From: Kofleriaceae bacterium
GTDB taxonomy: Bacteria; Myxococcota_A; Polyangia; Haliangiales; Haliangiaceae
Assembly (NCBI GenBank): GCA_018057825.1
Contig: JAGPCY010000027.1
Location: 62,001 to 126,000 of the forward strand
Reading direction: 5' to 3'
Length of the DNA: 64,000 bases
Shown here: positions 1-64,000 of the stretch, in pieces
Numbering within the stretch: the first letter of the stretch is position 1
Layout of the letters: each line of letters opens with the position of its first letter
Position numbers and translations under genes: made by a program
Notes under the pieces: generated by a model
The model's database searches: none
What the model saw: only the letters and a program-made list of their open reading frames with translations
What the model was told of the DNA's origin: nothing

Positions 1-1
1 C

Positions 2-73
2 GAGGTGATCGCCGCCGCCGACGAGCACGGCCTGGCGATGGTCTTCACCGGCACCCGCCACTTCCGACACTGA
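2..73 (+). CDS. purH: PurH, C-terminal end (partial)
   Basis: The window opens inside a gene whose last 23 residues end in the MVFTG-x-RHFRH signature of bifunctional AICAR formyltransferase/IMP cyclohydrolase. That enzyme catalyses the last two steps of de novo IMP synthesis in the cytosol. Only the extreme C-terminus is visible, so the catalytic residues cannot be checked. It is followed 12 nt later by purD in the same direction, which supports the call because purH-purD operons are common. The rest of the gene lies left of the window. Confidence 0.85.
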
Positions 74-85
74 CAGGACCTCGCC

Positions 86-1336
86 ATGCACATCCTCCTC
101 ATCGGCAGCGGCGGACGCGAGCACGCCCTGGCGTGGCGGCTGGCCGCCGCCGGTCACCAGGTGATCGCGGCGCCCGGCAATCCCGGCATCGCCGAGGTCG
201 CGGCGTGTGTCCCGGTCGGGGTCGGCGATCTCGACGGGCTGGTCGCGGTGGCGATCGAGCGCGCGGTCGAGCTGGTCGTGGTCGGCCCCGAGGCGCCGCT
301 GGTCGCCGGGCTGGCCGATCGCCTGCGCGCCGCCGGGGTTCCGACCTTTGGCCCGGGCGCCGACGGGGCGCGCCTCGAGGGCAGCAAGGCCTGGAGCAAG
401 CAGTTCTTCGCGCGCCACGGCATCCGCACCGCGCGGTTCTTCGTCGTCGAGGACGCGGCGGCGGCTGACGCGGCCATCGACGCGCTGGGTGGGGCTTGCG
501 TGGTCAAGGCCGACGGGCTGTGCGCCGGCAAGGGCGTGGTGGTCGCGGCCGACGCCAGCGAGGCGCGGGCCGCGGCCCGGGCCATGCTCGACGGCCGCTT
601 CGGCGACGCCGGGCGCCGTCTGGTGATCGAACAGAAGCTGCGCGGTCGCGAGGTCTCGCTCCTGGCGCTCACCGACGGGGCGCGCCTCGAGGTGCTGGCG
701 CCGGCCGAGGATCACAAGACCCTCTACGACGGCGATCGCGGGCCCAACACCGGCGGCATGGGCACGGTCAGCCCAGCCTGGGTGCCCGACGCCGTGGTCG
801 CGCGGGCCCGCGCCGAGATCCTCGAGCCGACGGTGCGCGGCCTGACCGCCGAGGGCATCGACTACCGCGGCGTGCTCTACGCCGGCCTGATGGTCGAGGA
901 CGACGGCACGCCGTGGATCATCGAGTACAACTGTCGCTTCGGCGACCCCGAGACCCAGCCGGTGATGGCCCGCCTCGAGGGCGACCTCGGCGCGGTCCTG
1001 GCCGGGGCCGCGGCCGGGGCGATGCCCGCCGACGCGCTCACCTGGAGCTCGCGGGTCGCGGTGTGCGTCGTGGTCGCCGCCGCCGGCTATCCCGAGGCCC
1101 CGCGCACCGGCGATCCCATCACCGGCCTGCCGCCCGCCGGTGAGGAGCTGGTGGTGTTCCACGCCGGCACCGCCCGACGCGACGGCGCGCTGGTGTCGGC
1201 CGGGGGGCGGGTCCTGGGCGTGACCGGCCTGGGCGCCGACCTCGAGGCCGCGCGCGCCGTGGCCTACGCCGCCGTCGACGCCATCGCCCTCGACGGCAAG
1301 CAGGTCCGGCGCGACGTCGGTCGCCGCGGCGCCTGA
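86..1336 (+). CDS. purD: Phosphoribosylamine-glycine ligase (GAR synthetase)
   Basis: 416 aa, near the usual family length of about 425. It joins phosphoribosylamine and glycine using ATP in purine synthesis. The N-terminus has the GSGGREHA signature; the ATP-grasp domain shows [14 protein letters not shown] at about residues 140-153 and the [10 protein letters not shown] segment at about 287-296. The ATG lies 12 nt after the purH stop, so the two are probably cotranscribed. The last seven codons and the stop lie inside a 42-bp element that recurs 611 bp downstream (1926-1967). Convergent with the macrodomain gene. Confidence 0.96.
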
Positions 1337-1356
1337 GCCGCCGCGGTCAGGCCGGG
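1315..1356. repeat. 42-bp direct repeat, copy 1
   Basis: This 42-bp segment is identical to 1926-1967. It holds the last purD codons and stop (1334-1336), a 7-bp-stem hairpin, and the stop of the macrodomain gene on the other strand (1347-1349). The two copies bracket the whole macrodomain gene. Confidence 0.95.
1324..1346. terminator. Hairpin between convergent purD and macrodomain genes
   Basis: CCGCGGC (1324-1330) and GCCGCGG (1340-1346) form a perfect 7-bp stem with a 9-nt loop. It covers both convergent stop codons and could end transcription from either side. There is no T-tract, so an intrinsic terminator is only suggested. Confidence 0.45.
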
Positions 1357-1862
1357 TAGGCCGCCAGCGCGGTGCGCAGGTGACCGGCGGTGGCGTCGTC
1401 GAACGCGACCAGGATCACGCGGCGCGGCAGCTCGTGGGTCGCCAGCTCGGCGGCCACCGTCCGGCACGCCGCCATCGCCGCGAGCGCGGGTGGGTAGCCG
1501 TAGACGCCGGTCGAGATCGCGGGGAACGCGATCGTCGCGAACCCGTGCTCCCGCGCCAGCGCGATCGCCCGCCGGTAGCACGACGCGAGCTGTTCGGGCT
1601 CGTTCGCGCCGCCGCCGCGCCACCGCGGGCCGACGGTGTGGATCACGTGGCGCGCGGGCAGCCCGAAGCCCGGCGTGAGCTTGGCGTCGCCGACCTTGCA
1701 GCCGCCCAGCGGGCGACATGCCTCGACCAGCTCGCGCCCCGCCGCGCGATGGATCGCACCGTCGACTCCACCGCCACCCAGGAGACTCGTGTTGGCGGCG
1801 TTCACGATGGCGTCGACCGCGAGCGTGGTGATGTCTCCCTGCCAGATCTCGATCCTCGACAT
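1347..1862 (-). CDS. Macrodomain protein (O-acetyl-ADP-ribose deacetylase-like)
   Basis: 171 aa, a full single macrodomain of the YmdB/MacroD type. The N-terminus has a GDIT motif, then [23 protein letters not shown] at about residues 16-38, the ADP-ribose-binding and catalytic loop that includes the conserved Asn and Asp. An HTVGPRW strand and the [13 protein letters not shown] loop follow. Family members hydrolyse O-acetyl-ADP-ribose or remove ADP-ribose from proteins; the substrate here is unknown. The start ATG is only 7 nt from a -10-like box, so the mRNA may be leaderless. The gene is bracketed by 42-bp direct repeats, which hints that it moved or was duplicated as a cassette. Confidence 0.93.
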
Positions 1863-1869
1863 GGTGTCA

Positions 1870-1899
1870 TTCGTACAATAACAGCCCTCGGCGTGTCAA
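1870..1899 (-). promoter_or_regulatory. Promoter of the macrodomain gene
   Basis: On the minus strand a perfect TTGACA (1899-1894) is followed after 18 bp by TACGAA (1875-1870). The ATG comes 7 nt later and no Shine-Dalgarno is visible. This is the one case in the window where a consensus -35 accompanies the start-proximal box, so it anchors reading those boxes as -10 elements. Confidence 0.6.
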
Positions 1900-1925
1900 C
1901 CCGGGCGGCGCCACCCGAGGCGCGC

Positions 1926-1967
1926 CGTCGGTCGCCGCGGCGCCTGAGCCGCCGCGGTCAGGCCGGG
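1926..1967. repeat. 42-bp direct repeat, copy 2
   Basis: Identical to 1315-1356. Here it lies between the macrodomain promoter and the hexanucleotide tract that follows the NlpC-like lipoprotein gene. It carries the same hairpin but no gene stop codon of its own use. Confidence 0.95.
1935..1957 (-). terminator. Second copy of the hairpin, downstream of the NlpC-like gene
   Basis: Same 7-bp stem and 9-nt loop as 1324-1346. On the minus strand it follows the lipoprotein gene and its hexanucleotide tract, so it could terminate that transcript just before the macrodomain promoter. No T-tract. Confidence 0.4.
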
Positions 1968-1972
1968 ACACC

Positions 1973-2154
1973 GGTCTCGGCCTCGGCCTCGGCCTCCGCC
2001 TCCGCCTCGGTCTCGGTCTCGGTCTCGGTCTCGGACTCGGTCTCGGACTCGGTCTCGGTCTCGGTCTCGGACTCGGACTCGGACTCGGCCTCCGCCTCGG
2101 TCTCGGCCTCGGTCTCGGCCTCGGTCTCGGTCTCTGCCTCGGTCTCCGCCTCGG
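1973..2154. repeat. Hexanucleotide tract A
   Basis: About 30 consecutive 6-bp units, plus-strand consensus (GGTCTC/GGCCTC/GGACTC). It begins directly after the stop codon of the minus-strand lipoprotein gene, which would transcribe it as purine-rich GAGACC/GAGGCC repeats. The open frames through it encode only Glu-Thr/Glu-Ala or Ser-Val dipeptides and have no credible start, so it is treated as noncoding. Confidence 0.95.
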
Positions 2155-3324
2155 TCAGCGCTTCCAGCGCAACAGCTCGATCGCGTTGTCGGCGTAGCCC
2201 GAGTCGCGCAGGGCCTGCTCCTTGGGCGAGTCGAACAGGGTGTGGATCATCAGGTCGTCGACGTCGAGGACCCCCGGGGTGCCGCGGTCGACGGTGAGCG
2301 CGCCGACGTGGCGCGGGAACAGGATGAGATCGCCGGGCTGCGGAAACGCGATCGGTTGGCCGCGGCGATCGCGGTAGACGCCGTCGTCGGCCAGGGCGCC
2401 GGTGGCCAGGACCCGCGCGTGGCGCTTGAGCGTGCCGGTGTAGCCGTAGGGGATGGCGAGCCCGGCCCGACGCGCGCCGTAGACCATGAGGTCGGCGCAG
2501 TCCGAGCCCTCGAGCTGCTCGCTCTGGTGCGCGCGATCGTTGGGGCCGGCCGAGGCCCAGATGTACGGCTGGCCGTACATCTCGGTCAGGTAGCCGAGGA
2601 AGCTGTCGTCGCGCCGCACCGTGATCCGATGGACCTCGTCGGTCAGGCCGCCGGCGGCGCGTCGCTTGCGCGCGGCGATGCCGGGCGAGGCGATGGTCCG
2701 GTCGCCCTGGGTCGCGACGACCTGGTAGCGCATCGTGCCGACGCCGCCGCCGTGATCGGGGGTGAGGGTCGGATGGACGTCGGCGGTCACCGCGCCCTGA
2801 CCGGCGGCCATCGGCGTGGTGGCGTAGGGGATGGCCTCGTAGCGAAACGAGCCCGACTGGGTGTTCGACAGGTTGGCCGCGGTCGGCTCGATCTTCGACC
2901 ACGCCAGGGCCAGCGCCGGGCCCTCGGCCAGGGGCCGGACCGCGACCTCGCGCTTGCGCCAGCGCAGGCGCGGCGCGTCGGAGTAGATCGCGCGGCGGCC
3001 GCCGTCGTCGACCTCGACCACGGCGTACAGCGTGACCGGCTCGCCCAGGCGCGCCCGCTTGGGGTTGGCATCGGCCGGTCCGTCGGCGCCGACCCGCGAC
3101 GCGATCCCGATCGCGACGACGACGCCGCGATGATCGGCGCGGCCGTGGTGGGCCGACCGCAAGGCGGCGGTGGTCGCGAGCCCTGGCGCCGGCGGGCCTG
3201 CGGTCGGCGCGCCTGCCGGCGTCGGCTGACCCGGTGTCGCCGGGCCCGGCGTCGGCTGGCCGACCGCCTCGCTGCGGCAGGCGAGGGCGAACCCGAGCAG
3301 GCAGATCGACGCGCGTGAGGCCAT
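2155..3324 (-). CDS. NlpC/P60-like cysteine peptidase, probable lipoprotein
   Basis: 389 aa from the ATG at 3324, chosen because it gives a signal peptide ending in a lipobox-like ALAC near residue 16; a GTG at 3345 is an alternative. Residues 20-60 are a Pro/Gly/Thr/Ala linker. The middle is unassigned. The C-terminal third resembles NlpC/P60: YGQPYIWAS, then [16 protein letters not shown] with the candidate catalytic Cys near residue 275, and a [14 protein letters not shown] segment with a candidate His near 338. Such enzymes cleave peptidoglycan stem peptides, so a cell-envelope role is inferred. Its stop abuts hexanucleotide tract A. Confidence 0.75.
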
Positions 3325-3595
3325 CGCGGGAATGAAACGCGCCACGACGGCGATTGTTCCATCGATCGACCGGCCCCGCACGTCGCGATTGACACGCGCC
3401 CTGCGGACGTGGCACGGAGAGAAGAACCTCGGAGACGCCGCCATGAGCCAGCACCAGCACACCGCCACGATCGCGACCATTCCCATGGTCTCGACGATCG
3501 TCGTGTGCGTGGTCGCCGCCGGCGGCCCCGCGGATCGAACTCGCTGCTGACCGCGGCGTAGCTCGATCGTCGGACGCGGCGACGCGTCACCGGCG

Positions 3596-3680
3596 GCGGC
3601 CGTCTGGCCTCTAGCGGCCGCCGTCTGGCCGCCGTCCGGCCGCCGCGGTCGGAGCCGCCGCGGTCGGAGCCGCCGCCGTC
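3596..3680. repeat. Short GC-rich tandem repeats
   Basis: Overlapping repeats of GCCGCCGTCTG-type units followed by two tandem copies of CCGCGGTCGGAGCCG. Noncoding. The same 'gccgcggtc' word also occurs in the 42-bp repeat, which may only reflect base composition. Confidence 0.7.
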
Positions 3681-3750
3681 CGTGCCCGGCGCCGGGCTGA
3701 CCGCCCCGTCGGAATTCGCCCGGTTCGCCGGATCTCTCGCAGTTCCCTTC

Positions 3751-3765
3751 GTGACCTATCGTCAC
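3751..3765 (+). promoter_or_regulatory. Inverted repeat upstream of the MATE gene
   Basis: GTGAC-ctatc-GTCAC, a perfect 5-bp inverted repeat ending 18 nt before the MATE start. Its position suits a repressor operator or a small leader hairpin. No regulator can be named. Confidence 0.35.
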
Positions 3766-3783
3766 AGATCGCGTGGTTGTGTC

Positions 3784-5217
3784 ATGTCCAAGGAAAATCT
3801 AGAAAAACACGAGTTATCCTGGTCCACGCGCCCCGGCCGCGAGCTGGCCCACCGCGCGTGGCCGATCGCGGTGTCGACCCTGTCGTACAGCGCGATGAGC
3901 CTGGTCGGCGCGGCCTTCGTCGCCCGGGTCGGTGCGGCCGAGGTCGCCGGGGTCGGCCTGGCCGCGACCGCGCACTTCGCGTTCCTGTGCTTCGCGATCG
4001 GCGCGCTGCGTGGCGCCAAGACCTTGACCGCCCAGGCCCTGGGCGCCGGGCGCGTCGCCGACGCCGACCGGTACCTCGGCGTGGCCGTGCTCATGGCCCT
4101 GGGCTGGGGGGTCGTCTCGATCGTCCTCGCCGAGGTCGCGGCGCCGCTCCTGGCCGCGGCGGCGGCCGACGTCGCCCAGGGCGGCCACGCCTCGACGTAT
4201 CTGCGCATCCGCGCCCTGGCCGCGCCGCTGGTCCTGGTGACGGTGGCGATGCGTGAGACCCGGTGGGCCGAGGGTGATGCTCGGCTGCCGATGCGCGCGA
4301 CCGTCGCCGGCAACCTGATCAACCTCGGCCTCGACGCCGTCTTGATCCTCGGCCTGGGCTGGGGCGTCGCCGGCGCGGCCCTGGCCTCGGTGGCCGGCTC
4401 GGCGGTCGAGTGCGCGGTCCTGGCGGTGCCGCTCCGCGCCCGCCTGGCCCGGGCGGCGTGGCGGCCCGCGTACGCGCGCGCGCTCCTCGCCCAGGGCACG
4501 CCGACCGGGGTGCAGTTCCTCCTCGAGGTCGGCGCGTTCCTCGCGCTGTCGGTGGTGGTCGCGCGCATGGGCGAGCTCGACGGCGCCGCCCACCAGCTCG
4601 TGCTGCAGCTCACCCACGTCTCGTTCCTGCCGGCCCACGCCCTGGCCGAGGCGGCGTCGGTGCTGGTCGGCCGCGCGATCGGCGCCGGTCGCCCCGACCT
4701 GGTGCGGCCGGTGGCCGTGCGGGCGATGCAGCTCGGCGGGCTCTACACCGCGGCGTGCACCGTCGGGTTCGCGCTGGGCGCGACCCCGATGGCCCAGGCC
4801 ATGGGGGCCGGCGATGGGCCGCTCCTGGTCGTGACCCGCCAGCTCATCTGGCTCGCGGCGGCCTTCCTGATCGCCGACGCCGGCAACGTGATCGCCCGCG
4901 GCGTCCTGCGCGGCGTCGGGGACGCCGTCCACCCGGCGATCGTCGGCGTGGTCACCGCCTGGGTCGTCACCCCGCCGCTGGCCGCCGGCCTCGGCCTCGG
5001 GCTGGGCTGGGGCGTGCTCGGCGGCTGGCTCGGCCTCACGATCGAGATCGTCGTCGGCGCGGCGCTCCTGTGGCGGCGGCTGCTCGGCGAGGGCTGGCGG
5101 TCGGTCGCCGAGGTGACGCGGGCCCGGACCCTCGCGGTCGGCGCCGCGGCCGCCGAGACAGATGCTGAAAGTAGGAAGTCGAACGTTCTACTTTCGCGTG
5201 AGGTCGACCCGGCGTAG
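3784..5217 (+). CDS. MATE family efflux transporter
   Basis: 477 aa from the ATG at 3784, close to the family length of about 450-480. Residues 20-450 form about twelve hydrophobic segments, with the MATE-like repeats around GNLINLGLDAVLILGLGWG (about 178-196) and GDAVHPAIVGVVTAW in the second half. It would export cationic compounds or drugs in exchange for Na+ or H+; substrate unknown. The first codons are markedly A/T-rich compared with the rest, which may aid initiation. The last codons run through an inverted repeat that may be the operator of the following merR gene. Confidence 0.92.
   Translation: MSKENLEKHELSWSTRPGRELAHRAWPIAVSTLSYSAMSLVGAAFVARVGAAEVAGVGLAATAHFAFLCFAIGALRGAKTLTAQALGAGRVADADRYLGVAVLMALGWGVVSIVLAEVAAPLLAAAAADVAQGGHASTYLRIRALAAPLVLVTVAMRETRWAEGDARLPMRATVAGNLINLGLDAVLILGLGWGVAGAALASVAGSAVECAVLAVPLRARLARAAWRPAYARALLAQGTPTGVQFLLEVGAFLALSVVVARMGELDGAAHQLVLQLTHVSFLPAHALAEAASVLVGRAIGAGRPDLVRPVAVRAMQLGGLYTAACTVGFALGATPMAQAMGAGDGPLLVVTRQLIWLAAAFLIADAGNVIARGVLRGVGDAVHPAIVGVVTAWVVTPPLAAGLGLGLGWGVLGGWLGLTIEIVVGAALLWRRLLGEGWRSVAEVTRARTLAVGAAAAETDAESRKSNVLLSREVDPA
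5167..5195 (+). promoter_or_regulatory. Inverted repeat, candidate MerR operator
   Basis: GAAAGTAG (5167-5174) and CTACTTTC (5188-5195) are perfect 8-bp inverted arms 13 bp apart, inside the last codons of the MATE gene and just upstream of the MerR-family gene. The A/T content contrasts with the surroundings. MerR dimers bind inverted repeats between promoter elements, so autoregulation is a reasonable inference. Confidence 0.5.
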
Positions 5218-5220
5218 GGT
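5215..5220 (+). promoter_or_regulatory. TANNNT box before the merR-like gene
   Basis: TAGGGT, 7 nt before the GTG at 5228, with no Shine-Dalgarno between. It overlaps the MATE stop codon and lies 20 nt after the inverted repeat. It supports the GTG as the start of a leaderless mRNA. Confidence 0.4.
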
Positions 5221-5227
5221 CTGCGCC

Positions 5228-6130
5228 GTGGCCCGGCTCCGCGCTCCGAACGCTCCCCCGACCCATGGGCGCGGCGGCCGGGCCACACCTTCTTCCGCGC
5301 CGGCCACCGCCCGCGGCGCGCTCGTGCGCATCTCCGACCTGGCGCGCCAGGCCGGGGTCCCGTCGGCGACGATCAAGCACTACATGCGCGAGGGGCTGCT
5401 GCCGCGGCCGACCGCGCGCACCAGTCGCAACATGGCGTACTACGATCCGCGCCTGGCCGCGCGGGTGCGGACGATCAAGGACCTCCAGACTCGGCGGTTC
5501 CTGCCGCTGCGACTGATCGGCGACCTGCTCGAGCCGGCGCCGTCGGCCGAGGTCCGGGCCGACGCCGAGGCGACCCTGCGCCGCCATCTCGGCGAACTCG
5601 CGCCGGCGATCCAGGCCGGCGCCGACGACGCCCGGGCCCGCCGCGGCCGGGCCGATCGCGGCGATCGCGCCGAGGAGCTGGTCGCGCGGTGCGCGATCAC
5701 CGCCGACGAGCTGACCGGCCTGGCCGAGGCCGGCCTGGCCGGCCCGGGCGCCGACGGTCGCTACCGCGACGCCGACCTCGAGCTGATCGAGATCATCGAC
5801 GAGACCCGCCGACTCGGCCTGGGCGACCTGTTCCCGATGCCGATCCTCGTCCCGTACGCCGAGGCGGTGCGCGCCCTGGTCCGCACCGAGCTCGAGCTGT
5901 TCCGCCGTCAGGTCCTGGCCGGCCCAGCGCTGCCGCCGCGGCCCCTCGATCAGATCGCCCGCGAGGCCACCGCCCTCGGCGAGCGCCTGGTCGTCGCGAT
6001 GCGCGCCAAGCTGGTCCTGTCCGAGCTCCAGGCGCCGGCTCGCCCCAACCCCGCCGCGGCCGCCGCCGCGCCGCCCGCCGTTCACCGCGCCTCGCCGGCG
6101 CCCGTCTCTCGCACCCGGAGGACCCGATGA
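5228..6130 (+). CDS. MerR family transcriptional regulator
   Basis: 300 aa from the GTG at 5228, favoured by the TAGGGT box 7 nt upstream; a GTG at 5324 would give 268 aa and start at the HTH. The winged HTH reads VRISDLARQAGVPSATIKHYMREGLLP at about residues 33-59, with the typical YYDP and RRFLPLRLI segments after it. A long Ala/Arg/Glu-rich C-terminal part has no recognised ligand domain; a second DELTGLAEAGLAG-P-GADGRY segment resembles a degenerate second HTH as seen in some longer MerR proteins. It probably controls itself and the preceding exporter. The stop overlaps the next ATG (ATGA). Confidence 0.88.
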   Translation: MARLRAPNAPPTHGRGGRATPSSAPATARGALVRISDLARQAGVPSATIKHYMREGLLPRPTARTSRNMAYYDPRLAARVRTIKDLQTRRFLPLRLIGDLLEPAPSAEVRADAEATLRRHLGELAPAIQAGADDARARRGRADRGDRAEELVARCAITADELTGLAEAGLAGPGADGRYRDADLELIEIIDETRRLGLGDLFPMPILVPYAEAVRALVRTELELFRRQVLAGPALPPRPLDQIAREATALGERLVVAMRAKLVLSELQAPARPNPAAAAAAPPAVHRASPAPVSRTRRTR

Positions 6131-7188
6131 CCCGCACCACCCTCGCCGCCGTCTTGATCGCCGTGGCCGCCTGTAGCGACGGCGCTGACCCGAGCCTCGA
6201 CGCCAGCCCCGGCGACGCCCGCGACGCCGCGTCGTCGGACGCGAGCTCCGACGCGCTCTCCGACGCGTCGGGCCCGGACGCCGTCACGCCCGATGGCCCG
6301 CCAGCGGCCAGCGATCCGGGGACCACCGGTGGCTTCCGCGCCGTGGTCACCGCCGCGGTGACGATCCCGGTGGCCGGCGGCACGATCGCCGGCACGGTGT
6401 GCAACCCATCGGTCGACGGCACCACGCCGGCGCCCGGGACCTTCCCGCTGGTCATCGTCTCGCCGGGCTTCCAGCTCGGACGCGCCCAGTACCGGATCTA
6501 CTGCGAGCACCTCGCGACCTGGGGCTACGTCGTCATCACCCGCGACTACGCCTCGAGCGGCAACCAGCAGGCCAAGGCCGCCGAGGTCGGGCGGGTGATC
6601 GACTGGGCCCTCGGCACCGCCAGCGGCCTGGCCGGTCGGATCGACAGCACCCGCATCGGCGTCGCCGGTCACTCGCTGGGCGGCAAGGTCAGCATCAACG
6701 CCGCCATCCTCGACGCCCGGATCCGCGCGGTGGTGGGCTGGGACCCCGTCGACGCTCTGCCGCCGCTGAGCGACGGCTCGGTCTCGGTGACCCCGGAGCT
6801 GATGGCCGGCCTGACCGTCCCCCTGGCGGTGCTGGGCGAGACCACCGACGGCACCGGCACCCTCGGTCAGGCCTGCGCGCCGACCGCCGACAACTACGCC
6901 CGCTACTACGACGCGGCGTGCAACACCCCGACCGCCCTCGAGGTCACGATCACCGGCGCCGATCACATGGACTGGATCGGCGACCGCGCGAGCTGCGGCC
7001 TGGCCTGTCTGGCCTGCCGCAGCGGCACCACGCCCGAGACCACCGTCCACACCTTGACCAAGCGGGTCACGACCGCGTGGTTCGAGCGCCACCTGCGCGC
7101 CAACGCCGCCGTCGATCCGTACCTGGTCGCGCCCGGGATCGGCACGCCGACCACGCTGCGCACCGGCGGGCCGGCCTGCGCGCGGTGA
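6127..7188 (+). CDS. Alpha/beta hydrolase lipoprotein (chlorophyllase/PAF-AH-like)
   Basis: 353 aa. Residues 1-16 are a lipoprotein signal ending AAC. Residues 17-60 are an Asp/Ala/Ser-rich linker, the type seen after the lipobox in several other proteins here. The hydrolase domain has VIVSPGFQLGR as oxyanion-side strand, the nucleophile elbow GHSLGG near residue 182, and a GADHMDW segment that likely carries the catalytic His. It resembles chlorophyllase or platelet-activating-factor acetylhydrolase-like esterases; substrate unknown. Six cysteines in the C-terminal half could form disulfides. Translationally coupled to the merR-like gene by a 4-nt overlap. Confidence 0.85.
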   Translation: MTRTTLAAVLIAVAACSDGADPSLDASPGDARDAASSDASSDALSDASGPDAVTPDGPPAASDPGTTGGFRAVVTAAVTIPVAGGTIAGTVCNPSVDGTTPAPGTFPLVIVSPGFQLGRAQYRIYCEHLATWGYVVITRDYASSGNQQAKAAEVGRVIDWALGTASGLAGRIDSTRIGVAGHSLGGKVSINAAILDARIRAVVGWDPVDALPPLSDGSVSVTPELMAGLTVPLAVLGETTDGTGTLGQACAPTADNYARYYDAACNTPTALEVTITGADHMDWIGDRASCGLACLACRSGTTPETTVHTLTKRVTTAWFERHLRANAAVDPYLVAPGIGTPTTLRTGGPACAR

Positions 7189-7229
7189 CGGCGCGCGCGT
7201 GACGGCGGCGCGTTGTCGGACCGGCGTGC

Positions 7230-7235
7230 TACTCA
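7230..7235 (+). promoter_or_regulatory. Start-proximal -10-like box (GNAT gene)
   Basis: TACTCA, 7 nt before the ATG at 7243. It deviates from TANNNT in the last base but has the same position as the other boxes. No Shine-Dalgarno. Confidence 0.3.
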
Positions 7236-7242
7236 CCGCGCG

Positions 7243-7779
7243 ATGCTCGATCTCGTGTCCTCGCTCGCGACCTCTGGCCTGTCCTCCGCGCGCGCGACCG
7301 GCCGGCCGCTGTCGCCCAGCGTCCGCCGCGCCGGCGACGGCGACGTCGCCGCGCTGACCCGGCTCATCAACCGCGCCTACCAGGTCGAGCGCTTCTTCGT
7401 CGACGGCGAGCGCATCGACGCCGCCGAGGTCGCGGCGCTGCGGACCCGCGGTCACTTCCTGGTCCTCGACGGCGCCGATCGCGAGCTGGCCGCCGCGGTC
7501 TACGTGCGCATGGACGGCGACTGCGGCGGCATCGGCCTCCTGTCGGTCGCGCCCGAGTGCCAGGGCGCCGGCCTGGGTCGCCGCCTGGTCGCGGTCGCCG
7601 AGGCGCTGTGCGCCGCGGTCGGCTGCCGCGCCGTCGAGCTATCGATCGTCAACCTGCGCCAGGAGCTCGGGCCCTGGTACCGGAGCCAGGGCTACCGCGA
7701 GGTCGGGACCGCGCCCTTCGATCAGCCGGCGACCCAGCCGTGTCACTTCATCCGGATGCAGAAGCAGCTGACCGCCTGA
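7243..7779 (+). CDS. GNAT family N-acetyltransferase
   Basis: 178 aa from the ATG at 7243; a TTG at 7213 would add ten residues. The GNAT fold is clear: an N-terminal VRRAGDGDVAALTRLINRAY segment, motif A with SVAPECQGAGLGRRL (acetyl-CoA pyrophosphate loop QGAGLG) at about residues 103-117, and WYRSQGYREVG as motif B. It transfers an acetyl group from acetyl-CoA to an unknown amine. It stands alone between two lipoprotein genes, so context gives no substrate. Confidence 0.9.
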   Translation: MLDLVSSLATSGLSSARATGRPLSPSVRRAGDGDVAALTRLINRAYQVERFFVDGERIDAAEVAALRTRGHFLVLDGADRELAAAVYVRMDGDCGGIGLLSVAPECQGAGLGRRLVAVAEALCAAVGCRAVELSIVNLRQELGPWYRSQGYREVGTAPFDQPATQPCHFIRMQKQLTA

Positions 7780-7846
7780 GCGGGCTGCGGTGGCGCGGCC
7801 CCGGCGCGGCCGCGAGCCGAACCGGCGCGCCGGCGTGGCGTCCGTG

Positions 7847-7852
7847 TACACT
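7847..7852 (+). promoter_or_regulatory. TANNNT box before the 7859 gene
   Basis: TACACT, 6 nt before the ATG at 7859, with no Shine-Dalgarno. The same hexamer precedes the next gene at 8680. Fits a -10 element of a leaderless transcript. Confidence 0.45.
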
Positions 7853-7858
7853 CGGGCG

Positions 7859-8665
7859 ATGCGGTCCCTCGCGCTCGTGGTCGCGTCCTTGGCGGTGGTC
7901 GCGGCCTGCTCCGACGACGTCGGTCTGCCCGATGCCCGGCCGGCGATCGACGCCGCCGCGCCCGGCCAGATCGCCTTGACGTGGTCGCTCAACCACGCCG
8001 GCCTGCCCCAGACCTGCGCCTCGGTCGGAGCCACCGGGGTGGCGGTCGACATCGTGCCGGTCGGCTCGTTGTTCGGCGAGGTCGACGGCTGGAGCTGCGC
8101 TTCGGGCATGGGCACGACCCGCGCGCTCGAGCCCGGTCGCTACGATCTGCGGATCACGGTCAGCGGCGGTGGCACCCTCGACGGCCCGATCATCCGCCTC
8201 GGCGTCGAGGTCCGCCCCGGCCAGGTCACGACGATCGAGCCGATCGTCTTCGACGTCGAGCCCAGCGGCGCCGTGACCTTCCGGATCACGACGCCGGCCG
8301 GCGACAACTGCGCCGCCGCTCCGGCCGGCGCCGGCATCACCGCGATGCGCGTCGAGCTGCGCGATGCCGCCGGGACCTGCGTGCCGACCACCTTCGCCAT
8401 CGCCGCTGGCGCGACCCTGCCGGCCGCGAGCTACGCCAGCGATTGCGCCGGCGCGACCGCGCCGTGCATCGCCGCCGACCAGGTGATCACCGCGACCGAG
8501 GTGCCAGCGGGCCAGCGCACCCTCGCGCTGGTCGGGTTGATCGGCGCCGCGCCGTGCTGGACCCGCACCAGTCAATATGCACAGCGGGCCGGCGGGCTGA
8601 CCACGATGCTCAACCCGCAGGAGCTGGTCCTGGCCACCGGTGTGCCGGGGTGCCCGATGCCGTGA
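7859..8665 (+). CDS. Hypothetical lipoprotein
   Basis: 268 aa. The start is supported by a lipoprotein signal (MRSLALVVASLAVVAACSDD, lipobox AAC) and by the TACACT box. A short Asp/Ala/Pro linker follows. The rest is beta-rich with eight or so cysteines; segments such as ALEPGRYDLRITVSGGGTLDG and VPAGQRTLALVGLIG suggest immunoglobulin-like or carboxypeptidase-regulatory-like folds that bind or display rather than catalyse. No family recognised. Located 79 nt after the GNAT gene and 29 nt before the acyl-CoA dehydrogenase, each with its own promoter-like box. Confidence 0.8.
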   Translation: MRSLALVVASLAVVAACSDDVGLPDARPAIDAAAPGQIALTWSLNHAGLPQTCASVGATGVAVDIVPVGSLFGEVDGWSCASGMGTTRALEPGRYDLRITVSGGGTLDGPIIRLGVEVRPGQVTTIEPIVFDVEPSGAVTFRITTPAGDNCAAAPAGAGITAMRVELRDAAGTCVPTTFAIAAGATLPAASYASDCAGATAPCIAADQVITATEVPAGQRTLALVGLIGAAPCWTRTSQYAQRAGGLTTMLNPQELVLATGVPGCPMP

Positions 8666-8679
8666 TCGCCGGGCGGCGC

Positions 8680-8685
8680 TACACT
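8680..8685 (+). promoter_or_regulatory. TANNNT box before the acyl-CoA dehydrogenase
   Basis: TACACT, 9 nt before the ATG at 8695 and after the preceding stop. No Shine-Dalgarno. Identical to the box at 7847. Confidence 0.4.
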
Positions 8686-8694
8686 GCCGCCGCC

Positions 8695-10503
8695 ATGACC
8701 GGCCACTACCTCCCCAACCTCCGCGACACCTTCTTCAACCTGTTCGAGGTGTTCGCGATCGACAAGACCGTCTTGGGCCACGGCCCGTTCGCCGGCTTCG
8801 ACGCCGACAGCGCGCGCGCCTCTCTCGAGGGTCTGGCCGAGTTCGTCGCCAGCCAGTTCGCGCCCAGCTTCGCCGAGGGCGATCGGGTCGGCGTCCACTT
8901 CGACGGCGCCGGCAATGTGACCTTGCCGGCCAGCTTCACCCGGGCCCTCGAGGCCTACTACCAGGACGGCTGGAACAAGCTCGAGCTGCCCGAGCACCTG
9001 GGCGGGTTCGGCGCGCCGCCGTCGGTGGCGTGGGCCGGCTTCGAGCTGCTGTCGGGGGCCAACCCGGCCTTGACGTTCTACCTGCTCGGGAACTTCCACG
9101 CCAAGGTCGTCGACGAGCTCGGCACCGAGGATCAGAAGCGGCGCTACCTGAAGAACCTCCTCGAGCGGCGCTGGGGCGGGACGATGGTGCTCACCGAGCC
9201 CGACGCTGGCTCCGACGTCGGCGCCGGCACCACCAAGGCCATCCACGTCGCCGGCGACGAGTACCACCTCGAGGGCGTGAAGCGCTTCATCACCAACGGC
9301 GACTTCGATCAGCCGGAGAACATCCTGCACCTGGTGCTGGCGCGGCCCGAGGGCGCGCCGCCCGGCACCAAGGGCCTGGGCATGTTCCTGGTGCCCAAGT
9401 ACTGGGTCGAGGAGGACGGCTCGCTGGGCGCGCGCAACGGCGCCTTCGTCACCAACGTCGAGCACAAGATGGGGATCAAGGCGTCGGCGACGTGCGAGCT
9501 GACCCTGGGCGCGACCCAGCCGTGCCGAGGCCTCCTGGTCGGCGGCGTCCGCGACGGCATCGCGCAGATGTTCCACGTCATCGAGTACGCCCGCATGGGC
9601 GTGGCCACCAAGTCGATGGCCGCGCTGTCGACCGCCTACGGCAACGCCCTGGCCTACACCCGCGTGCGCAAGCAGGGTGCCGATCTGACCCGGGCCGCCG
9701 ACAAGACCGCGCCGCGGGTCGAGATCCTCCGCCACCCCGACGTCCGCCGCATGTTGATGCTGCAGAAGGCCTTCGCCGAGGGCCTGCGCGCGCTCATCCT
9801 CTACACCGCCCACGTCCAGGATCAGGTCGTGCTGGCCGGCGGCTACGGCAGCGACGGCGCCAAGGCCCTCGACGCGCGCAACGATCTGCTGTTGCCGCTG
9901 TGCAAGGGCTACGCGTCGGAGAAGGTCTACGAGCTCCTGGCGGTCAGCCTGCAGTGCTTCGGCGGCTCCGGCTACTGCAGCGACTACCCCATCGAGCAGT
10001 ACATCCGCGATCAGAAGATCGACACGCTGTACGAGGGCACGACCCACATCCAGGCCCTCGACCTGTTCTTCCGCAAGGTCGGCCGCGATCGCGGCGCGGC
10101 GCTGCAGGCGCTGTTCGCCGACATCGGCAAGGACCTCGCCGCGCTGCCGCCCGAGCTGGCGATCGAGGCCAAGGCGGTCAAGGCCGCCCTCGACGACGTC
10201 GGCGCGATCTTCATGGGCATGCTCGGCAAGCTGGCGCAGTCGCCGTACCACGTCGGCCTGCACGGCAACCGCATCCTGTTCGCGCTGGCCGAGCTGATCA
10301 TCGGCTGGCGCCTGGCGGTCTCGGCCAAGGTCGCGCTGGCGGCCGAGGCGAGCGCCAGCGAGCGCGACCGCGCCTTCTACGCCGGCAAGCGCGCCGCGGC
10401 GCGGTTCTTCGCCCAGGAGATCCTGCCGGCGATCGCGGCGTCGCGGCAGATCATCGAGCGCGGCGATCTGGCGCTCATGGAGCTGTCCGACGACGCCTGG
10501 TGA
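8695..10503 (+). CDS. Acyl-CoA dehydrogenase, DmdC-like long form
   Basis: 602 aa, matching the long acyl-CoA dehydrogenases (DmdC/AidB-like, about 590-600 aa) rather than the 380-aa short forms. It oxidises an acyl-CoA to the trans-2-enoyl-CoA with FAD. Visible motifs are TMVLTEPDAGSDVGAG near residue 162 (substrate and FAD binding), YARMGVATKSMAALSTAYG in the middle, and IDTLYEGTTHIQALDL near residue 443 whose Glu is the expected catalytic base. A C-terminal helical domain is present. DmdC acts on 3-methylmercaptopropionyl-CoA, but no dmd genes are nearby, so general fatty acyl-CoA use is equally possible. Confidence 0.92.
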   Translation: MTGHYLPNLRDTFFNLFEVFAIDKTVLGHGPFAGFDADSARASLEGLAEFVASQFAPSFAEGDRVGVHFDGAGNVTLPASFTRALEAYYQDGWNKLELPEHLGGFGAPPSVAWAGFELLSGANPALTFYLLGNFHAKVVDELGTEDQKRRYLKNLLERRWGGTMVLTEPDAGSDVGAGTTKAIHVAGDEYHLEGVKRFITNGDFDQPENILHLVLARPEGAPPGTKGLGMFLVPKYWVEEDGSLGARNGAFVTNVEHKMGIKASATCELTLGATQPCRGLLVGGVRDGIAQMFHVIEYARMGVATKSMAALSTAYGNALAYTRVRKQGADLTRAADKTAPRVEILRHPDVRRMLMLQKAFAEGLRALILYTAHVQDQVVLAGGYGSDGAKALDARNDLLLPLCKGYASEKVYELLAVSLQCFGGSGYCSDYPIEQYIRDQKIDTLYEGTTHIQALDLFFRKVGRDRGAALQALFADIGKDLAALPPELAIEAKAVKAALDDVGAIFMGMLGKLAQSPYHVGLHGNRILFALAELIIGWRLAVSAKVALAAEASASERDRAFYAGKRAAARFFAQEILPAIAASRQIIERGDLALMELSDDAW

Positions 10504-10521
10504 CGCGCGCGCCCGCGACGA

Positions 10522-11232
10522 TCAGCGGCGGGTCAGGGCCGCGGCGACCAGCGGCGCCAGGGCGGCCGCCACGCGGGCGGTGCCGCCGTCGGCCCGCGCC
10601 ACCGCGTAGCTGGTCTCGAGCTCGATGCCGGCGTAGCGGCGATCCCGTCGGCCGGCGCGCAGCGAGGTGCACAGCGCCGGCCCGACGCCGCCGTAGGGCT
10701 GATTGGCGCGGACCGCGAAACCGGCCGCGGCCAGGCCGGCGAGGAGGACCTCGGCCAGCGCGGCCTCGAAGGCGTGGTCGGGATCGTAGAGCACGCCGAG
10801 ATCGAACTGGCGGTTGGCCGGATCGAGGTCGGGATCGAAGCTGTGCGACGACAGGTGCAGGCACGCGCCCCGGGTCGCGAGCAGGCCGTCGACCTCGGCG
10901 GTCACCGCGGCCCAGTACGGCGCGTGGTCGCGATCGAGGCGGGCGGCTCGCTGGGCCGGGGTCAGATCGGCGTTGCCCGGCACCGGCGCGCCGTAGCTCA
11001 CCCGCGGGATCACGTCGGGGTGATCGGGGGCGCGGTTGAGGTCGACCCACATCCGCGAGTAGGTGCCGGCGTGGACCGGGCGATCGAGGGCGGCCCCCAG
11101 TCGGGCGGCGACCTCGAGGGCGCCGAGGTCCCACGACGCCTGGCCGCGCAGCACCTCGGGAGCGACGCCCAGGTCGACGCCCGGCGGCAGGGCCCAGCCG
11201 GCGTGCTCGCACGACACGACCAGGCCCATCAT
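10522..11232 (-). CDS. N-formylglutamate amidohydrolase family protein
   Basis: 236 aa. It matches the family that hydrolyses N-formylglutamate or related N-acyl amino acids: VVSCEHAG near the N-terminus (metal or substrate site), the DLNRAPD segment near residue 68, and LHLSSHSFDPDLD with the conserved His near residue 131. No hut genes are near, so a histidine-degradation role is not supported; these proteins also occur as orphan hydrolases. The ATG overlaps the stop of the upstream unknown gene by ATGA, so the two are translated together. Convergent with the acyl-CoA dehydrogenase, 18 nt apart. Confidence 0.85.
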   Translation of the reverse strand: MMGLVVSCEHAGWALPPGVDLGVAPEVLRGQASWDLGALEVAARLGAALDRPVHAGTYSRMWVDLNRAPDHPDVIPRVSYGAPVPGNADLTPAQRAARLDRDHAPYWAAVTAEVDGLLATRGACLHLSSHSFDPDLDPANRQFDLGVLYDPDHAFEAALAEVLLAGLAAAGFAVRANQPYGGVGPALCTSLRAGRRDRRYAGIELETSYAVARADGGTARVAAALAPLVAAALTRR

Positions 11233-11759
11233 CGCCGCCCCGCGTCGGCCAGCGCGCTGGCCGCGATCGTGGTCAGGAAGTCGGGGCGGGCGGCCCGCCG
11301 GCGCAGCGCCAGCTCGACCCAGCGTCCGACGAAATGAGCGATATCGACGTAGTATCGCGGATCGTCGACTCCGGCGAACCCGACTAAGACCGCGCGCTGG
11401 TACCCGGTGGCCTTCTTGTGGGCGGTGTACAGCTCCCAGCGGACCCCGGTCGCGGCGATCACCCGCTCGCCCAGCCACAGCGCGGCGTCGGCGGCCAGGC
11501 CGGTCCAGGTCGGGGTGCCGACCGCCGCTGGCCCGGCGGCGCCGGCGGCCTCGACCAGCCAGGCGCCGACCCGATCGGTGGCGTCGGCGGCCGCGAGGTC
11601 GACGCCGTGGCGCGCGGCCAGGGCCCTGAAACCAGCCAGGCGCAGCGGGCGCGCCGACATCAAGGCCTCGAACACCGCGCGGGCCGCGGTCGGGTCGGCG
11701 TCGCGCAGCTCGCCGGTCCACGGCACCTCGAGGGGGCTCCAGGCAGCCAGATCCAGCAT
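11229..11759 (-). CDS. Unknown protein coupled to the N-formylglutamate hydrolase
   Basis: 176 aa, not recognised. The N-terminal half is helical and Ala-rich; the C-terminal half has the more specific stretch GVRWELYTAHKKATGYQRAVLVGF and DDPRYYVDIAHFVGRWVELA, rich in Trp, Tyr and His, which looks like a small alpha/beta domain. No signal peptide or membrane segment, so probably cytosolic. A 4-nt ATGA overlap with the hydrolase suggests the two products work together. The start has a TAAGCA box 6 nt upstream. Confidence 0.75.
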   Translation of the reverse strand: MLDLAAWSPLEVPWTGELRDADPTAARAVFEALMSARPLRLAGFRALAARHGVDLAAADATDRVGAWLVEAAGAAGPAAVGTPTWTGLAADAALWLGERVIAATGVRWELYTAHKKATGYQRAVLVGFAGVDDPRYYVDIAHFVGRWVELALRRRAARPDFLTTIAASALADAGRR

Positions 11760-11765
11760 CCCCCG

Positions 11766-11771
11766 TGCTTA
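11766..11771 (-). promoter_or_regulatory. Start-proximal -10-like box (11759 gene)
   Basis: TAAGCA on the minus strand, 6 nt before the ATG at 11759, with no Shine-Dalgarno. Weaker match to TANNNT but same placement. Confidence 0.3.
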
Positions 11772-11889
11772 GGGCCCAGACCGGGCCAAGTCAATCCGCG
11801 GGCCGTCCCGGGAGTGGGCCGCGATCGCCGGGCCGCGATCGCTCGCGCCGTCGCCAGACCGGCCCGCGCGCTCGTGCGTGAGAGGGGCC

Positions 11890-13245
11890 ATGAGCCTCAC
11901 CCGCCGCCTCGCCCACCGCCTCGCCACCGCCGCCCTGGCCGCCGCCGCCACCTTCGCCGGCCCGGCCGCCGCCAAGCCCGCGCCGCCGCCCGACCTGGTG
12001 CTGGCCGCCCCCGAGCCGACCTTCGCCGACAACGTCGCGACGGTCGCCAACATGATCGGCGACCACGAGCTGATCGGCATGGTCGCTCGCCACCAGCTCA
12101 ACCTGGTGAACGTCATGTGGGAGGACACGGGGCGCTGGGAGGGCAGCTCGGTCGGCCCCAACATCAGCGACGTGACGATCGAGGTCGAGGCCGGCCCCGG
12201 CCAGACCTTCCTCATGCCGGTCATCCGCCACGACAACTTCTCGGACAAGACCTCCGACGTGCGCCTCGACCGCATCTTCGTGCCGGTCGGCAACCAGCGC
12301 GGCGGCAAGCTCCAGACCATCACGCTCAGCCAGCTCCTGGCCAATCCCGGTCGCTACCTGTCGAAGGCCGGCGCCGGCAAGATCAAGGGCGGCACGCTGC
12401 TCGCGCCGCGTGATCGCCACGCCCTGGTCAGCGCCCAGCACGCGTTCCTGCCCGTGCCCAAGGCCGGCAAGGTCAACTTCTGGCCGGTGATCTTCAACTA
12501 CCAGTCCTACCAGGACAACCCCGCGGTCTTGACCATCCTGGTGACCCGTCAGGGCACCAGCATGACGATCATCGACAACGCCCGCGACAACACCGCCGGC
12601 GGGAGCTGGGGCCAGCGGCTGTACTTCAATCACGACGGCGACAAGGCGCCGCTCCTGGCCGAGCGCCTGAAGGACGTCATGGCCAAGGGCCGCACCGAGA
12701 ACGGCGAGAGCGCGGCGTCGCTCGGCGAGGACGCCAACCTGCTCATGTTGATCCAGGTGCCGCTCAAGCAGAAGGACGAGCCGCGCCGCGGCATGTTGAT
12801 GGGCGCGAGCGCCGGTGAAGGCTACGCCGAGTCGGACATGGCGGCGCCGATGGCCGCGCCGTCGGTCGCCAGCGGCGGCGCCAGCCAGTCCCGGCGCGCC
12901 CGCGACATCGACACCGCGGTGCTCGGCCACGGCCCCACCACCGGGCCCTTCGTCGAGCTCGACGGCAAGACGATCGAGCGCGATCCGCGGTTCCCGGTGC
13001 GGGTGACGGTGCAGTTCTACCAGGCGACCTCGACCGGCGTGGCCAGCGCCGAGGACATCGCCCGCATGGCCGCCCAGATCGACAAGGTCTACGCCAAGGG
13101 CGACTACGTCGGCTCGCTGGTGGTCCCGGCGCCTGGCGACCGCCGCCGCACGACCAACCACCAGGCCGACGCCGCGCACTACCGCGGGCTGTGGGAGCGG
13201 TGGATCACCTTCGGTGGTCCCACGCAGCCGCTGAAGGCGAAGTAG
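11890..13245 (+). CDS. Hypothetical secreted protein
   Basis: 451 aa. The ATG at 11890 has GAGGGG 2-7 nt before it and starts a Sec signal peptide cut near AAAKP (about residue 31). The mature protein has no recognised domain. It contains FADNVATVANMIGDHELIGMVARHQLNLVNVMWEDTGR-type text near the N-terminus and FWPVIFNYQSYQDNPAVLTILVTRQGTSMTIIDN in the middle, which suggest a mixed alpha/beta exported protein. A low-complexity Ala/Met/Ser segment separates the C-terminal part. Its last 41 bp overlap the end of the convergent NAGPA-like gene. Confidence 0.85.
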   Translation: MSLTRRLAHRLATAALAAAATFAGPAAAKPAPPPDLVLAAPEPTFADNVATVANMIGDHELIGMVARHQLNLVNVMWEDTGRWEGSSVGPNISDVTIEVEAGPGQTFLMPVIRHDNFSDKTSDVRLDRIFVPVGNQRGGKLQTITLSQLLANPGRYLSKAGAGKIKGGTLLAPRDRHALVSAQHAFLPVPKAGKVNFWPVIFNYQSYQDNPAVLTILVTRQGTSMTIIDNARDNTAGGSWGQRLYFNHDGDKAPLLAERLKDVMAKGRTENGESAASLGEDANLLMLIQVPLKQKDEPRRGMLMGASAGEGYAESDMAAPMAAPSVASGGASQSRRARDIDTAVLGHGPTTGPFVELDGKTIERDPRFPVRVTVQFYQATSTGVASAEDIARMAAQIDKVYAKGDYVGSLVVPAPGDRRRTTNHQADAAHYRGLWERWITFGGPTQPLKAK

Positions 13246-14170
13246 CGCGCGGGACCGCGTAGAGCACGTTGGGGACGTCCCACGCGGTGTGGTTGGAGTC
13301 GTCGTCCCAGAACCCGGCCTCGTAGCTGCCCAGGCGCTGGAGGCGATCGGCGCCGCGCCCGGCCACCAGGGTCGCCTCGGGGCCACCCTCGGCGTACAGG
13401 AGGCCGGCCAGGTCGAGGCCCGCCAGCCGGGCCGCCAGGTCGCCCACGCGAAACGGCGCCCGGGCGTGGACCATGACCAGGCGACCGGCGCGATCGACGC
13501 CGAAGCCGGCCGCCGAGTAGGCCTTGGCGTCCGACCACGGCAGGGCGGCGCCCGCGCAGTCGAGGAAGCGGTAGCTCTGGATCGCGGCGCGGTAGCGGCT
13601 GCGGGTCGCCGGCCCGTCGGCGCCGGCGCAGTCGCGGCCCAGGACCCGGGCCGGCGGATCGGCCGGGTCGATCGGATCGAATACCAGCCAGCCGCCGTAG
13701 CGCGGGTTGTCGCGATCGCGGTCGACGTGGTCGGCGTCCGCCAGGTGGCCGAGCCCGCGGTGATCGGGACCGAACATGCCGGCGTTGATCGCGGCGACCG
13801 CGTCGCGCCCGGCCAGCCAGCGCGGGATCGGCCGCGGCGCGCCATCGCGCGACGCCATGAGCAGCGCGGGGCGGTGGAGGGCCAGGTCGATCCGCACGAC
13901 GTCGATGCACGGCTCGACCGCCGGGAGCGGCGACGGCGCGTCGATCCGGTGGCGCTCGTGGGTCACCCCCGGGGTCAGCGGCCGCGCCACGCCGTCGCAG
14001 CCGGGCGCGGCTGGGGCCCGAGCGTCACCGGGCGGGCGGGCGTCGGTCGACGCGGTCGGCGCGGGCGCGGGGTGGGCCCGGCGGTCGCCGCCGCAGGCCG
14101 CGGCCACCGCGCAGCCGATCGCGATCGTCGTGCGCATCGCCGCCGGCAACGTCCGGGCCGCCGCGATCAT
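13205..14170 (-). CDS. Phosphodiester glycosidase (NAGPA-like) lipoprotein
   Basis: 321 aa. The ATG at 14170 overlaps the thiE stop (ATGA); a second ATG at 14137 starts the lipoprotein signal directly (lipobox AAAC). The domain resembles the phosphodiester glycosidase/NAGPA family: VVRIDLA, DAVAAINAGMF, YGGWLVF, GFGVDRAGRLVMVHA and LDLAGLLYAEGGPEATL, the last with the conserved Glu/Gly segment. Such proteins hydrolyse sugar-phosphodiester bonds in envelope polymers; the substrate here is unknown. It ends the long minus-strand operon and its 3' end overlaps the convergent secreted-protein gene by 41 bp. Confidence 0.85.
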   Translation of the reverse strand: MIAAARTLPAAMRTTIAIGCAVAAACGGDRRAHPAPAPTASTDARPPGDARAPAAPGCDGVARPLTPGVTHERHRIDAPSPLPAVEPCIDVVRIDLALHRPALLMASRDGAPRPIPRWLAGRDAVAAINAGMFGPDHRGLGHLADADHVDRDRDNPRYGGWLVFDPIDPADPPARVLGRDCAGADGPATRSRYRAAIQSYRFLDCAGAALPWSDAKAYSAAGFGVDRAGRLVMVHARAPFRVGDLAARLAGLDLAGLLYAEGGPEATLVAGRGADRLQRLGSYEAGFWDDDSNHTAWDVPNVLYAVPRATSPSAAAWDHRR

Positions 14171-14799
14171 TTCTGCGGTCGACCCAGTCGCGCCGCGCGG
14201 CCGCGCACCACCGCGGCCACCAGGGCTCGGGCGATCGCCGCCGGATCGTCGGCCTCCCACAGCGCGCGGATCGCCGCGACCGCGTCGGCGCCGGCGGCGG
14301 CCGCCGCCTCGGCCCGGGCCGGGCCATCGACGCCGCCGACCGCGACCAGGACCCCGCCGGTCCGCGGTCGGGCGCGCTCGAGGGCGGCCAGCCCGAGCGG
14401 CGGCCCCTTGCCCGGGGTGTCCCAGATCGGGCCGAGCTGGACGAGATCGGCGTCGCCGTCGACGCCGGGCTGGTGGCGCGACACGCCGATCGCCAGGCCG
14501 CCGGCGATCGCCCGGGCCTCGGCGACGGTGAAGCCGCGCTCGGGCAGGTGGACCCCGTCGGCGTCGACCGCGCGGGCGACGTCGAGGCGATCGTTGACCC
14601 ACAGCTCGGCGCCGGCCGCCGCGGTCGCGGCCCGCAGCCGGAGCGCCAGCGCGTGGAGCGGTCCGCCGTCGCCGCCGCCCCGGAGCTGCACCGCGAGCGC
14701 GCCGGGGCCGACCGCGGCCGCGATCGCAACCACCCGCGCGATCAGGGCGTCGCCGTCGACCCGCGCCCGATCGGTGATCGCCACCAGCGCCGGCGGCAC
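14167..14799 (-). CDS. thiE: Thiamine-phosphate synthase
   Basis: 210 aa with a GTG start that shares one base with the thiG stop. ThiE joins HMP-diphosphate and thiazole phosphate to give thiamine phosphate. The TIM-barrel signatures are present: LAVQLRGGGD near residue 36 (the family usually has QxR-KD), AELWVNDRLDVARAVDADGVHLPE near 65-88, and VQLGPIWDTPGKGPPLG near 125-141. The QLR-GGGD part differs from the usual Q-R-xK in the pyrophosphate region, but other residues are intact. Overlaps both neighbours, so it is translated as part of thiS-thiG-thiE. Confidence 0.9.
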   Translation of the reverse strand: MPPALVAITDRARVDGDALIARVVAIAAAVGPGALAVQLRGGGDGGPLHALALRLRAATAAAGAELWVNDRLDVARAVDADGVHLPERGFTVAEARAIAGGLAIGVSRHQPGVDGDADLVQLGPIWDTPGKGPPLGLAALERARPRTGGVLVAVGGVDGPARAEAAAAAGADAVAAIRALWEADDPAAIARALVAAVVRGRAARLGRPQK

Positions 14800-15569
14800 T
14801 ACTCGATCAACCCCACGGTCGGCGACGAGGCGTTGGCGTAGGCCTTCATCGCCATCCGCCCGGCCAGGAAGGCCTTGCGCCCGGCCTCGACCCCGAGCCG
14901 CATCGCCTCGGCCATGAGCACCGGGCGCTGGGCCGCGGCGATGCCGGTGTTCATGAGGACCGCGGTCGCGCCCAGCTCCATCGCCACCGCGGCGTCGGAC
15001 GCGGTGCCGACCCCGGCGTCGACGATCACCGGCGCGCCCAGCTCGTCGATGATGATCTTCAGGTTGTGCGGGTTGCGGATGCCCAGGCCCGAGCCGATCG
15101 GCGCGGCCAGGGGCATCACCGCCGGGCAGCCGGCGTCGATCAGGCGCTTGCAGGTCACCAGATCATCGCCGCAGTACGGCAACACGGTGAAGCCGTCGGC
15201 CACCAGGACCCGGGCCGCCTCGACGGTGGCGGCGTTGTCGGGGAACAGCGTCTTGGGATCGCCGATGACCTCGAGCTTCACGAACTCGGCCATGCCCAGC
15301 TCGCGCGCCAGGTGGCAGGTGCGGACGGCGTCGTCGACGGTGTAGCAGCCGGCGGTGTTGGGGAGCAGCACCAGCGAGCGATCGATGGCGTCGAGCAGGT
15401 TGGGGCCGCGGCCCGACAGATCGACCCGGCGCAACGCCACCGTCACCATCTCGGCGCGACTGGCGGCGATCGCGGCCCGGGTCTCGTCGAACGACGCGAA
15501 CTTGCCGGTGCCGATGATGATGCGCGAGTGGAAGGTGCGGCCTGCGAGGGTCCAGGTGTCGTCGGTCAT
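14799..15569 (-). CDS. thiG: Thiazole synthase
   Basis: 256 aa from the ATG at 15569; a GTG at 15590 would add seven residues. ThiG builds the thiazole ring of thiamine from deoxyxylulose 5-phosphate, dehydroglycine and ThiS thiocarboxylate. Family signatures are strong: [10 protein letters not shown] near the N-terminus, [29 protein letters not shown] whose Lys should form the imine with [15 protein letters not shown], and [21 protein letters not shown] for the phosphate site. Situated 22 nt after thiS and overlapping thiE by 1 nt. Neither ThiH nor ThiO, needed for dehydroglycine, is in the window. Confidence 0.96.
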
Positions 15570-15591
15570 GGCGCCCGCATCGTGTACCACG

Positions 15592-15801
15592 TCACCCGCC
15601 GCCGACGAACGCCACGACCTCGAGTCGATCGCCGTCGGCCAGGGCGGTGTCGGCGTGCTGGGCGCGAGGCACGACGGCGCGGTTGCGCTCGACCGCGACC
15701 CGGCGCTGGCCGAGCCCGAGCTCGGCCAGGAGCGCGGCGATCGTGGTGCCGGCCGCGACCGCGCGCGGCTCGCCGTTGACGACGATCGAGATCGAACTCA
15801 C
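15592..15801 (-). CDS. thiS: Sulfur carrier protein ThiS
   Basis: 69 aa, the usual size. It is a ubiquitin-fold carrier whose C-terminal Gly-Gly is adenylated and then thiocarboxylated before giving sulfur to ThiG. The sequence starts [12 protein letters not shown], has the [12 protein letters not shown] helix, and ends in VGGG, giving the required di-glycine terminus. The GTG start has a TAGCGT box 6 nt upstream and no Shine-Dalgarno, so thiS may have its own promoter although it lies 12 nt after the DUF58 gene. The activating enzyme ThiF is not adjacent; a candidate lies at 59952. Confidence 0.93.
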
Positions 15802-15807
15802 GGCCCG

Positions 15808-15813
15808 ACGCTA
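15808..15813 (-). promoter_or_regulatory. TANNNT box before thiS
   Basis: TAGCGT on the minus strand, 6 nt before the thiS GTG, in the 12-nt gap after the DUF58 stop. There is no room for a TPP riboswitch here. Confidence 0.4.
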
Positions 15814-18454
<2,641 letters not shown>

Positions 18455-18455
<1 letters not shown>

Positions 18456-19825
18456 CAGGCTTCCGGGGTGCGGGCGGGAGAGGGCGCAGTCGGCGCGGCG
18501 TGGCCGAGCGCGCGGTACAAGGCGTGGGCGTCGTCGGACAGCGCGGTCAGCTCGCGCAGGCTCACCTTGCCGGCGGTCCACAGCGCGGCGGCGTGGGCCC
18601 GGGTCGGCAGGGCCCGCAGCTTGCGCCCCAGGCGGGTCGCCAGCTCGGCGGCCTCCGGCCCGAAGCGCTCGCGGACCCGGGCCGCCAGGTCGCGCTCGGG
18701 GAGCTGGTACAGCGGATCGATCTGGTCGATCGCGCGGGCCAGCGCGACGTTGACCGAGTCGCGCAAGACCGTGGCGGGGACGACGAAGTTCTGCGCGCCG
18801 GCGTCGGTCTCGGCCACCACCCGGGTTGCCAGATCGCGGCGCTCGCGGGCCGGCGGGCCGAGCCAAGCGCCGTCGATCGGCCGGCGCCGCCACGGCGGTA
18901 GTGCGGCCAAGGCCAGGGCTGCCAGGGCCACCGCGACGATCGCGCCGACCACCCGCATCGCGATCGGGGTCAAGAGCCACTCGTTGCGGCCCTCGAGCCA
19001 AGCGTTGACGCCGGCCAGCGACCGCCCGAGACCATCGAGCTGGGCGTCGTCGATGAAGGCCTTGGGCTCGCCGTACATCGGCACGTCGCCGCGCAGGAGC
19101 ACCACCCGCCGCGCGCGCCCGCCGCGATCGAGCCAGCGCAGGAGGTTGGCGGCGAGGCGCAGGTTGCCGGGGAACTGCATCATCCGGTTGATGAGGATGC
19201 TGGGGTCCGAGATCACGACGAAGCGCCCGGTGCCGCGCTCCCCGGTGACCACGATCGCGCCGCGATCGGCGCCGAAGCCGATCACGGTGGTCGCCCCGCT
19301 GACCTGGGTGAGCAAGGCCGGGTGGTTGGTCACGACCTCGGCGACGCCCTGGCCGAGGGGATGATCGCCGGTCGGGGTCGCGATCGGCGCGAACATGATC
19401 TGGCGGTAGTAGCGGGCGGCCTCGGCGGTCGTGACCTCGGCGCGCAGGAGGCCCAGCCGCGATAGCGCGTCGGCGGCGTCGCCGAAGTCGTCGGCGACGA
19501 CGACGTGGCCCCCGGCCGAGACGAAGGCCGCTAGCTTGCCGGGGTCGACCCGTTGCAGCGGGTAGACCAGCACCAGGATGTCGTGCTGATCGAGGTCGCT
19601 CCACTCGAGGGCGCCGACCGGCAGCACCTCGAAGCCCAGACCGGCGGCGAGCTGGCTGAAGGTCGCCATGCCGTTCCACGCCTTGCTCGACGGGTCGTAG
19701 TCGGTGAGGCCGGTCGCGTCGGGCTCGTCGGCGCGGGCCGCGGTCGGCGTCAGCCACGGCAGGGCGAGGAGGGCGAGCAGCGCGAGCCGCACGAGCCGCG
19801 CGAGGGCCGGGCGCCGGCGCGTCAT
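18455..19825 (-). CDS. DUF4350 domain membrane protein
   Basis: 456 aa. Residues 1-35 are a signal peptide or signal anchor. The DUF4350 part (about 45-300) has DYDPSSKAWNGMATFSQL, HDILVLVYPLQRVDPGKLAAFVSAGGHVVVADDFGDA and FVVISDPSILINRMM, which resemble a glutamine-amidotransferase-like fold used for sensing. A transmembrane helix lies near residue 320-345, then a cytosolic tail with charged helices. DUF4350 genes are regular partners of moxR and DUF58. The start overlaps the Roadblock gene stop by ATGA. Confidence 0.9.
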
Positions 19826-20184
19826 CGCATCTCCCGGCGCAGCTCGGCGGCGGCGACCTCGAGGGCGCCCAGGGCTCGGCCCAGGGGCGCGGGCGGCGGC
19901 ACCGCCAGGAGCGCGTAGTAGCCCCCCTCGACGGTGTGGACCAGGACATCGAGGCGGCTGTTCTCGACCACGAAGTAGCGGGTGCCGCCGTAGTGCTGGG
20001 TGTTGAGCAGGGCCTCGAGGTTGGCCAGGACGACGCCGTAGTGCGCGGTCAGGAGCGCCCATTCGTGGGCGTCGCCCTTGGCCACGAAGTCGACCATCTC
20101 GCCGTCGGCGGCGGCGAACGCGCCGCCGATCGCGCCCGGCGTCGCGGCGACCGCGCGCTCGAGGATCCGCGCGAACGGGGTCAT
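19822..20184 (-). CDS. Roadblock/LC7 domain protein
   Basis: 120 aa, the size of one Roadblock domain. FARILERAVAATPGAIGGAFAAADGEMVDFVAKG is the typical helix-strand start, and SRLDVLVHTVEGGYYALLAVPP is the central strand pair. In bacteria such proteins act as dimers that regulate small Ras-like GTPases such as MglA. No GTPase gene is in this window. Its placement between a PPIase lipoprotein and DUF4350, with overlapping start and stop codons on both sides, is unusual for a MoxR operon and suggests a regulatory role there. Confidence 0.85.
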   Translation of the reverse strand: MTPFARILERAVAATPGAIGGAFAAADGEMVDFVAKGDAHEWALLTAHYGVVLANLEALLNTQHYGGTRYFVVENSRLDVLVHTVEGGYYALLAVPPPAPLGRALGALEVAAAELRREMR

Positions 20185-21185
20185 GGCGCTCCCGCCGCGG
20201 CGCCGCCCCGCTCGACGGAGCCGAGCCGTCGGCGCAGCGTGGCCTCGGGCTCGAGCCGGATCTGGCGTCGGCGAGCCAGCCCGGTCGACCATTGCTCGAA
20301 CAGCGCGCGCCGGGCCTCGGGGAAGGCCTTGGCGTAGAGCGCGGCGCGGTCGACCGGCGGGATCTGGCGCTCCTCGAGGAACAAGATCAGGTCCCAGCCC
20401 CACGGCGTGCGGGTCGGCGGCGACACCATCCCGACCGCCGGGATCTGGAACAGGCCGGCGCGGTAGTGCTCGTTCAGGCCGAAGTCCGCGCGGGTCGGAC
20501 TGGCCCGGGCGACCTCGACGGTCAAGCTCGGATCGGCGGCGGCCGCGGCTCGCACCGCGGCCTCGACGTCGGCGGCGAACAGGTCGCCGCGCCCAGCCAG
20601 GGTCCGGTAGGCGGCCGTCGCGACGGCCTCGGCGGCGCGGTCGCGCGGCCCGTCGACGTCCTCGCGAGCGACGTTGACGCGCGCGAACATCGAGCGCCGC
20701 ATCGGGGCCCCGCCCTGGCGATCGGCGTAGTTGGCCTCGATCTGGGCGCGGAGCTCGCCGGGCAGATCGTCGAAGCGCTGGTAGCGGGCGCGGAACTCGC
20801 GATCGATGAGCGCGGTCGCGGCGGCGTCGCGGCCGGCCGCCGCCACCGCCGGATCGCGATCGAGGCCGCGCGCGATCGCCGCCGCGGCCAGGAGCTCGAG
20901 GGCGATGCAGTCGTCGAGCGCGGTCGCCCGATCGACCCGGCGGCCGGCGGCCTGGGCGGCGACGCACGACGCGTGGACCGGCCGGCCGTCGACCCGGGCC
21001 ACGATCGGGTCGTCGGGGCCGTGGGGGCGCGCCGTCAGATCGGGTGGCCCGACGACGGTGGGGCGCGGCTCGGCGCCGCCACAGGCGGCCGCGGTCGCGG
21101 CCAGCACCGACCCGAGGCGCACCCAGCGGGCCGCGCTGCGGGAGGCAGGTGCGGTGGAGGTGCGAGAGCGAGCGAGGTGGGTCAT
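20181..21185 (-). CDS. Peptidylprolyl isomerase-like lipoprotein (PpiC/SurA type)
   Basis: 334 aa. An N-terminal signal ends in a lipobox AAAC near residue 35. The layout resembles SurA/PrsA foldases: a VARVDGRPVHASCVAAQA segment, an N-terminal helical chaperone region, and a parvulin-like domain with LAGRGDLFAADVEAAVRAA near 193 and GMVSPPTRTPWGWDLILFLEERQI near 257-280, the strand pair that closes a rotamase fold. Probably acts in the periplasm on folding of envelope proteins. Starts 8 nt after the small membrane protein gene and ends in an ATGA overlap with the Roadblock gene. Confidence 0.8.
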   Translation of the reverse strand: MTHLARSRTSTAPASRSAARWVRLGSVLAATAAACGGAEPRPTVVGPPDLTARPHGPDDPIVARVDGRPVHASCVAAQAAGRRVDRATALDDCIALELLAAAAIARGLDRDPAVAAAGRDAAATALIDREFRARYQRFDDLPGELRAQIEANYADRQGGAPMRRSMFARVNVAREDVDGPRDRAAEAVATAAYRTLAGRGDLFAADVEAAVRAAAAADPSLTVEVARASPTRADFGLNEHYRAGLFQIPAVGMVSPPTRTPWGWDLILFLEERQIPPVDRAALYAKAFPEARRALFEQWSTGLARRRQIRLEPEATLRRRLGSVERGGAAAGAP

Positions 21186-21193
21186 CCCAGGCC

Positions 21194-21382
21194 TCAGTCG
21201 CGCTGGACCAGCGCCAGGCGCGCCATCTCCTTGCCGACCGTGATCACCGCCAACCCGATCAACATCACGATCAGCGAGGCGACGTAGTCGCGGCGCGCCA
21301 GGTAGTCGATCGACTCCTTGAAGAAGAACATGCTGCCCCCGATCAGGGCCAAGGCCAGCACCTCGAAGAAGTAGCGCCGCAC
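21194..21382 (-). CDS. Small membrane protein
   Basis: 62 aa with a GTG start. Two hydrophobic segments (about residues 6-20 and 35-50) flank a charged middle, FFKESIDYLARRDYVAS, so a helical hairpin in the inner membrane is likely. Not recognised as a family. It lies 54 nt after the larger membrane protein and 8 nt before the PPIase, in the same operon. Confidence 0.7.
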   Translation of the reverse strand: MRRYFFEVLALALIGGSMFFFKESIDYLARRDYVASLIVMLIGLAVITVGKEMARLALVQRD

Positions 21383-21436
21383 GCCGCGACAGGGTAACGC
21401 GAACTCCGCCGGCTCGCCATCGGCCGGGCGCCGCGA

Positions 21437-22228
21437 TCACCGGTGGCGGAGATAGACCAGCGCCGCCATCAGCCCGAGGGCCGCGGCCACCGCCAGGTGG
21501 AAACGCAGGCGCGGCCGGCCGCTCCGGGCCTGGGCGCGGGTCATCGCCAGGTCGGTCACCAGATCGCGGTCGCCGGTGCGGTGGGGCTTGAGCACGCCGA
21601 GGAACACGAACAGGTAGAGCAAGAGCCACAGCGTCAGGACCGCGACGTTTAGCAAGGTCGACATCGCCGCGACCCGGCCGGCGTACATCTGGGCCAGGAA
21701 CGCCTCGATCGCCGGATCGAAGTTGACCCAGTAGAGGCCGAGCACCGGGCACACCACCGACAGCGCGGTCAGCTCCCAGTACACCCGCTCGCGTCGGCGC
21801 CAGCGCTCGGCCGGCCCGGCCGTCGACGACGCCAGCGGCCGCTGGGCCCGCGGCGTCGCCGGCTCGTGGAACGACATGAAGTACGATCCGGCGAGCAGGT
21901 ACGCGATCACGCCGAGGGCGACGACCGCGAGGCGGATCGGCCCGAAGAGGTGCGCGGCGGCGATCGCCGGCTCGACCGTGATCGGCAGGAGCAGGGTCGA
22001 CGGAAAGCCGCCGAGCAAGATGAGCTCCGACCGCAGGGCCACCCCGGCCGCCAGCACCAGCAGCGGCGCCACCGTCAGGGCCAGGCGCACCCCGGTGCCG
22101 AGGGCGCCGATCTGCACCGCCGGGATGACCACCAGGGACAGCCAGACGTTGACCCCGAGGGCCAGGGCCACGACGTCGGCGAAGCGTCGCCAGCGCCGTT
22201 CGGGGGCCGGGGCGGTCGTCGCGTCCAC
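21437..22228 (-). CDS. Hypothetical multi-pass membrane protein
   Basis: 263 aa from the GTG at 22228, chosen because a TACCGT box lies 7 nt upstream; the frame is open to a GTG at 22237, which would overlap that box. About six or seven hydrophobic segments, with a charged loop near residues 125-150 (FHEPATPRAQRPLASSTAG). No family recognised. It is the first gene of the long minus-strand run and is divergent from cmk with only 53 nt between the start codons. Confidence 0.8.
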   Translation of the reverse strand: MDATTAPAPERRWRRFADVVALALGVNVWLSLVVIPAVQIGALGTGVRLALTVAPLLVLAAGVALRSELILLGGFPSTLLLPITVEPAIAAAHLFGPIRLAVVALGVIAYLLAGSYFMSFHEPATPRAQRPLASSTAGPAERWRRRERVYWELTALSVVCPVLGLYWVNFDPAIEAFLAQMYAGRVAAMSTLLNVAVLTLWLLLYLFVFLGVLKPHRTGDRDLVTDLAMTRAQARSGRPRLRFHLAVAAALGLMAALVYLRHR

Positions 22229-22235
22229 GGCGGCC

Positions 22236-22241
22236 ACGGTA
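22236..22241 (-). promoter_or_regulatory. TANNNT box heading the long operon
   Basis: TACCGT on the minus strand, 7 nt before the GTG at 22228. If it is a -10, it starts the eleven-gene run down to 13205. It is 27 bp from the opposing box of cmk. Confidence 0.4.
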
Positions 22242-22268
22242 GCACTGGTCGCGCCGCGGCGCTTTCTG

Positions 22269-22274
22269 TAGTGT
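22269..22274 (+). promoter_or_regulatory. TANNNT box before cmk
   Basis: TAGTGT, 7 nt before the cmk ATG at 22282, no Shine-Dalgarno. Back to back with the TACCGT box of the divergent operon. Confidence 0.4.
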
Positions 22275-22281
22275 GCGCGCG

Positions 22282-22959
22282 ATGGCGACTCTCCTCGTGG
22301 TTACGATCGACGGCCCGGCTGGGGCCGGCAAGTCGACGGTGGCGCGCCGGCTGGCCCGCCGACTCGGCTACCGCCTGCTCGACACCGGCGCGATCTACCG
22401 CGCGGTCGCCTTGACCGCCCTCGGCCGCGGGGTCGCGCTCGACGACGAGCCGGCCCTGGCGGCGATCGCGACCGGGCTCGAGATCGACTTCGCCTTCGAG
22501 GGCGACGTCAACCACGTCCGCCTCGGCGGCGTCGACGTCACCGCCGACATCCGCACGCCGGCCACCTCCCAGGCCGCCTCTCAGGTATCGCGTCACCCCG
22601 CGGTCCGCGCCGCGCTCCTCGAGCTGCAGCGTCGCCTGGCCGGGGCCGGGGGCGTGGTGGTCGAGGGCCGCGACACCGGGACCGTGGTGTTCCCCGACGC
22701 CGGCGCCAAGTTCTTCCTCACCGCCTCCGACGACGAGCGAGCCCGGCGCCGCCAGGCCGAACTCGAGGCGATCGGCGGCGAGGTCCCGAGCTTCGAGCGC
22801 ACGCTGCAGGACATCCGCGAGCGCGACGATCGCGACGCCAGCCGCGACGTCGCGCCGATGCGGGCCGCGGACGACGCGCTGATCGTCGACTCGTCCGGGG
22901 TCACGCTCGACGAGGTGATCGAGCAGCTCGCGGCCGAGGTCGCGCGGCGCGCCGGCTGA
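22282..22959 (+). CDS. cmk: Cytidylate kinase
   Basis: 225 aa, the usual length. It phosphorylates CMP and dCMP with ATP. TIDGPAGAGKSTVARRLA is the P-loop near residues 8-25; LLDTGAIYRAVAL is the conserved CMP-binding segment, VVEGRDTGTVVFPDAGAKFFLTA holds the GRD-G-x-V motif near 130-150, and RDDRDASRDVAPMRAADDALIVDSS is the family C-terminal signature. In many bacteria cmk is followed by rpsA; here the S1 gene lies 2.3 kb downstream with two secreted-protein genes between, suggesting insertion into an ancestral pair. Confidence 0.96.
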   Translation: MATLLVVTIDGPAGAGKSTVARRLARRLGYRLLDTGAIYRAVALTALGRGVALDDEPALAAIATGLEIDFAFEGDVNHVRLGGVDVTADIRTPATSQAASQVSRHPAVRAALLELQRRLAGAGGVVVEGRDTGTVVFPDAGAKFFLTASDDERARRRQAELEAIGGEVPSFERTLQDIRERDDRDASRDVAPMRAADDALIVDSSGVTLDEVIEQLAAEVARRAG

Positions 22960-23058
22960 GCGCGCCGACGGAGCGCGGGGCAGGGCGGGGCCCGCTGATA
23001 TCGGGGTGACATCGACCGCGGACCCAGCCAGCACCTAGGGTGCAGCGCAGGAGGTCCC

Positions 23059-23400
23059 ATGCCACGTACTCTCTCTCCCCCCTGGGGTCCTGGTGCGCTC
23101 GCCGCGCTCCTCGGCCTGGCCGTGCTGGCCGGCGGCTGCGGCTCGGTCGGCGGCACACCGGCCGACGCCCGGCCGGCCGACGACGCCGCGGTCGACGCCG
23201 CGGTCGACGCCGCGCCACCCCTCGACGCCGGCCCCGACGCGCCGACGCCCTCGGGCACCGTGCGCGAGCTCGGCGCGACCGGCGGTCGCGTGACCGGCGG
23301 CGCCCTGGTGCTCGACGTCCAGCTCGGCCACCCGTTCAGCCAAGCCCCGACCCGCGCCGGGGCCGTGGTCCTCGGCGGCGGCGCCGCCATCAACCCGTGA
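23059..23400 (+). CDS. Small hypothetical lipoprotein
   Basis: 113 aa. A strong AGGAGG lies 5-10 nt before the ATG. The signal peptide ends LAGGC near residue 30. Residues 35-65 are an Asp/Ala/Pro linker with repeated VDAA-type units. The C-terminal 50 residues (VRELGATGGRVTGGALVLDVQLGHP) look beta-rich but match no known family. It is 29 nt upstream of the tail-fibre-like gene in the same direction, and the two are probably cotranscribed; a membrane anchor for that partner is a possible role. Confidence 0.75.
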   Translation: MPRTLSPPWGPGALAALLGLAVLAGGCGSVGGTPADARPADDAAVDAAVDAAPPLDAGPDAPTPSGTVRELGATGGRVTGGALVLDVQLGHPFSQAPTRAGAVVLGGGAAINP

Positions 23401-23429
23401 TCCCCACCTGCTCCCACCGGAGGTCTCCG

Positions 23430-25076
23430 ATGCCGACCCCTCGCGTCTCGTCGCTCCTGTCCGCGGTCCTGACCGCCACCCTGGCCCTGGCGGCCCGCCC
23501 GGCGGCGGCCCAGGGCGTGCCCACCACCGTCAACTTCACCGGTCGCCTGACCGACACCGCCGGCACGCCGATCGACGGCACCCGGTCCCTCACCCTGATC
23601 CTCTTCGATCAACCCACCGGCGGCGCCGAGGTGTGGCGCGAGGCCCATCCCGGCACCACCTTCACCCGCGGGCTGGTCTACCTGACCCTGGGCGCGACCA
23701 CGCCCCTCGACGGCGCGGTGTTCGACGGCGACGATCGCTACCTCGAGATCGTGATCGACGGCACCGCGATGGCGCCGCGCCTGCCGGTCGGCAGCGTGCC
23801 GTACGCGGTCCGCGCCGACAGCGCCGCGACCGCCGACACCGCCGCCACGCTGGGCTCCCTCACCCCGGGGTCGGTGGTCACCGCGATCACCGCCGGCGCC
23901 GGCCTGGCCGGCGGCGGCACCGGCAACACCGTCGGCGTCAGCCTGCAGCCGTGCGCGGTCGATCACTACCTGGTGTCGAGCGGCGCCGGCTGGGGCTGCG
24001 CGCCGATCCCGCCGCCCGGACTCGGCGGCGTCCTGGCCGGCCCCGGCCTGACCGGCGGCGGCACCACCGGCACCCCGACCCTGGCGGCCAACTTCCCGAC
24101 CGCTGGCGGCGAGGCCGGGACGGCGACCACCGTCGCCCGCGGCGATCACCTCCACGACACCCGCTACCCGACCCGCGGCGATCTCTCCGCCGCCGGCGCG
24201 ATCAACACCGCGGCCAACCCGGTCGACTGGAGCAAGCTGAAGGGCGTCCCCGGGTCGCTGGCCGACGGCGTCGATCAGGACACCACGTACACCGCGGGCG
24301 CCGGCCTGAGCCTGCTCGGCACCGTGTTCAGCGTCGGGTTCACCGCCGCCGGGGGCGACAACGGCGCCGCCACCACCGCGGCCCGCGGCGATCACCTCCA
24401 CGACGGGCGCTACCCGCAGTCGGCCGGGCGGGCCGGTGGCCAGATCGTAGTCGGCGGCACCGGCAACGGCGAGAACCTGGTGCTGCGCTCGACCGCGGCC
24501 GCGACCAAGGGCGCGGTCTTCCTGGCCGACGACGGCGGCCGGGTGTCGATCGGCGGTGGCGCGCCCAGCTCGACCCTCGACGTCAACGGCGAGCTCCGCA
24601 CCAACGGCGTCTATCAGAACGGCACCGCCGCGGCGGCCGCCTTCGAGCACACCCTCACGACCTACGTCGTCGACGCGCCGCCGAGCCAGGTCGGCCGGGT
24701 GGTGCCGGTCGACACCGCGATCTTCGACGCGCTGTGCCGCGATCTCGACGGCTGCGACGTCACGCTGGCGATGGTCAACTGGGATCCCGCCCAGCCCGGC
24801 AACGCCGCCCACGGCGCCGGCCGCATGTTCCTATCGTCGTCGAGTCGGTGGTGGCGGATGTCGGAGCACCTCGGCGCCGCCGCCGGCCTCGACGGCAACA
24901 ACCAGGTCCAAGAGTACCGGGCCTTCGACTGCTTCTTGACCGACGCCGAGACCTTGACCGTGCCCTTCGTCCCCAACGGCCGCGTCGATCAGGGCCCCGG
25001 CTTCGGCGTCCTCAACTGCCAGGGCTGTGACAACAGCGACACGACCACGACCTGCCGGCTGATCGTCCGCGACTGA
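23430..25076 (+). CDS. Secreted protein with phage tail-fibre-like modules
   Basis: 548 aa. GGAGG precedes the ATG; a Sec signal ends AAAQG near residue 28. The N-terminal domain (VNFTGRLTDTAGTPIDGTRSLTLILFD onward) is found in many exported bacterial proteins. It is followed by tail-fibre-type modules: two AGxGLTGGGTTG-like loops near 155 and 205, and two ARGDHLHD-x-RYP motifs near 233 and 320, which in phage fibres bind metal through His residues. A GGRVSIGGGAPSSTLDVNG segment near 370 resembles the strand before S74 or needle knobs. The last 160 residues form an unassigned Cys-containing head. Likely a trimeric surface or adhesin-like protein; no phage genes are near. Confidence 0.8.
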   Translation: MPTPRVSSLLSAVLTATLALAARPAAAQGVPTTVNFTGRLTDTAGTPIDGTRSLTLILFDQPTGGAEVWREAHPGTTFTRGLVYLTLGATTPLDGAVFDGDDRYLEIVIDGTAMAPRLPVGSVPYAVRADSAATADTAATLGSLTPGSVVTAITAGAGLAGGGTGNTVGVSLQPCAVDHYLVSSGAGWGCAPIPPPGLGGVLAGPGLTGGGTTGTPTLAANFPTAGGEAGTATTVARGDHLHDTRYPTRGDLSAAGAINTAANPVDWSKLKGVPGSLADGVDQDTTYTAGAGLSLLGTVFSVGFTAAGGDNGAATTAARGDHLHDGRYPQSAGRAGGQIVVGGTGNGENLVLRSTAAATKGAVFLADDGGRVSIGGGAPSSTLDVNGELRTNGVYQNGTAAAAAFEHTLTTYVVDAPPSQVGRVVPVDTAIFDALCRDLDGCDVTLAMVNWDPAQPGNAAHGAGRMFLSSSSRWWRMSEHLGAAAGLDGNNQVQEYRAFDCFLTDAETLTVPFVPNGRVDQGPGFGVLNCQGCDNSDTTTTCRLIVRD

Positions 25077-25118
25077 GCCGCCCAGGCCAGGCGCTCCAGG
25101 GGCCGAATCGAGCCGAGG

Positions 25119-25142
25119 ACCGGCCGCCACCGCGCGGCCGGT
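25119..25142 (+). terminator. GC-rich hairpin after the tail-fibre-like gene
   Basis: ACCGGCCGC (25119-25127) pairs perfectly with GCGGCCGGT (25134-25142) around a 6-nt loop, 43 nt after the stop. No long T run follows, only CTTT a few bases later, so termination efficiency is uncertain. Confidence 0.5.
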
Positions 25143-25187
25143 CGGCGCTTTCGGGTGGTGCGTGGGCAACGCCGGTCAAACCAGCCG

Positions 25188-25216
25188 TTGACATCGGCTG
25201 GCCCAGCTAGTACCCC
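25188..25216 (+). promoter_or_regulatory. Candidate promoter of the S1 gene
   Basis: TTGACA at 25188-25193, then TACCCC at 25211-25216 after 17 bp. The -35 is perfect and the -10 is poor (an alternative TAGTAC at 25208 has only 14-bp spacing). It would give a leader of about 50 nt with GAGGAG near the start. Confidence 0.4.
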
Positions 25217-25272
25217 TTCGCCCCTGCGCCGGGACCGCCCGACGCAAATTCGTCTGAGGAGCTCTTTCTTCA

Positions 25273-27020
<1,748 letters not shown>

Positions 27021-27021
<1 letters not shown>

Positions 27022-27170
27022 ATTTCAGAACCCGGTGCGTGGGGCGTGGGGGTGGTGGTTTCTACCGGGCGGGTTTCCGGAACCCCGGGGCGTGTTGATC
27101 TCAGAGCCCGGTGCGTGGGGCGCGAGGGTGGTGGTTTCTACCGGGCGGGTTTCCGGAACCACGGGGCGTG
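27021..27170. repeat. 74-bp direct repeat pair after rpsA
   Basis: Copies at 27021-27094 and 27097-27170 differ at only about five positions. Each contains a near-palindromic core (GGGTT-TCCGG-AACCC). The first copy starts at the last base of the rpsA stop codon. A word shared with copy 1 (TAGATTTCAG, then TGCGTGG) recurs at 46442, so this may be a member of a dispersed intergenic family. Noncoding. Confidence 0.9.
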
Positions 27171-27252
27171 AACCAGCGGTCCGGAGACCCAGAGTAGGAT
27201 GCGGTACGCCCTCGCGACGAGCGGGGGCGTGTTGCGTTTCGGCGCGGTGATT

Positions 27253-27394
27253 TCGGACGCGGACTCGGACTCGGTCTCGGGCTCGGACTCGGTCTCGGGT
27301 TCGGGCTCGGCCTCGGGTTCGGGTTCGGGTTCGGGCTCGGACGCGGACGCGGACGCGGACTCGGACTCGGGCTCGGGTTCGGGTTCGGGCTCGG
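27253..27394. repeat. Hexanucleotide tract B
   Basis: Nearly 24 units of 6 bp, plus-strand TCGGNC/TCGGGT with some GCGGAC units. The spacing is exactly periodic throughout. It lies 23 bp beyond the stop of the minus-strand TsaC-like gene. A frame through it would encode Ser-Gly/Ser-Asp (plus) or Glu-Pro/Glu-Ser (minus) dipeptides, without a convincing start. Confidence 0.93.
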
Positions 27395-27417
27395 TGGCCC
27401 GCACTGGGTGCAGAGAT

Positions 27418-28053
27418 TCAGGCGACGGCGCGTTCGACGTCGGTGACGGAGACGGCGCCGGCGCGGACGAGCTTCCAGGCGTCGGCGGTGACCTCGACGA
27501 GGGTCGAGGGTGGGGTGGCGGCGACGTCGCCGGCGTCGATCCAGAGCTCGACGGTGGTGGAGAACCGCTGGCGGACGGCGGCGGCGGAGGCGGCGCCGGG
27601 CTTGTGCTCGAGGTTCGCGCTCGAGACCAGGAGGGGAGCGCCGAAGGTCTTGACGACGGCGGCGGCCAAGGGCTCGTCGGTCATCCGCACGCCGACGGTG
27701 CCGGTGGCGCGGGTCAACATGCGCCGCGTGCCGTTGGTCAGCTCGTCGCTCGGGGGCAGGAGCAGGGTGAGGGGCCGCGGCCATACCCGCTCGGCCAGGC
27801 GACGGGTCACGGTCCAGCCGGTGCCGTCGACCACGCCCTTGGCGGCGGTGAGCGACGGCACGAGGACCAGGGCCGGGTGGCTCTTCGCGCGCCGCTTGCT
27901 CTGCATCAGGCGGGTCACAGCGGCGTCGGAGCGCAAGTCGGCGACCAGCCGGTAGGTGCCGCCGATCGGGATGCAGACCAGCGCGCCGTCGCGCAGGGCC
28001 TTGGTCAGGTCGGCGACGCGGGCCAGGGCCTCGGCCATCGGGACGATCTTCAC
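27418..28053 (-). CDS. TsaC/YrdC-like L-threonylcarbamoyladenylate synthase family protein
   Basis: 211 aa from the GTG at 28053, which has a TACCAT box 9 nt upstream; an ATG at 28038 and a TTG at 28074 are alternatives. The Sua5/YciO/YrdC fold is clear: LRDGALVCIPIGGTYRLVADLRSDAAVTRLMQSKRRAKSHP at the N-terminus (the K-R nucleotide site), ERVWPRPLTLLLPPS in the middle, and APLLVSSANL with the S-x-N motif. This family makes threonylcarbamoyl-AMP for the t6A37 tRNA modification. It lacks the Sua5 C-terminal domain. Whether it is TsaC or the YciO paralogue cannot be decided here. Flanked on both sides by hexanucleotide tracts. Confidence 0.85.
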   Translation of the reverse strand: MKIVPMAEALARVADLTKALRDGALVCIPIGGTYRLVADLRSDAAVTRLMQSKRRAKSHPALVLVPSLTAAKGVVDGTGWTVTRRLAERVWPRPLTLLLPPSDELTNGTRRMLTRATGTVGVRMTDEPLAAAVVKTFGAPLLVSSANLEHKPGAASAAAVRQRFSTTVELWIDAGDVAATPPSTLVEVTADAWKLVRAGAVSVTDVERAVA

Positions 28054-28094
28054 GTTCTGGCCATGGTACGCCAACCGAGGGCAGAGCGGGCAGG

Positions 28095-28373
<279 letters not shown>

Positions 28374-28685
28374 CTATCCGCGCCGGAGGAGGCGCCGGAC
28401 GACCGCCGAGGTCGCCGCGAAGGGCAGGGCGCCCAGGCCGCGGGCCACGGAACGGGTGAGGTCGGCGGCCAAGGCCAGCGGCGACCCGCCCCGGGCGACG
28501 ACGGCGGTCTTGGCGCCGGTCGCGGTGTCCTCGACGGCGCCCCGGGCCACGGTGCGCACGCCGTCGGACCGGATCTCGATCACCAGGCGGGCCACGACCG
28601 GCAGGTCCTCGTCCCGCGCAACCGCTGCGGAGGGGCGCGCAAGGAGCGACGCCGGAGGTGCAGGATCATCGTCCGTCTCAGCCAT
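28374..28685 (-). CDS. Hypothetical protein
   Basis: 103 aa, ATG at 28685, not recognised. The first 30 residues are acidic and Pro/Ala-rich, followed by a possible small alpha/beta unit (ARLVIEIRSDGVRTVARGAVED, then AADLTRSVARGLGALP and an Arg-rich end). No signal peptide. Codon third positions are GC-rich, as in real genes here. It is divergent from the act operon and its stop lies at the edge of tract C. Real but of unknown function, or possibly an over-called frame. Confidence 0.5.
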   Translation of the reverse strand: MAETDDDPAPPASLLARPSAAVARDEDLPVVARLVIEIRSDGVRTVARGAVEDTATGAKTAVVARGGSPLALAADLTRSVARGLGALPFAATSAVVRRLLRRG

Positions 28686-29022
28686 CGCGGGCGATGGTGA
28701 CCCATCGCGTCGGGGGGCGCTACCCGGTCCTGGATCCGTGCGGTGTATTGTCGCGCGCGATCGCGCCGCTCCCGCTTCCGGCCCCCTGCGCTCCTACGCC
28801 GCACTCCAATCGCGCGGAAGTTTTGGCAGAAGCTGCATCGGAGGTCGCGGGGCTCCGGTGGGCCCGGATCCCGCGACCGATCGCCTCGAAAATCGTCTGG
28901 CCCCGAACCTTGCGAGAACACTCCTGTCCATGGTGCAAAGGCCGCGCTCGCTGCGCGCGGGCGTGCACCGACCCTAGGCCGTCTCCGGCCGCTTCGACCC
29001 CCGACGCCCCGTAGGAACCGAT
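28686..29022 (+). other. Leader region of the act-cox operon
   Basis: 337 bp between the divergent 28374 gene and actA. A TATTGT at 28746-28751 is the best -10-like word and would give a leader of about 270 nt, but no matching -35 is seen. AGGAA lies about 8 nt before the actA ATG. No riboswitch or strong hairpin was recognised and the frames through it look noncoding. Confidence 0.4.
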
Positions 29023-29667
29023 ATGGCTCGCTTCCTGTTCCCAGAGTGGACCCAGCCACTCAAGAAGTACGTCATCACACCCGCCCTGTTGTTGGGGCCG
29101 GTCTACATCGTCGCGCTCGCGGCGGTGGTGAAGGACCCGCAGACCCTGCGCATCGGCTACATGCCGAACCAGCCGGTCCCCTACAGCCACGCGCTCCACG
29201 TCGGCGAGCTCGGCATGGACTGCCGCTACTGCCACAACGTGGTCGAGCGCGGCGCCAAGGCCGCGGTGCCGCCGGCGGCGACGTGCATGAACTGCCACCA
29301 GACGGTGAAGCCCAAGAGCGAGAAGCTCACGCCGGTCCGCCAGGCCTACTTCGAGAACGCGCCCCTCAAGTGGATCCGCGTGACCGACCTGCCGGACTAC
29401 GTGTACTTCAACCACTCGGCCCACGTCACCCGCGGCATCGGCTGCGAGTCGTGCCACGGCCGGGTCGATCGGATGGTCAAGGTCTACCAGAGCGCGCCGC
29501 TCACCATGCAGTGGTGCCTCGACTGCCACCGCGACCCGACGCCCAACCTGCGGGACCCGGCCAACGTGACCCAGATGGGTTACAAGGCCGCCCCGGGTGA
29601 GGGCGCGAAGATCGAGAAGGACCTGCGCATCAACCCGCCGACGGATTGCACCACATGTCATCGCTAG
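29023..29667 (+). CDS. actA: Alternative complex III subunit ActA, pentaheme cytochrome c
   Basis: 214 aa. One N-terminal membrane helix (YVITPALLLGPVYIVALAAVV, about residues 15-36) followed by a periplasmic domain with five CxxCH motifs: CRYCH, CMNCH, CESCH, CLDCH and CTTCH, the last at the extreme C-terminus. This matches ActA, which passes electrons from quinol oxidation in alternative complex III towards cytochrome c or the oxidase. It opens the operon and overlaps actB by 13 nt. Confidence 0.95.
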   Translation: MARFLFPEWTQPLKKYVITPALLLGPVYIVALAAVVKDPQTLRIGYMPNQPVPYSHALHVGELGMDCRYCHNVVERGAKAAVPPAATCMNCHQTVKPKSEKLTPVRQAYFENAPLKWIRVTDLPDYVYFNHSAHVTRGIGCESCHGRVDRMVKVYQSAPLTMQWCLDCHRDPTPNLRDPANVTQMGYKAAPGEGAKIEKDLRINPPTDCTTCHR

Positions 29668-32600
29668 ACCCCACGCTTGGTCCCGATCGCCTCGGCCTCG
29701 AGGGCCGCGGCTCTGACACCGACGGCGTCGACGCCGCGCCTCGCCACGGCTACTGGAAGAGCCTGGCCGACCTCGAGCCGACCGGCTCGGCGCCGGCCGC
29801 AGGCGCGCCGGAGGTCCCGACCGCTGGCGACGTCGTCGATCCGCTCAACCGCCGCAACTTCATGCAGCTCATGGGCGCGTCGATGGCCCTCGCCGGCGTC
29901 GCTGGCGCCGGCTGCAAGCGCTACGACCGCGAGGAGATCGTCCCGCTGTCGCGCCGCCCCGAGGACCAGGTCCCGGGCCAGACGCAGCGCTACGCGACCT
30001 GCTTCGACTTCGGCGGCATGACCCAGGCGCTCCTGGTCACCTCCTACGAGGGCCGTCCGATCAAGATCGACGGCAACCCCGAGCACCCCTTCGCCGGCGG
30101 CGGCGTCGTCGACGGCACCGCCCGCCACGCCGGCTCGTCGGTGTTCGCCCAGGGCTCGATCCTCCACGTCTACGACCCCGACCGCTCGCAGTCGGTGCTG
30201 AAGGACGGCAAGGGATCGACCTTCGAGGACTTCCGCGCGGTGGCCACCACGCTGCGCGGCAACCCGACCGGGCTGCGGGTGCTGGCCGAGGCCAGCTCGT
30301 CGCCGACCCTGGCCGCCCTCAAGCAGCGCGTGCTGTCGACGTTCCCGGGCGCCGCATGGCACGAGTGGGAGCCGGTGTCGTTCGACAACGAGCGCGCCGG
30401 CCTGCGCCTGGCCTTCGGCAAGCCGATGCGGGCGATGGCCCACCTCGACCGGGCCGCGATCATCGTCGCCCTCGACTGCGACATCTTCACCGAGCACCCG
30501 GCGTCGGCCGCCTACGCCCGCGACTTCGCGCGCAGCCGCCGTCCCGACGGCGGTTCCCTCGGCCCGGGCAAGATGAACCGGCTGTACGCGATCGAGAGCG
30601 CGTACACCCACACCGGCGTGGTCGCGGACCACCGCCTGCCGGTCCGCTCCGAGCACGTCCTGCCGGTCCTGCAGGCGATCGACTCGGCCCTGTCGGGCCG
30701 CGCCGCCGCCGGCGCCGAGGTCGTCGGCGAGGCCAAGGTCGCCGCGTTCCTGAAGGCCGTGGTCGGCGATCTGTCGGCCAACCGCGGCTCCGCGGTCCTG
30801 GTCGTCGGCCGTCGCCAGCCGGCCGCGGTCCACGCCCTGGTCGCCAAGATCAACGAGACCCTCGGCGGCAGCCTGGTGTCGTACTACGACGACCCCGAGC
30901 CCAGCCGGCTCGATCACGGCGACGCGATCGCCGCCCTGACCCGCGACCTCACCGCGAATCAGGTCCAGACCCTGGTCATCCTCGGCGGCAACCCGATCTT
31001 CGATGCCCCGGTCGACCTCGACTTCGCCGCGGCCCTGGCCAAGGCCAAGACCTCGATCCACCTGTCCGAGTACGCCAACGAGACCTCGGCGAAGTGCTCG
31101 TGGCACGTGCCGAAGGCCCACTACCTCGAGGCCTGGGGCGACGCCCGGACCTGGGACGGCACCTGGACCCTGGCCCAGCCGCTGATCCTGCCGCTCTACG
31201 GCGGCATCTCGTCGATCGAACTCCTCGCCCTCCTGCTCGGCGAGGCCAAGACCGCCGAGGCCCTGGTGCGCGAGCAGGTCGAGGCCGCCGGCTACGCCTG
31301 GCGGGCCTCGGTCCACGACGGCTTCGTCGCCGGCTCGGCGCCCAAGGCGGTCCCGGTCGCGATCGGCAGCCTGCCGCCGGCGCCCCTGACCGCGACCCAG
31401 ACCGCGGGCAGCCGCGGCGGCAACGGCGCCTACGAGGTGACGTTCTCTCCGTCGTCCCAGGTGTGGGACGGCCGCTTCGCCAACAATAGCTGGCTGCAGG
31501 AGACCCCGGACTTCCTGACCAAGGTGACCTGGGACAACGTCGCCCTGATCGGCAAGGACACCGCCGACGAGCTCGGCATCCACTCCCAGGACATAGTCCG
31601 GATCACCGTCGACGGGCGCAAGCTCGAGGTCGCGGCCCTGGTCATGCCGGGCCAGGCCCGCGGCTCGATCGCCCTGTTCCTGGGCGGCGGCCGCACCAAG
31701 GCCGGCGTGGTCGGCAACAAGGGCGGCGAGTGGAAGGGCGGCGGCTGGAACGTCTACGCGCTCCGGGCCTCGACCTCCCTCGACATCGCCGCCAACGCCC
31801 GGGTCGAGAAGACCGGCGGCACCTACGCCATCGCCACCACCCAGGATCACTGGGACATCCGCCAGGGCATGGACTTCCCGTTCGGCGCCGGCGACTCGCC
31901 GGTCACCGGCATCGGCGATCGCGGCATCGCCGAGCGCATGGATCGGATCGTCAAGGAGACCGACCTGGCGGCCTTCGCCGGCGGCGCCTACCTGGCCCAG
32001 CACCCCGAGCCGTTCTATCACGACGACAAGCACGGTCGCGGCTACTCGCTCTTCGAGGAGAAGACCTACGAGGGCCGCAAGTGGGCCATGGCCATCGACC
32101 TCGGGTCGTGCATGGGCTGCAACGCCTGCATGGTCGCGTGTCAGTCGGAGAACAACGTCCCGGTCGTCGGCAAGCGCGAGGTCGCGCGCAACCGCGAGAT
32201 GCACTGGATCCGCATCGACCGGTACTTCAAGGGCGACGTCGCCGACCCCGAGGTGGTGTCGCAGCCGGTGGCCTGCCAGCACTGCGAGAACGCGCCGTGC
32301 GAGCAGGTGTGCCCGGTCGGCGCGACGATCCACTCGTCCGAGGGCCTAAACGAGATGGTCTACAACCGGTGCGTCGGCACCCGGTACTGTCTCAACAACT
32401 GCCCGTACCGCGTCCGCCGGTTCAACTTCCTCGACTGGCACAAGGATCTCAAGGACGCCCGCAACAAGGTCCGCCGGCTCCTGTTCAACGCCGACGTCAC
32501 CGTCCGCGAGCGCGGCGTGATGGAGAAGTGCACCTACTGCGTGCAGCGGATCCAGGCGGCCAAGATCGCGGCCAAGAACGAGCGCAACCGCGACGTCATC

Positions 32601-32828
32601 CCCGACGGCACGATCGTCACCGCCTGCCAGGCGGCGTGCCCGACCGAGGCCATCGTGTTCGGCGACCTGTCCGATCCCGATAGCCGCGTGTCGCGCCTGC
32701 ACGGCGACCGTCGGCAGTACGAGCTCTTGAGCGACCTGAACGACAAGCCGCGGACGCGCTTCCTCGCCCGCGTGAAGAACCCCCACCCGGACTTGGTGAG
32801 CAAGTCGGGTTCGCACGGAGGCCACTGA
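29655..32828 (+). CDS. actB: Alternative complex III subunit ActB (molybdopterin-like plus FeS domains)
   Basis: 1057 aa from the ATG inside actA. Near residues 66-90 is a twin-Arg motif RRNFMQLMGAS, ending in an AGC lipobox-like site, so export by Tat and lipid attachment are possible. Residues 100-780 resemble the molybdopterin oxidoreductase fold, but in the family this domain lacks the cofactor. The C-terminal FeS domain has CMGCNACMVAC near 818, CQHCENAPCEQVC near 874, a C-x4-C-x3-C segment near 905 and CTYC near 958 with CQAACP later, giving ligands for three [4Fe-4S] and one [3Fe-4S] cluster as in known ActB. Followed 3 nt later by actC. Confidence 0.95.
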   Translation: MSSLDPTLGPDRLGLEGRGSDTDGVDAAPRHGYWKSLADLEPTGSAPAAGAPEVPTAGDVVDPLNRRNFMQLMGASMALAGVAGAGCKRYDREEIVPLSRRPEDQVPGQTQRYATCFDFGGMTQALLVTSYEGRPIKIDGNPEHPFAGGGVVDGTARHAGSSVFAQGSILHVYDPDRSQSVLKDGKGSTFEDFRAVATTLRGNPTGLRVLAEASSSPTLAALKQRVLSTFPGAAWHEWEPVSFDNERAGLRLAFGKPMRAMAHLDRAAIIVALDCDIFTEHPASAAYARDFARSRRPDGGSLGPGKMNRLYAIESAYTHTGVVADHRLPVRSEHVLPVLQAIDSALSGRAAAGAEVVGEAKVAAFLKAVVGDLSANRGSAVLVVGRRQPAAVHALVAKINETLGGSLVSYYDDPEPSRLDHGDAIAALTRDLTANQVQTLVILGGNPIFDAPVDLDFAAALAKAKTSIHLSEYANETSAKCSWHVPKAHYLEAWGDARTWDGTWTLAQPLILPLYGGISSIELLALLLGEAKTAEALVREQVEAAGYAWRASVHDGFVAGSAPKAVPVAIGSLPPAPLTATQTAGSRGGNGAYEVTFSPSSQVWDGRFANNSWLQETPDFLTKVTWDNVALIGKDTADELGIHSQDIVRITVDGRKLEVAALVMPGQARGSIALFLGGGRTKAGVVGNKGGEWKGGGWNVYALRASTSLDIAANARVEKTGGTYAIATTQDHWDIRQGMDFPFGAGDSPVTGIGDRGIAERMDRIVKETDLAAFAGGAYLAQHPEPFYHDDKHGRGYSLFEEKTYEGRKWAMAIDLGSCMGCNACMVACQSENNVPVVGKREVARNREMHWIRIDRYFKGDVADPEVVSQPVACQHCENAPCEQVCPVGATIHSSEGLNEMVYNRCVGTRYCLNNCPYRVRRFNFLDWHKDLKDARNKVRRLLFNADVTVRERGVMEKCTYCVQRIQAAKIAAKNERNRDVIPDGTIVTACQAACPTEAIVFGDLSDPDSRVSRLHGDRRQYELLSDLNDKPRTRFLARVKNPHPDLVSKSGSHGGH

Positions 32829-32831
32829 GTC

Positions 32832-34205
<1,374 letters not shown>

Positions 34206-34237
34206 GCGCCCCTGACCGCTCCCAGCGGAGAGAGCCC

Positions 34238-35533
34238 ATGGAAGCTACCCACACTGACAACGACGACGCGCGCGGCCACGACGACGCGCCCGGCCACGGC
34301 GGGGGCGACGGCGGCCACAGCCACGGCGACGCCGGCGGCGGCCCCGACACCGAGCTGCACGGCCTCCTGGCCGAGTTCGAGACCCCGGGGGCGCTGATCG
34401 CGGCCGCCCGCAAGGTCCGAAACGCCGGCTACACCGAGTTCGACTGCTACAGCCCGTTCCCGGTCCACGGCATCGACGACGCCATGGGCATCAAGCGGAC
34501 CCGGCTGCCGCTCATGGTCTTCGCCGGCGGCCTGGCCGGCCTTCTCGGCGGCGTCCTCCTGCAGTGGTGGATGAACGCCTACAACTGGCCGTGGAACGTC
34601 TCCGGCAAGCCGACCTGGAGCATCCCGGCCAACGTGCCGATCGCCTACGAGACCACGATCCTCCTGTCGGTCTTGACCACCTTCTTCGGCATGTGGGCGG
34701 CCAACAAGCTGCCCCAGGTCTGGCACCCGTTCTTCCGCCTCGACCGCTTCGCCAAGGTCACCGACGACGGCCTGTTCCTCGGCATCGAGGCCTCGGACCA
34801 GCGCTTCGAGCTCGACCAGACCAAGCAGCTCCTGGTCGCCGCCGGCGCCACCCACGTCGAGGAGTGCCACGTCGACACCCGGCCCGAGGCCCGCAACGTG
34901 CCGAAGTGGATCTTCGGCATGATGATCATCCTGACCGTGCTCGCGGTCATCCCGTTCATCCTCGCCTGGCGGGCCCAGGGCCAGCGCTCGAGCCAGCCGC
35001 ACTGGCACATCTTCTCGGACATGGACTTCCAGCCCAAGGCCAAGAGCGACCAGGGCTTCGCGGAGTTCGCCGATGGCCGCGCCAACCGCGGCGCCATCCC
35101 CGGCACGATCGCCTCGGGCAGCTTGAACGCCGACGACGCGTACTACCGCGGCCTGCGCGACGGCCAGTGGATCACCGAGCTGCCGCCTGGCCTCAAGGTC
35201 GACGACAAGCTGATGGACCGCGGGCAGGAGCGCTTCGGCATCTTCTGCGCCCCGTGCCACGGCTACGACGGCCAGGGCAACGGCATCGTGCCCGAGCGCA
35301 TGAAGATGGCGGGCGGCGCCTGGCAGGCCGCCAACCTCACGGGGCCGGCCATCATCCGGCTGCCCAACGGCCAGCTCTTCAACACCATCTCCAACGGCGC
35401 CAACACCATGATGGGCTACGCGGCCCAGATCCCGGTGCAGGACCGCTGGGCGATCGTCCTCTACGTCCGCGCGCTCCAGCGCGGCCAGAACGCCACCGCC
35501 GCCGAGGTTCCGGCCGGCGCCCAGGTCCGGTGA
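34238..35533 (+). CDS. actDE: Fused ActD-ActE: DUF3341 membrane subunit plus monoheme cytochrome c
   Basis: 431 aa. Residues 1-40 are His/Gly/Asp-rich. Residues 42-215 match ActD (DUF3341): LLAEFETPGALIAAARKVRNAGYTEFDCYSPFPVHGIDDAMG, then two membrane helices and the THVEECHVD end. A third helix (IFGMMIILTVLAVIPFILAWRA) leads into ActE, a cytochrome c domain with CAPCH near residue 345 and a Met ligand candidate in NTMMGYA near 391. In many organisms actD and actE are separate, so this is a fusion that fixes their stoichiometry. It ends 7 nt before actF. Confidence 0.93.
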   Translation: MEATHTDNDDARGHDDAPGHGGGDGGHSHGDAGGGPDTELHGLLAEFETPGALIAAARKVRNAGYTEFDCYSPFPVHGIDDAMGIKRTRLPLMVFAGGLAGLLGGVLLQWWMNAYNWPWNVSGKPTWSIPANVPIAYETTILLSVLTTFFGMWAANKLPQVWHPFFRLDRFAKVTDDGLFLGIEASDQRFELDQTKQLLVAAGATHVEECHVDTRPEARNVPKWIFGMMIILTVLAVIPFILAWRAQGQRSSQPHWHIFSDMDFQPKAKSDQGFAEFADGRANRGAIPGTIASGSLNADDAYYRGLRDGQWITELPPGLKVDDKLMDRGQERFGIFCAPCHGYDGQGNGIVPERMKMAGGAWQAANLTGPAIIRLPNGQLFNTISNGANTMMGYAAQIPVQDRWAIVLYVRALQRGQNATAAEVPAGAQVR

Positions 35534-35540
35534 GGCAGCC

Positions 35541-36824
35541 ATGAGCGCAACCAAGTCGCTTCATCCCGACGAGAAGTACAAGGCCGACAAGCTCGGCAAG
35601 CAGCTCTTCAAGTACGGCGCCGGTCTCGGCGTGGTGCTGATGGGCCTGTCGGTGATCCTCGGCGCCGCCGCCGGTGGATCGTTCCGGCACTTCCTCCACG
35701 CCTACCTGACGGCGTGGTCCTTCGTGTTCTCGATCTGCCTCGGCTCGCTGTTCTTCATCCTGATCCACCACCTGGCCAAGGCCAAGTGGGGCATCGTCTT
35801 GCGGCGCCAGGCCGAGTTCATCACCGCGGCGCTGCCGGCGGTCGCGGTCTTCGGCCTGGTGCCGATGGTGGCGATGCTGGCCGGCAACGAGCAGCTCTAC
35901 TACTGGGCCATCCCGCAGGTCCACGACAAGAGCCACCCGCTCTACCACCACATGCACGCCAAGGCGGCGTGGCTCGACGAGGTCTTCTTCGTCGGCCGCT
36001 ACGTCCTCTACTTCGCGATCTACATCGGCCTGGCGCAGTGGTTCCGCAAGCAGAGCCAGGCCCAGGACGCCGACGGCGACGCCGGGCGCTCCGAGAAGAT
36101 GCGCTACTGGTCGGGCGTGTCGGTGCTGGTCTACTCGATGACCACGTTCTTCGCGGTCACCGACTGGTTCATGACCCTGCAGCCGCTCTGGTACTCGACG
36201 ATCTACGCGGTCAACTACTTCTCGGGCGCGATGCTGGCCACCTACTGCACGCTGGCGCTCCTGTCGATGGCGATCCAGCGCACCGGCCGCCTGACCCACT
36301 CGATCAACGTCGAGCACTACCACGACATCGGCAAGTACATGTTCGGGTGGACGTTCTTCTGGATCTACACCGCGTTCTCGCAGTTCATGCTGCAGTGGTA
36401 CGGCAACATGCCCGAGGAGACGGTCTTCTACAGCTACCGGATGTTCGGCGGCTGGCAGTTCGTCTCGATCCTCGTGCTGGTGGGCCACTGGGCCATCCCC
36501 TACGTGTCGCTCATGACCCGGTGGAGCAAGCGCATCCTGCCCATCCTCGCGGCCCTCGCGGCCTGGCAGCTCATCTTCCACTACATCGATCTGTACTGGA
36601 ACGTGATGCCCAACCAGACCTGGACCGTCGTCGGGCAGTGGAACCTGGGGCCGCTCCAGGGCGACCCCGACACCCACAAGGTCGGCTTCCACGCCATGGA
36701 CCTCACGCTCCTGGTCGGCATGATCGGCCTGTTCCTGGCCGCGGTCGGCAAGGCGATGAAGGGCAACCTGCTGCCGGTCCACGACCCGAAGCTCGGCGAG
36801 TGCCTGGCGTTCGAGAACTACTGA
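35541..36824 (+). CDS. actF: Alternative complex III subunit ActF
   Basis: 427 aa with about ten membrane helices, homologous to ActC and the second large integral subunit. Family signatures are LDEVFFVGRYVLYFAIYIGLAQWFRKQS near residues 145-175, MTTFFAVTDWFMTLQPLWYSTIYAVNYFSGAML near 200-232, and MFGWTFFWIYTAFSQFMLQWYGNMPEET near 270. ActF may be part of a proton path. Complete length. The start is 7 nt after actDE and the stop 15 nt before the next gene. Confidence 0.95.
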   Translation: MSATKSLHPDEKYKADKLGKQLFKYGAGLGVVLMGLSVILGAAAGGSFRHFLHAYLTAWSFVFSICLGSLFFILIHHLAKAKWGIVLRRQAEFITAALPAVAVFGLVPMVAMLAGNEQLYYWAIPQVHDKSHPLYHHMHAKAAWLDEVFFVGRYVLYFAIYIGLAQWFRKQSQAQDADGDAGRSEKMRYWSGVSVLVYSMTTFFAVTDWFMTLQPLWYSTIYAVNYFSGAMLATYCTLALLSMAIQRTGRLTHSINVEHYHDIGKYMFGWTFFWIYTAFSQFMLQWYGNMPEETVFYSYRMFGGWQFVSILVLVGHWAIPYVSLMTRWSKRILPILAALAAWQLIFHYIDLYWNVMPNQTWTVVGQWNLGPLQGDPDTHKVGFHAMDLTLLVGMIGLFLAAVGKAMKGNLLPVHDPKLGECLAFENY

Positions 36825-36839
36825 GCCATCGAGGCAACC

Positions 36840-37466
36840 ATGAGCGCCCAAGGCGAGAAGAAGAACCCCGACAAGCTGAACACGGTCGGCATCGTCACGG
36901 TCGGCCTGGCCGGCTCGGCGATGGTCTATATCGCGATCATCGGGGTCCAGGCCCTGTACCAGAACGAGACCTCGCAGGTCGATGAGGTGGCGCAGTTCGG
37001 CCGGCAGGCCGACGTGCGCAACACCCTCAAGGCCGAGCAGGTCGGCTACATCAACGAGCCGCGCATCCGCCAGGGCGCCACCGGGATCGGGGGCGCGCAG
37101 CTCCACATCATCCCGATCGAGGCGGCCAAGGACCTGGTCCTGAACGACGTCAAGGTCGATCCGGCGAACCTGGTCCCGGCGGTCTCGCGCTCCGAGTTCA
37201 CGACCATCAAGCCGGTGTTCGGTCGCCCGGTCGCGCTGCCGGGGCCCGTCGGTATCGGCCAGAGCGCGCCGCCGCCGCCGCCCGTCGATCCGGCCGCGCC
37301 GCCTGCGTCCGGTGACGGGGCCGCCCCGCCGGCGGGTGGGACGGTTCCGCCGACGACCGAGGCTCCGGCTCCGGCGGCTCCGGCTCCGGCGGCTCCGGCT
37401 CCGGCGGCTCCAGCTCCCACTGCGCCGGCTCCGACGGCGCCGGCGCCCACTGCTGGCGGGCGTTGA
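36840..37466 (+). CDS. Membrane-anchored unknown protein of the act-cox operon
   Basis: 208 aa. One N-terminal helix (VGIVTVGLAGSAMVYIAIIG, about residues 18-37), then a periplasmic domain of about 85 residues with QVDEVAQFGRQADVRNTLKAEQVGYINEPRI near 44-74, and a long Pro/Ala tail with APAPAAPAP-type repeats from about residue 140. No heme or metal motif. The position between actF and the SCO1 gene suggests an extra structural or assembly part of the respiratory supercomplex. The stop overlaps the next ATG (TGATG). Not recognised beyond that. Confidence 0.8.
   Translation: MSAQGEKKNPDKLNTVGIVTVGLAGSAMVYIAIIGVQALYQNETSQVDEVAQFGRQADVRNTLKAEQVGYINEPRIRQGATGIGGAQLHIIPIEAAKDLVLNDVKVDPANLVPAVSRSEFTTIKPVFGRPVALPGPVGIGQSAPPPPPVDPAAPPASGDGAAPPAGGTVPPTTEAPAPAAPAPAAPAPAAPAPTAPAPTAPAPTAGGR
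37361..37450 (+). repeat. 15-bp tandem repeats coding the Pro/Ala tail
   Basis: Repeats of GGCTCCGGCTCCGGC encode the APAPA tail of the 36840 protein. The first copies are nearly identical and the later ones have diverged. Length variation between strains is possible. Confidence 0.85.
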
Positions 37467-38341
37467 TGATCGCGCGCGGCTGCGTCCTGGTCACCTGCCT
37501 GGCGATGCTCGCCGGGGTGGCCGAGGTGCGCGCCGCGCCGACGGTGCCCGGGCGCGCGGCCGGCGAGTCCGAGCTGGCCCCGGTGCCGCCGTCCCTGGTG
37601 GCGGCGGTCAAGGTCGAGGAGAAGCCGCTGGCGGTGGTCCCGAAGGCCACGCGGTTCCGCACCCTCGATGGCGCGGTCACCACCCTCGGCGAGGTGCTCG
37701 CCGGTGACCTGCCGACGCTCCTGACCTTCAACTACTCGAGCTGCCCGTCGCTGTGCAGCCTGCAGTTGAACGGTCTGGTGAAGGCCCTGGCCGGCTCCTC
37801 GTATCGCGTCGGTCGCCAGGTTCGGGTGGTCACGATCGGGCTCGCCCCCGACGAGTCCCCGGCCGACGCCGCGCGCCAGCGCGAGCGCTACCTGGCCAAG
37901 CTGCGCGAGCTGGGCGCCGAGGTCGAGTCGGCCGGTTGGGTCTTCCTCCTGGCCGAGCACCCCGACAAGGACGTCACCGTGCGCGCGGTCGCCGACGCGG
38001 TCGGCGTCGGCTACCAGTTCATCCCGACCCAGCGCGAGTACGCCCACCCGGCGGTCACGGTCGCGCTGTCGTCGCAGGGCGCGGTCACCCGCTACGTCCA
38101 CGGCGTCGAGCCCAACCCCATCGAGCTCGACGAGACCATCCGCCGGGCGGGGCTGGCCGAGCCCTCGACCTCGACCGGCTTCGTCATGGCGTGCCTGCAC
38201 TGGGACGCCGCCGCCAACAGCCAGCGCTGGGGCGGCACCGTCTTGCGGATCGCCGCCCTCGTGTTCCTCGCCCTCGGCGCCCTCGCCGTCGGCGTGCTGG
38301 TCGCGCGGAATCGCCGCGGACCTGGAGTTGACCCCTCATGA
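37466..38341 (+). CDS. SCO1/SenC family copper chaperone
   Basis: 291 aa. A signal peptide ends AEVRAAP near residue 25. The thioredoxin-like SCO domain has NYSSCPSLCSLQ near residue 93, where the C-x3-C pair binds copper, and a partner His candidate in TRYVHGVEP near 212. A C-terminal helix (LRIAALVFLALGALAVGVLVA) anchors it to the membrane, unlike many SCO proteins that are anchored N-terminally. It delivers copper to the CuA site of CoxB, encoded next, with which it overlaps by 4 nt. Confidence 0.93.
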   Translation: MIARGCVLVTCLAMLAGVAEVRAAPTVPGRAAGESELAPVPPSLVAAVKVEEKPLAVVPKATRFRTLDGAVTTLGEVLAGDLPTLLTFNYSSCPSLCSLQLNGLVKALAGSSYRVGRQVRVVTIGLAPDESPADAARQRERYLAKLRELGAEVESAGWVFLLAEHPDKDVTVRAVADAVGVGYQFIPTQREYAHPAVTVALSSQGAVTRYVHGVEPNPIELDETIRRAGLAEPSTSTGFVMACLHWDAAANSQRWGGTVLRIAALVFLALGALAVGVLVARNRRGPGVDPS

Positions 38342-39660
38342 AGCTCACCAAGGCGCTGCTCTCGATGGCGCTCGTGCTCGGCCTGTACGGGGCCGGCGCA
38401 GCGCAACCCACGCCAGCCCCGGTCGCGCCGCCACCGGCTGCGGCCCCGACGGCTGCGGCCCCGACGGCTGCGGCCCCGACGGATCCCGCGGCGGCTGCGG
38501 CCCCGACGGCTGCGGCCCCGACGGATCCTGCGGCGGCTGCGGCCCCGACGGCTGCGGCCCCGACGGCTGCGGCTCCGACGGATCCTGCGGCGGCTGCGGC
38601 GGCGCCAGCCCCGGCTGCGGCTCCGGCGGCTCCCGCGGCGGCGGCGGCTCCCGCGGCGGTGCCGGCGGGCGGCCAGCCGTGGTGGGAGAAGATGGCCGGC
38701 AAGGACATCAAGGACTCGAGCTACACCCACGCCGGCACCTACTGGTTGCCGCCGGCGGTGTCGACCGGCGCCGATGGCCCCGACAAGCTGTTCATCGCGA
38801 TGATCGCCATGTCGGCGTTCTTCTTCTTCGCGATCACCGGCGCGATCATCTACCTGGTGTGGAAGTACCGACACCGCCCGGGCCACAAGCCCGAGCCCTC
38901 GGCCTCGCACAACGACGCCCTCGAGATCACCTGGACCGTCATCCCGACGATCATCTGCGTGATCCTCTTCGTCTACGGCTGGCGCTCGTACCTCCAGAAC
39001 GTGACCGTGCCCGAGCCCCGCCAGGAGAACGTGGTCTACGTCGAGGGCTCGAAGTGGAACTGGAACTTCCGCTACTACAACGGGCTTCAGGATAACGTCC
39101 TGCACGCCCCGGTCGATCAGCCGGTCAAGCTGGTCATGACCTCGCGCGACGTCCTGCACTCGTTCTTCGTCCCGGTGTTCCGCATCAAGCAAGACGTCGT
39201 CCCGCGCCGCTACACGTACCTGTGGTTCCAGGCCACCAAGCCCGGCGTCTACCGCGTGTACTGCACCGAGTACTGCGGCACCGACCACTCGATGATGAAG
39301 ACCAAGGTCGTGGTCCACGAGGCCGGCCAGTACGAGCGCTACCTGTCCGAGGCCTTCGCCGCCAAGGCCTCGCTGTCGGGCTCGGCCCTGGGCAAGGACG
39401 TCCACGCCAAGAAGGGCTGCGCCGCCTGCCACTCGGTCGACGGCGGCCCGATGCTCGGCCCGACCTGGAAGGGCGCCTGGGGCGCCGACGTCCCGCTCGA
39501 GGGCGGTGGCTCGGTCAAGTACGACGAGGCCTACGTCCGCACCGCGATCCAGAACCCGACGGCCCAGGTCCACAAGGGCTTCCCGCCGGCGATGCCGATG
39601 ACGCCGCTCTCCGACAAGGAGATCGAGGGCGTGATCGCCTACATCCAAGAACTCAAGTAG
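38338..39660 (+). CDS. coxB: Cytochrome c oxidase subunit II, caa3 type
   Basis: 440 aa. A signal peptide is followed by an Ala/Pro/Thr-rich stretch to about residue 115, then two membrane helices (about 140-165 and 195-215). The CuA domain has [13 protein letters not shown] near residue 308 with all copper ligands, and [10 protein letters not shown] upstream, the electron-entry Trp region. A C-terminal cytochrome c domain (CAACH near 360, PPAMPMTPL with the Met ligand near 420) makes it a caa3-type subunit that can take electrons without a separate cytochrome c. The start overlaps the SCO1 stop. Confidence 0.96.
38436..38600 (+). repeat. Tandem repeats in the coxB linker
   Basis: Repeats of GGCTGCGGCCCCGAC arranged in a higher-order unit of about 42 bp that ends in GGATCC(C/T)GCGGC. 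They encode the Ala/Pro/Thr linker between the signal peptide and the first membrane helix, and may expand or contract. Confidence 0.85.
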
Positions 39661-39670
39661 CGAGGCCGAC

Positions 39671-41344
<1,674 letters not shown>

Positions 41345-41380
41345 CCGCCCGCCCGCTCGCCCTCACTCGCCGAGGCCCGC

Positions 41381-42640
41381 ATGAGCCAGCCCAGCCACGA
41401 CCACCACGACGACCACGGCCACCACGGCTCGCGGTTCATCCAGCACCACTACGACGACGCCCAGCACCAGTTCGACTCGGGCAAGCTCGGGATCTGGTTC
41501 TTCCTGGTCCAGGAGATCCTGTTCTTCTCGGCGCTGTTCGTCGCGTACATCCTGTACCGCCACCACCGACCCGAGATCTACGCCTACGCCCACTCCTACC
41601 TCGACGTGAAGTGGGGCGCGATCAACACCGCGGTGCTGATCGTGTCGTCGCTGTCGGCGGCGTGGGCGGTGCGGTGCGCGCAGCTCGCGCAGCGCCGCGG
41701 CCTGATCGCGGCGCTGGCGATCACGATCGTCTGCGCGCTCGGGTTCCTCGGGATCAAGACCGTCGAGTACACCCACAAGGTCCACGAGCGGATCCTGTGG
41801 GGCCGGTACTTCGACCCGTGCATCGCCGCCGCCGGCAACCCGCTGCTCAACAAGGGCAACAACTGCCCGGGCGTCAAGACCTCGGTGGTCTGGGACAGCG
41901 CCACCAACAAGGCCGGCGCCGGCTGCCTCGACGGCGACTACGATCTCGACAAGCGCCAGGACGGCATCCAGGCGATCTGCGAGGTCGCCGAGGTCCGGGC
42001 CCAGACGACGGTGACCTACAAGGACGTGCCGGACGACAAGCGGCCGGGCAAGACCAAGCGCGAGGCCAGCTACGTCACCCAGGAGCTCGGCCGGGTCGCG
42101 ATCGCCAAGTGCGAGCCGGGCAAGAGCGCCAAGCCGTGCTGGCAGCTCGCGGTCCACCCGAAGATCTGCCCGACCGGCCCGGCGGCGATGGTCCTCTACG
42201 GCGATCACACCGTGCGCGCCAGCGTCCCGACCAAGTCGGCGGGCACCGGCCTGCGCATCGAGGCGTCGTGTCAGGCCGCGCCGGCCGCGGCCGCCGCCGC
42301 CGGCGACGCCTTCGCGCCGGTCGAGGGTGGGCAGGGCCTCGGTCAGGGTGGCCTGTCGACCGCGCCGCGCAAGAGCGCGCACGATCTCAAGCGCGAGTTC
42401 CAGAGCGGGCCGCCGCCCGAGCACACCAACATGTTCTTCAGCATCTACTTCGCGATGACCGGGCTCCACGGCATCCACGTGCTGGTGGGCGTGTTCATCT
42501 TCATCTGGCTCCTGTGGCGGGCGATCCGCGGCGACTTCACGCCTGACTACTTCGGGCCGATCGACTACGCCGCGCTGTACTGGCACCTGGTCGACCTGAT
42601 CTGGATCTTCCTGTTCCCGCTCCTCTACCTGATCCACTGA
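41381..42640 (+). CDS. coxC: Cytochrome c oxidase subunit III with a large Cys-rich insertion
   Basis: 419 aa, about twice the usual 200 aa. Residues 1-34 are His/Asp-rich. Helices 1-3 (about 36-58, 80-100 and 106-125) and helices 4-5 (from HTNMFFSIYFAMTGLHGIHVLVG near 348 to the end) match CoxC. Between them, from FDPC near 145 to about 345, is an insertion with eight Cys, Lys-rich text and an Ala/Gly linker. With the standard topology this loop is periplasmic, so disulfides are possible. It is absent from normal caa3 subunit III and does not look like a sequencing error because the reading frame and codon bias continue through it. Confidence 0.92.
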   Translation: MSQPSHDHHDDHGHHGSRFIQHHYDDAQHQFDSGKLGIWFFLVQEILFFSALFVAYILYRHHRPEIYAYAHSYLDVKWGAINTAVLIVSSLSAAWAVRCAQLAQRRGLIAALAITIVCALGFLGIKTVEYTHKVHERILWGRYFDPCIAAAGNPLLNKGNNCPGVKTSVVWDSATNKAGAGCLDGDYDLDKRQDGIQAICEVAEVRAQTTVTYKDVPDDKRPGKTKREASYVTQELGRVAIAKCEPGKSAKPCWQLAVHPKICPTGPAAMVLYGDHTVRASVPTKSAGTGLRIEASCQAAPAAAAAAGDAFAPVEGGQGLGQGGLSTAPRKSAHDLKREFQSGPPPEHTNMFFSIYFAMTGLHGIHVLVGVFIFIWLLWRAIRGDFTPDYFGPIDYAALYWHLVDLIWIFLFPLLYLIH

Positions 42641-42667
42641 GCTGATCCACTGAGCTGATCCACTGCG
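42629..42667 (+). repeat. Triple 13-bp tandem repeat at the coxC stop
   Basis: Three copies of CTGATCCACTGAG (the last with one change). The first contains the final coxC codons and stop. Slippage here would keep the stop in place, as each copy repeats it. Confidence 0.95.
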
Positions 42668-42742
42668 AGGGCGCGGCGACGAGGTCGCGCGACGACCCTC
42701 TCTGCGCCGCCCTGCGACGACGACCGACCGCGGAGTTCACCC

Positions 42743-43123
42743 ATGGCTGACCACGCCCACGCTCACGACGACCACCACGGCATCTCCCACGTGGCCCCGG
42801 TCAAGGTCCTGCTCGGGACCTGGATCGCGCTCATGATCCTGACGGTGATCACCGTCGGCGCGACCAAGATCGATCTCGGGGCCTCCTACAACCTGGCGCT
42901 GGCGATGGCGATCGCGGTCGTCAAGGCCACGCTGGTGGTGCTGTTCTTCATGCACCTGCGCTACGACAAGCTGTTCCACTCGGTGCTGGTGGTCGGGGGC
43001 ATCCTGGCGGCCGCGCTGTTCGTCGGCTTCGCGCTCATGGACTCGAACCAGTACCAGGCCTCGATCATCTGGGACGTCAGCGCGCCGCCGGCGGCGCCGA
43101 TCGGTCCGCCGCCGCTGCCCTGA
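42743..43123 (+). CDS. coxD: Cytochrome c oxidase subunit IV
   Basis: 126 aa, matching the bacterial caa3-type subunit IV family. A His/Asp-rich N-terminus, like those of ActC, ActDE and CoxC, precedes three helices: VLLGTWIALMILTVITVG, LALAMAIAVVKATLVVLFFMHLRYDK (the conserved KATLVVLFFMHL signature) and SVLVVGGILAAALFVGF. It ends in a Pro-rich tail. Last gene of the respiratory operon, 102 nt after coxC, with GGAG before the ATG. Convergent with the FecR-like gene. Confidence 0.93.
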   Translation: MADHAHAHDDHHGISHVAPVKVLLGTWIALMILTVITVGATKIDLGASYNLALAMAIAVVKATLVVLFFMHLRYDKLFHSVLVVGGILAAALFVGFALMDSNQYQASIIWDVSAPPAAPIGPPPLP

Positions 43124-43177
43124 GCGCGCGGGCGACGGGCGGTGGGGCGAGTTCGCGGGGTGGTTCGCGGGGCTGGG

Positions 43178-44344
43178 TCAGCGGGTCTGGGTGACGCGGA
43201 CGGCGAGGGCGCGGCGGGGGCCGTCCTCGGCCACCGCGGTGTAGCTGTGGGCCGCGGCCCGGCAGCGGTCGTCGAGGTCGCGCTCGCACAGGATCCGCAG
43301 GCGGAGCCAAGCCACCGGGTCGCGCTCGGCGCCTCGAGGGAACCGCCGCTGGTAGGCGTCGAGGGCGCGCAGGGCCTCGGCGGCCCGGCCCCGACCCCAC
43401 TGGGTGCGGGCCAGCCCCCACAGGGCCGACGCCGCGCGCGGTCCACGACCGTCGATCGATTCGCGGGTGAAGGCGGCGATCGGGTCGGCCTCGCCGGCCG
43501 GTAGCGGCGGCGCAGCGGCGATGCCCGGCGCGGCCAGGGCGCGGCGCAGCTCGACCACCGGGTCGGCCGGCGCCGCGGGGCGCACCGGGTCGCGGGGGCG
43601 CGGGCGCTCGCCGCTCGGGCGCGGGCGCTCGACCCGGCGGTCGCGGTCATCGCCGACCGGCGCGGGTGGCGCCACGGCCGAACGGTCGGGGAGGGCGGGC
43701 AGGTGTGCGGGGGCCGGACCGAGGCCAGGCGGCGCGGTCGGCGCGGCGGCCGCGCCGAGGGCGACCGCGGCGATCGCCGCGACCGTCGGTCGGCCGCTCG
43801 GGTCGAGCGACCAGCGCTGGTCGGCGGCGACCGCGGCGGTGGCGCCGGCCCGCTCGACCTCGACCAGGCCGTGGTGGACCTCGACCGAGACCGTGGGATC
43901 GCGGCGGACCGTGAAGGCCGTGCCGACCACCCGGACGTGGACGTCGCCGGCCGCGACCACCAGCGGCGGTCGGCCGCGGCGCGGCGCGACCTCGAGGCTG
44001 ACCACGCCAGTGGCCAGGGTGACCAGCACCCCGCCGGCGGGTCGGGTCACGGTGAACTGCGAGCCCGGCGTGGCGTCGATCGTGACGTCGCCCAGGGCCA
44101 GGTGCGCGCCGTCGGCCGCGGCCGTGACCGTCAGCGGCGCCGGTGGGCTGTGGTGGGGGCTCGGCCAGACCGCCACGGCGGCCGCCACCCCGGCGGCGGC
44201 CAGCGCCGGCAGCCACAGCCAGCGGCGGCGCGGCGGTTCGGACGCGGCGACCGCGTCGCCGACGTGGGCGACGATCCGCCCCTCGAGGTGGTGCCAGCGC
44301 TCGGGCGCGAGGGGCTCGACCGGGACGCGATCGCGCAGGCTCAC
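43178..44344 (-). CDS. FecR domain-containing anti-sigma/receptor protein
   Basis: 388 aa. GTG start overlapping the sigma-factor stop by GTGA. One membrane helix near residues 41-60 (WLWLPALAAAGVAAAVAVW), then a FecR-type beta domain: DATPGSQFTVTRP near 87, VVSLEVAPRRGRPPLVVAAGDVHVRVVGTAFTVRRDP near 115-150 and VEVHHGLVEVER. A Pro/Arg-rich linker and a C-terminal TPR-like region (ALWGLARTQWGRGRAAEALRALDAYQRRFP) follow. It would bind the ECF sigma factor in the cytosol and sense an envelope signal; no TonB receptor gene is adjacent. Confidence 0.88.
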   Translation of the reverse strand: MSLRDRVPVEPLAPERWHHLEGRIVAHVGDAVAASEPPRRRWLWLPALAAAGVAAAVAVWPSPHHSPPAPLTVTAAADGAHLALGDVTIDATPGSQFTVTRPAGGVLVTLATGVVSLEVAPRRGRPPLVVAAGDVHVRVVGTAFTVRRDPTVSVEVHHGLVEVERAGATAAVAADQRWSLDPSGRPTVAAIAAVALGAAAAPTAPPGLGPAPAHLPALPDRSAVAPPAPVGDDRDRRVERPRPSGERPRPRDPVRPAAPADPVVELRRALAAPGIAAAPPLPAGEADPIAAFTRESIDGRGPRAASALWGLARTQWGRGRAAEALRALDAYQRRFPRGAERDPVAWLRLRILCERDLDDRCRAAAHSYTAVAEDGPRRALAVRVTQTR

Positions 44345-44949
44345 GGGGCACCTCGATCGTCGGCGAGGAACTCGCGCAGGACCGGATCGCGGCGGGCGGC
44401 CGCGTCGAGGGCCCGGCGGGCCCGCCACACCCGCAGCTTGGTCGCGGTCACGGTGGCGCTGGTGATCGCCGCGACCTCGGCCAGGGGCCGGCCGTCGAGC
44501 TCGTGGAGGGCGAAGGCGATCCGGCTGGCCGGCGCCAGGTCGTCGAGCGCGCGGTAGAACCGCCGCACCCCCTCGCGGGCCAGGCTGGCGTCGGCGCCGT
44601 CGAGCTCGAGCACGCCCTCGGCGGTCGGGGCGTCGACCGTGAGCGCCGTCTGGCCGCGACGCCGGGCGATCGCGCGGTAGGCCACGCGGACCGCGATCCG
44701 GTCGATCCAGGTCGCCAGGCTGGCCTCGGCCCGCCACGACGACAGCGACGCGAACACCTGGATGAACGTCTCCTGCAGGAGATCCTCCATCTCGGCGTTG
44801 CCGCCGAGGATCCGGTACAGCGCGGCGTGGACCCGGGTGCGGTAGCGCCGAAACAGGTCGCGGGCCGCCGCCTCCTGGGCCCCGGTGGCCCGGTCGAGGC
44901 AGCGTTCGACCAGGCCGACGTCCTCGAGGTAGGTGGCGCGCGAGGTCAC
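44341..44949 (-). CDS. ECF RNA polymerase sigma factor
   Basis: 202 aa, typical for ECF sigma factors. Region 2 is at about residues 20-100 (AARDLFRRYRTRVHAALYRILGGNAEMEDLLQETFIQVFASLSSWR, including the -10 binding helix), and region 4 at about 130-180 (RALDDLAPASRIAFALHELDGRPLAEVAAITSATVTATKLRVWRAR), the HTH that reads the -35. The GTG start has a CACCAT word 6 nt before it. Paired with the FecR-like gene through a 4-nt overlap, so the two form a signalling unit. Its target promoters cannot be read here. Confidence 0.93.
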   Translation of the reverse strand: MTSRATYLEDVGLVERCLDRATGAQEAAARDLFRRYRTRVHAALYRILGGNAEMEDLLQETFIQVFASLSSWRAEASLATWIDRIAVRVAYRAIARRRGQTALTVDAPTAEGVLELDGADASLAREGVRRFYRALDDLAPASRIAFALHELDGRPLAEVAAITSATVTATKLRVWRARRALDAAARRDPVLREFLADDRGAP

Positions 44950-45001
44950 GGTGGGATGGTGGCGGCCGGCCCGGCCGCGGTTACCGAAAAACGTGCGGCG
45001 G

Positions 45002-45814
45002 TCAGCGCGGCTGGGCCATGAGGAACATCGGCTGGTTGATGCAGTGGCCGCCGTCGACCACCAGGACCGTCCCGGTCACGTAGGCGGCGGCCGACGAGCG
45101 CAGGAAGACCGCGGCCGCGGCGATCTCGTCGACCGTGCCGAAGCGACCGAGCGGGATGCCGGCCTGGGCCCGCTGGGCGGCGTCGCCGGGGGCCAGGCGA
45201 CGCATGCCCTCGGTGTCGCCGATCGGGCCGGGCGCGATGCCGTTGACCCGGATGCCGGCGCCGCCCCACTCGACCGCGAGGTTCCGCGTCAGGGCGTCGA
45301 TGCCGGCCTTGGCCGCCGAGGCGTGGAGCTGGAGCGGCGTGCCGTGGTAGTGGAGCGTCGCCGACAGGTTGATGATCGCGCCCGACCGCGACGCCGACAG
45401 CGCCGCGAAGGCCGCCTTGCACAGGTGGAAGGTGCCGTTCAGATCGATCTCGATCACGGTGCGAAAGGCGTTGGCCGACAGCGCGGTGGCCGGCGCCAGG
45501 AAGTTGCCGGCCGCGTTGTTGACCAGGGTGTCGAGCTTGCCGAACCGGGCCACGGTGGCGTCGACCATCCGCTGCGCATCGTCCGGGTTCCGGACGTCGC
45601 CGGCGACGGTCAGGACCTCGCGCCCGGTCGCGGCGCCGACCTCGGCCGCGGTCGCCGCGAGCACCTCGGCCTTGCGGCTGGCGATGCACACGTCGGCGCC
45701 CAGGCGGGCGAACGCGGCGGCGATGCCGCGGCCGATGCCGGTGCCGCCGCCGGTGATGAGGGCCACGTGGCCGGTCAGGGCGTCGGCGCGATAGACGTCG
45801 AGGGGCGAGGTCAC
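45002..45814 (-). CDS. SDR family, 2,4-dienoyl-CoA reductase-like (DECR2 type)
   Basis: 270 aa. Rossmann signature GGGTGIGRGIAAAFA near residue 22 and LVNNAAGNFLAPA near 95 for NADP(H) binding. The segment SATLHYHGTPLQLHASAAKAGIDALTRNLAVEWG near 148-181 and APGPIGDTEGMRRL near 194-207 match peroxisomal/bacterial DECR2, which lack the classical SDR Tyr and use Lys with an Asp. It would reduce 2,4-dienoyl-CoA in unsaturated fatty-acid oxidation, fitting the acyl-CoA dehydrogenase elsewhere in the window. GTG start with TACCGT 6 nt upstream and no Shine-Dalgarno. Confidence 0.9.
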   Translation of the reverse strand: MTSPLDVYRADALTGHVALITGGGTGIGRGIAAAFARLGADVCIASRKAEVLAATAAEVGAATGREVLTVAGDVRNPDDAQRMVDATVARFGKLDTLVNNAAGNFLAPATALSANAFRTVIEIDLNGTFHLCKAAFAALSASRSGAIINLSATLHYHGTPLQLHASAAKAGIDALTRNLAVEWGGAGIRVNGIAPGPIGDTEGMRRLAPGDAAQRAQAGIPLGRFGTVDEIAAAAVFLRSSAAAYVTGTVLVVDGGHCINQPMFLMAQPR

Positions 45815-45820
45815 CGCCCG

Positions 45821-45826
45821 ACGGTA
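45821..45826 (-). promoter_or_regulatory. TANNNT box before the DECR2-like gene
   Basis: TACCGT on the minus strand, exactly 6 nt before the GTG at 45814. Same hexamer and spacing as at 59940. Confidence 0.45.
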
Positions 45827-45965
45827 CCGCGCGGCGATTTCGGGAACCAGCGCACGGCCGCGGTGTCATGGTCTGTGAGCCGAGACGAGGTGGCGCCGCT
45901 GGGGCGCCGCCGGCGCCCGCCCGACGAGCTTGCTCGCGGCGGTCGCGCCCCGGCTGGAGGATCGC

Positions 45966-46364
45966 ATGCGCCGAGCCATCACCCTCGCGCGTGGGGCCAT
46001 CTGTGCCCTCGCGCTCACCCTGATCGTGTCCCCTGCGGTTGCCGACAAGCGCAAGAAGCGCGTCAAGCCGCGGCCGTCGATCGCCGCATGCACCAACTTC
46101 GATCAAGTCGACCGGGTCGACGACGGCGTCGATCTGTTGATCGGCAACCAGTGCGAGCTCGAGGTGTCGTGTTCGGTATCGTGGACCGTGACCTGCGCCC
46201 CGGACAGCAAGCGCAAGCGTCGCCACCAGGGCGGCAAGGCGTTTCGCCTGGCGATCGCCCAGGTCGAGTCCACCAACGCCAGCGCCGCGATGTGCGGCAA
46301 CGATGGCTGGGTGATCGATGACGTGGTGTGGGCGTGCGAGCCCGTGGCGCCGTCGGCGCCGTGA
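45966..46364 (+). CDS. Small secreted protein, Cys-containing
   Basis: 132 aa. The ATG at 45966 has GGAGG 6-10 nt before it. A signal peptide ends SPAVADK near residue 27. The mature part begins with a Lys/Arg-rich stretch (KRKKRVKPRP), then about 85 residues with six Cys (AACTNF, NQCELEVSCSVSWTVTCAP, AAMCGNDGW, WACEP), which is compatible with three disulfides. No family recognised. It stands alone, divergent from the DECR2-like gene. Confidence 0.8.
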   Translation: MRRAITLARGAICALALTLIVSPAVADKRKKRVKPRPSIAACTNFDQVDRVDDGVDLLIGNQCELEVSCSVSWTVTCAPDSKRKRRHQGGKAFRLAIAQVESTNASAAMCGNDGWVIDDVVWACEPVAPSAP

Positions 46365-46637
46365 CCGGGAGGTGGGCGCCGGGCGGCGGTGGTGGCTGCG
46401 GGATCGGGCGCTTGAGCCCGGACCCGTCGGAGCGAGGTCGATAGATTTCAGCGGGTTGTGCGTGGCGGCGGGGAGGCGGACGAAACCGTAGATCGGGCGG
46501 CTGGGTCCTGCGTGTGTAGGCTGTAACTCGACGATGACCGGTGACCGGCGACCGCGCGACCCCCGCGCTCAGGTTGTGGTCCCGATCAAGCGTCGGGCGG
46601 CAAACCCACCACGACGTAGTATAAGGACCACAAGGCC
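46365..46637 (+). other. Intergenic region with a degenerate repeat
   Basis: 273 bp. TAGATTTCAG at 46442-46451 followed by TGCGTGG matches the start of the 74-bp repeat found after rpsA; the rest has diverged. A TAGTATAAGG at 46617-46626 may combine a -10-like word with the ribosome site of the next gene. Nothing else seen. Confidence 0.35.
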
Positions 46638-47834
46638 ATGGGCACCCGACTGGACATCGACGCGCTGCTCGTCGGCGCTCTCTACGGAGAGCTCGACGGC
46701 GACGACCGAGCCCGGCTCGACGCTCACCTGGCGAGCCATCCGGACGACCGCGCCGCCCTCGACGGGCTCCGCGCCACCCGCGCGTTCCTCGTCGACCACC
46801 GGGCGCGGGAGCTGCTCGGCGCGGCCGAGCCGCCGGGCGCGATCTCGGCGCGCTTGCTCCAGGAGGCGGCGCGCCGCGCGCCGGTGCGCCGCGCGCCCAA
46901 CGGGCTGTGGGCCTTCCTGGCCGGGCTCCTCCGGCCGATCGCCGCCCATCCGGCGCTGTCTGCCGCCGCGGTCGCGATGCTGGTCGTCGGGGTCGGTACG
47001 ATCATGACCCGCGACGGTCGGCTCGAGGTCGCCCAGCCGCAGGTCAACCAGCCCCAGGTCAACCAGCCGCAGGTCGATCAGCCTGGGGCCCCGCGCGCCG
47101 AGGCCGCCGTCGCTCCGGCCCCGACCGCTGGCGCCGCGCCGGCGGCCGATCCCGCCCCCGAGGCGGTCAACGAGGGCCTGGCGGTGAGCCTCGACGACGT
47201 GGCCGTCGCGCGGGCTGACGCCGACCGGGCCCGCGCCGGCGCGGCGACAGGCGGGTCGACAGAGAAGGCGCTGGGCGCGACGACAGGTGGTGGCAAGCCG
47301 CTGTCCCGCCCGACCAAGGAAGCCCGCAAGGGCGCCCCGCGCGACCCGGCGTTCCTCGAGGTCGACAAGAAGGACCTGGGCAGCGACCTGGCGATGCGCG
47401 AGGAGGACGAGGGCTACCAGGGCACGGGCCAGGGCGGCGCGCCCGTGGGAGGCGCGACGTCGACGACCAGCCTCTCGCTCGCAGACGGCGAGGCCGTCGG
47501 CGACAGCGTCGCCCCGGCAGCGACCGCGCGGCCGGTCGCGCCGGCCCCGGACCGCGGGGCGGCGACGGCCCCGCCGCCGCCTCCGGCGAACGAGGCCTGG
47601 GCCCGCGATCAGCACGCCCGCATGGTCCGGCTGGTCAACGACGGCCGATGCACCGAGGCCGGTCAGATCGGCGCCGAGATCGCCCGCAAGGCCCCCGACT
47701 ACTACCAGTCCGCGATCGCCAACGACCGCGCGCTGCGCTCGTGCAAGGCCTACGTCGAACAGGCCCGCCGCGCCAAGGCGCCGGCGCCGAAGGCCAAAAA
47801 CGATGCGCCGGCCGACAGCGAGCGCGCCAAGTAG
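46638..47834 (+). CDS. Anti-sigma-factor-like membrane protein
   Basis: 398 aa. Residues 1-60 form a helical domain (DIDALLVGALYGELDGDDRARLDAHLASHPDDRAALDGL) like the anti-sigma RsiW/zf-HC2 fold but without the zinc-binding Cys and His. One membrane helix near 96-118 is followed by VNQPQVNQPQ repeats, a low-complexity Ala/Pro/Gly region, and a C-terminal helical part (ARDQHARMVRLVNDGRCTEAGQIGAEIARKAPDYY) that looks TPR-like. No sigma factor gene is adjacent. AAGGA lies about 9 nt before the ATG. It probably senses envelope state for a sigma factor elsewhere. Confidence 0.75.
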   Translation: MGTRLDIDALLVGALYGELDGDDRARLDAHLASHPDDRAALDGLRATRAFLVDHRARELLGAAEPPGAISARLLQEAARRAPVRRAPNGLWAFLAGLLRPIAAHPALSAAAVAMLVVGVGTIMTRDGRLEVAQPQVNQPQVNQPQVDQPGAPRAEAAVAPAPTAGAAPAADPAPEAVNEGLAVSLDDVAVARADADRARAGAATGGSTEKALGATTGGGKPLSRPTKEARKGAPRDPAFLEVDKKDLGSDLAMREEDEGYQGTGQGGAPVGGATSTTSLSLADGEAVGDSVAPAATARPVAPAPDRGAATAPPPPPANEAWARDQHARMVRLVNDGRCTEAGQIGAEIARKAPDYYQSAIANDRALRSCKAYVEQARRAKAPAPKAKNDAPADSERAK

Positions 47835-47852
47835 GAGCGCGGGCCCGATGCC

Positions 47853-47896
47853 CTCGCCCGGCGGTCTGTCAGCGCTCGCCCGGCGGTCAATCAGCG
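47853..47896. repeat. 22-bp tandem repeat between convergent genes
   Basis: Two copies of CTCGCCCGGCGGTCTGTCAG plus CG (47853-47874 and 47875-47896), differing at two bases, between the convergent anti-sigma-like gene and the PP2C gene. Possibly part of the terminator region. Confidence 0.85.
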
Positions 47897-47912
47897 CGCG
47901 ATCCGTGCGCGG

Positions 47913-48722
47913 TCAGTACGCCTGCTGGTAGCCGTACTGCGGCTGGGCCATGGCCCAGGTGGTGTCGAAGAAGGCCTGGGTCAGCACCACCGTGATGTTG
48001 TCGGTGCCGCCGTTGTTGTTGGCGGCCCGGACCAGGTTCTGGGCGGTGACCTCGAGCGGATCGCCCGCGGTCATGATCTCGCGGATCATCCAGTCGTCGA
48101 CGAGGTCCGAGAGCCCATCGCAGCACAAGAGGAACACGTCGCCGTGCTCCACCTGCAGGGCGTTGTGCTCGATCTCGACCGCGGCGTCGAGCCCGACGGC
48201 GCGGATGATCACGTTGGAGGTCGCCGGACCGAGCTGGCCGATCAGGTCGGGGCGGTCCTGGTACAGGTTGCGCAGCGAGTGGTCGCGGGTGATCGGGTGG
48301 AACTGGCCGTGGCGCAAGAGATAGGCCCGCGAGTCGCCGCAGTGGGCGAAGTGGGCGGTCGCCCCCTCGATGCGCATGCCGACCGCGGTCGTGCCCATGC
48401 CGTGGCAGGTCGGATCGATCTGCGCGCGCTGGAACACCGCCGCGTTCGCCGCCTTCATCGCTGCGACCAGCGGGTCCTGGCCCGGGGCCGGGCGGGGATC
48501 GTTGGTCTTCATGGCGTGGACGATGGTCCGGATCGCCAGGTCGGAGGCCACCTGACCGGAGGCGTGGCCGCCCATGCCGTCGCACACGAGGTACACGCCG
48601 AGGAAGTCGTCGAAGTACATCGCGTCTTCGTTCTGCGTGCGCTGGGCACCTACATCAGTCAGCCCGACGCCGCGCATCATGAACGGCTCGATCGGGATGA
48701 CCTTCGGGTCGGGAGAGTTCAT
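47913..48722 (-). CDS. PP2C-type Ser/Thr protein phosphatase
   Basis: 269 aa, a single PPM domain. Motifs in order: VGLTDVGAQRTQNEDA near 18-33 with the metal Asp of the family, YLVCDGMGGHASGQVASDLA near 44-63, HFAHCGDSRAYLLR near 125-138, LCCDGLSDLVDD near 200-211 and GGTDNITVVL near 240. It removes phosphate from Ser/Thr in a Mn/Mg-dependent way. It is the last gene of a minus-strand cluster with a Ser/Thr kinase, so it is probably the antagonist of that kinase. GAGGGG lies before the ATG. Confidence 0.95.
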   Translation of the reverse strand: MNSPDPKVIPIEPFMMRGVGLTDVGAQRTQNEDAMYFDDFLGVYLVCDGMGGHASGQVASDLAIRTIVHAMKTNDPRPAPGQDPLVAAMKAANAAVFQRAQIDPTCHGMGTTAVGMRIEGATAHFAHCGDSRAYLLRHGQFHPITRDHSLRNLYQDRPDLIGQLGPATSNVIIRAVGLDAAVEIEHNALQVEHGDVFLLCCDGLSDLVDDWMIREIMTAGDPLEVTAQNLVRAANNNGGTDNITVVLTQAFFDTTWAMAQPQYGYQQAY

Positions 48723-48783
48723 GGACCCCTCGTGGACATGGCGCGGGCACCCCTAGTACGGCGGAGACGCGCAGGATCTCCCC

Positions 48784-49572
48784 TCATGACAGGCCTCGAT
48801 CCTTGCGGGCCTGCGCGATCGCCGCGACGGTCGACTCGCCCCAGAAACCACCAGCCGCCTCGCGGAACCGGGTGCGGGCGTCCCGAGCGGCCTCGGCGAA
48901 GGTGTCCCAGGTCGGACGCTCGGGGCGCCAGGCCATGACCTCGCGCACGACCCCGTGAGCGTCGTAGATCGGCGGCTCGGCGTCGTCGTCGATCGGCGGC
49001 GGTACGAGGACCCGTTCGAACTCCTCGACCGGCCGGTAGAGGTCGCGCAAGACCGCCTGGGGCGCGGCCATGGCGAGCGCCGCCTCGACCTCGTTGTCGC
49101 GCTGGTAGCTGCGGCCCTCGCCGATGGTCGCGAGCTCCTCTTCGGTCGGCACCCGGACCTTCAGGATCGACGGATCGAAGCGTGGCGGCGGCGGCTCGGG
49201 CTGGCGAAACCTGTCGGCGTGGTCGCGGTGGCGCTCGAGGAGCGCGATGGACGCTGGCGTGATCGCGGTGCTGGCGAGCGCGATCCGCTTCTGGCGTTCC
49301 TGAAACTCGCGGTCGAGGACCTGATCGATGTCCTCGACGTCCTCGCCACCGGCCAGGAGCGCCGCCGCCTCCGACAGCCGCTCCGCGACGACCATCGCGC
49401 TCGGCCGCTGGAACCACTTCTCGAGGTCCGCGAGCTCGCCGGGCGACATGGTCGCGGTCAGGTCGTCGACCTGATCCGGGGTGCGGGCCAGGACATCCTT
49501 GGCGCGCAGCTCCGCGGCCGGGCTCGCCGGCGCCTCGGGTGGCGCGTCGGGGGCGTCGTCGTCGATCGCCAT
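48784..49572 (-). CDS. Unknown protein between kinase and phosphatase
   Basis: 262 aa, not recognised. It is acidic, Pro/Ala-rich at the N-terminus, and has no signal peptide or membrane segment. Helical text such as SAMVVAERLSEAAALLAGGEDVEDIDQVLDREFQERQKRIALAST in the middle, then a Pro-rich piece (EPPPPRFDPSILKVRVPTEEELATIGEGRSY). Starting 9 nt after the kinase stop and ending 61 nt before the PP2C start, it is probably cotranscribed with both and may be a kinase substrate or adaptor. Several Thr and Ser residues near acidic groups could be phosphorylated. Confidence 0.75.
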   Translation of the reverse strand: MAIDDDAPDAPPEAPASPAAELRAKDVLARTPDQVDDLTATMSPGELADLEKWFQRPSAMVVAERLSEAAALLAGGEDVEDIDQVLDREFQERQKRIALASTAITPASIALLERHRDHADRFRQPEPPPPRFDPSILKVRVPTEEELATIGEGRSYQRDNEVEAALAMAAPQAVLRDLYRPVEEFERVLVPPPIDDDAEPPIYDAHGVVREVMAWRPERPTWDTFAEAARDARTRFREAAGGFWGESTVAAIAQARKDRGLS

Positions 49573-49581
49573 GGCGGTCGA

Positions 49582-51207
49582 TCAGAGCTGAAGGACGACG
49601 ACGTAGGCCAGCGCGCCGACCGCGGCGCCGACCAGGATGCTGCCGATCCAGAAGCCGGCCGACGCGCCGCCAGGCTCGTCGACGGCCTGGGCCGGGGCCG
49701 CCGCCGCGCCCGCGGGTCCGCCGTGGGCGAAGGACACGACGCCCTCGGTGGGCTGGAGCAACATGGTCTTCTGCGGACCGCCACTCGGCGGCGCCCCCGC
49801 GCCCGGGTAGGGCGCCGCGCCCGGCGGCGTGCCCATCGGCGGCCCCGCCATCGGCGGCGGCGGGCCAGGGGCCGGCCCACCTTGCGGCATCACCGGGGAC
49901 AGGCCCGCGATCATCGTCTTCTGGGCGTGACCGGCCTGGACGTAGCCCATCGGCCCGCCCGGCGCGGGTCCGCCGCCACCCGGCTGCGGCCCACCCGGCG
50001 GCATGCCGGCGATCATCGTCTTCTGCGCGGCGGCACCGGGCCCTCCCGGCGGCGCCCAGCCCGGCGCCCCCGGCGGCGGTCCCATCGGCGCGCCCGGCGG
50101 CGGCGCCCAGCCCGGCGCGCCCGGCGGCGGCCCCATCGGCGCGCCCTGGGGCGCCCAGCCCGGGGCGCCCGGCGGCGGTCCCATCGGCGCGCCCTGGGGC
50201 GCCCAGCCCGGGGCGCCCGGCGGCGCCATACCCGGCGGGGCCATGCCCGGCGGGGCCATGCCCGGTTGAGACATCCCTGGCGGCGCCATCCCGGCCATGC
50301 CCGGCCCTGGCGCGATCATCGTCTTCGGGGCCCCACCGCCGGCCACGCCGACCCCGACCCCGCCGGAGATCTCGGCGAAGACCTGCTGGCAGTGCTGCAT
50401 CATCTCGCCAGCTGACTGGTAGCGGCGCCCCGGCTCCTTGTCGAGGGCGCGCCGGACCACCGCCTGGACCGACGGCGGCACCGACGCGGGCAGCGGCGGC
50501 ACCTCGCTGCGCAGGTGCATCTGCAGGACCGTCATCGGGTTGTCGTCGTTGAACGGCACCCGACCACACAGCATCTCGTAGGCGAGGATGCCGAGGGCGT
50601 ACAGATCCGACCGGGCGTCGAGGGGTAGCCCGCGCCCCTGCTCGGGCGACATGTACTGCGGCGTCCCGAAGACCACGCCGGCCTGGGTCTTCATCTGCCC
50701 GCCTTCCTGGAGCAGCTTGGCGACCGAGAAGTCGAGCAGCTTCACGAAGTCCGGCGAGCCCGCCATGTTCAGGAGGAACACGTTGTCGGGCTTGATGTCG
50801 CGGTGGATGATGCCGATCGAGTGGGCCTCGGCGAGCGAGGCGCAGCACTGGATGAGGACCTTCATCACCCGGTTGGGCGCCATCGGCTGGCCGTTGATGG
50901 CGGTCCGCAGGACCTGACCCTCGAGGAACTCCATCGTCATGAAGAACCGGCCATCCTGGGTCTGGCCGAAGTCGAACATGCGGATGGTGTTGGGGTGCTG
51001 CAGGCGCGAACAGGCGCGGGCCTCGTTCGAGAAGCGCTGGACCCAGGTCGGGTCCGCCGCCATCTGCGGGTTCAGCACCTTGATGGCGATGACGCGATCG
51101 ATCGAGACCTGGCGGGCCTTGTAGACCACGCCCATGCCACCCTCGCCGATGCGCGCCAGGATCTCGTAGCGACCGTCGAAGGTCTTGCCGACTAGGGGAT
51201 CATTCAC
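49582..51207 (-). CDS. Ser/Thr protein kinase with repetitive tail and KTM motifs
   Basis: 541 aa. Kinase domain at about residues 14-270: IGEGGMGVVYKA, AIKVL with the ATP Lys, IIHRDIKPDN, and LLDFSVAKL where the usual DFG reads DFS, then VFGTPQYMSPEQ. Residues 280-500 are Gly/Pro/Met/Ala-rich, with repeated GAPMGPPPGAPGWAP units. Four short KTM motifs sit in it (PKTMIAP near 292, QKTMIAG near 394 and 427, QKTMLLQ near 476). A membrane helix closes the C-terminus. It is cotranscribed with the unknown 48784 gene and PP2C. DFS occurs in other myxobacterial kinases, so activity is not excluded. Confidence 0.93.
   Translation of the reverse strand: MNDPLVGKTFDGRYEILARIGEGGMGVVYKARQVSIDRVIAIKVLNPQMAADPTWVQRFSNEARACSRLQHPNTIRMFDFGQTQDGRFFMTMEFLEGQVLRTAINGQPMAPNRVMKVLIQCCASLAEAHSIGIIHRDIKPDNVFLLNMAGSPDFVKLLDFSVAKLLQEGGQMKTQAGVVFGTPQYMSPEQGRGLPLDARSDLYALGILAYEMLCGRVPFNDDNPMTVLQMHLRSEVPPLPASVPPSVQAVVRRALDKEPGRRYQSAGEMMQHCQQVFAEISGGVGVGVAGGGAPKTMIAPGPGMAGMAPPGMSQPGMAPPGMAPPGMAPPGAPGWAPQGAPMGPPPGAPGWAPQGAPMGPPPGAPGWAPPPGAPMGPPPGAPGWAPPGGPGAAAQKTMIAGMPPGGPQPGGGGPAPGGPMGYVQAGHAQKTMIAGLSPVMPQGGPAPGPPPPMAGPPMGTPPGAAPYPGAGAPPSGGPQKTMLLQPTEGVVSFAHGGPAGAAAAPAQAVDEPGGASAGFWIGSILVGAAVGALAYVVVLQL
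50040..50275 (-). repeat. Tandem repeats in the kinase tail
   Basis: Repeats of about 57-60 bp containing GCGCCCGGCGGCGGTCCCAT on the plus strand, followed by shorter 15-bp units with CCCGGCGGGGCCATG. They encode the GAPMGPPP and GMAPP repeats and are nearly identical at the DNA level, so recent expansion is likely. Confidence 0.85.
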
Positions 51208-51260
51208 GTCGGTTCATTACCCGGTTGGCGGTTGGTAGGCCGGTTGGTGTGGCAGCGCGG

Positions 51261-52340
51261 TTACGGGCGGCAGCTCGGCGGCGGGCCGGGCGGCGGAGGC
51301 GTGAGGCGCACCTGGGTGTTCGAGCCGATCGAACTCGCCGGCAGCTTGACCCGCGCCACCGAGGCGGTCTTGCCGACCGAGGTGAGCTTGAAGTCGGGCT
51401 TGGTCTTCTGGCCGCTGCCGTCGAGGAGGTTGCCGGTCCAGGTCTTGTCGATGCCGTCCGCGGTGCCGAGGTTGACCGTGATCGTCGAGTCGGGCGCCAC
51501 GTCCTTCACGTCGGTCACCAGGCCGTCGACGGTCGGACGGGTCATGCCCCAGCAGTTGGGGTTCTTCATGTCGATCTTGGCGACGTCGCACGGCGGGAAG
51601 AACTGCTTGCAGTCGGGCAGGCACGGATCGGGCCGGTCCTTGTTGCACAGCTTGCAAGCCGGGGCCTCGGGGCGCGGCGGGTTGGGGCAGACGTTCAAGC
51701 ACGCCGGCACGTTGATGTCCCAGGCCTGGGGACAGACGTTGGCGCAGTTGGGGTTGGCCGCGTCGAAGGTCTGCGGCGTGCAACCCTTGCCCGGGATGGG
51801 CACCGCCGGCAGCTTGGGCGGGTCGTTGACCTCGACGGCGAGCCAGTCGAAGGTCTCGACGTTGAACTCTTTCCAGTCGGCGGTGAGGGTGTACGCGCCG
51901 GCGTCGCCGCGCTCCGAGGCGTAGATCTGGATGAAGACCTTGCCGCGCTGGTTCTCGAGGGTGAGGGTCTTGGAGGTCTTGCGCGACTTCTTGCGCTTGT
52001 TGGGCTTCGCCGACGCGATCACCCGGTTGTACTCGTTGAAGACCTCGAACGACAGGTCGAGCCCAGGGCGCGGCGGCGTCCACTTGAGGCGCAAGGTCAG
52101 GGTGCCGACCTTGTCCTTCGGCAGCTCGAGGACCTTCCAGTCGACCCGGTCGCCGCCCGGGTAGGTGACGATGCCGCGCGCGCGGGCCTCGTTGTTCTCG
52201 ATCTTCATCTCCTTCGCGCCCTTGACCCGCGCATCCTCGCCGCTCTTGCTTTCCTGCGGTACGTTCTTCGCGCAACCCGCAAGGACGAGCGCGAGTGCCA
52301 AGGCCGGCGCGCACCGGCGGAGCATCCCAGGTAGACTCAT
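51261..52340 (-). CDS. Cys-rich lipoprotein
   Basis: 359 aa. Signal peptide ending LVLAGC near residue 23. Residues 60-165 look like a beta-sandwich with a KVLELPKDKVGTLTLRLKWTPP segment. Residues 185-270 carry eleven Cys in short CxxxC and CxxC pairs (PNCANVC, PACLNVC, ACKLC, PCLPDC), a possible disulfide-rich or metal-binding module. The C-terminus is a beta-rich part with Pro-rich tail. It is the first gene of the kinase cluster, 53 nt upstream of the kinase, so it may sense a surface signal. No family recognised. Confidence 0.82.
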   Translation of the reverse strand: MSLPGMLRRCAPALALALVLAGCAKNVPQESKSGEDARVKGAKEMKIENNEARARGIVTYPGGDRVDWKVLELPKDKVGTLTLRLKWTPPRPGLDLSFEVFNEYNRVIASAKPNKRKKSRKTSKTLTLENQRGKVFIQIYASERGDAGAYTLTADWKEFNVETFDWLAVEVNDPPKLPAVPIPGKGCTPQTFDAANPNCANVCPQAWDINVPACLNVCPNPPRPEAPACKLCNKDRPDPCLPDCKQFFPPCDVAKIDMKNPNCWGMTRPTVDGLVTDVKDVAPDSTITVNLGTADGIDKTWTGNLLDGSGQKTKPDFKLTSVGKTASVARVKLPASSIGSNTQVRLTPPPPGPPPSCRP

Positions 52341-52433
52341 GGGCCGATCCTGCGCTGTCAGGGCGGCAAAGTCGAGGGCTTGGCGAGGCGAAGGAGGATC
52401 GCGCCGGGCCTTGGGGGCCGGCGGGGCGCGTGC

Positions 52434-52439
52434 TACCAG
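52434..52439 (+). promoter_or_regulatory. Start-proximal -10-like box (cytochrome gene)
   Basis: TACCAG, exactly 6 nt before the GTG at 52446. One base off TANNNT but identically placed. No Shine-Dalgarno. Confidence 0.3.
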
Positions 52440-52445
52440 ACGGCG

Positions 52446-52752
52446 GTGCGGATCGCCGCTCTGCTCATCGTCTTCGCCCTGGTCGGCTGCGATCGCAAGG
52501 TCGCGGGCGGCTCGACCGATGGCAAGGAGGTCTTCGCGGCCGCCTGCGCGCGCTGCCACGGCGAGGCCGGCCGGCCGAGCGCGCAGATGGCGTCGCAGCT
52601 CGGGGTCGTCGACCTGACCAGCGCCGAGTTCCGCGCCCGCCGGTCGGCGGCCGCCGTCGAGCACCAGATCCGCCGCGGCTCGGCCAACGGCCGCATGCCG
52701 GCCTTCACGGGCGCCCTGGCGGAGCCGCAGATCGCCGCGGTCACCGCCTACG

Positions 52753-52772
<20 letters not shown>
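52446..52772 (+). CDS. Cytochrome c lipoprotein
   Basis: 108 aa from the GTG at 52446. The signal ends LVGC near residue 14, so the protein is probably lipid-anchored on the periplasmic side. A single CARCH heme site lies near residue 35 and the Met ligand is in GRMPAFTG near residue 82. Small monoheme type. It could shuttle electrons to the caa3 oxidase, though that is 9 kb away. Its last 20 bp overlap the end of the convergent queG gene. Confidence 0.9.
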
Positions 52773-55166
<2,394 letters not shown>

Positions 55167-55177
55167 GGGGGCGTCGG

Positions 55178-55606
55178 TTACCGCGGGCTGGCGCGGTTGG
55201 CAACGGCGATCGCCCGGGCCTTGGCCAGGACCGGGGCCAGGCCGTCGGTCAACGGCAGCTCGGCCAGCTCGTCGGCGGCGACGAACCGCGCGGCCCGGGC
55301 GTCGTCGCCCGCCCGGGGCGCGGTCGGCGCGCGCGCGTGGGCCAGGTAGTCGAGGATCACGTAGTGGTGCTCGGCGCCGATGCGCTCGACGACCTCGACC
55401 AGCGGGCCGACCTCGACCGCGACGCCGGTCTCCTCGGCGACCTCGCGGGCCACCGCCACCGCCAGAGACTCGCCGGGCTCGACCTTGCCGCCGGGCACGC
55501 TCCACAGGCCGACCCCGGGCGGGCGGCCGCGCTCGATCAAGAGCACGCGGCCGGCGGGATCGAACACGATCGCGGCGACCGCGACGGTCGGGCGCGGCGG
55601 GGTCAT
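55178..55606 (-). CDS. Nudix hydrolase (MutT-like)
   Basis: 142 aa, a single Nudix domain. The Nudix box reads GGKVEPGESLAVAVAREVAEETGVAV at about residues 39-64 and all catalytic Glu residues are present. It hydrolyses a nucleoside diphosphate linked to another group; 8-oxo-dGTP cleaning is plausible because the gene follows the base-excision gene nth. The ATG overlaps the nth stop by ATGA. Confidence 0.92.
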   Translation of the reverse strand: MTPPRPTVAVAAIVFDPAGRVLLIERGRPPGVGLWSVPGGKVEPGESLAVAVAREVAEETGVAVEVGPLVEVVERIGAEHHYVILDYLAHARAPTAPRAGDDARAARFVAADELAELPLTDGLAPVLAKARAIAVANRASPR

Positions 55607-56418
55607 CGGGCCCTCGACGGTGCGCGGGTCTTGGCGGTCTTGGCGGTCTTGGCGGTCTTGGCGGTCTTGGCGGTCTTGGCGGTCTTGGCGGTCTTGGCGG
55701 TCTTGGCGGTCTTGGTGGTCTTGGCGGTCCCGTCGCTCGTCCCCGCGCCGGGCACGCTCGCCGCCGGGCACACCGGGGCCAGCCCGCAGGCCTCGCAGCG
55801 CGGCGCCCGGGCGAAGCACACCCGACGGCCGTGCCAGATCAGGCGATCGGCGGCCAGCTTCCACTGCTCGCGGGGCAGGGCCGCCATCAGGTCGCGCTCG
55901 ATCTTCACCGGGTCGGTCTCGGTGGTCAGCCCGAGGCGGTTGGCCAGCCGGGTCACGTGGGTGTCGACCACCACCCCGACGGTCACGCCCAGGGCGGTCG
56001 ACAGGACGACGTTGGCGGTCTTGCGCGCGACCCCCGGCAACGCCACCAGGGCGTCGAGGTCGGCCGGCACCTGGCCGCGGTGGCGCTCGACCAGGGCGCG
56101 CGCCATGCCGATCAAGCTCCGGGCCTTGGCGCGGTAGAACCCCGACCGGAAGATCAGTGCCTCGAGCTCGGCCGGCTCGGCGACCGCCAGGGCCGCGGCG
56201 TCGGGGTAGCGGGCGAACAGCGCCGGGGTCAAGGTGTTGATCATCTTGTCGGTCGACTGCGCCGCCAGGATCGTCGCGCACAGGAGCTGGAAGGCGTCGG
56301 CGTGATCGAGCTCGCAGGTGGCATCGGGCCAGGCCTCGGCCAGGCCGGCGGTGATCGCGGCGATGCGGTCCGGCGTCGCCGCCGCGAAGGACGTGGTAGA
56401 CCGAGGGCGGTGATCCAT
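55603..56418 (-). CDS. nth: Endonuclease III with a Lys-rich repeat tail
   Basis: 271 aa, about 50 longer than usual. A DNA glycosylase/AP lyase for oxidised pyrimidines. LLCATILAAQSTDKMINTLTPALFARYP near 48, the HhH motif LVALPGVARKTANVVL near 124-139 with the catalytic Lys, VVDTHVTRLANRLGL with the catalytic Asp, and the FeS site C-x6-C-x2-C-x5-C near 205-221 are all intact. The tail from about residue 230 is TAK repeats (about eleven KTA units) ending RAPSRAR, strongly basic and encoded by a 9-bp tandem repeat. The start codon shares CATG with the divergent lipoprotein gene. Confidence 0.94.
   Translation of the reverse strand: MDHRPRSTTSFAAATPDRIAAITAGLAEAWPDATCELDHADAFQLLCATILAAQSTDKMINTLTPALFARYPDAAALAVAEPAELEALIFRSGFYRAKARSLIGMARALVERHRGQVPADLDALVALPGVARKTANVVLSTALGVTVGVVVDTHVTRLANRLGLTTETDPVKIERDLMAALPREQWKLAADRLIWHGRRVCFARAPRCEACGLAPVCPAASVPGAGTSDGTAKTTKTAKTAKTAKTAKTAKTAKTAKTAKTAKTRAPSRAR
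55628..55726 (-). repeat. Eleven-copy 9-bp tandem repeat in nth
   Basis: Eleven consecutive GTCTTGGCG units on the plus strand, one with a single change (55709). They encode the TAK tail of endonuclease III. In-frame length changes would alter only the number of basic triplets. Confidence 0.95.
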
Positions 56419-57340
56419 GACGTCTCGCCACCGTAACACCGGCCGCGCGCTCGCGCTGTTCGCGCTCCTCGCCACCGCCTGCGTCTCCAAGCAGGAGGCG
56501 CGGACCGCGCGCCAGTCGCAGTACGACGCCGACTTCGCCGTGGTCTACACCGCCGCGGTCGAGTCGGTCCGACAGCTCTACCCGACCTTCGACGACAACG
56601 CCGCCACCGGCATGATCAAGACCGCCTGGCATCAGGTGAAGTTCTCGGATCCCGGCGCCGACGATCCCAAGTCGAACCAGGTCGCGGACCGCGCCGCCGG
56701 GGCCGGGGTCAACTCGCCGACCGGGGCCGGCGCCCTCGGCGGTAACCCGTCGCTGGCGCGCCGGCTGTACTTCATCCGCTTCAACGTCGTCGTCGCCGGT
56801 GGCCGGCCGTGGCGGGTCCGGGTCACCGGGCTGGCCTCCGAGCTTCGCCCCGGCGATGCGCTGCCGACCGAGCTGCGCGGCGACGCCGTCCCGCACTGGC
56901 TGAGCGGCCGCACCGACGCGCTGGTGATCGCGATCCACCGCAAGCTCAAGGCCTACGCGCAGAAGGTGCCCGACGCGCCGCCCGAGGTCGTGGCCGCGCC
57001 CCTCGAGGTCGCGGTCGACGGCGACATCCCGGCCGGCGCCCGCGCGGTCGCGGTCGAGATCGCCCGCGCCCTCAACCGGCGCGACTACGCGGCCCTGCGC
57101 CGCCAGGTCGCCGACGACGTCGTGTGGAGCCGCGGAGCGGCGCCCGGCGCCGAGCTGGCGCTGGCGATGTGGCAGGCCGACCCGACGATCCTGGCCGCCC
57201 TCGACGCCGCGGTCCGCGCCGGCTGCGGCGGCGGCACCGACGCGGTGGTGTGCCCGGCGGCCGCGACCCCGGGGCAGCCGCGGGCTCGCCTGGGGCTGCG
57301 GGCCGGGGCCTGGAAGCTCATCGGGTTCGTCGAGGACTGA
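56417..57340 (+). CDS. Hypothetical lipoprotein
   Basis: 307 aa. Signal peptide ending LATAC near residue 22. No family recognised. Text such as FAVVYTAAVESVRQLYPTFDDNAATGMIKTAWHQVKFSDP near 40-80 and RRLYFIRFNVVVAGGRPWRVRVTGLASE near 116-143 resembles small outer-membrane-associated alpha/beta domains of unknown role. A C-terminal Ala/Arg-rich half ends in LGLRAGAWKLIGFVED. Its ATG overlaps, head to head, that of nth within one CATG. Confidence 0.8.
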   Translation: MTSRHRNTGRALALFALLATACVSKQEARTARQSQYDADFAVVYTAAVESVRQLYPTFDDNAATGMIKTAWHQVKFSDPGADDPKSNQVADRAAGAGVNSPTGAGALGGNPSLARRLYFIRFNVVVAGGRPWRVRVTGLASELRPGDALPTELRGDAVPHWLSGRTDALVIAIHRKLKAYAQKVPDAPPEVVAAPLEVAVDGDIPAGARAVAVEIARALNRRDYAALRRQVADDVVWSRGAAPGAELALAMWQADPTILAALDAAVRAGCGGGTDAVVCPAAATPGQPRARLGLRAGAWKLIGFVED

Positions 57341-57358
57341 GCGGCGTCGCCGCCCGGG

Positions 57359-57952
57359 TCACTCGCGCGGCGGTCCGCCGGCGGCCTCGACCACCGCCTC
57401 GAGGATGCGCGCGGTGGCGCCCCAGATCCGGTGGCCGGCGAACGGGTACGCGCGCATCGTCCAGGCCCGGCCTCGCCAGTGCCGGGTGCCCATGACCTCG
57501 ACGTCGGTTCGATCGAAGAACCGCGCGAAGGGCACCCAGAACCAGCTCGCGACCTCGCGCGGGTTGGGCGTGACCGCGATCGCGGCCGACAGCTCGGCCA
57601 CGACCGGCGTGATCGCGTAGCCGGTCGGGGTCGGGACGTCGTCGAGCAGGCCGATCAGGTGAGGCGCAGCCCGCGGCACGCCGAGCTCCTCCTCGGCCTC
57701 GCGGCGCGCGGTCGCGATCAGGTCGACGTCGTCGGGATCGGCGCCGCCGCCGGGCAGGGCGATCTGCCCGGAGTGGGTCGGCGCGGTGGCGCCCCGTTCG
57801 ATCATCGGCACCCAGGTCTGGCCGTCGCGCTCGACCAGGAGCACGGCGACCGCCGCCGGCCGCAGCTCGGGCCCGGCCAGGCGCAGCCCGCCGAGCGTCG
57901 GCAGGGTCGCGGCCAGGCGATCGATCAACGCGCGGTGCGACGGCGGGCTCAT
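57359..57952 (-). CDS. CoA pyrophosphatase-like Nudix hydrolase
   Basis: 197 aa. The Nudix box with the NudL variant reads SGQIALPGGGADPDDVDLIATARREAEEELGV at about residues 61-92, including the upstream SGQ-x-ALPGG segment typical of the CoA-hydrolysing subgroup. It cleaves the diphosphate of CoA or its oxidised/acyl forms. Last gene of the erpA-glcD-nudL run, 37 nt after glcD; convergent with the lipoprotein gene. Confidence 0.9.
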   Translation of the reverse strand: MSPPSHRALIDRLAATLPTLGGLRLAGPELRPAAVAVLLVERDGQTWVPMIERGATAPTHSGQIALPGGGADPDDVDLIATARREAEEELGVPRAAPHLIGLLDDVPTPTGYAITPVVAELSAAIAVTPNPREVASWFWVPFARFFDRTDVEVMGTRHWRGRAWTMRAYPFAGHRIWGATARILEAVVEAAGGPPRE

Positions 57953-57989
57953 GGCTGGGCCCGGTCGAGCTGGTGAGCGCGCGCGGTGG

Positions 57990-59411
<1,422 letters not shown>

Positions 59412-59439
59412 GGTCGGTCAGCCGGAAAGCGCGCCACGG

Positions 59440-59859
59440 TCACACCGAGAACGACGAGCCGCAGCCGCAGGTCGACTTGACGTTGGGGTTGTTGAACTTG
59501 AACCCCGCGCCCGACAGCCCCTCGACGTAGTCGATCTCGGTGCCGACCAGGTACATGAGGCTCATCTCGTCGACGACGACCTTGACCCCGGTGATCTCGA
59601 ACTGCTGATCGACCTCGGTCGGGTTGTCGAAGTACAGGTCGTAGGAGAAGCCGGCGCAGCCGCCGCCGACGACCCGCAGTCGCAGGCCCATCTCGGCCTC
59701 GATCTGCTCGGCGTCGCGGATCTCGTTGACCTTCGACGCCGCCATCGGCGTCAGCGAAACCAGGGTGTCCAGACCGACCGGCGCGTCGGCCGCCGGGGTC
59801 GTCGAGGTGTTGGGCGGAGGCGTCTGGGTAGTGTTGTTTTCGCGAAACAGCGTGGCCAT
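59440..59859 (-). CDS. A-type iron-sulfur carrier (ErpA/IscA) with N-terminal extension
   Basis: 139 aa, about 30 longer than typical ErpA. The A-type domain (about residues 33-139) has [12 protein letters not shown], the first Cys in [15 protein letters not shown], and the CGCGSSF pair at the C-terminus, giving the three conserved Cys that bind the cluster. Residues 5-32 are a Thr/Pro/Ala-rich extension ([20 protein letters not shown]) with no known role. GGAGG precedes the ATG. First gene of a run with glcD and nudL; it may insert clusters into proteins such as QueG or ActB. Confidence 0.93.
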
Positions 59860-59939
59860 CGGAACCTCCCGCGGGCGGACCGCGTGTTCCACCAGATGTA
59901 CCCAGGGTGGCGGGTGTTGGCAACCGCCACGCGCGCCGC

Positions 59940-59945
59940 TACCGT
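59940..59945 (+). promoter_or_regulatory. TANNNT box before the rhodanese-ThiF gene
   Basis: TACCGT, 6 nt before the GTG at 59952. The GGAGG between is too close to the start for normal Shine-Dalgarno spacing. Same hexamer and spacing as 45821. Confidence 0.45.
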
Positions 59946-59951
59946 GCGGAG

Positions 59952-61109
59952 GTGTCATCGTACGCCGAGTTGATCGCGCGGGCCCGGGCCGAGATCGTCG
60001 AGGTCGACCCGGCCGCGGTCGATCCGGCGGTCGGGCTGATCGTCGACGTCCGCGAGGCCGATGAGCTCGACGCCGGGGTGGTCCCGGGCGCGGTCGCGGT
60101 GCCGCGCGGCCTCCTCGAGGGGCGGATCGAGGCGCTGGCGCCCGATCGCGATCAGCCGATCCTGGTCTACTGCGCCGGTGGCGTGCGCTCGGTCCTGGCC
60201 GCCCGCAGCCTGGCCGAGCTCGGCTACCGCGCGGTGCGGTCGCTGGCCGGGGGCTTCGCGGCCTGGCGCGCCGCCGGCCGACCGATCGCGGCCGCCGACG
60301 GCGAGGGCGGGCTGAGCGCGGCCCAGCGCGCCCGCTATGCCCGCCACCTGATCCTGCCCGAGGTCGGCGCCGCCGGGCAGGCGCGCCTCCTGGGCGCGCG
60401 GATCGCGCTCGTCGGCGCCGGCGGGCTCGGCTCGCCGGCGGCCTTGTACCTCGCGGCCGCTGGCGTGGGCACGCTGGTCATCATCGATGACGATCGGGTC
60501 GACGCCTCGAACCTCCAGCGCCAGGTCCTGCACGCCACCGACCGCATCGGCGTGGCCAAGGTCGACAGCGCGGCTCGGGCCTTGGGCGCCCTCAACCCCG
60601 ACGTCACCGTGATCGGCCATCGCGCCCGGCTGACCAGCGACAACGCCCTCGAGCTCCTCGGCGGCTGCCAGGTGATCGTCGACGGCTCGGACAACTTCGC
60701 GACCCGCTACCTGGTGAACGACGCCGCGCTGCGCCTGGGCGTGCCGGTGGTCCACGCGTCGATCTGGCGCTTCGAGGGCCAGCTCACGGTGTTCCCGGCC
60801 CGGGGCGGGCCCTGCTACCGCTGCCTGTATCCCGCGCCGCCGCCGCCGGGGGCGTCGCCGAGCTGCGCCGAGGCCGGGGTCCTCGGCGTCCTGCCCGGGG
60901 TGATGGGCGTCCTCCAGGCCACCGAGGCGATCAAGCTCGTGCTCGAGCTACCGACGGTGGCCGGGCGGCTGCTCCTGTACGACGCCCTGGCCGCGCGCCT
61001 TCGCGAGCTGACGCTCCGCGCCGATCCGAGCTGCCCGACCTGCGGGCCCACCGTCGACCGCGCCGCGATCCCGCTCGTCGACTACGCCGCGTTCTGCGCC
61101 GGGGCGTGA
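59952..61109 (+). CDS. Rhodanese-ThiF/MoeB fusion (sulfur-carrier adenylyltransferase)
   Basis: 385 aa. Residues 1-100 are a rhodanese domain: [20 protein letters not shown] and the active loop [12 protein letters not shown] with the sulfur-binding Cys near residue 74. Residues 125-370 are a ThiF/MoeB adenylyltransferase with [12 protein letters not shown], the ATP loop [12 protein letters not shown] near 152-163, [16 protein letters not shown], and zinc Cys pairs CYRC and CPTC. The enzyme adenylates a Gly-Gly carrier and can itself supply sulfur. It is the best candidate activator for ThiS encoded at 15592. In eukaryotic UBA4/MOCS3 the rhodanese is at the C-terminus; here it is N-terminal. 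Confidence 0.93.
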
Positions 61110-61149
61110 TCGGCGCCCACGCGCCGACACGTCCACCTTCGGCGCCGGG

Positions 61150-61977
61150 TCACAGCGGCGCGGTCACGCCGATCGACAGCGCATACGCGCCCTCGAACAG
61201 GCTGTCGCCCTCGAAGGTGTCGAAGGGCAGGCTGAACGCGGCGTGGCCGGTGACGCGGCCGAGGTCGTACTGGCCGCCGAGGGTCAGGTTGTGGATCGAG
61301 CCCTCATCGTCCTCGCCTAGCGAGAACACCGAGGTCAGCTCCGCGGTGGCCGCGGCCTTGCCGAAGGCGTAGGCGCCGCCGACGTCGATGTGGGCCAAGG
61401 CGTCGCGATCGTCATTGCTCGGGTCGTCGTCGCCGTCCGACACCACCACGTCGATGCCGACGTCGCCGCGCAGGGTCAGCGGGCCCGAGCGGTAGGTGGG
61501 CGCGGCCGAGGCCCGGAGCGTGGTGAACTCGGGCAACACGCCGGCGAGGTCGCTCGACCGCCGGGCGGCCAGCGGCAGGTACACGGCGAGGAAGTCGAGG
61601 TCGTCGGTGCCGGTCGGCAGCACCACGCCGACGCGCGCTCCGACCGACAGCGGACCGGAGTCCCAGCGGGCCAGGCCACCCAGCTCGAGGTTCGAGATCG
61701 CGTCGAGCTCGCCGAAGGTCGCGGCCGCGATGGCGGCGTAGCCACCGAAGCCCGCCGGGGTGACGTACTGACCGGACACCCGCGCCATGAAGGCCTGGTC
61801 TTCGGCCTCGTCGAAGTGGCCCAGGGTCAGCTCGGCGCCGACCTCCGAGCGCTGGGCGTCGGCGTCCATGGAGGTGAAGCGGGCCGGGCCGCTGGGGGCG
61901 GCGTCGTCGGCCCAGGCGGCGGCCGGGGCGGCGAGGAGGAGAGAGGACACGAGGAGGGAGGCTTGAATACGGGGCAT
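61150..61977 (-). CDS. Probable outer-membrane beta-barrel protein
   Basis: 275 aa. A signal peptide ends AAAWADD near residue 24. The mature protein is made of alternating amphipathic strands such as RSEVGAELTLGHFDEAEDQAFMARVSGQYVTP, SGPLSVGARVGVVLPTG, SGPLTLRGDVGIDVVVSD and RVTGHAAFSLPFDTFEGDSLFEGAYALSIGVTAPL, the last ending in a hydrophobic residue as barrels often do. About ten to twelve strands would fit. No enzyme motif. Possibly a porin-like or lipid-transport barrel; not assigned to a family. Confidence 0.75.
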   Translation of the reverse strand: MPRIQASLLVSSLLLAAPAAAWADDAAPSGPARFTSMDADAQRSEVGAELTLGHFDEAEDQAFMARVSGQYVTPAGFGGYAAIAAATFGELDAISNLELGGLARWDSGPLSVGARVGVVLPTGTDDLDFLAVYLPLAARRSSDLAGVLPEFTTLRASAAPTYRSGPLTLRGDVGIDVVVSDGDDDPSNDDRDALAHIDVGGAYAFGKAAATAELTSVFSLGEDDEGSIHNLTLGGQYDLGRVTGHAAFSLPFDTFEGDSLFEGAYALSIGVTAPL

Positions 61978-62129
61978 GGTCGTCCGTCAAAGCAAGGTCG
62001 CGGCCAACCCGTCTGGACCGCCGCGGCGCGGCCCTGCGCCGGTGGTGTAGCCGCGGCTTCACGTCGCCGTGGTGCCAGCGCGACGGGTGCGCTTGACCAC
62101 CCCCGACCGCCACGGGACACTGTCGCGAC

Positions 62130-63992
<1,863 letters not shown>

Positions 63993-64000
63993 CCGGCCCG

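What the first reader, a model, noticed from the sequence alone, without database searches (positions are those of the whole stretch)
41815..42420. CoxC carries a ~200-residue Cys-rich periplasmic insertion
Subunit III is 419 aa against the usual 200. The insertion lies between helices 3 and 4, which places it in the periplasm, and contains eight Cys (two CxxxxC-like spacings and others), many Lys and a Pro/Ala/Gly linker. It could dock cytochrome c, hold the act complex, or bind metal. This is the most specific protein novelty in the window.
Basis: partly seen in the sequence, partly recalled or inferred. Interest (0 to 1): 0.75.

Follow-up and report, generated by a model that had tools for sequence, protein, structure and literature searches.

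The report
Cytochrome oxidase subunit with borrowed domain
In one group of uncultured soil myxobacteria, a core membrane subunit of the oxygen-reducing respiratory enzyme carries an extra cysteine-rich domain on its outer face that is related to the tail of a family of surface lipoproteins, a fusion we found nowhere else; what it does there is still unknown.

Summary
CoxC (41381-42640, 419 aa) has five predicted TM helices and a ~200-aa periplasmic insertion between helices 3 and 4 with eight Cys. It is no assembly quirk: 23 of 30 genomes of the family (Kofleriaceae, Haliangiales; separate MAGs) carry it, all eight Cys occur in 20/20 aligned copies, and none of 372 phylum genomes outside the family has it. 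The last six Cys (C182-C297) form a ~115-aa module homologous to the C-terminal module of VWA-domain lipoproteins (CglD/MIDAS-adhesin-like): an HMM built only from those lipoproteins hits every insertion (window E 5e-9) and no decoy or short-loop CoxC; profile-profile E 5e-18. The lipoprotein version is older and wider, so the module most likely moved into CoxC once. The domain alone is modelled as compact and all-beta (pLDDT 90), with no PDB fold match. No CXXCH, CxxC or CxxxC motif exists; net charge is not conserved; the surface evolves fast (dN/dS 0.1-1.2) while the Cys stay fixed. I favour a disulfide-stapled steric brace on the ACIII-facing side of a caa3 oxidase (about 0.4), over cytochrome c docking or metal binding. 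Identity is well supported; function is inferred.

The parts
41381..42640 (+). coxC, cytochrome c oxidase subunit III, 419 aa, five-TM type with long periplasmic insertion
41459..41785 (+). TM helices 1-3 of CoxC (residues 27-62, 76-101, 105-135; equivalent to III-V of seven-helix COX III)
   Evidence: AF2 model; Foldseek to COX III chains
41798..41923 (+). CoxC-specific N-terminal extension of the insertion, with Cys147 and Cys162 (FDPC..LLNKGNNC)
   Evidence: conserved in 20/20; absent from the lipoprotein modules
41924..42271 (+). six-Cys module (C182, C200, C244, C253, C263, C297) homologous to the C-terminal module of VWA lipoproteins; all-beta model
42272..42406 (+). Ala/Pro/Gly-rich linker back to helix 4, 42-50 aa in all homologues but low in sequence conservation
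42425..42631 (+). TM helices 4-5 of CoxC (residues 349-383, 392-417)
39671..41344 (+). coxA, subunit I
   Evidence: Pfam COX1
38338..39660 (+). coxB, subunit II with CuA domain and C-terminal fused cytochrome c (caa3 type)
   Evidence: Pfam COX2 and Cytochrom_C
42743..43123 (+). coxD, subunit IV
   Evidence: Pfam COX4_pro
37463..38341 (+). SCO1/SenC-like copper chaperone (sub-threshold Pfam hit)
   Evidence: conserved in the operon
36840..37466 (+). one-TM operon protein without Pfam or PDB match, found only in the family's operons
29023..36824 (+). alternative complex III genes: ActA 29023-29667, ActB 29646-32828, ActC 32832-34205, ActD fused to a cytochrome c 34238-35533, ActF 35541-36824
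   Evidence: ActF to PDB 6f0k_F E 5e-62

Best explanation
What it is (well supported, about 0.92): CoxC of an ACIII-caa3 respiratory operon has captured, between its 3rd and 4th TM helices, a six-Cys extracytoplasmic module homologous to the C-terminal module of myxobacterial VWA lipoproteins, preceded by a CoxC-specific two-Cys extension. The capture most likely happened once, inside the Kofleriaceae-like family. How it most likely works (inferred, about 0.4): the cysteines form structural disulfides in the periplasm, giving a rigid beta domain that stands on the ACIII-facing subunit of the oxidase and acts as a steric brace or cap. It would fill space between oxidase and ACIII, or confine the tethered cytochrome c domains, rather than bind a cofactor or present a strictly conserved docking site.
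For: Homology: the insertion profile A1 searched in the whole own genome finds only CoxC and VWA lipoproteins (E 6.6e-4). One lipoprotein module alone finds CoxC of G005 and G003 (E 1.8e-4, 2.7e-4). An HMM of 53 lipoprotein modules with CoxC excluded hits every long-loop CoxC tested (E 5e-13 to 1e-2; window 5e-9) and no reversed or shuffled decoy (6 per CoxC) and no short-loop CoxC. Profile-profile comparison gives E 5e-18 and 1e-12 with the Cys in register. In a six-frame search of the own genome, lipoprotein profile A7 finds CoxC at E 7.7e-5. Single origin and polarity: CoxC modules form one group with 100/100 support. Lipoprotein modules occur in other families of the order and class whose CoxC lacks the insertion. 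Fold: domain model pLDDT 89.9, pTM 0.81, all beta. Position: the five-helix subunit III mediates ACIII contact in F. johnsoniae (PMC8361435), and the act-cox gene order is kept across the long-loop loci that reach far enough upstream. Brace rather than specific interface: Cys invariant while the module shows dN/dS 0.1-1.2 against 0-0.3 in TM helices; related act-cox operons carry unrelated expansions in the same loop.
Against: No direct functional or structural evidence. Disulfide pairing was not read from the model (coordinates not available). In G017 and G023 a second act-linked CoxC has a canonical short loop, and short-loop relatives keep the whole act-cox operon (L059, L061), so the domain is not required for ACIII-oxidase pairing. 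No other operon subunit shows an obvious matching length change. Near-neutral rates would also fit a tolerated passenger domain.
Confidence: 0.45

Rival explanations
1. Tolerated passenger: the V-VI loop is a permissive site, a module landed there and persists without a specific role; the Cys are kept only because a misfolded periplasmic domain would damage an essential subunit.
For: Near-neutral rates in parts of the module and linker; large length variation (loop about 193-338 aa) and further nested insertions in L018-L022; unrelated low-complexity expansions at the same loop in other act-cox operons.
Against: Kept in every genome of the carrier genera in which the operon's CoxC was found, with all eight Cys and a linker of nearly constant length; no reversion was seen inside the clade.
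Confidence: 0.27
2. Ligand or partner module: it keeps an adhesin-like protein-binding role and ties the respiratory complex to another periplasmic or outer-membrane component, for example a VWA lipoprotein.
For: Lipoprotein homologues have weak CglD and MIDAS-adhesin similarity. A VWA lipoprotein with this module is encoded beside the cox operon in G009 (about 0.5 kb from coxC) and within about 2.4 kb in G007. A fast-evolving surface on a fixed scaffold fits a binder.
Against: The VWA gene is not near coxC in the window or in the other long-loop loci with 10 kb of flank; the binding function of the lipoprotein module itself is unknown; the VWA domain with the MIDAS motif is not in CoxC.
Confidence: 0.17
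3. Docking site for ACIII or for a mobile cytochrome c through a specific interface.
For: Right face of the oxidase by analogy with F. johnsoniae; periplasmic location.
Against: Surface poorly conserved, net charge -12 to +3; CoxB already has a fused cytochrome c; short-loop orthologues keep the same operon.
Confidence: 0.1
4. Metal-binding or redox-active (thiol) domain.
For: Eight conserved Cys.
Against: No CXXCH, CxxC or CxxxC in the protein; six Cys shared with the extracytoplasmic lipoprotein module; few conserved His.
Confidence: 0.04

Closest known systems
C-terminal module of myxobacterial VWA lipoproteins (weak NCBIfam hits to MIDAS family adhesin NF052240 and gliding lipoprotein CglD NF033765)
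   Same: Six Cys in the same order, GxQxxC and PCW motifs, about 90-115 aa, extracytoplasmic
   Different: Here it is not after a VWA domain but inside a membrane-protein loop, with an added two-Cys extension and no VWA/MIDAS domain
Five-TM cytochrome oxidase subunit III in ACIII-oxidase supercomplexes (F. johnsoniae, Sun et al. 2018 as reviewed in PMC8361435)
   Same: Five TM helices lacking canonical I-II; act-cox operon
   Different: About 200-aa disulfide-type periplasmic insertion between helices 3 and 4; the review does not describe one there, and supercomplex formation was not tested here
CtaE/QoxC/CyoC subunit III (PDB 7qhm_F, 6kob_C, 1fft_C)
   Same: TM core, sequence and fold
   Different: These solved relatives are about 184-206 aa with no inserted domain matched

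Membership tests
Cytochrome c oxidase subunit III (PF00510) | COX3 sequence profile and TM fold | tested here: met
   Pfam E 1.7e-17 in two pieces; Foldseek to COX III chains E 6e-4, prob 1.00; profile to PDB COX III E 7e-21
Cytochrome c oxidase subunit III (PF00510) | Position in a coxBACD operon with CoxA and CoxB | tested here: met
VWA-lipoprotein C-terminal six-Cys module | Six Cys in register plus GxQxxC and PCW motifs, detected by a profile built without CoxC | tested here: met
VWA-lipoprotein C-terminal six-Cys module | Attached to an N-terminal VWA domain with MIDAS motif and lipobox | tested here: not met
   CoxC has no VWA domain; 40 of 52 lipoprotein-type ORFs carry the MIDAS motif, several of the rest being truncated. 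Only homology of the module is claimed, not membership of the lipoprotein family
VWA-lipoprotein C-terminal six-Cys module | Same disulfide pairing and fold | not testable with these tools
c-type cytochrome or CuA-type domain | CXXCH heme motif or CxxxC copper motif | tested here: not met
   no match in the 419 aa
ACIII-associated subunit III | Encoded in an act-cox operon | tested here: met
ACIII-associated subunit III | Physical supercomplex with ACIII | not testable with these tools
   needs purification or cryo-EM

The most novel reading that the evidence does not exclude
A core respiratory subunit has acquired a protein-binding module from surface or periplasmic adhesin-type lipoproteins and uses it to tether the ACIII-caa3 supercomplex to another envelope component, with its surface diversifying on a fixed disulfide scaffold.
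Probability: 0.1. Interest if true: 0.75.

Novelty: new variant of a known kind. Interest (0 to 1): 0.55.

Why it matters
Subunit III belongs to the conserved core of heme-copper oxidases, and insertion of a whole extracytoplasmic domain from an unrelated lipoprotein family into its loop is unexpected. It gives a natural marker for the ACIII-facing side of the oxidase and a testable way to ask what subunit III contributes to ACIII supercomplexes, which is poorly known. It also shows that the V-VI loop of act-linked CoxC tolerates large domains, and it defines a six-Cys module that Pfam and NCBIfam do not hold.

Tried and rejected
Assembly artefact or frameshift: rejected, 20 open homologues in other assemblies. 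Pfam and NCBIfam naming of the insertion: nothing. PDB sequence search with the insertion profile: only chance hits to interleukin-18 (E 0.09 or worse). PDB fold search with the isolated domain: no match (Foldseek best E 0.087, prob 0.08; VIA-align best Z 4.4, archaellar FlaG, below the level that means anything); this does not show that the fold is new. Donor gene: the VWA gene next to coxC in G009 ranks first against the insertion profile, but with its own genome's CoxC left out of the profile it ties with a lipoprotein of another family (33.1 against 32.3 bits), and the tree has too few columns, so a local origin is only suggested. Cys co-loss to infer pairing: uninformative, since missing Cys are mostly ends of alignments. 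Matching insertions in other operon subunits: none obvious. Literature: no paper in the library combines the terms for subunit III insertions in Haliangium or Kofleriaceae; this is not proof of absence.

Full report
Observation. The ORF at 41381-42640 encodes a 419-aa subunit III. Pfam COX3 matches both ends and leaves residues about 145-347 unassigned. AlphaFold2 with 32 sequences gives five TM helices (27-62, 76-101, 105-135, 349-383, 392-417), with the insertion between the third and fourth; Foldseek places the whole model with COX III chains. By the established topology of COX III, this loop, V-VI of the seven-helix form, faces the periplasm.

Context. The gene is the third of coxBACD, downstream of alternative complex III genes (ActA, ActB, ActC, an ActD-cytochrome c fusion, ActF), a one-TM protein of unknown family and an SCO-like protein. 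CoxB has a fused cytochrome c domain, so the oxidase is of caa3 type. This gene order is kept in the long-loop loci that reach far enough upstream, and in most of the short-loop relatives, including Planctomycetes.

Distribution. Homologues with the insertion occur in 23 of 30 family genomes, in genera g1, g4, g5 and g6 (the 24th match, in G004, is a lipoprotein). It was not found in three same-family genera (g2, g3, g7); where their CoxC was found, the loop is 92 aa (L025, two Cys) or 107 aa (L024, none). It is absent from all 372 genomes outside the family in an even sample of the phylum. Record titles name Kofleriaceae, Myxococcales and Deltaproteobacteria MAGs; NCBI places Kofleriaceae in Haliangiales. 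In 20 of 20 aligned copies all eight Cys are present (in the window row the fifth Cys is shifted by a gap but lies in the same IxxC context). A sub-group (L018-L022) has a further nested insertion with four or more additional Cys.

What the insertion is. Searching the own genome with the insertion profile gave two further loci (E 6.6e-4 and 0.75), both lipoprotein-like VWA proteins, matching at their C-termini. The relation was tested in several ways. A single lipoprotein module used as query finds matches in 35 of 36 relatives' genomes at E <= 1, the strong ones being VWA-type ORFs, and among its weaker hits the CoxC of G005 (1.8e-4), G003 (2.7e-4) and G010 (1.8e-3). A profile built only from 53 non-CoxC modules hits every long-loop CoxC tested, the window at E 5e-9, with no hit among reversed or shuffled copies and none to short-loop CoxC at E up to 100. 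hhalign of the two families gives E 5e-18 and 1e-12, with the Cys, GxQxxC and PCW in register. In a whole-genome six-frame search, lipoprotein profile A7 returns CoxC at E 7.7e-5. The match covers C182 to C297; the C147-C162 segment is a CoxC-specific extension. G007 CoxC also has two Cys at about this place (GCNF...GQC), which may be the ancestral state of that part (inference).

Origin. In a tree of 70 modules the 23 CoxC copies form one group with full support, although the alignment is short and most inner forks are open. Lipoprotein modules are found in other families of the order and class where CoxC lacks the insertion, so transfer from lipoprotein to CoxC is the simpler direction. In G009 and G007 a VWA lipoprotein gene with the module lies beside the cox operon. 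That makes a local donor attractive, but the leave-one-out ranking does not single it out, and in the window the place after coxD is followed directly by FecR/sigma genes.

Structure. The isolated domain (residues 140-301) is predicted with pLDDT 89.9 and pTM 0.81 as all-beta, with two long strands. No PDB fold match stands out.

Evolution. For five pairs of orthologues, dN/dS (NG86, rough) is 0-0.3 in the TM helices, 0.1-1.2 in the module and 0.4-1.1 in the linker, although the Cys do not change. The closest pair (L003-L005) shows purifying selection in the module (0.13-0.37). So the scaffold is selected, while much of the surface is either weakly constrained or diversifying; NG86 cannot tell which.

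Mechanism. Shown: a clade-conserved module with fixed cysteines, at a loop that is periplasmic by COX III topology, on the subunit that in F. johnsoniae makes the contact with ACIII (PMC8361435). Inferred: disulfides, rigidity and a steric or bracing role. Against a strict docking role: fast surface evolution, variable charge (-12 to +3), same-operon relatives without it, and a second act-linked CoxC with a short loop in G017 and G023. Other act-cox operons carry unrelated Ala/Pro/Glu-rich expansions in the same loop, which suggests that bulk, not sequence, may matter there, or that the site is merely permissive. I put 0.4 on brace or cap, 0.27 on passenger, 0.17 on tether to another envelope component, 0.1 on specific docking and 0.04 on metal or redox.

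Novelty. Subunit III, the five-helix ACIII-linked form and VWA lipoproteins are known kinds. The fusion of the lipoprotein module into subunit III was not found in any named family here, in solved COX III structures or in the open-access papers searched. I rate it a new variant of a known kind.

Noticed in passing
L018, L019, L020, L021, L022 (CoxC loop, between the seventh and eighth Cys): A second, nested Cys-rich insertion (GWFFxWxCTGxxC...GPF...C...C) inside the CoxC module of one sub-group; no Pfam match.
   Followed up: partly
L057, L063, L081, L082, L087, L091, L092, L096, L097 (CoxC loop): Other act-linked CoxC (mostly Polyangia) have unrelated long expansions at the same loop (HFxPxHxVWExxxFKxKHPE followed by Ala/Pro/Glu-rich sequence), without the Cys: the loop is an insertion hotspot.
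   Followed up: partly
window 36840-37466: One-TM operon protein after actF with a Pro/Ala-rich tail, found only in this family's act-cox operons, no Pfam or PDB match; in L061 its tail has a Cys-rich stretch (TCDEASCLLDPTNPCCEAL).
   Followed up: partly
L162 (G023), L165 (G017), L159 (G012): Second, diverged act-cox operons in the same genomes, with short-loop CoxC.
   Followed up: yes
L148 (4847-6235, G009) and L149 (10655-12103, G007): VWA lipoprotein gene carrying the same module lies beside the cox operon; absent at this place in the window.
   Followed up: yes
window 34238-35533: ActD is fused to a C-terminal cytochrome c domain (an ActD-ActE-like fusion).
   Followed up: no
window 27199-28977: 592-aa ORF with a low-complexity region just upstream of actA; only a weak low-complexity Pfam hit.
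   Followed up: no
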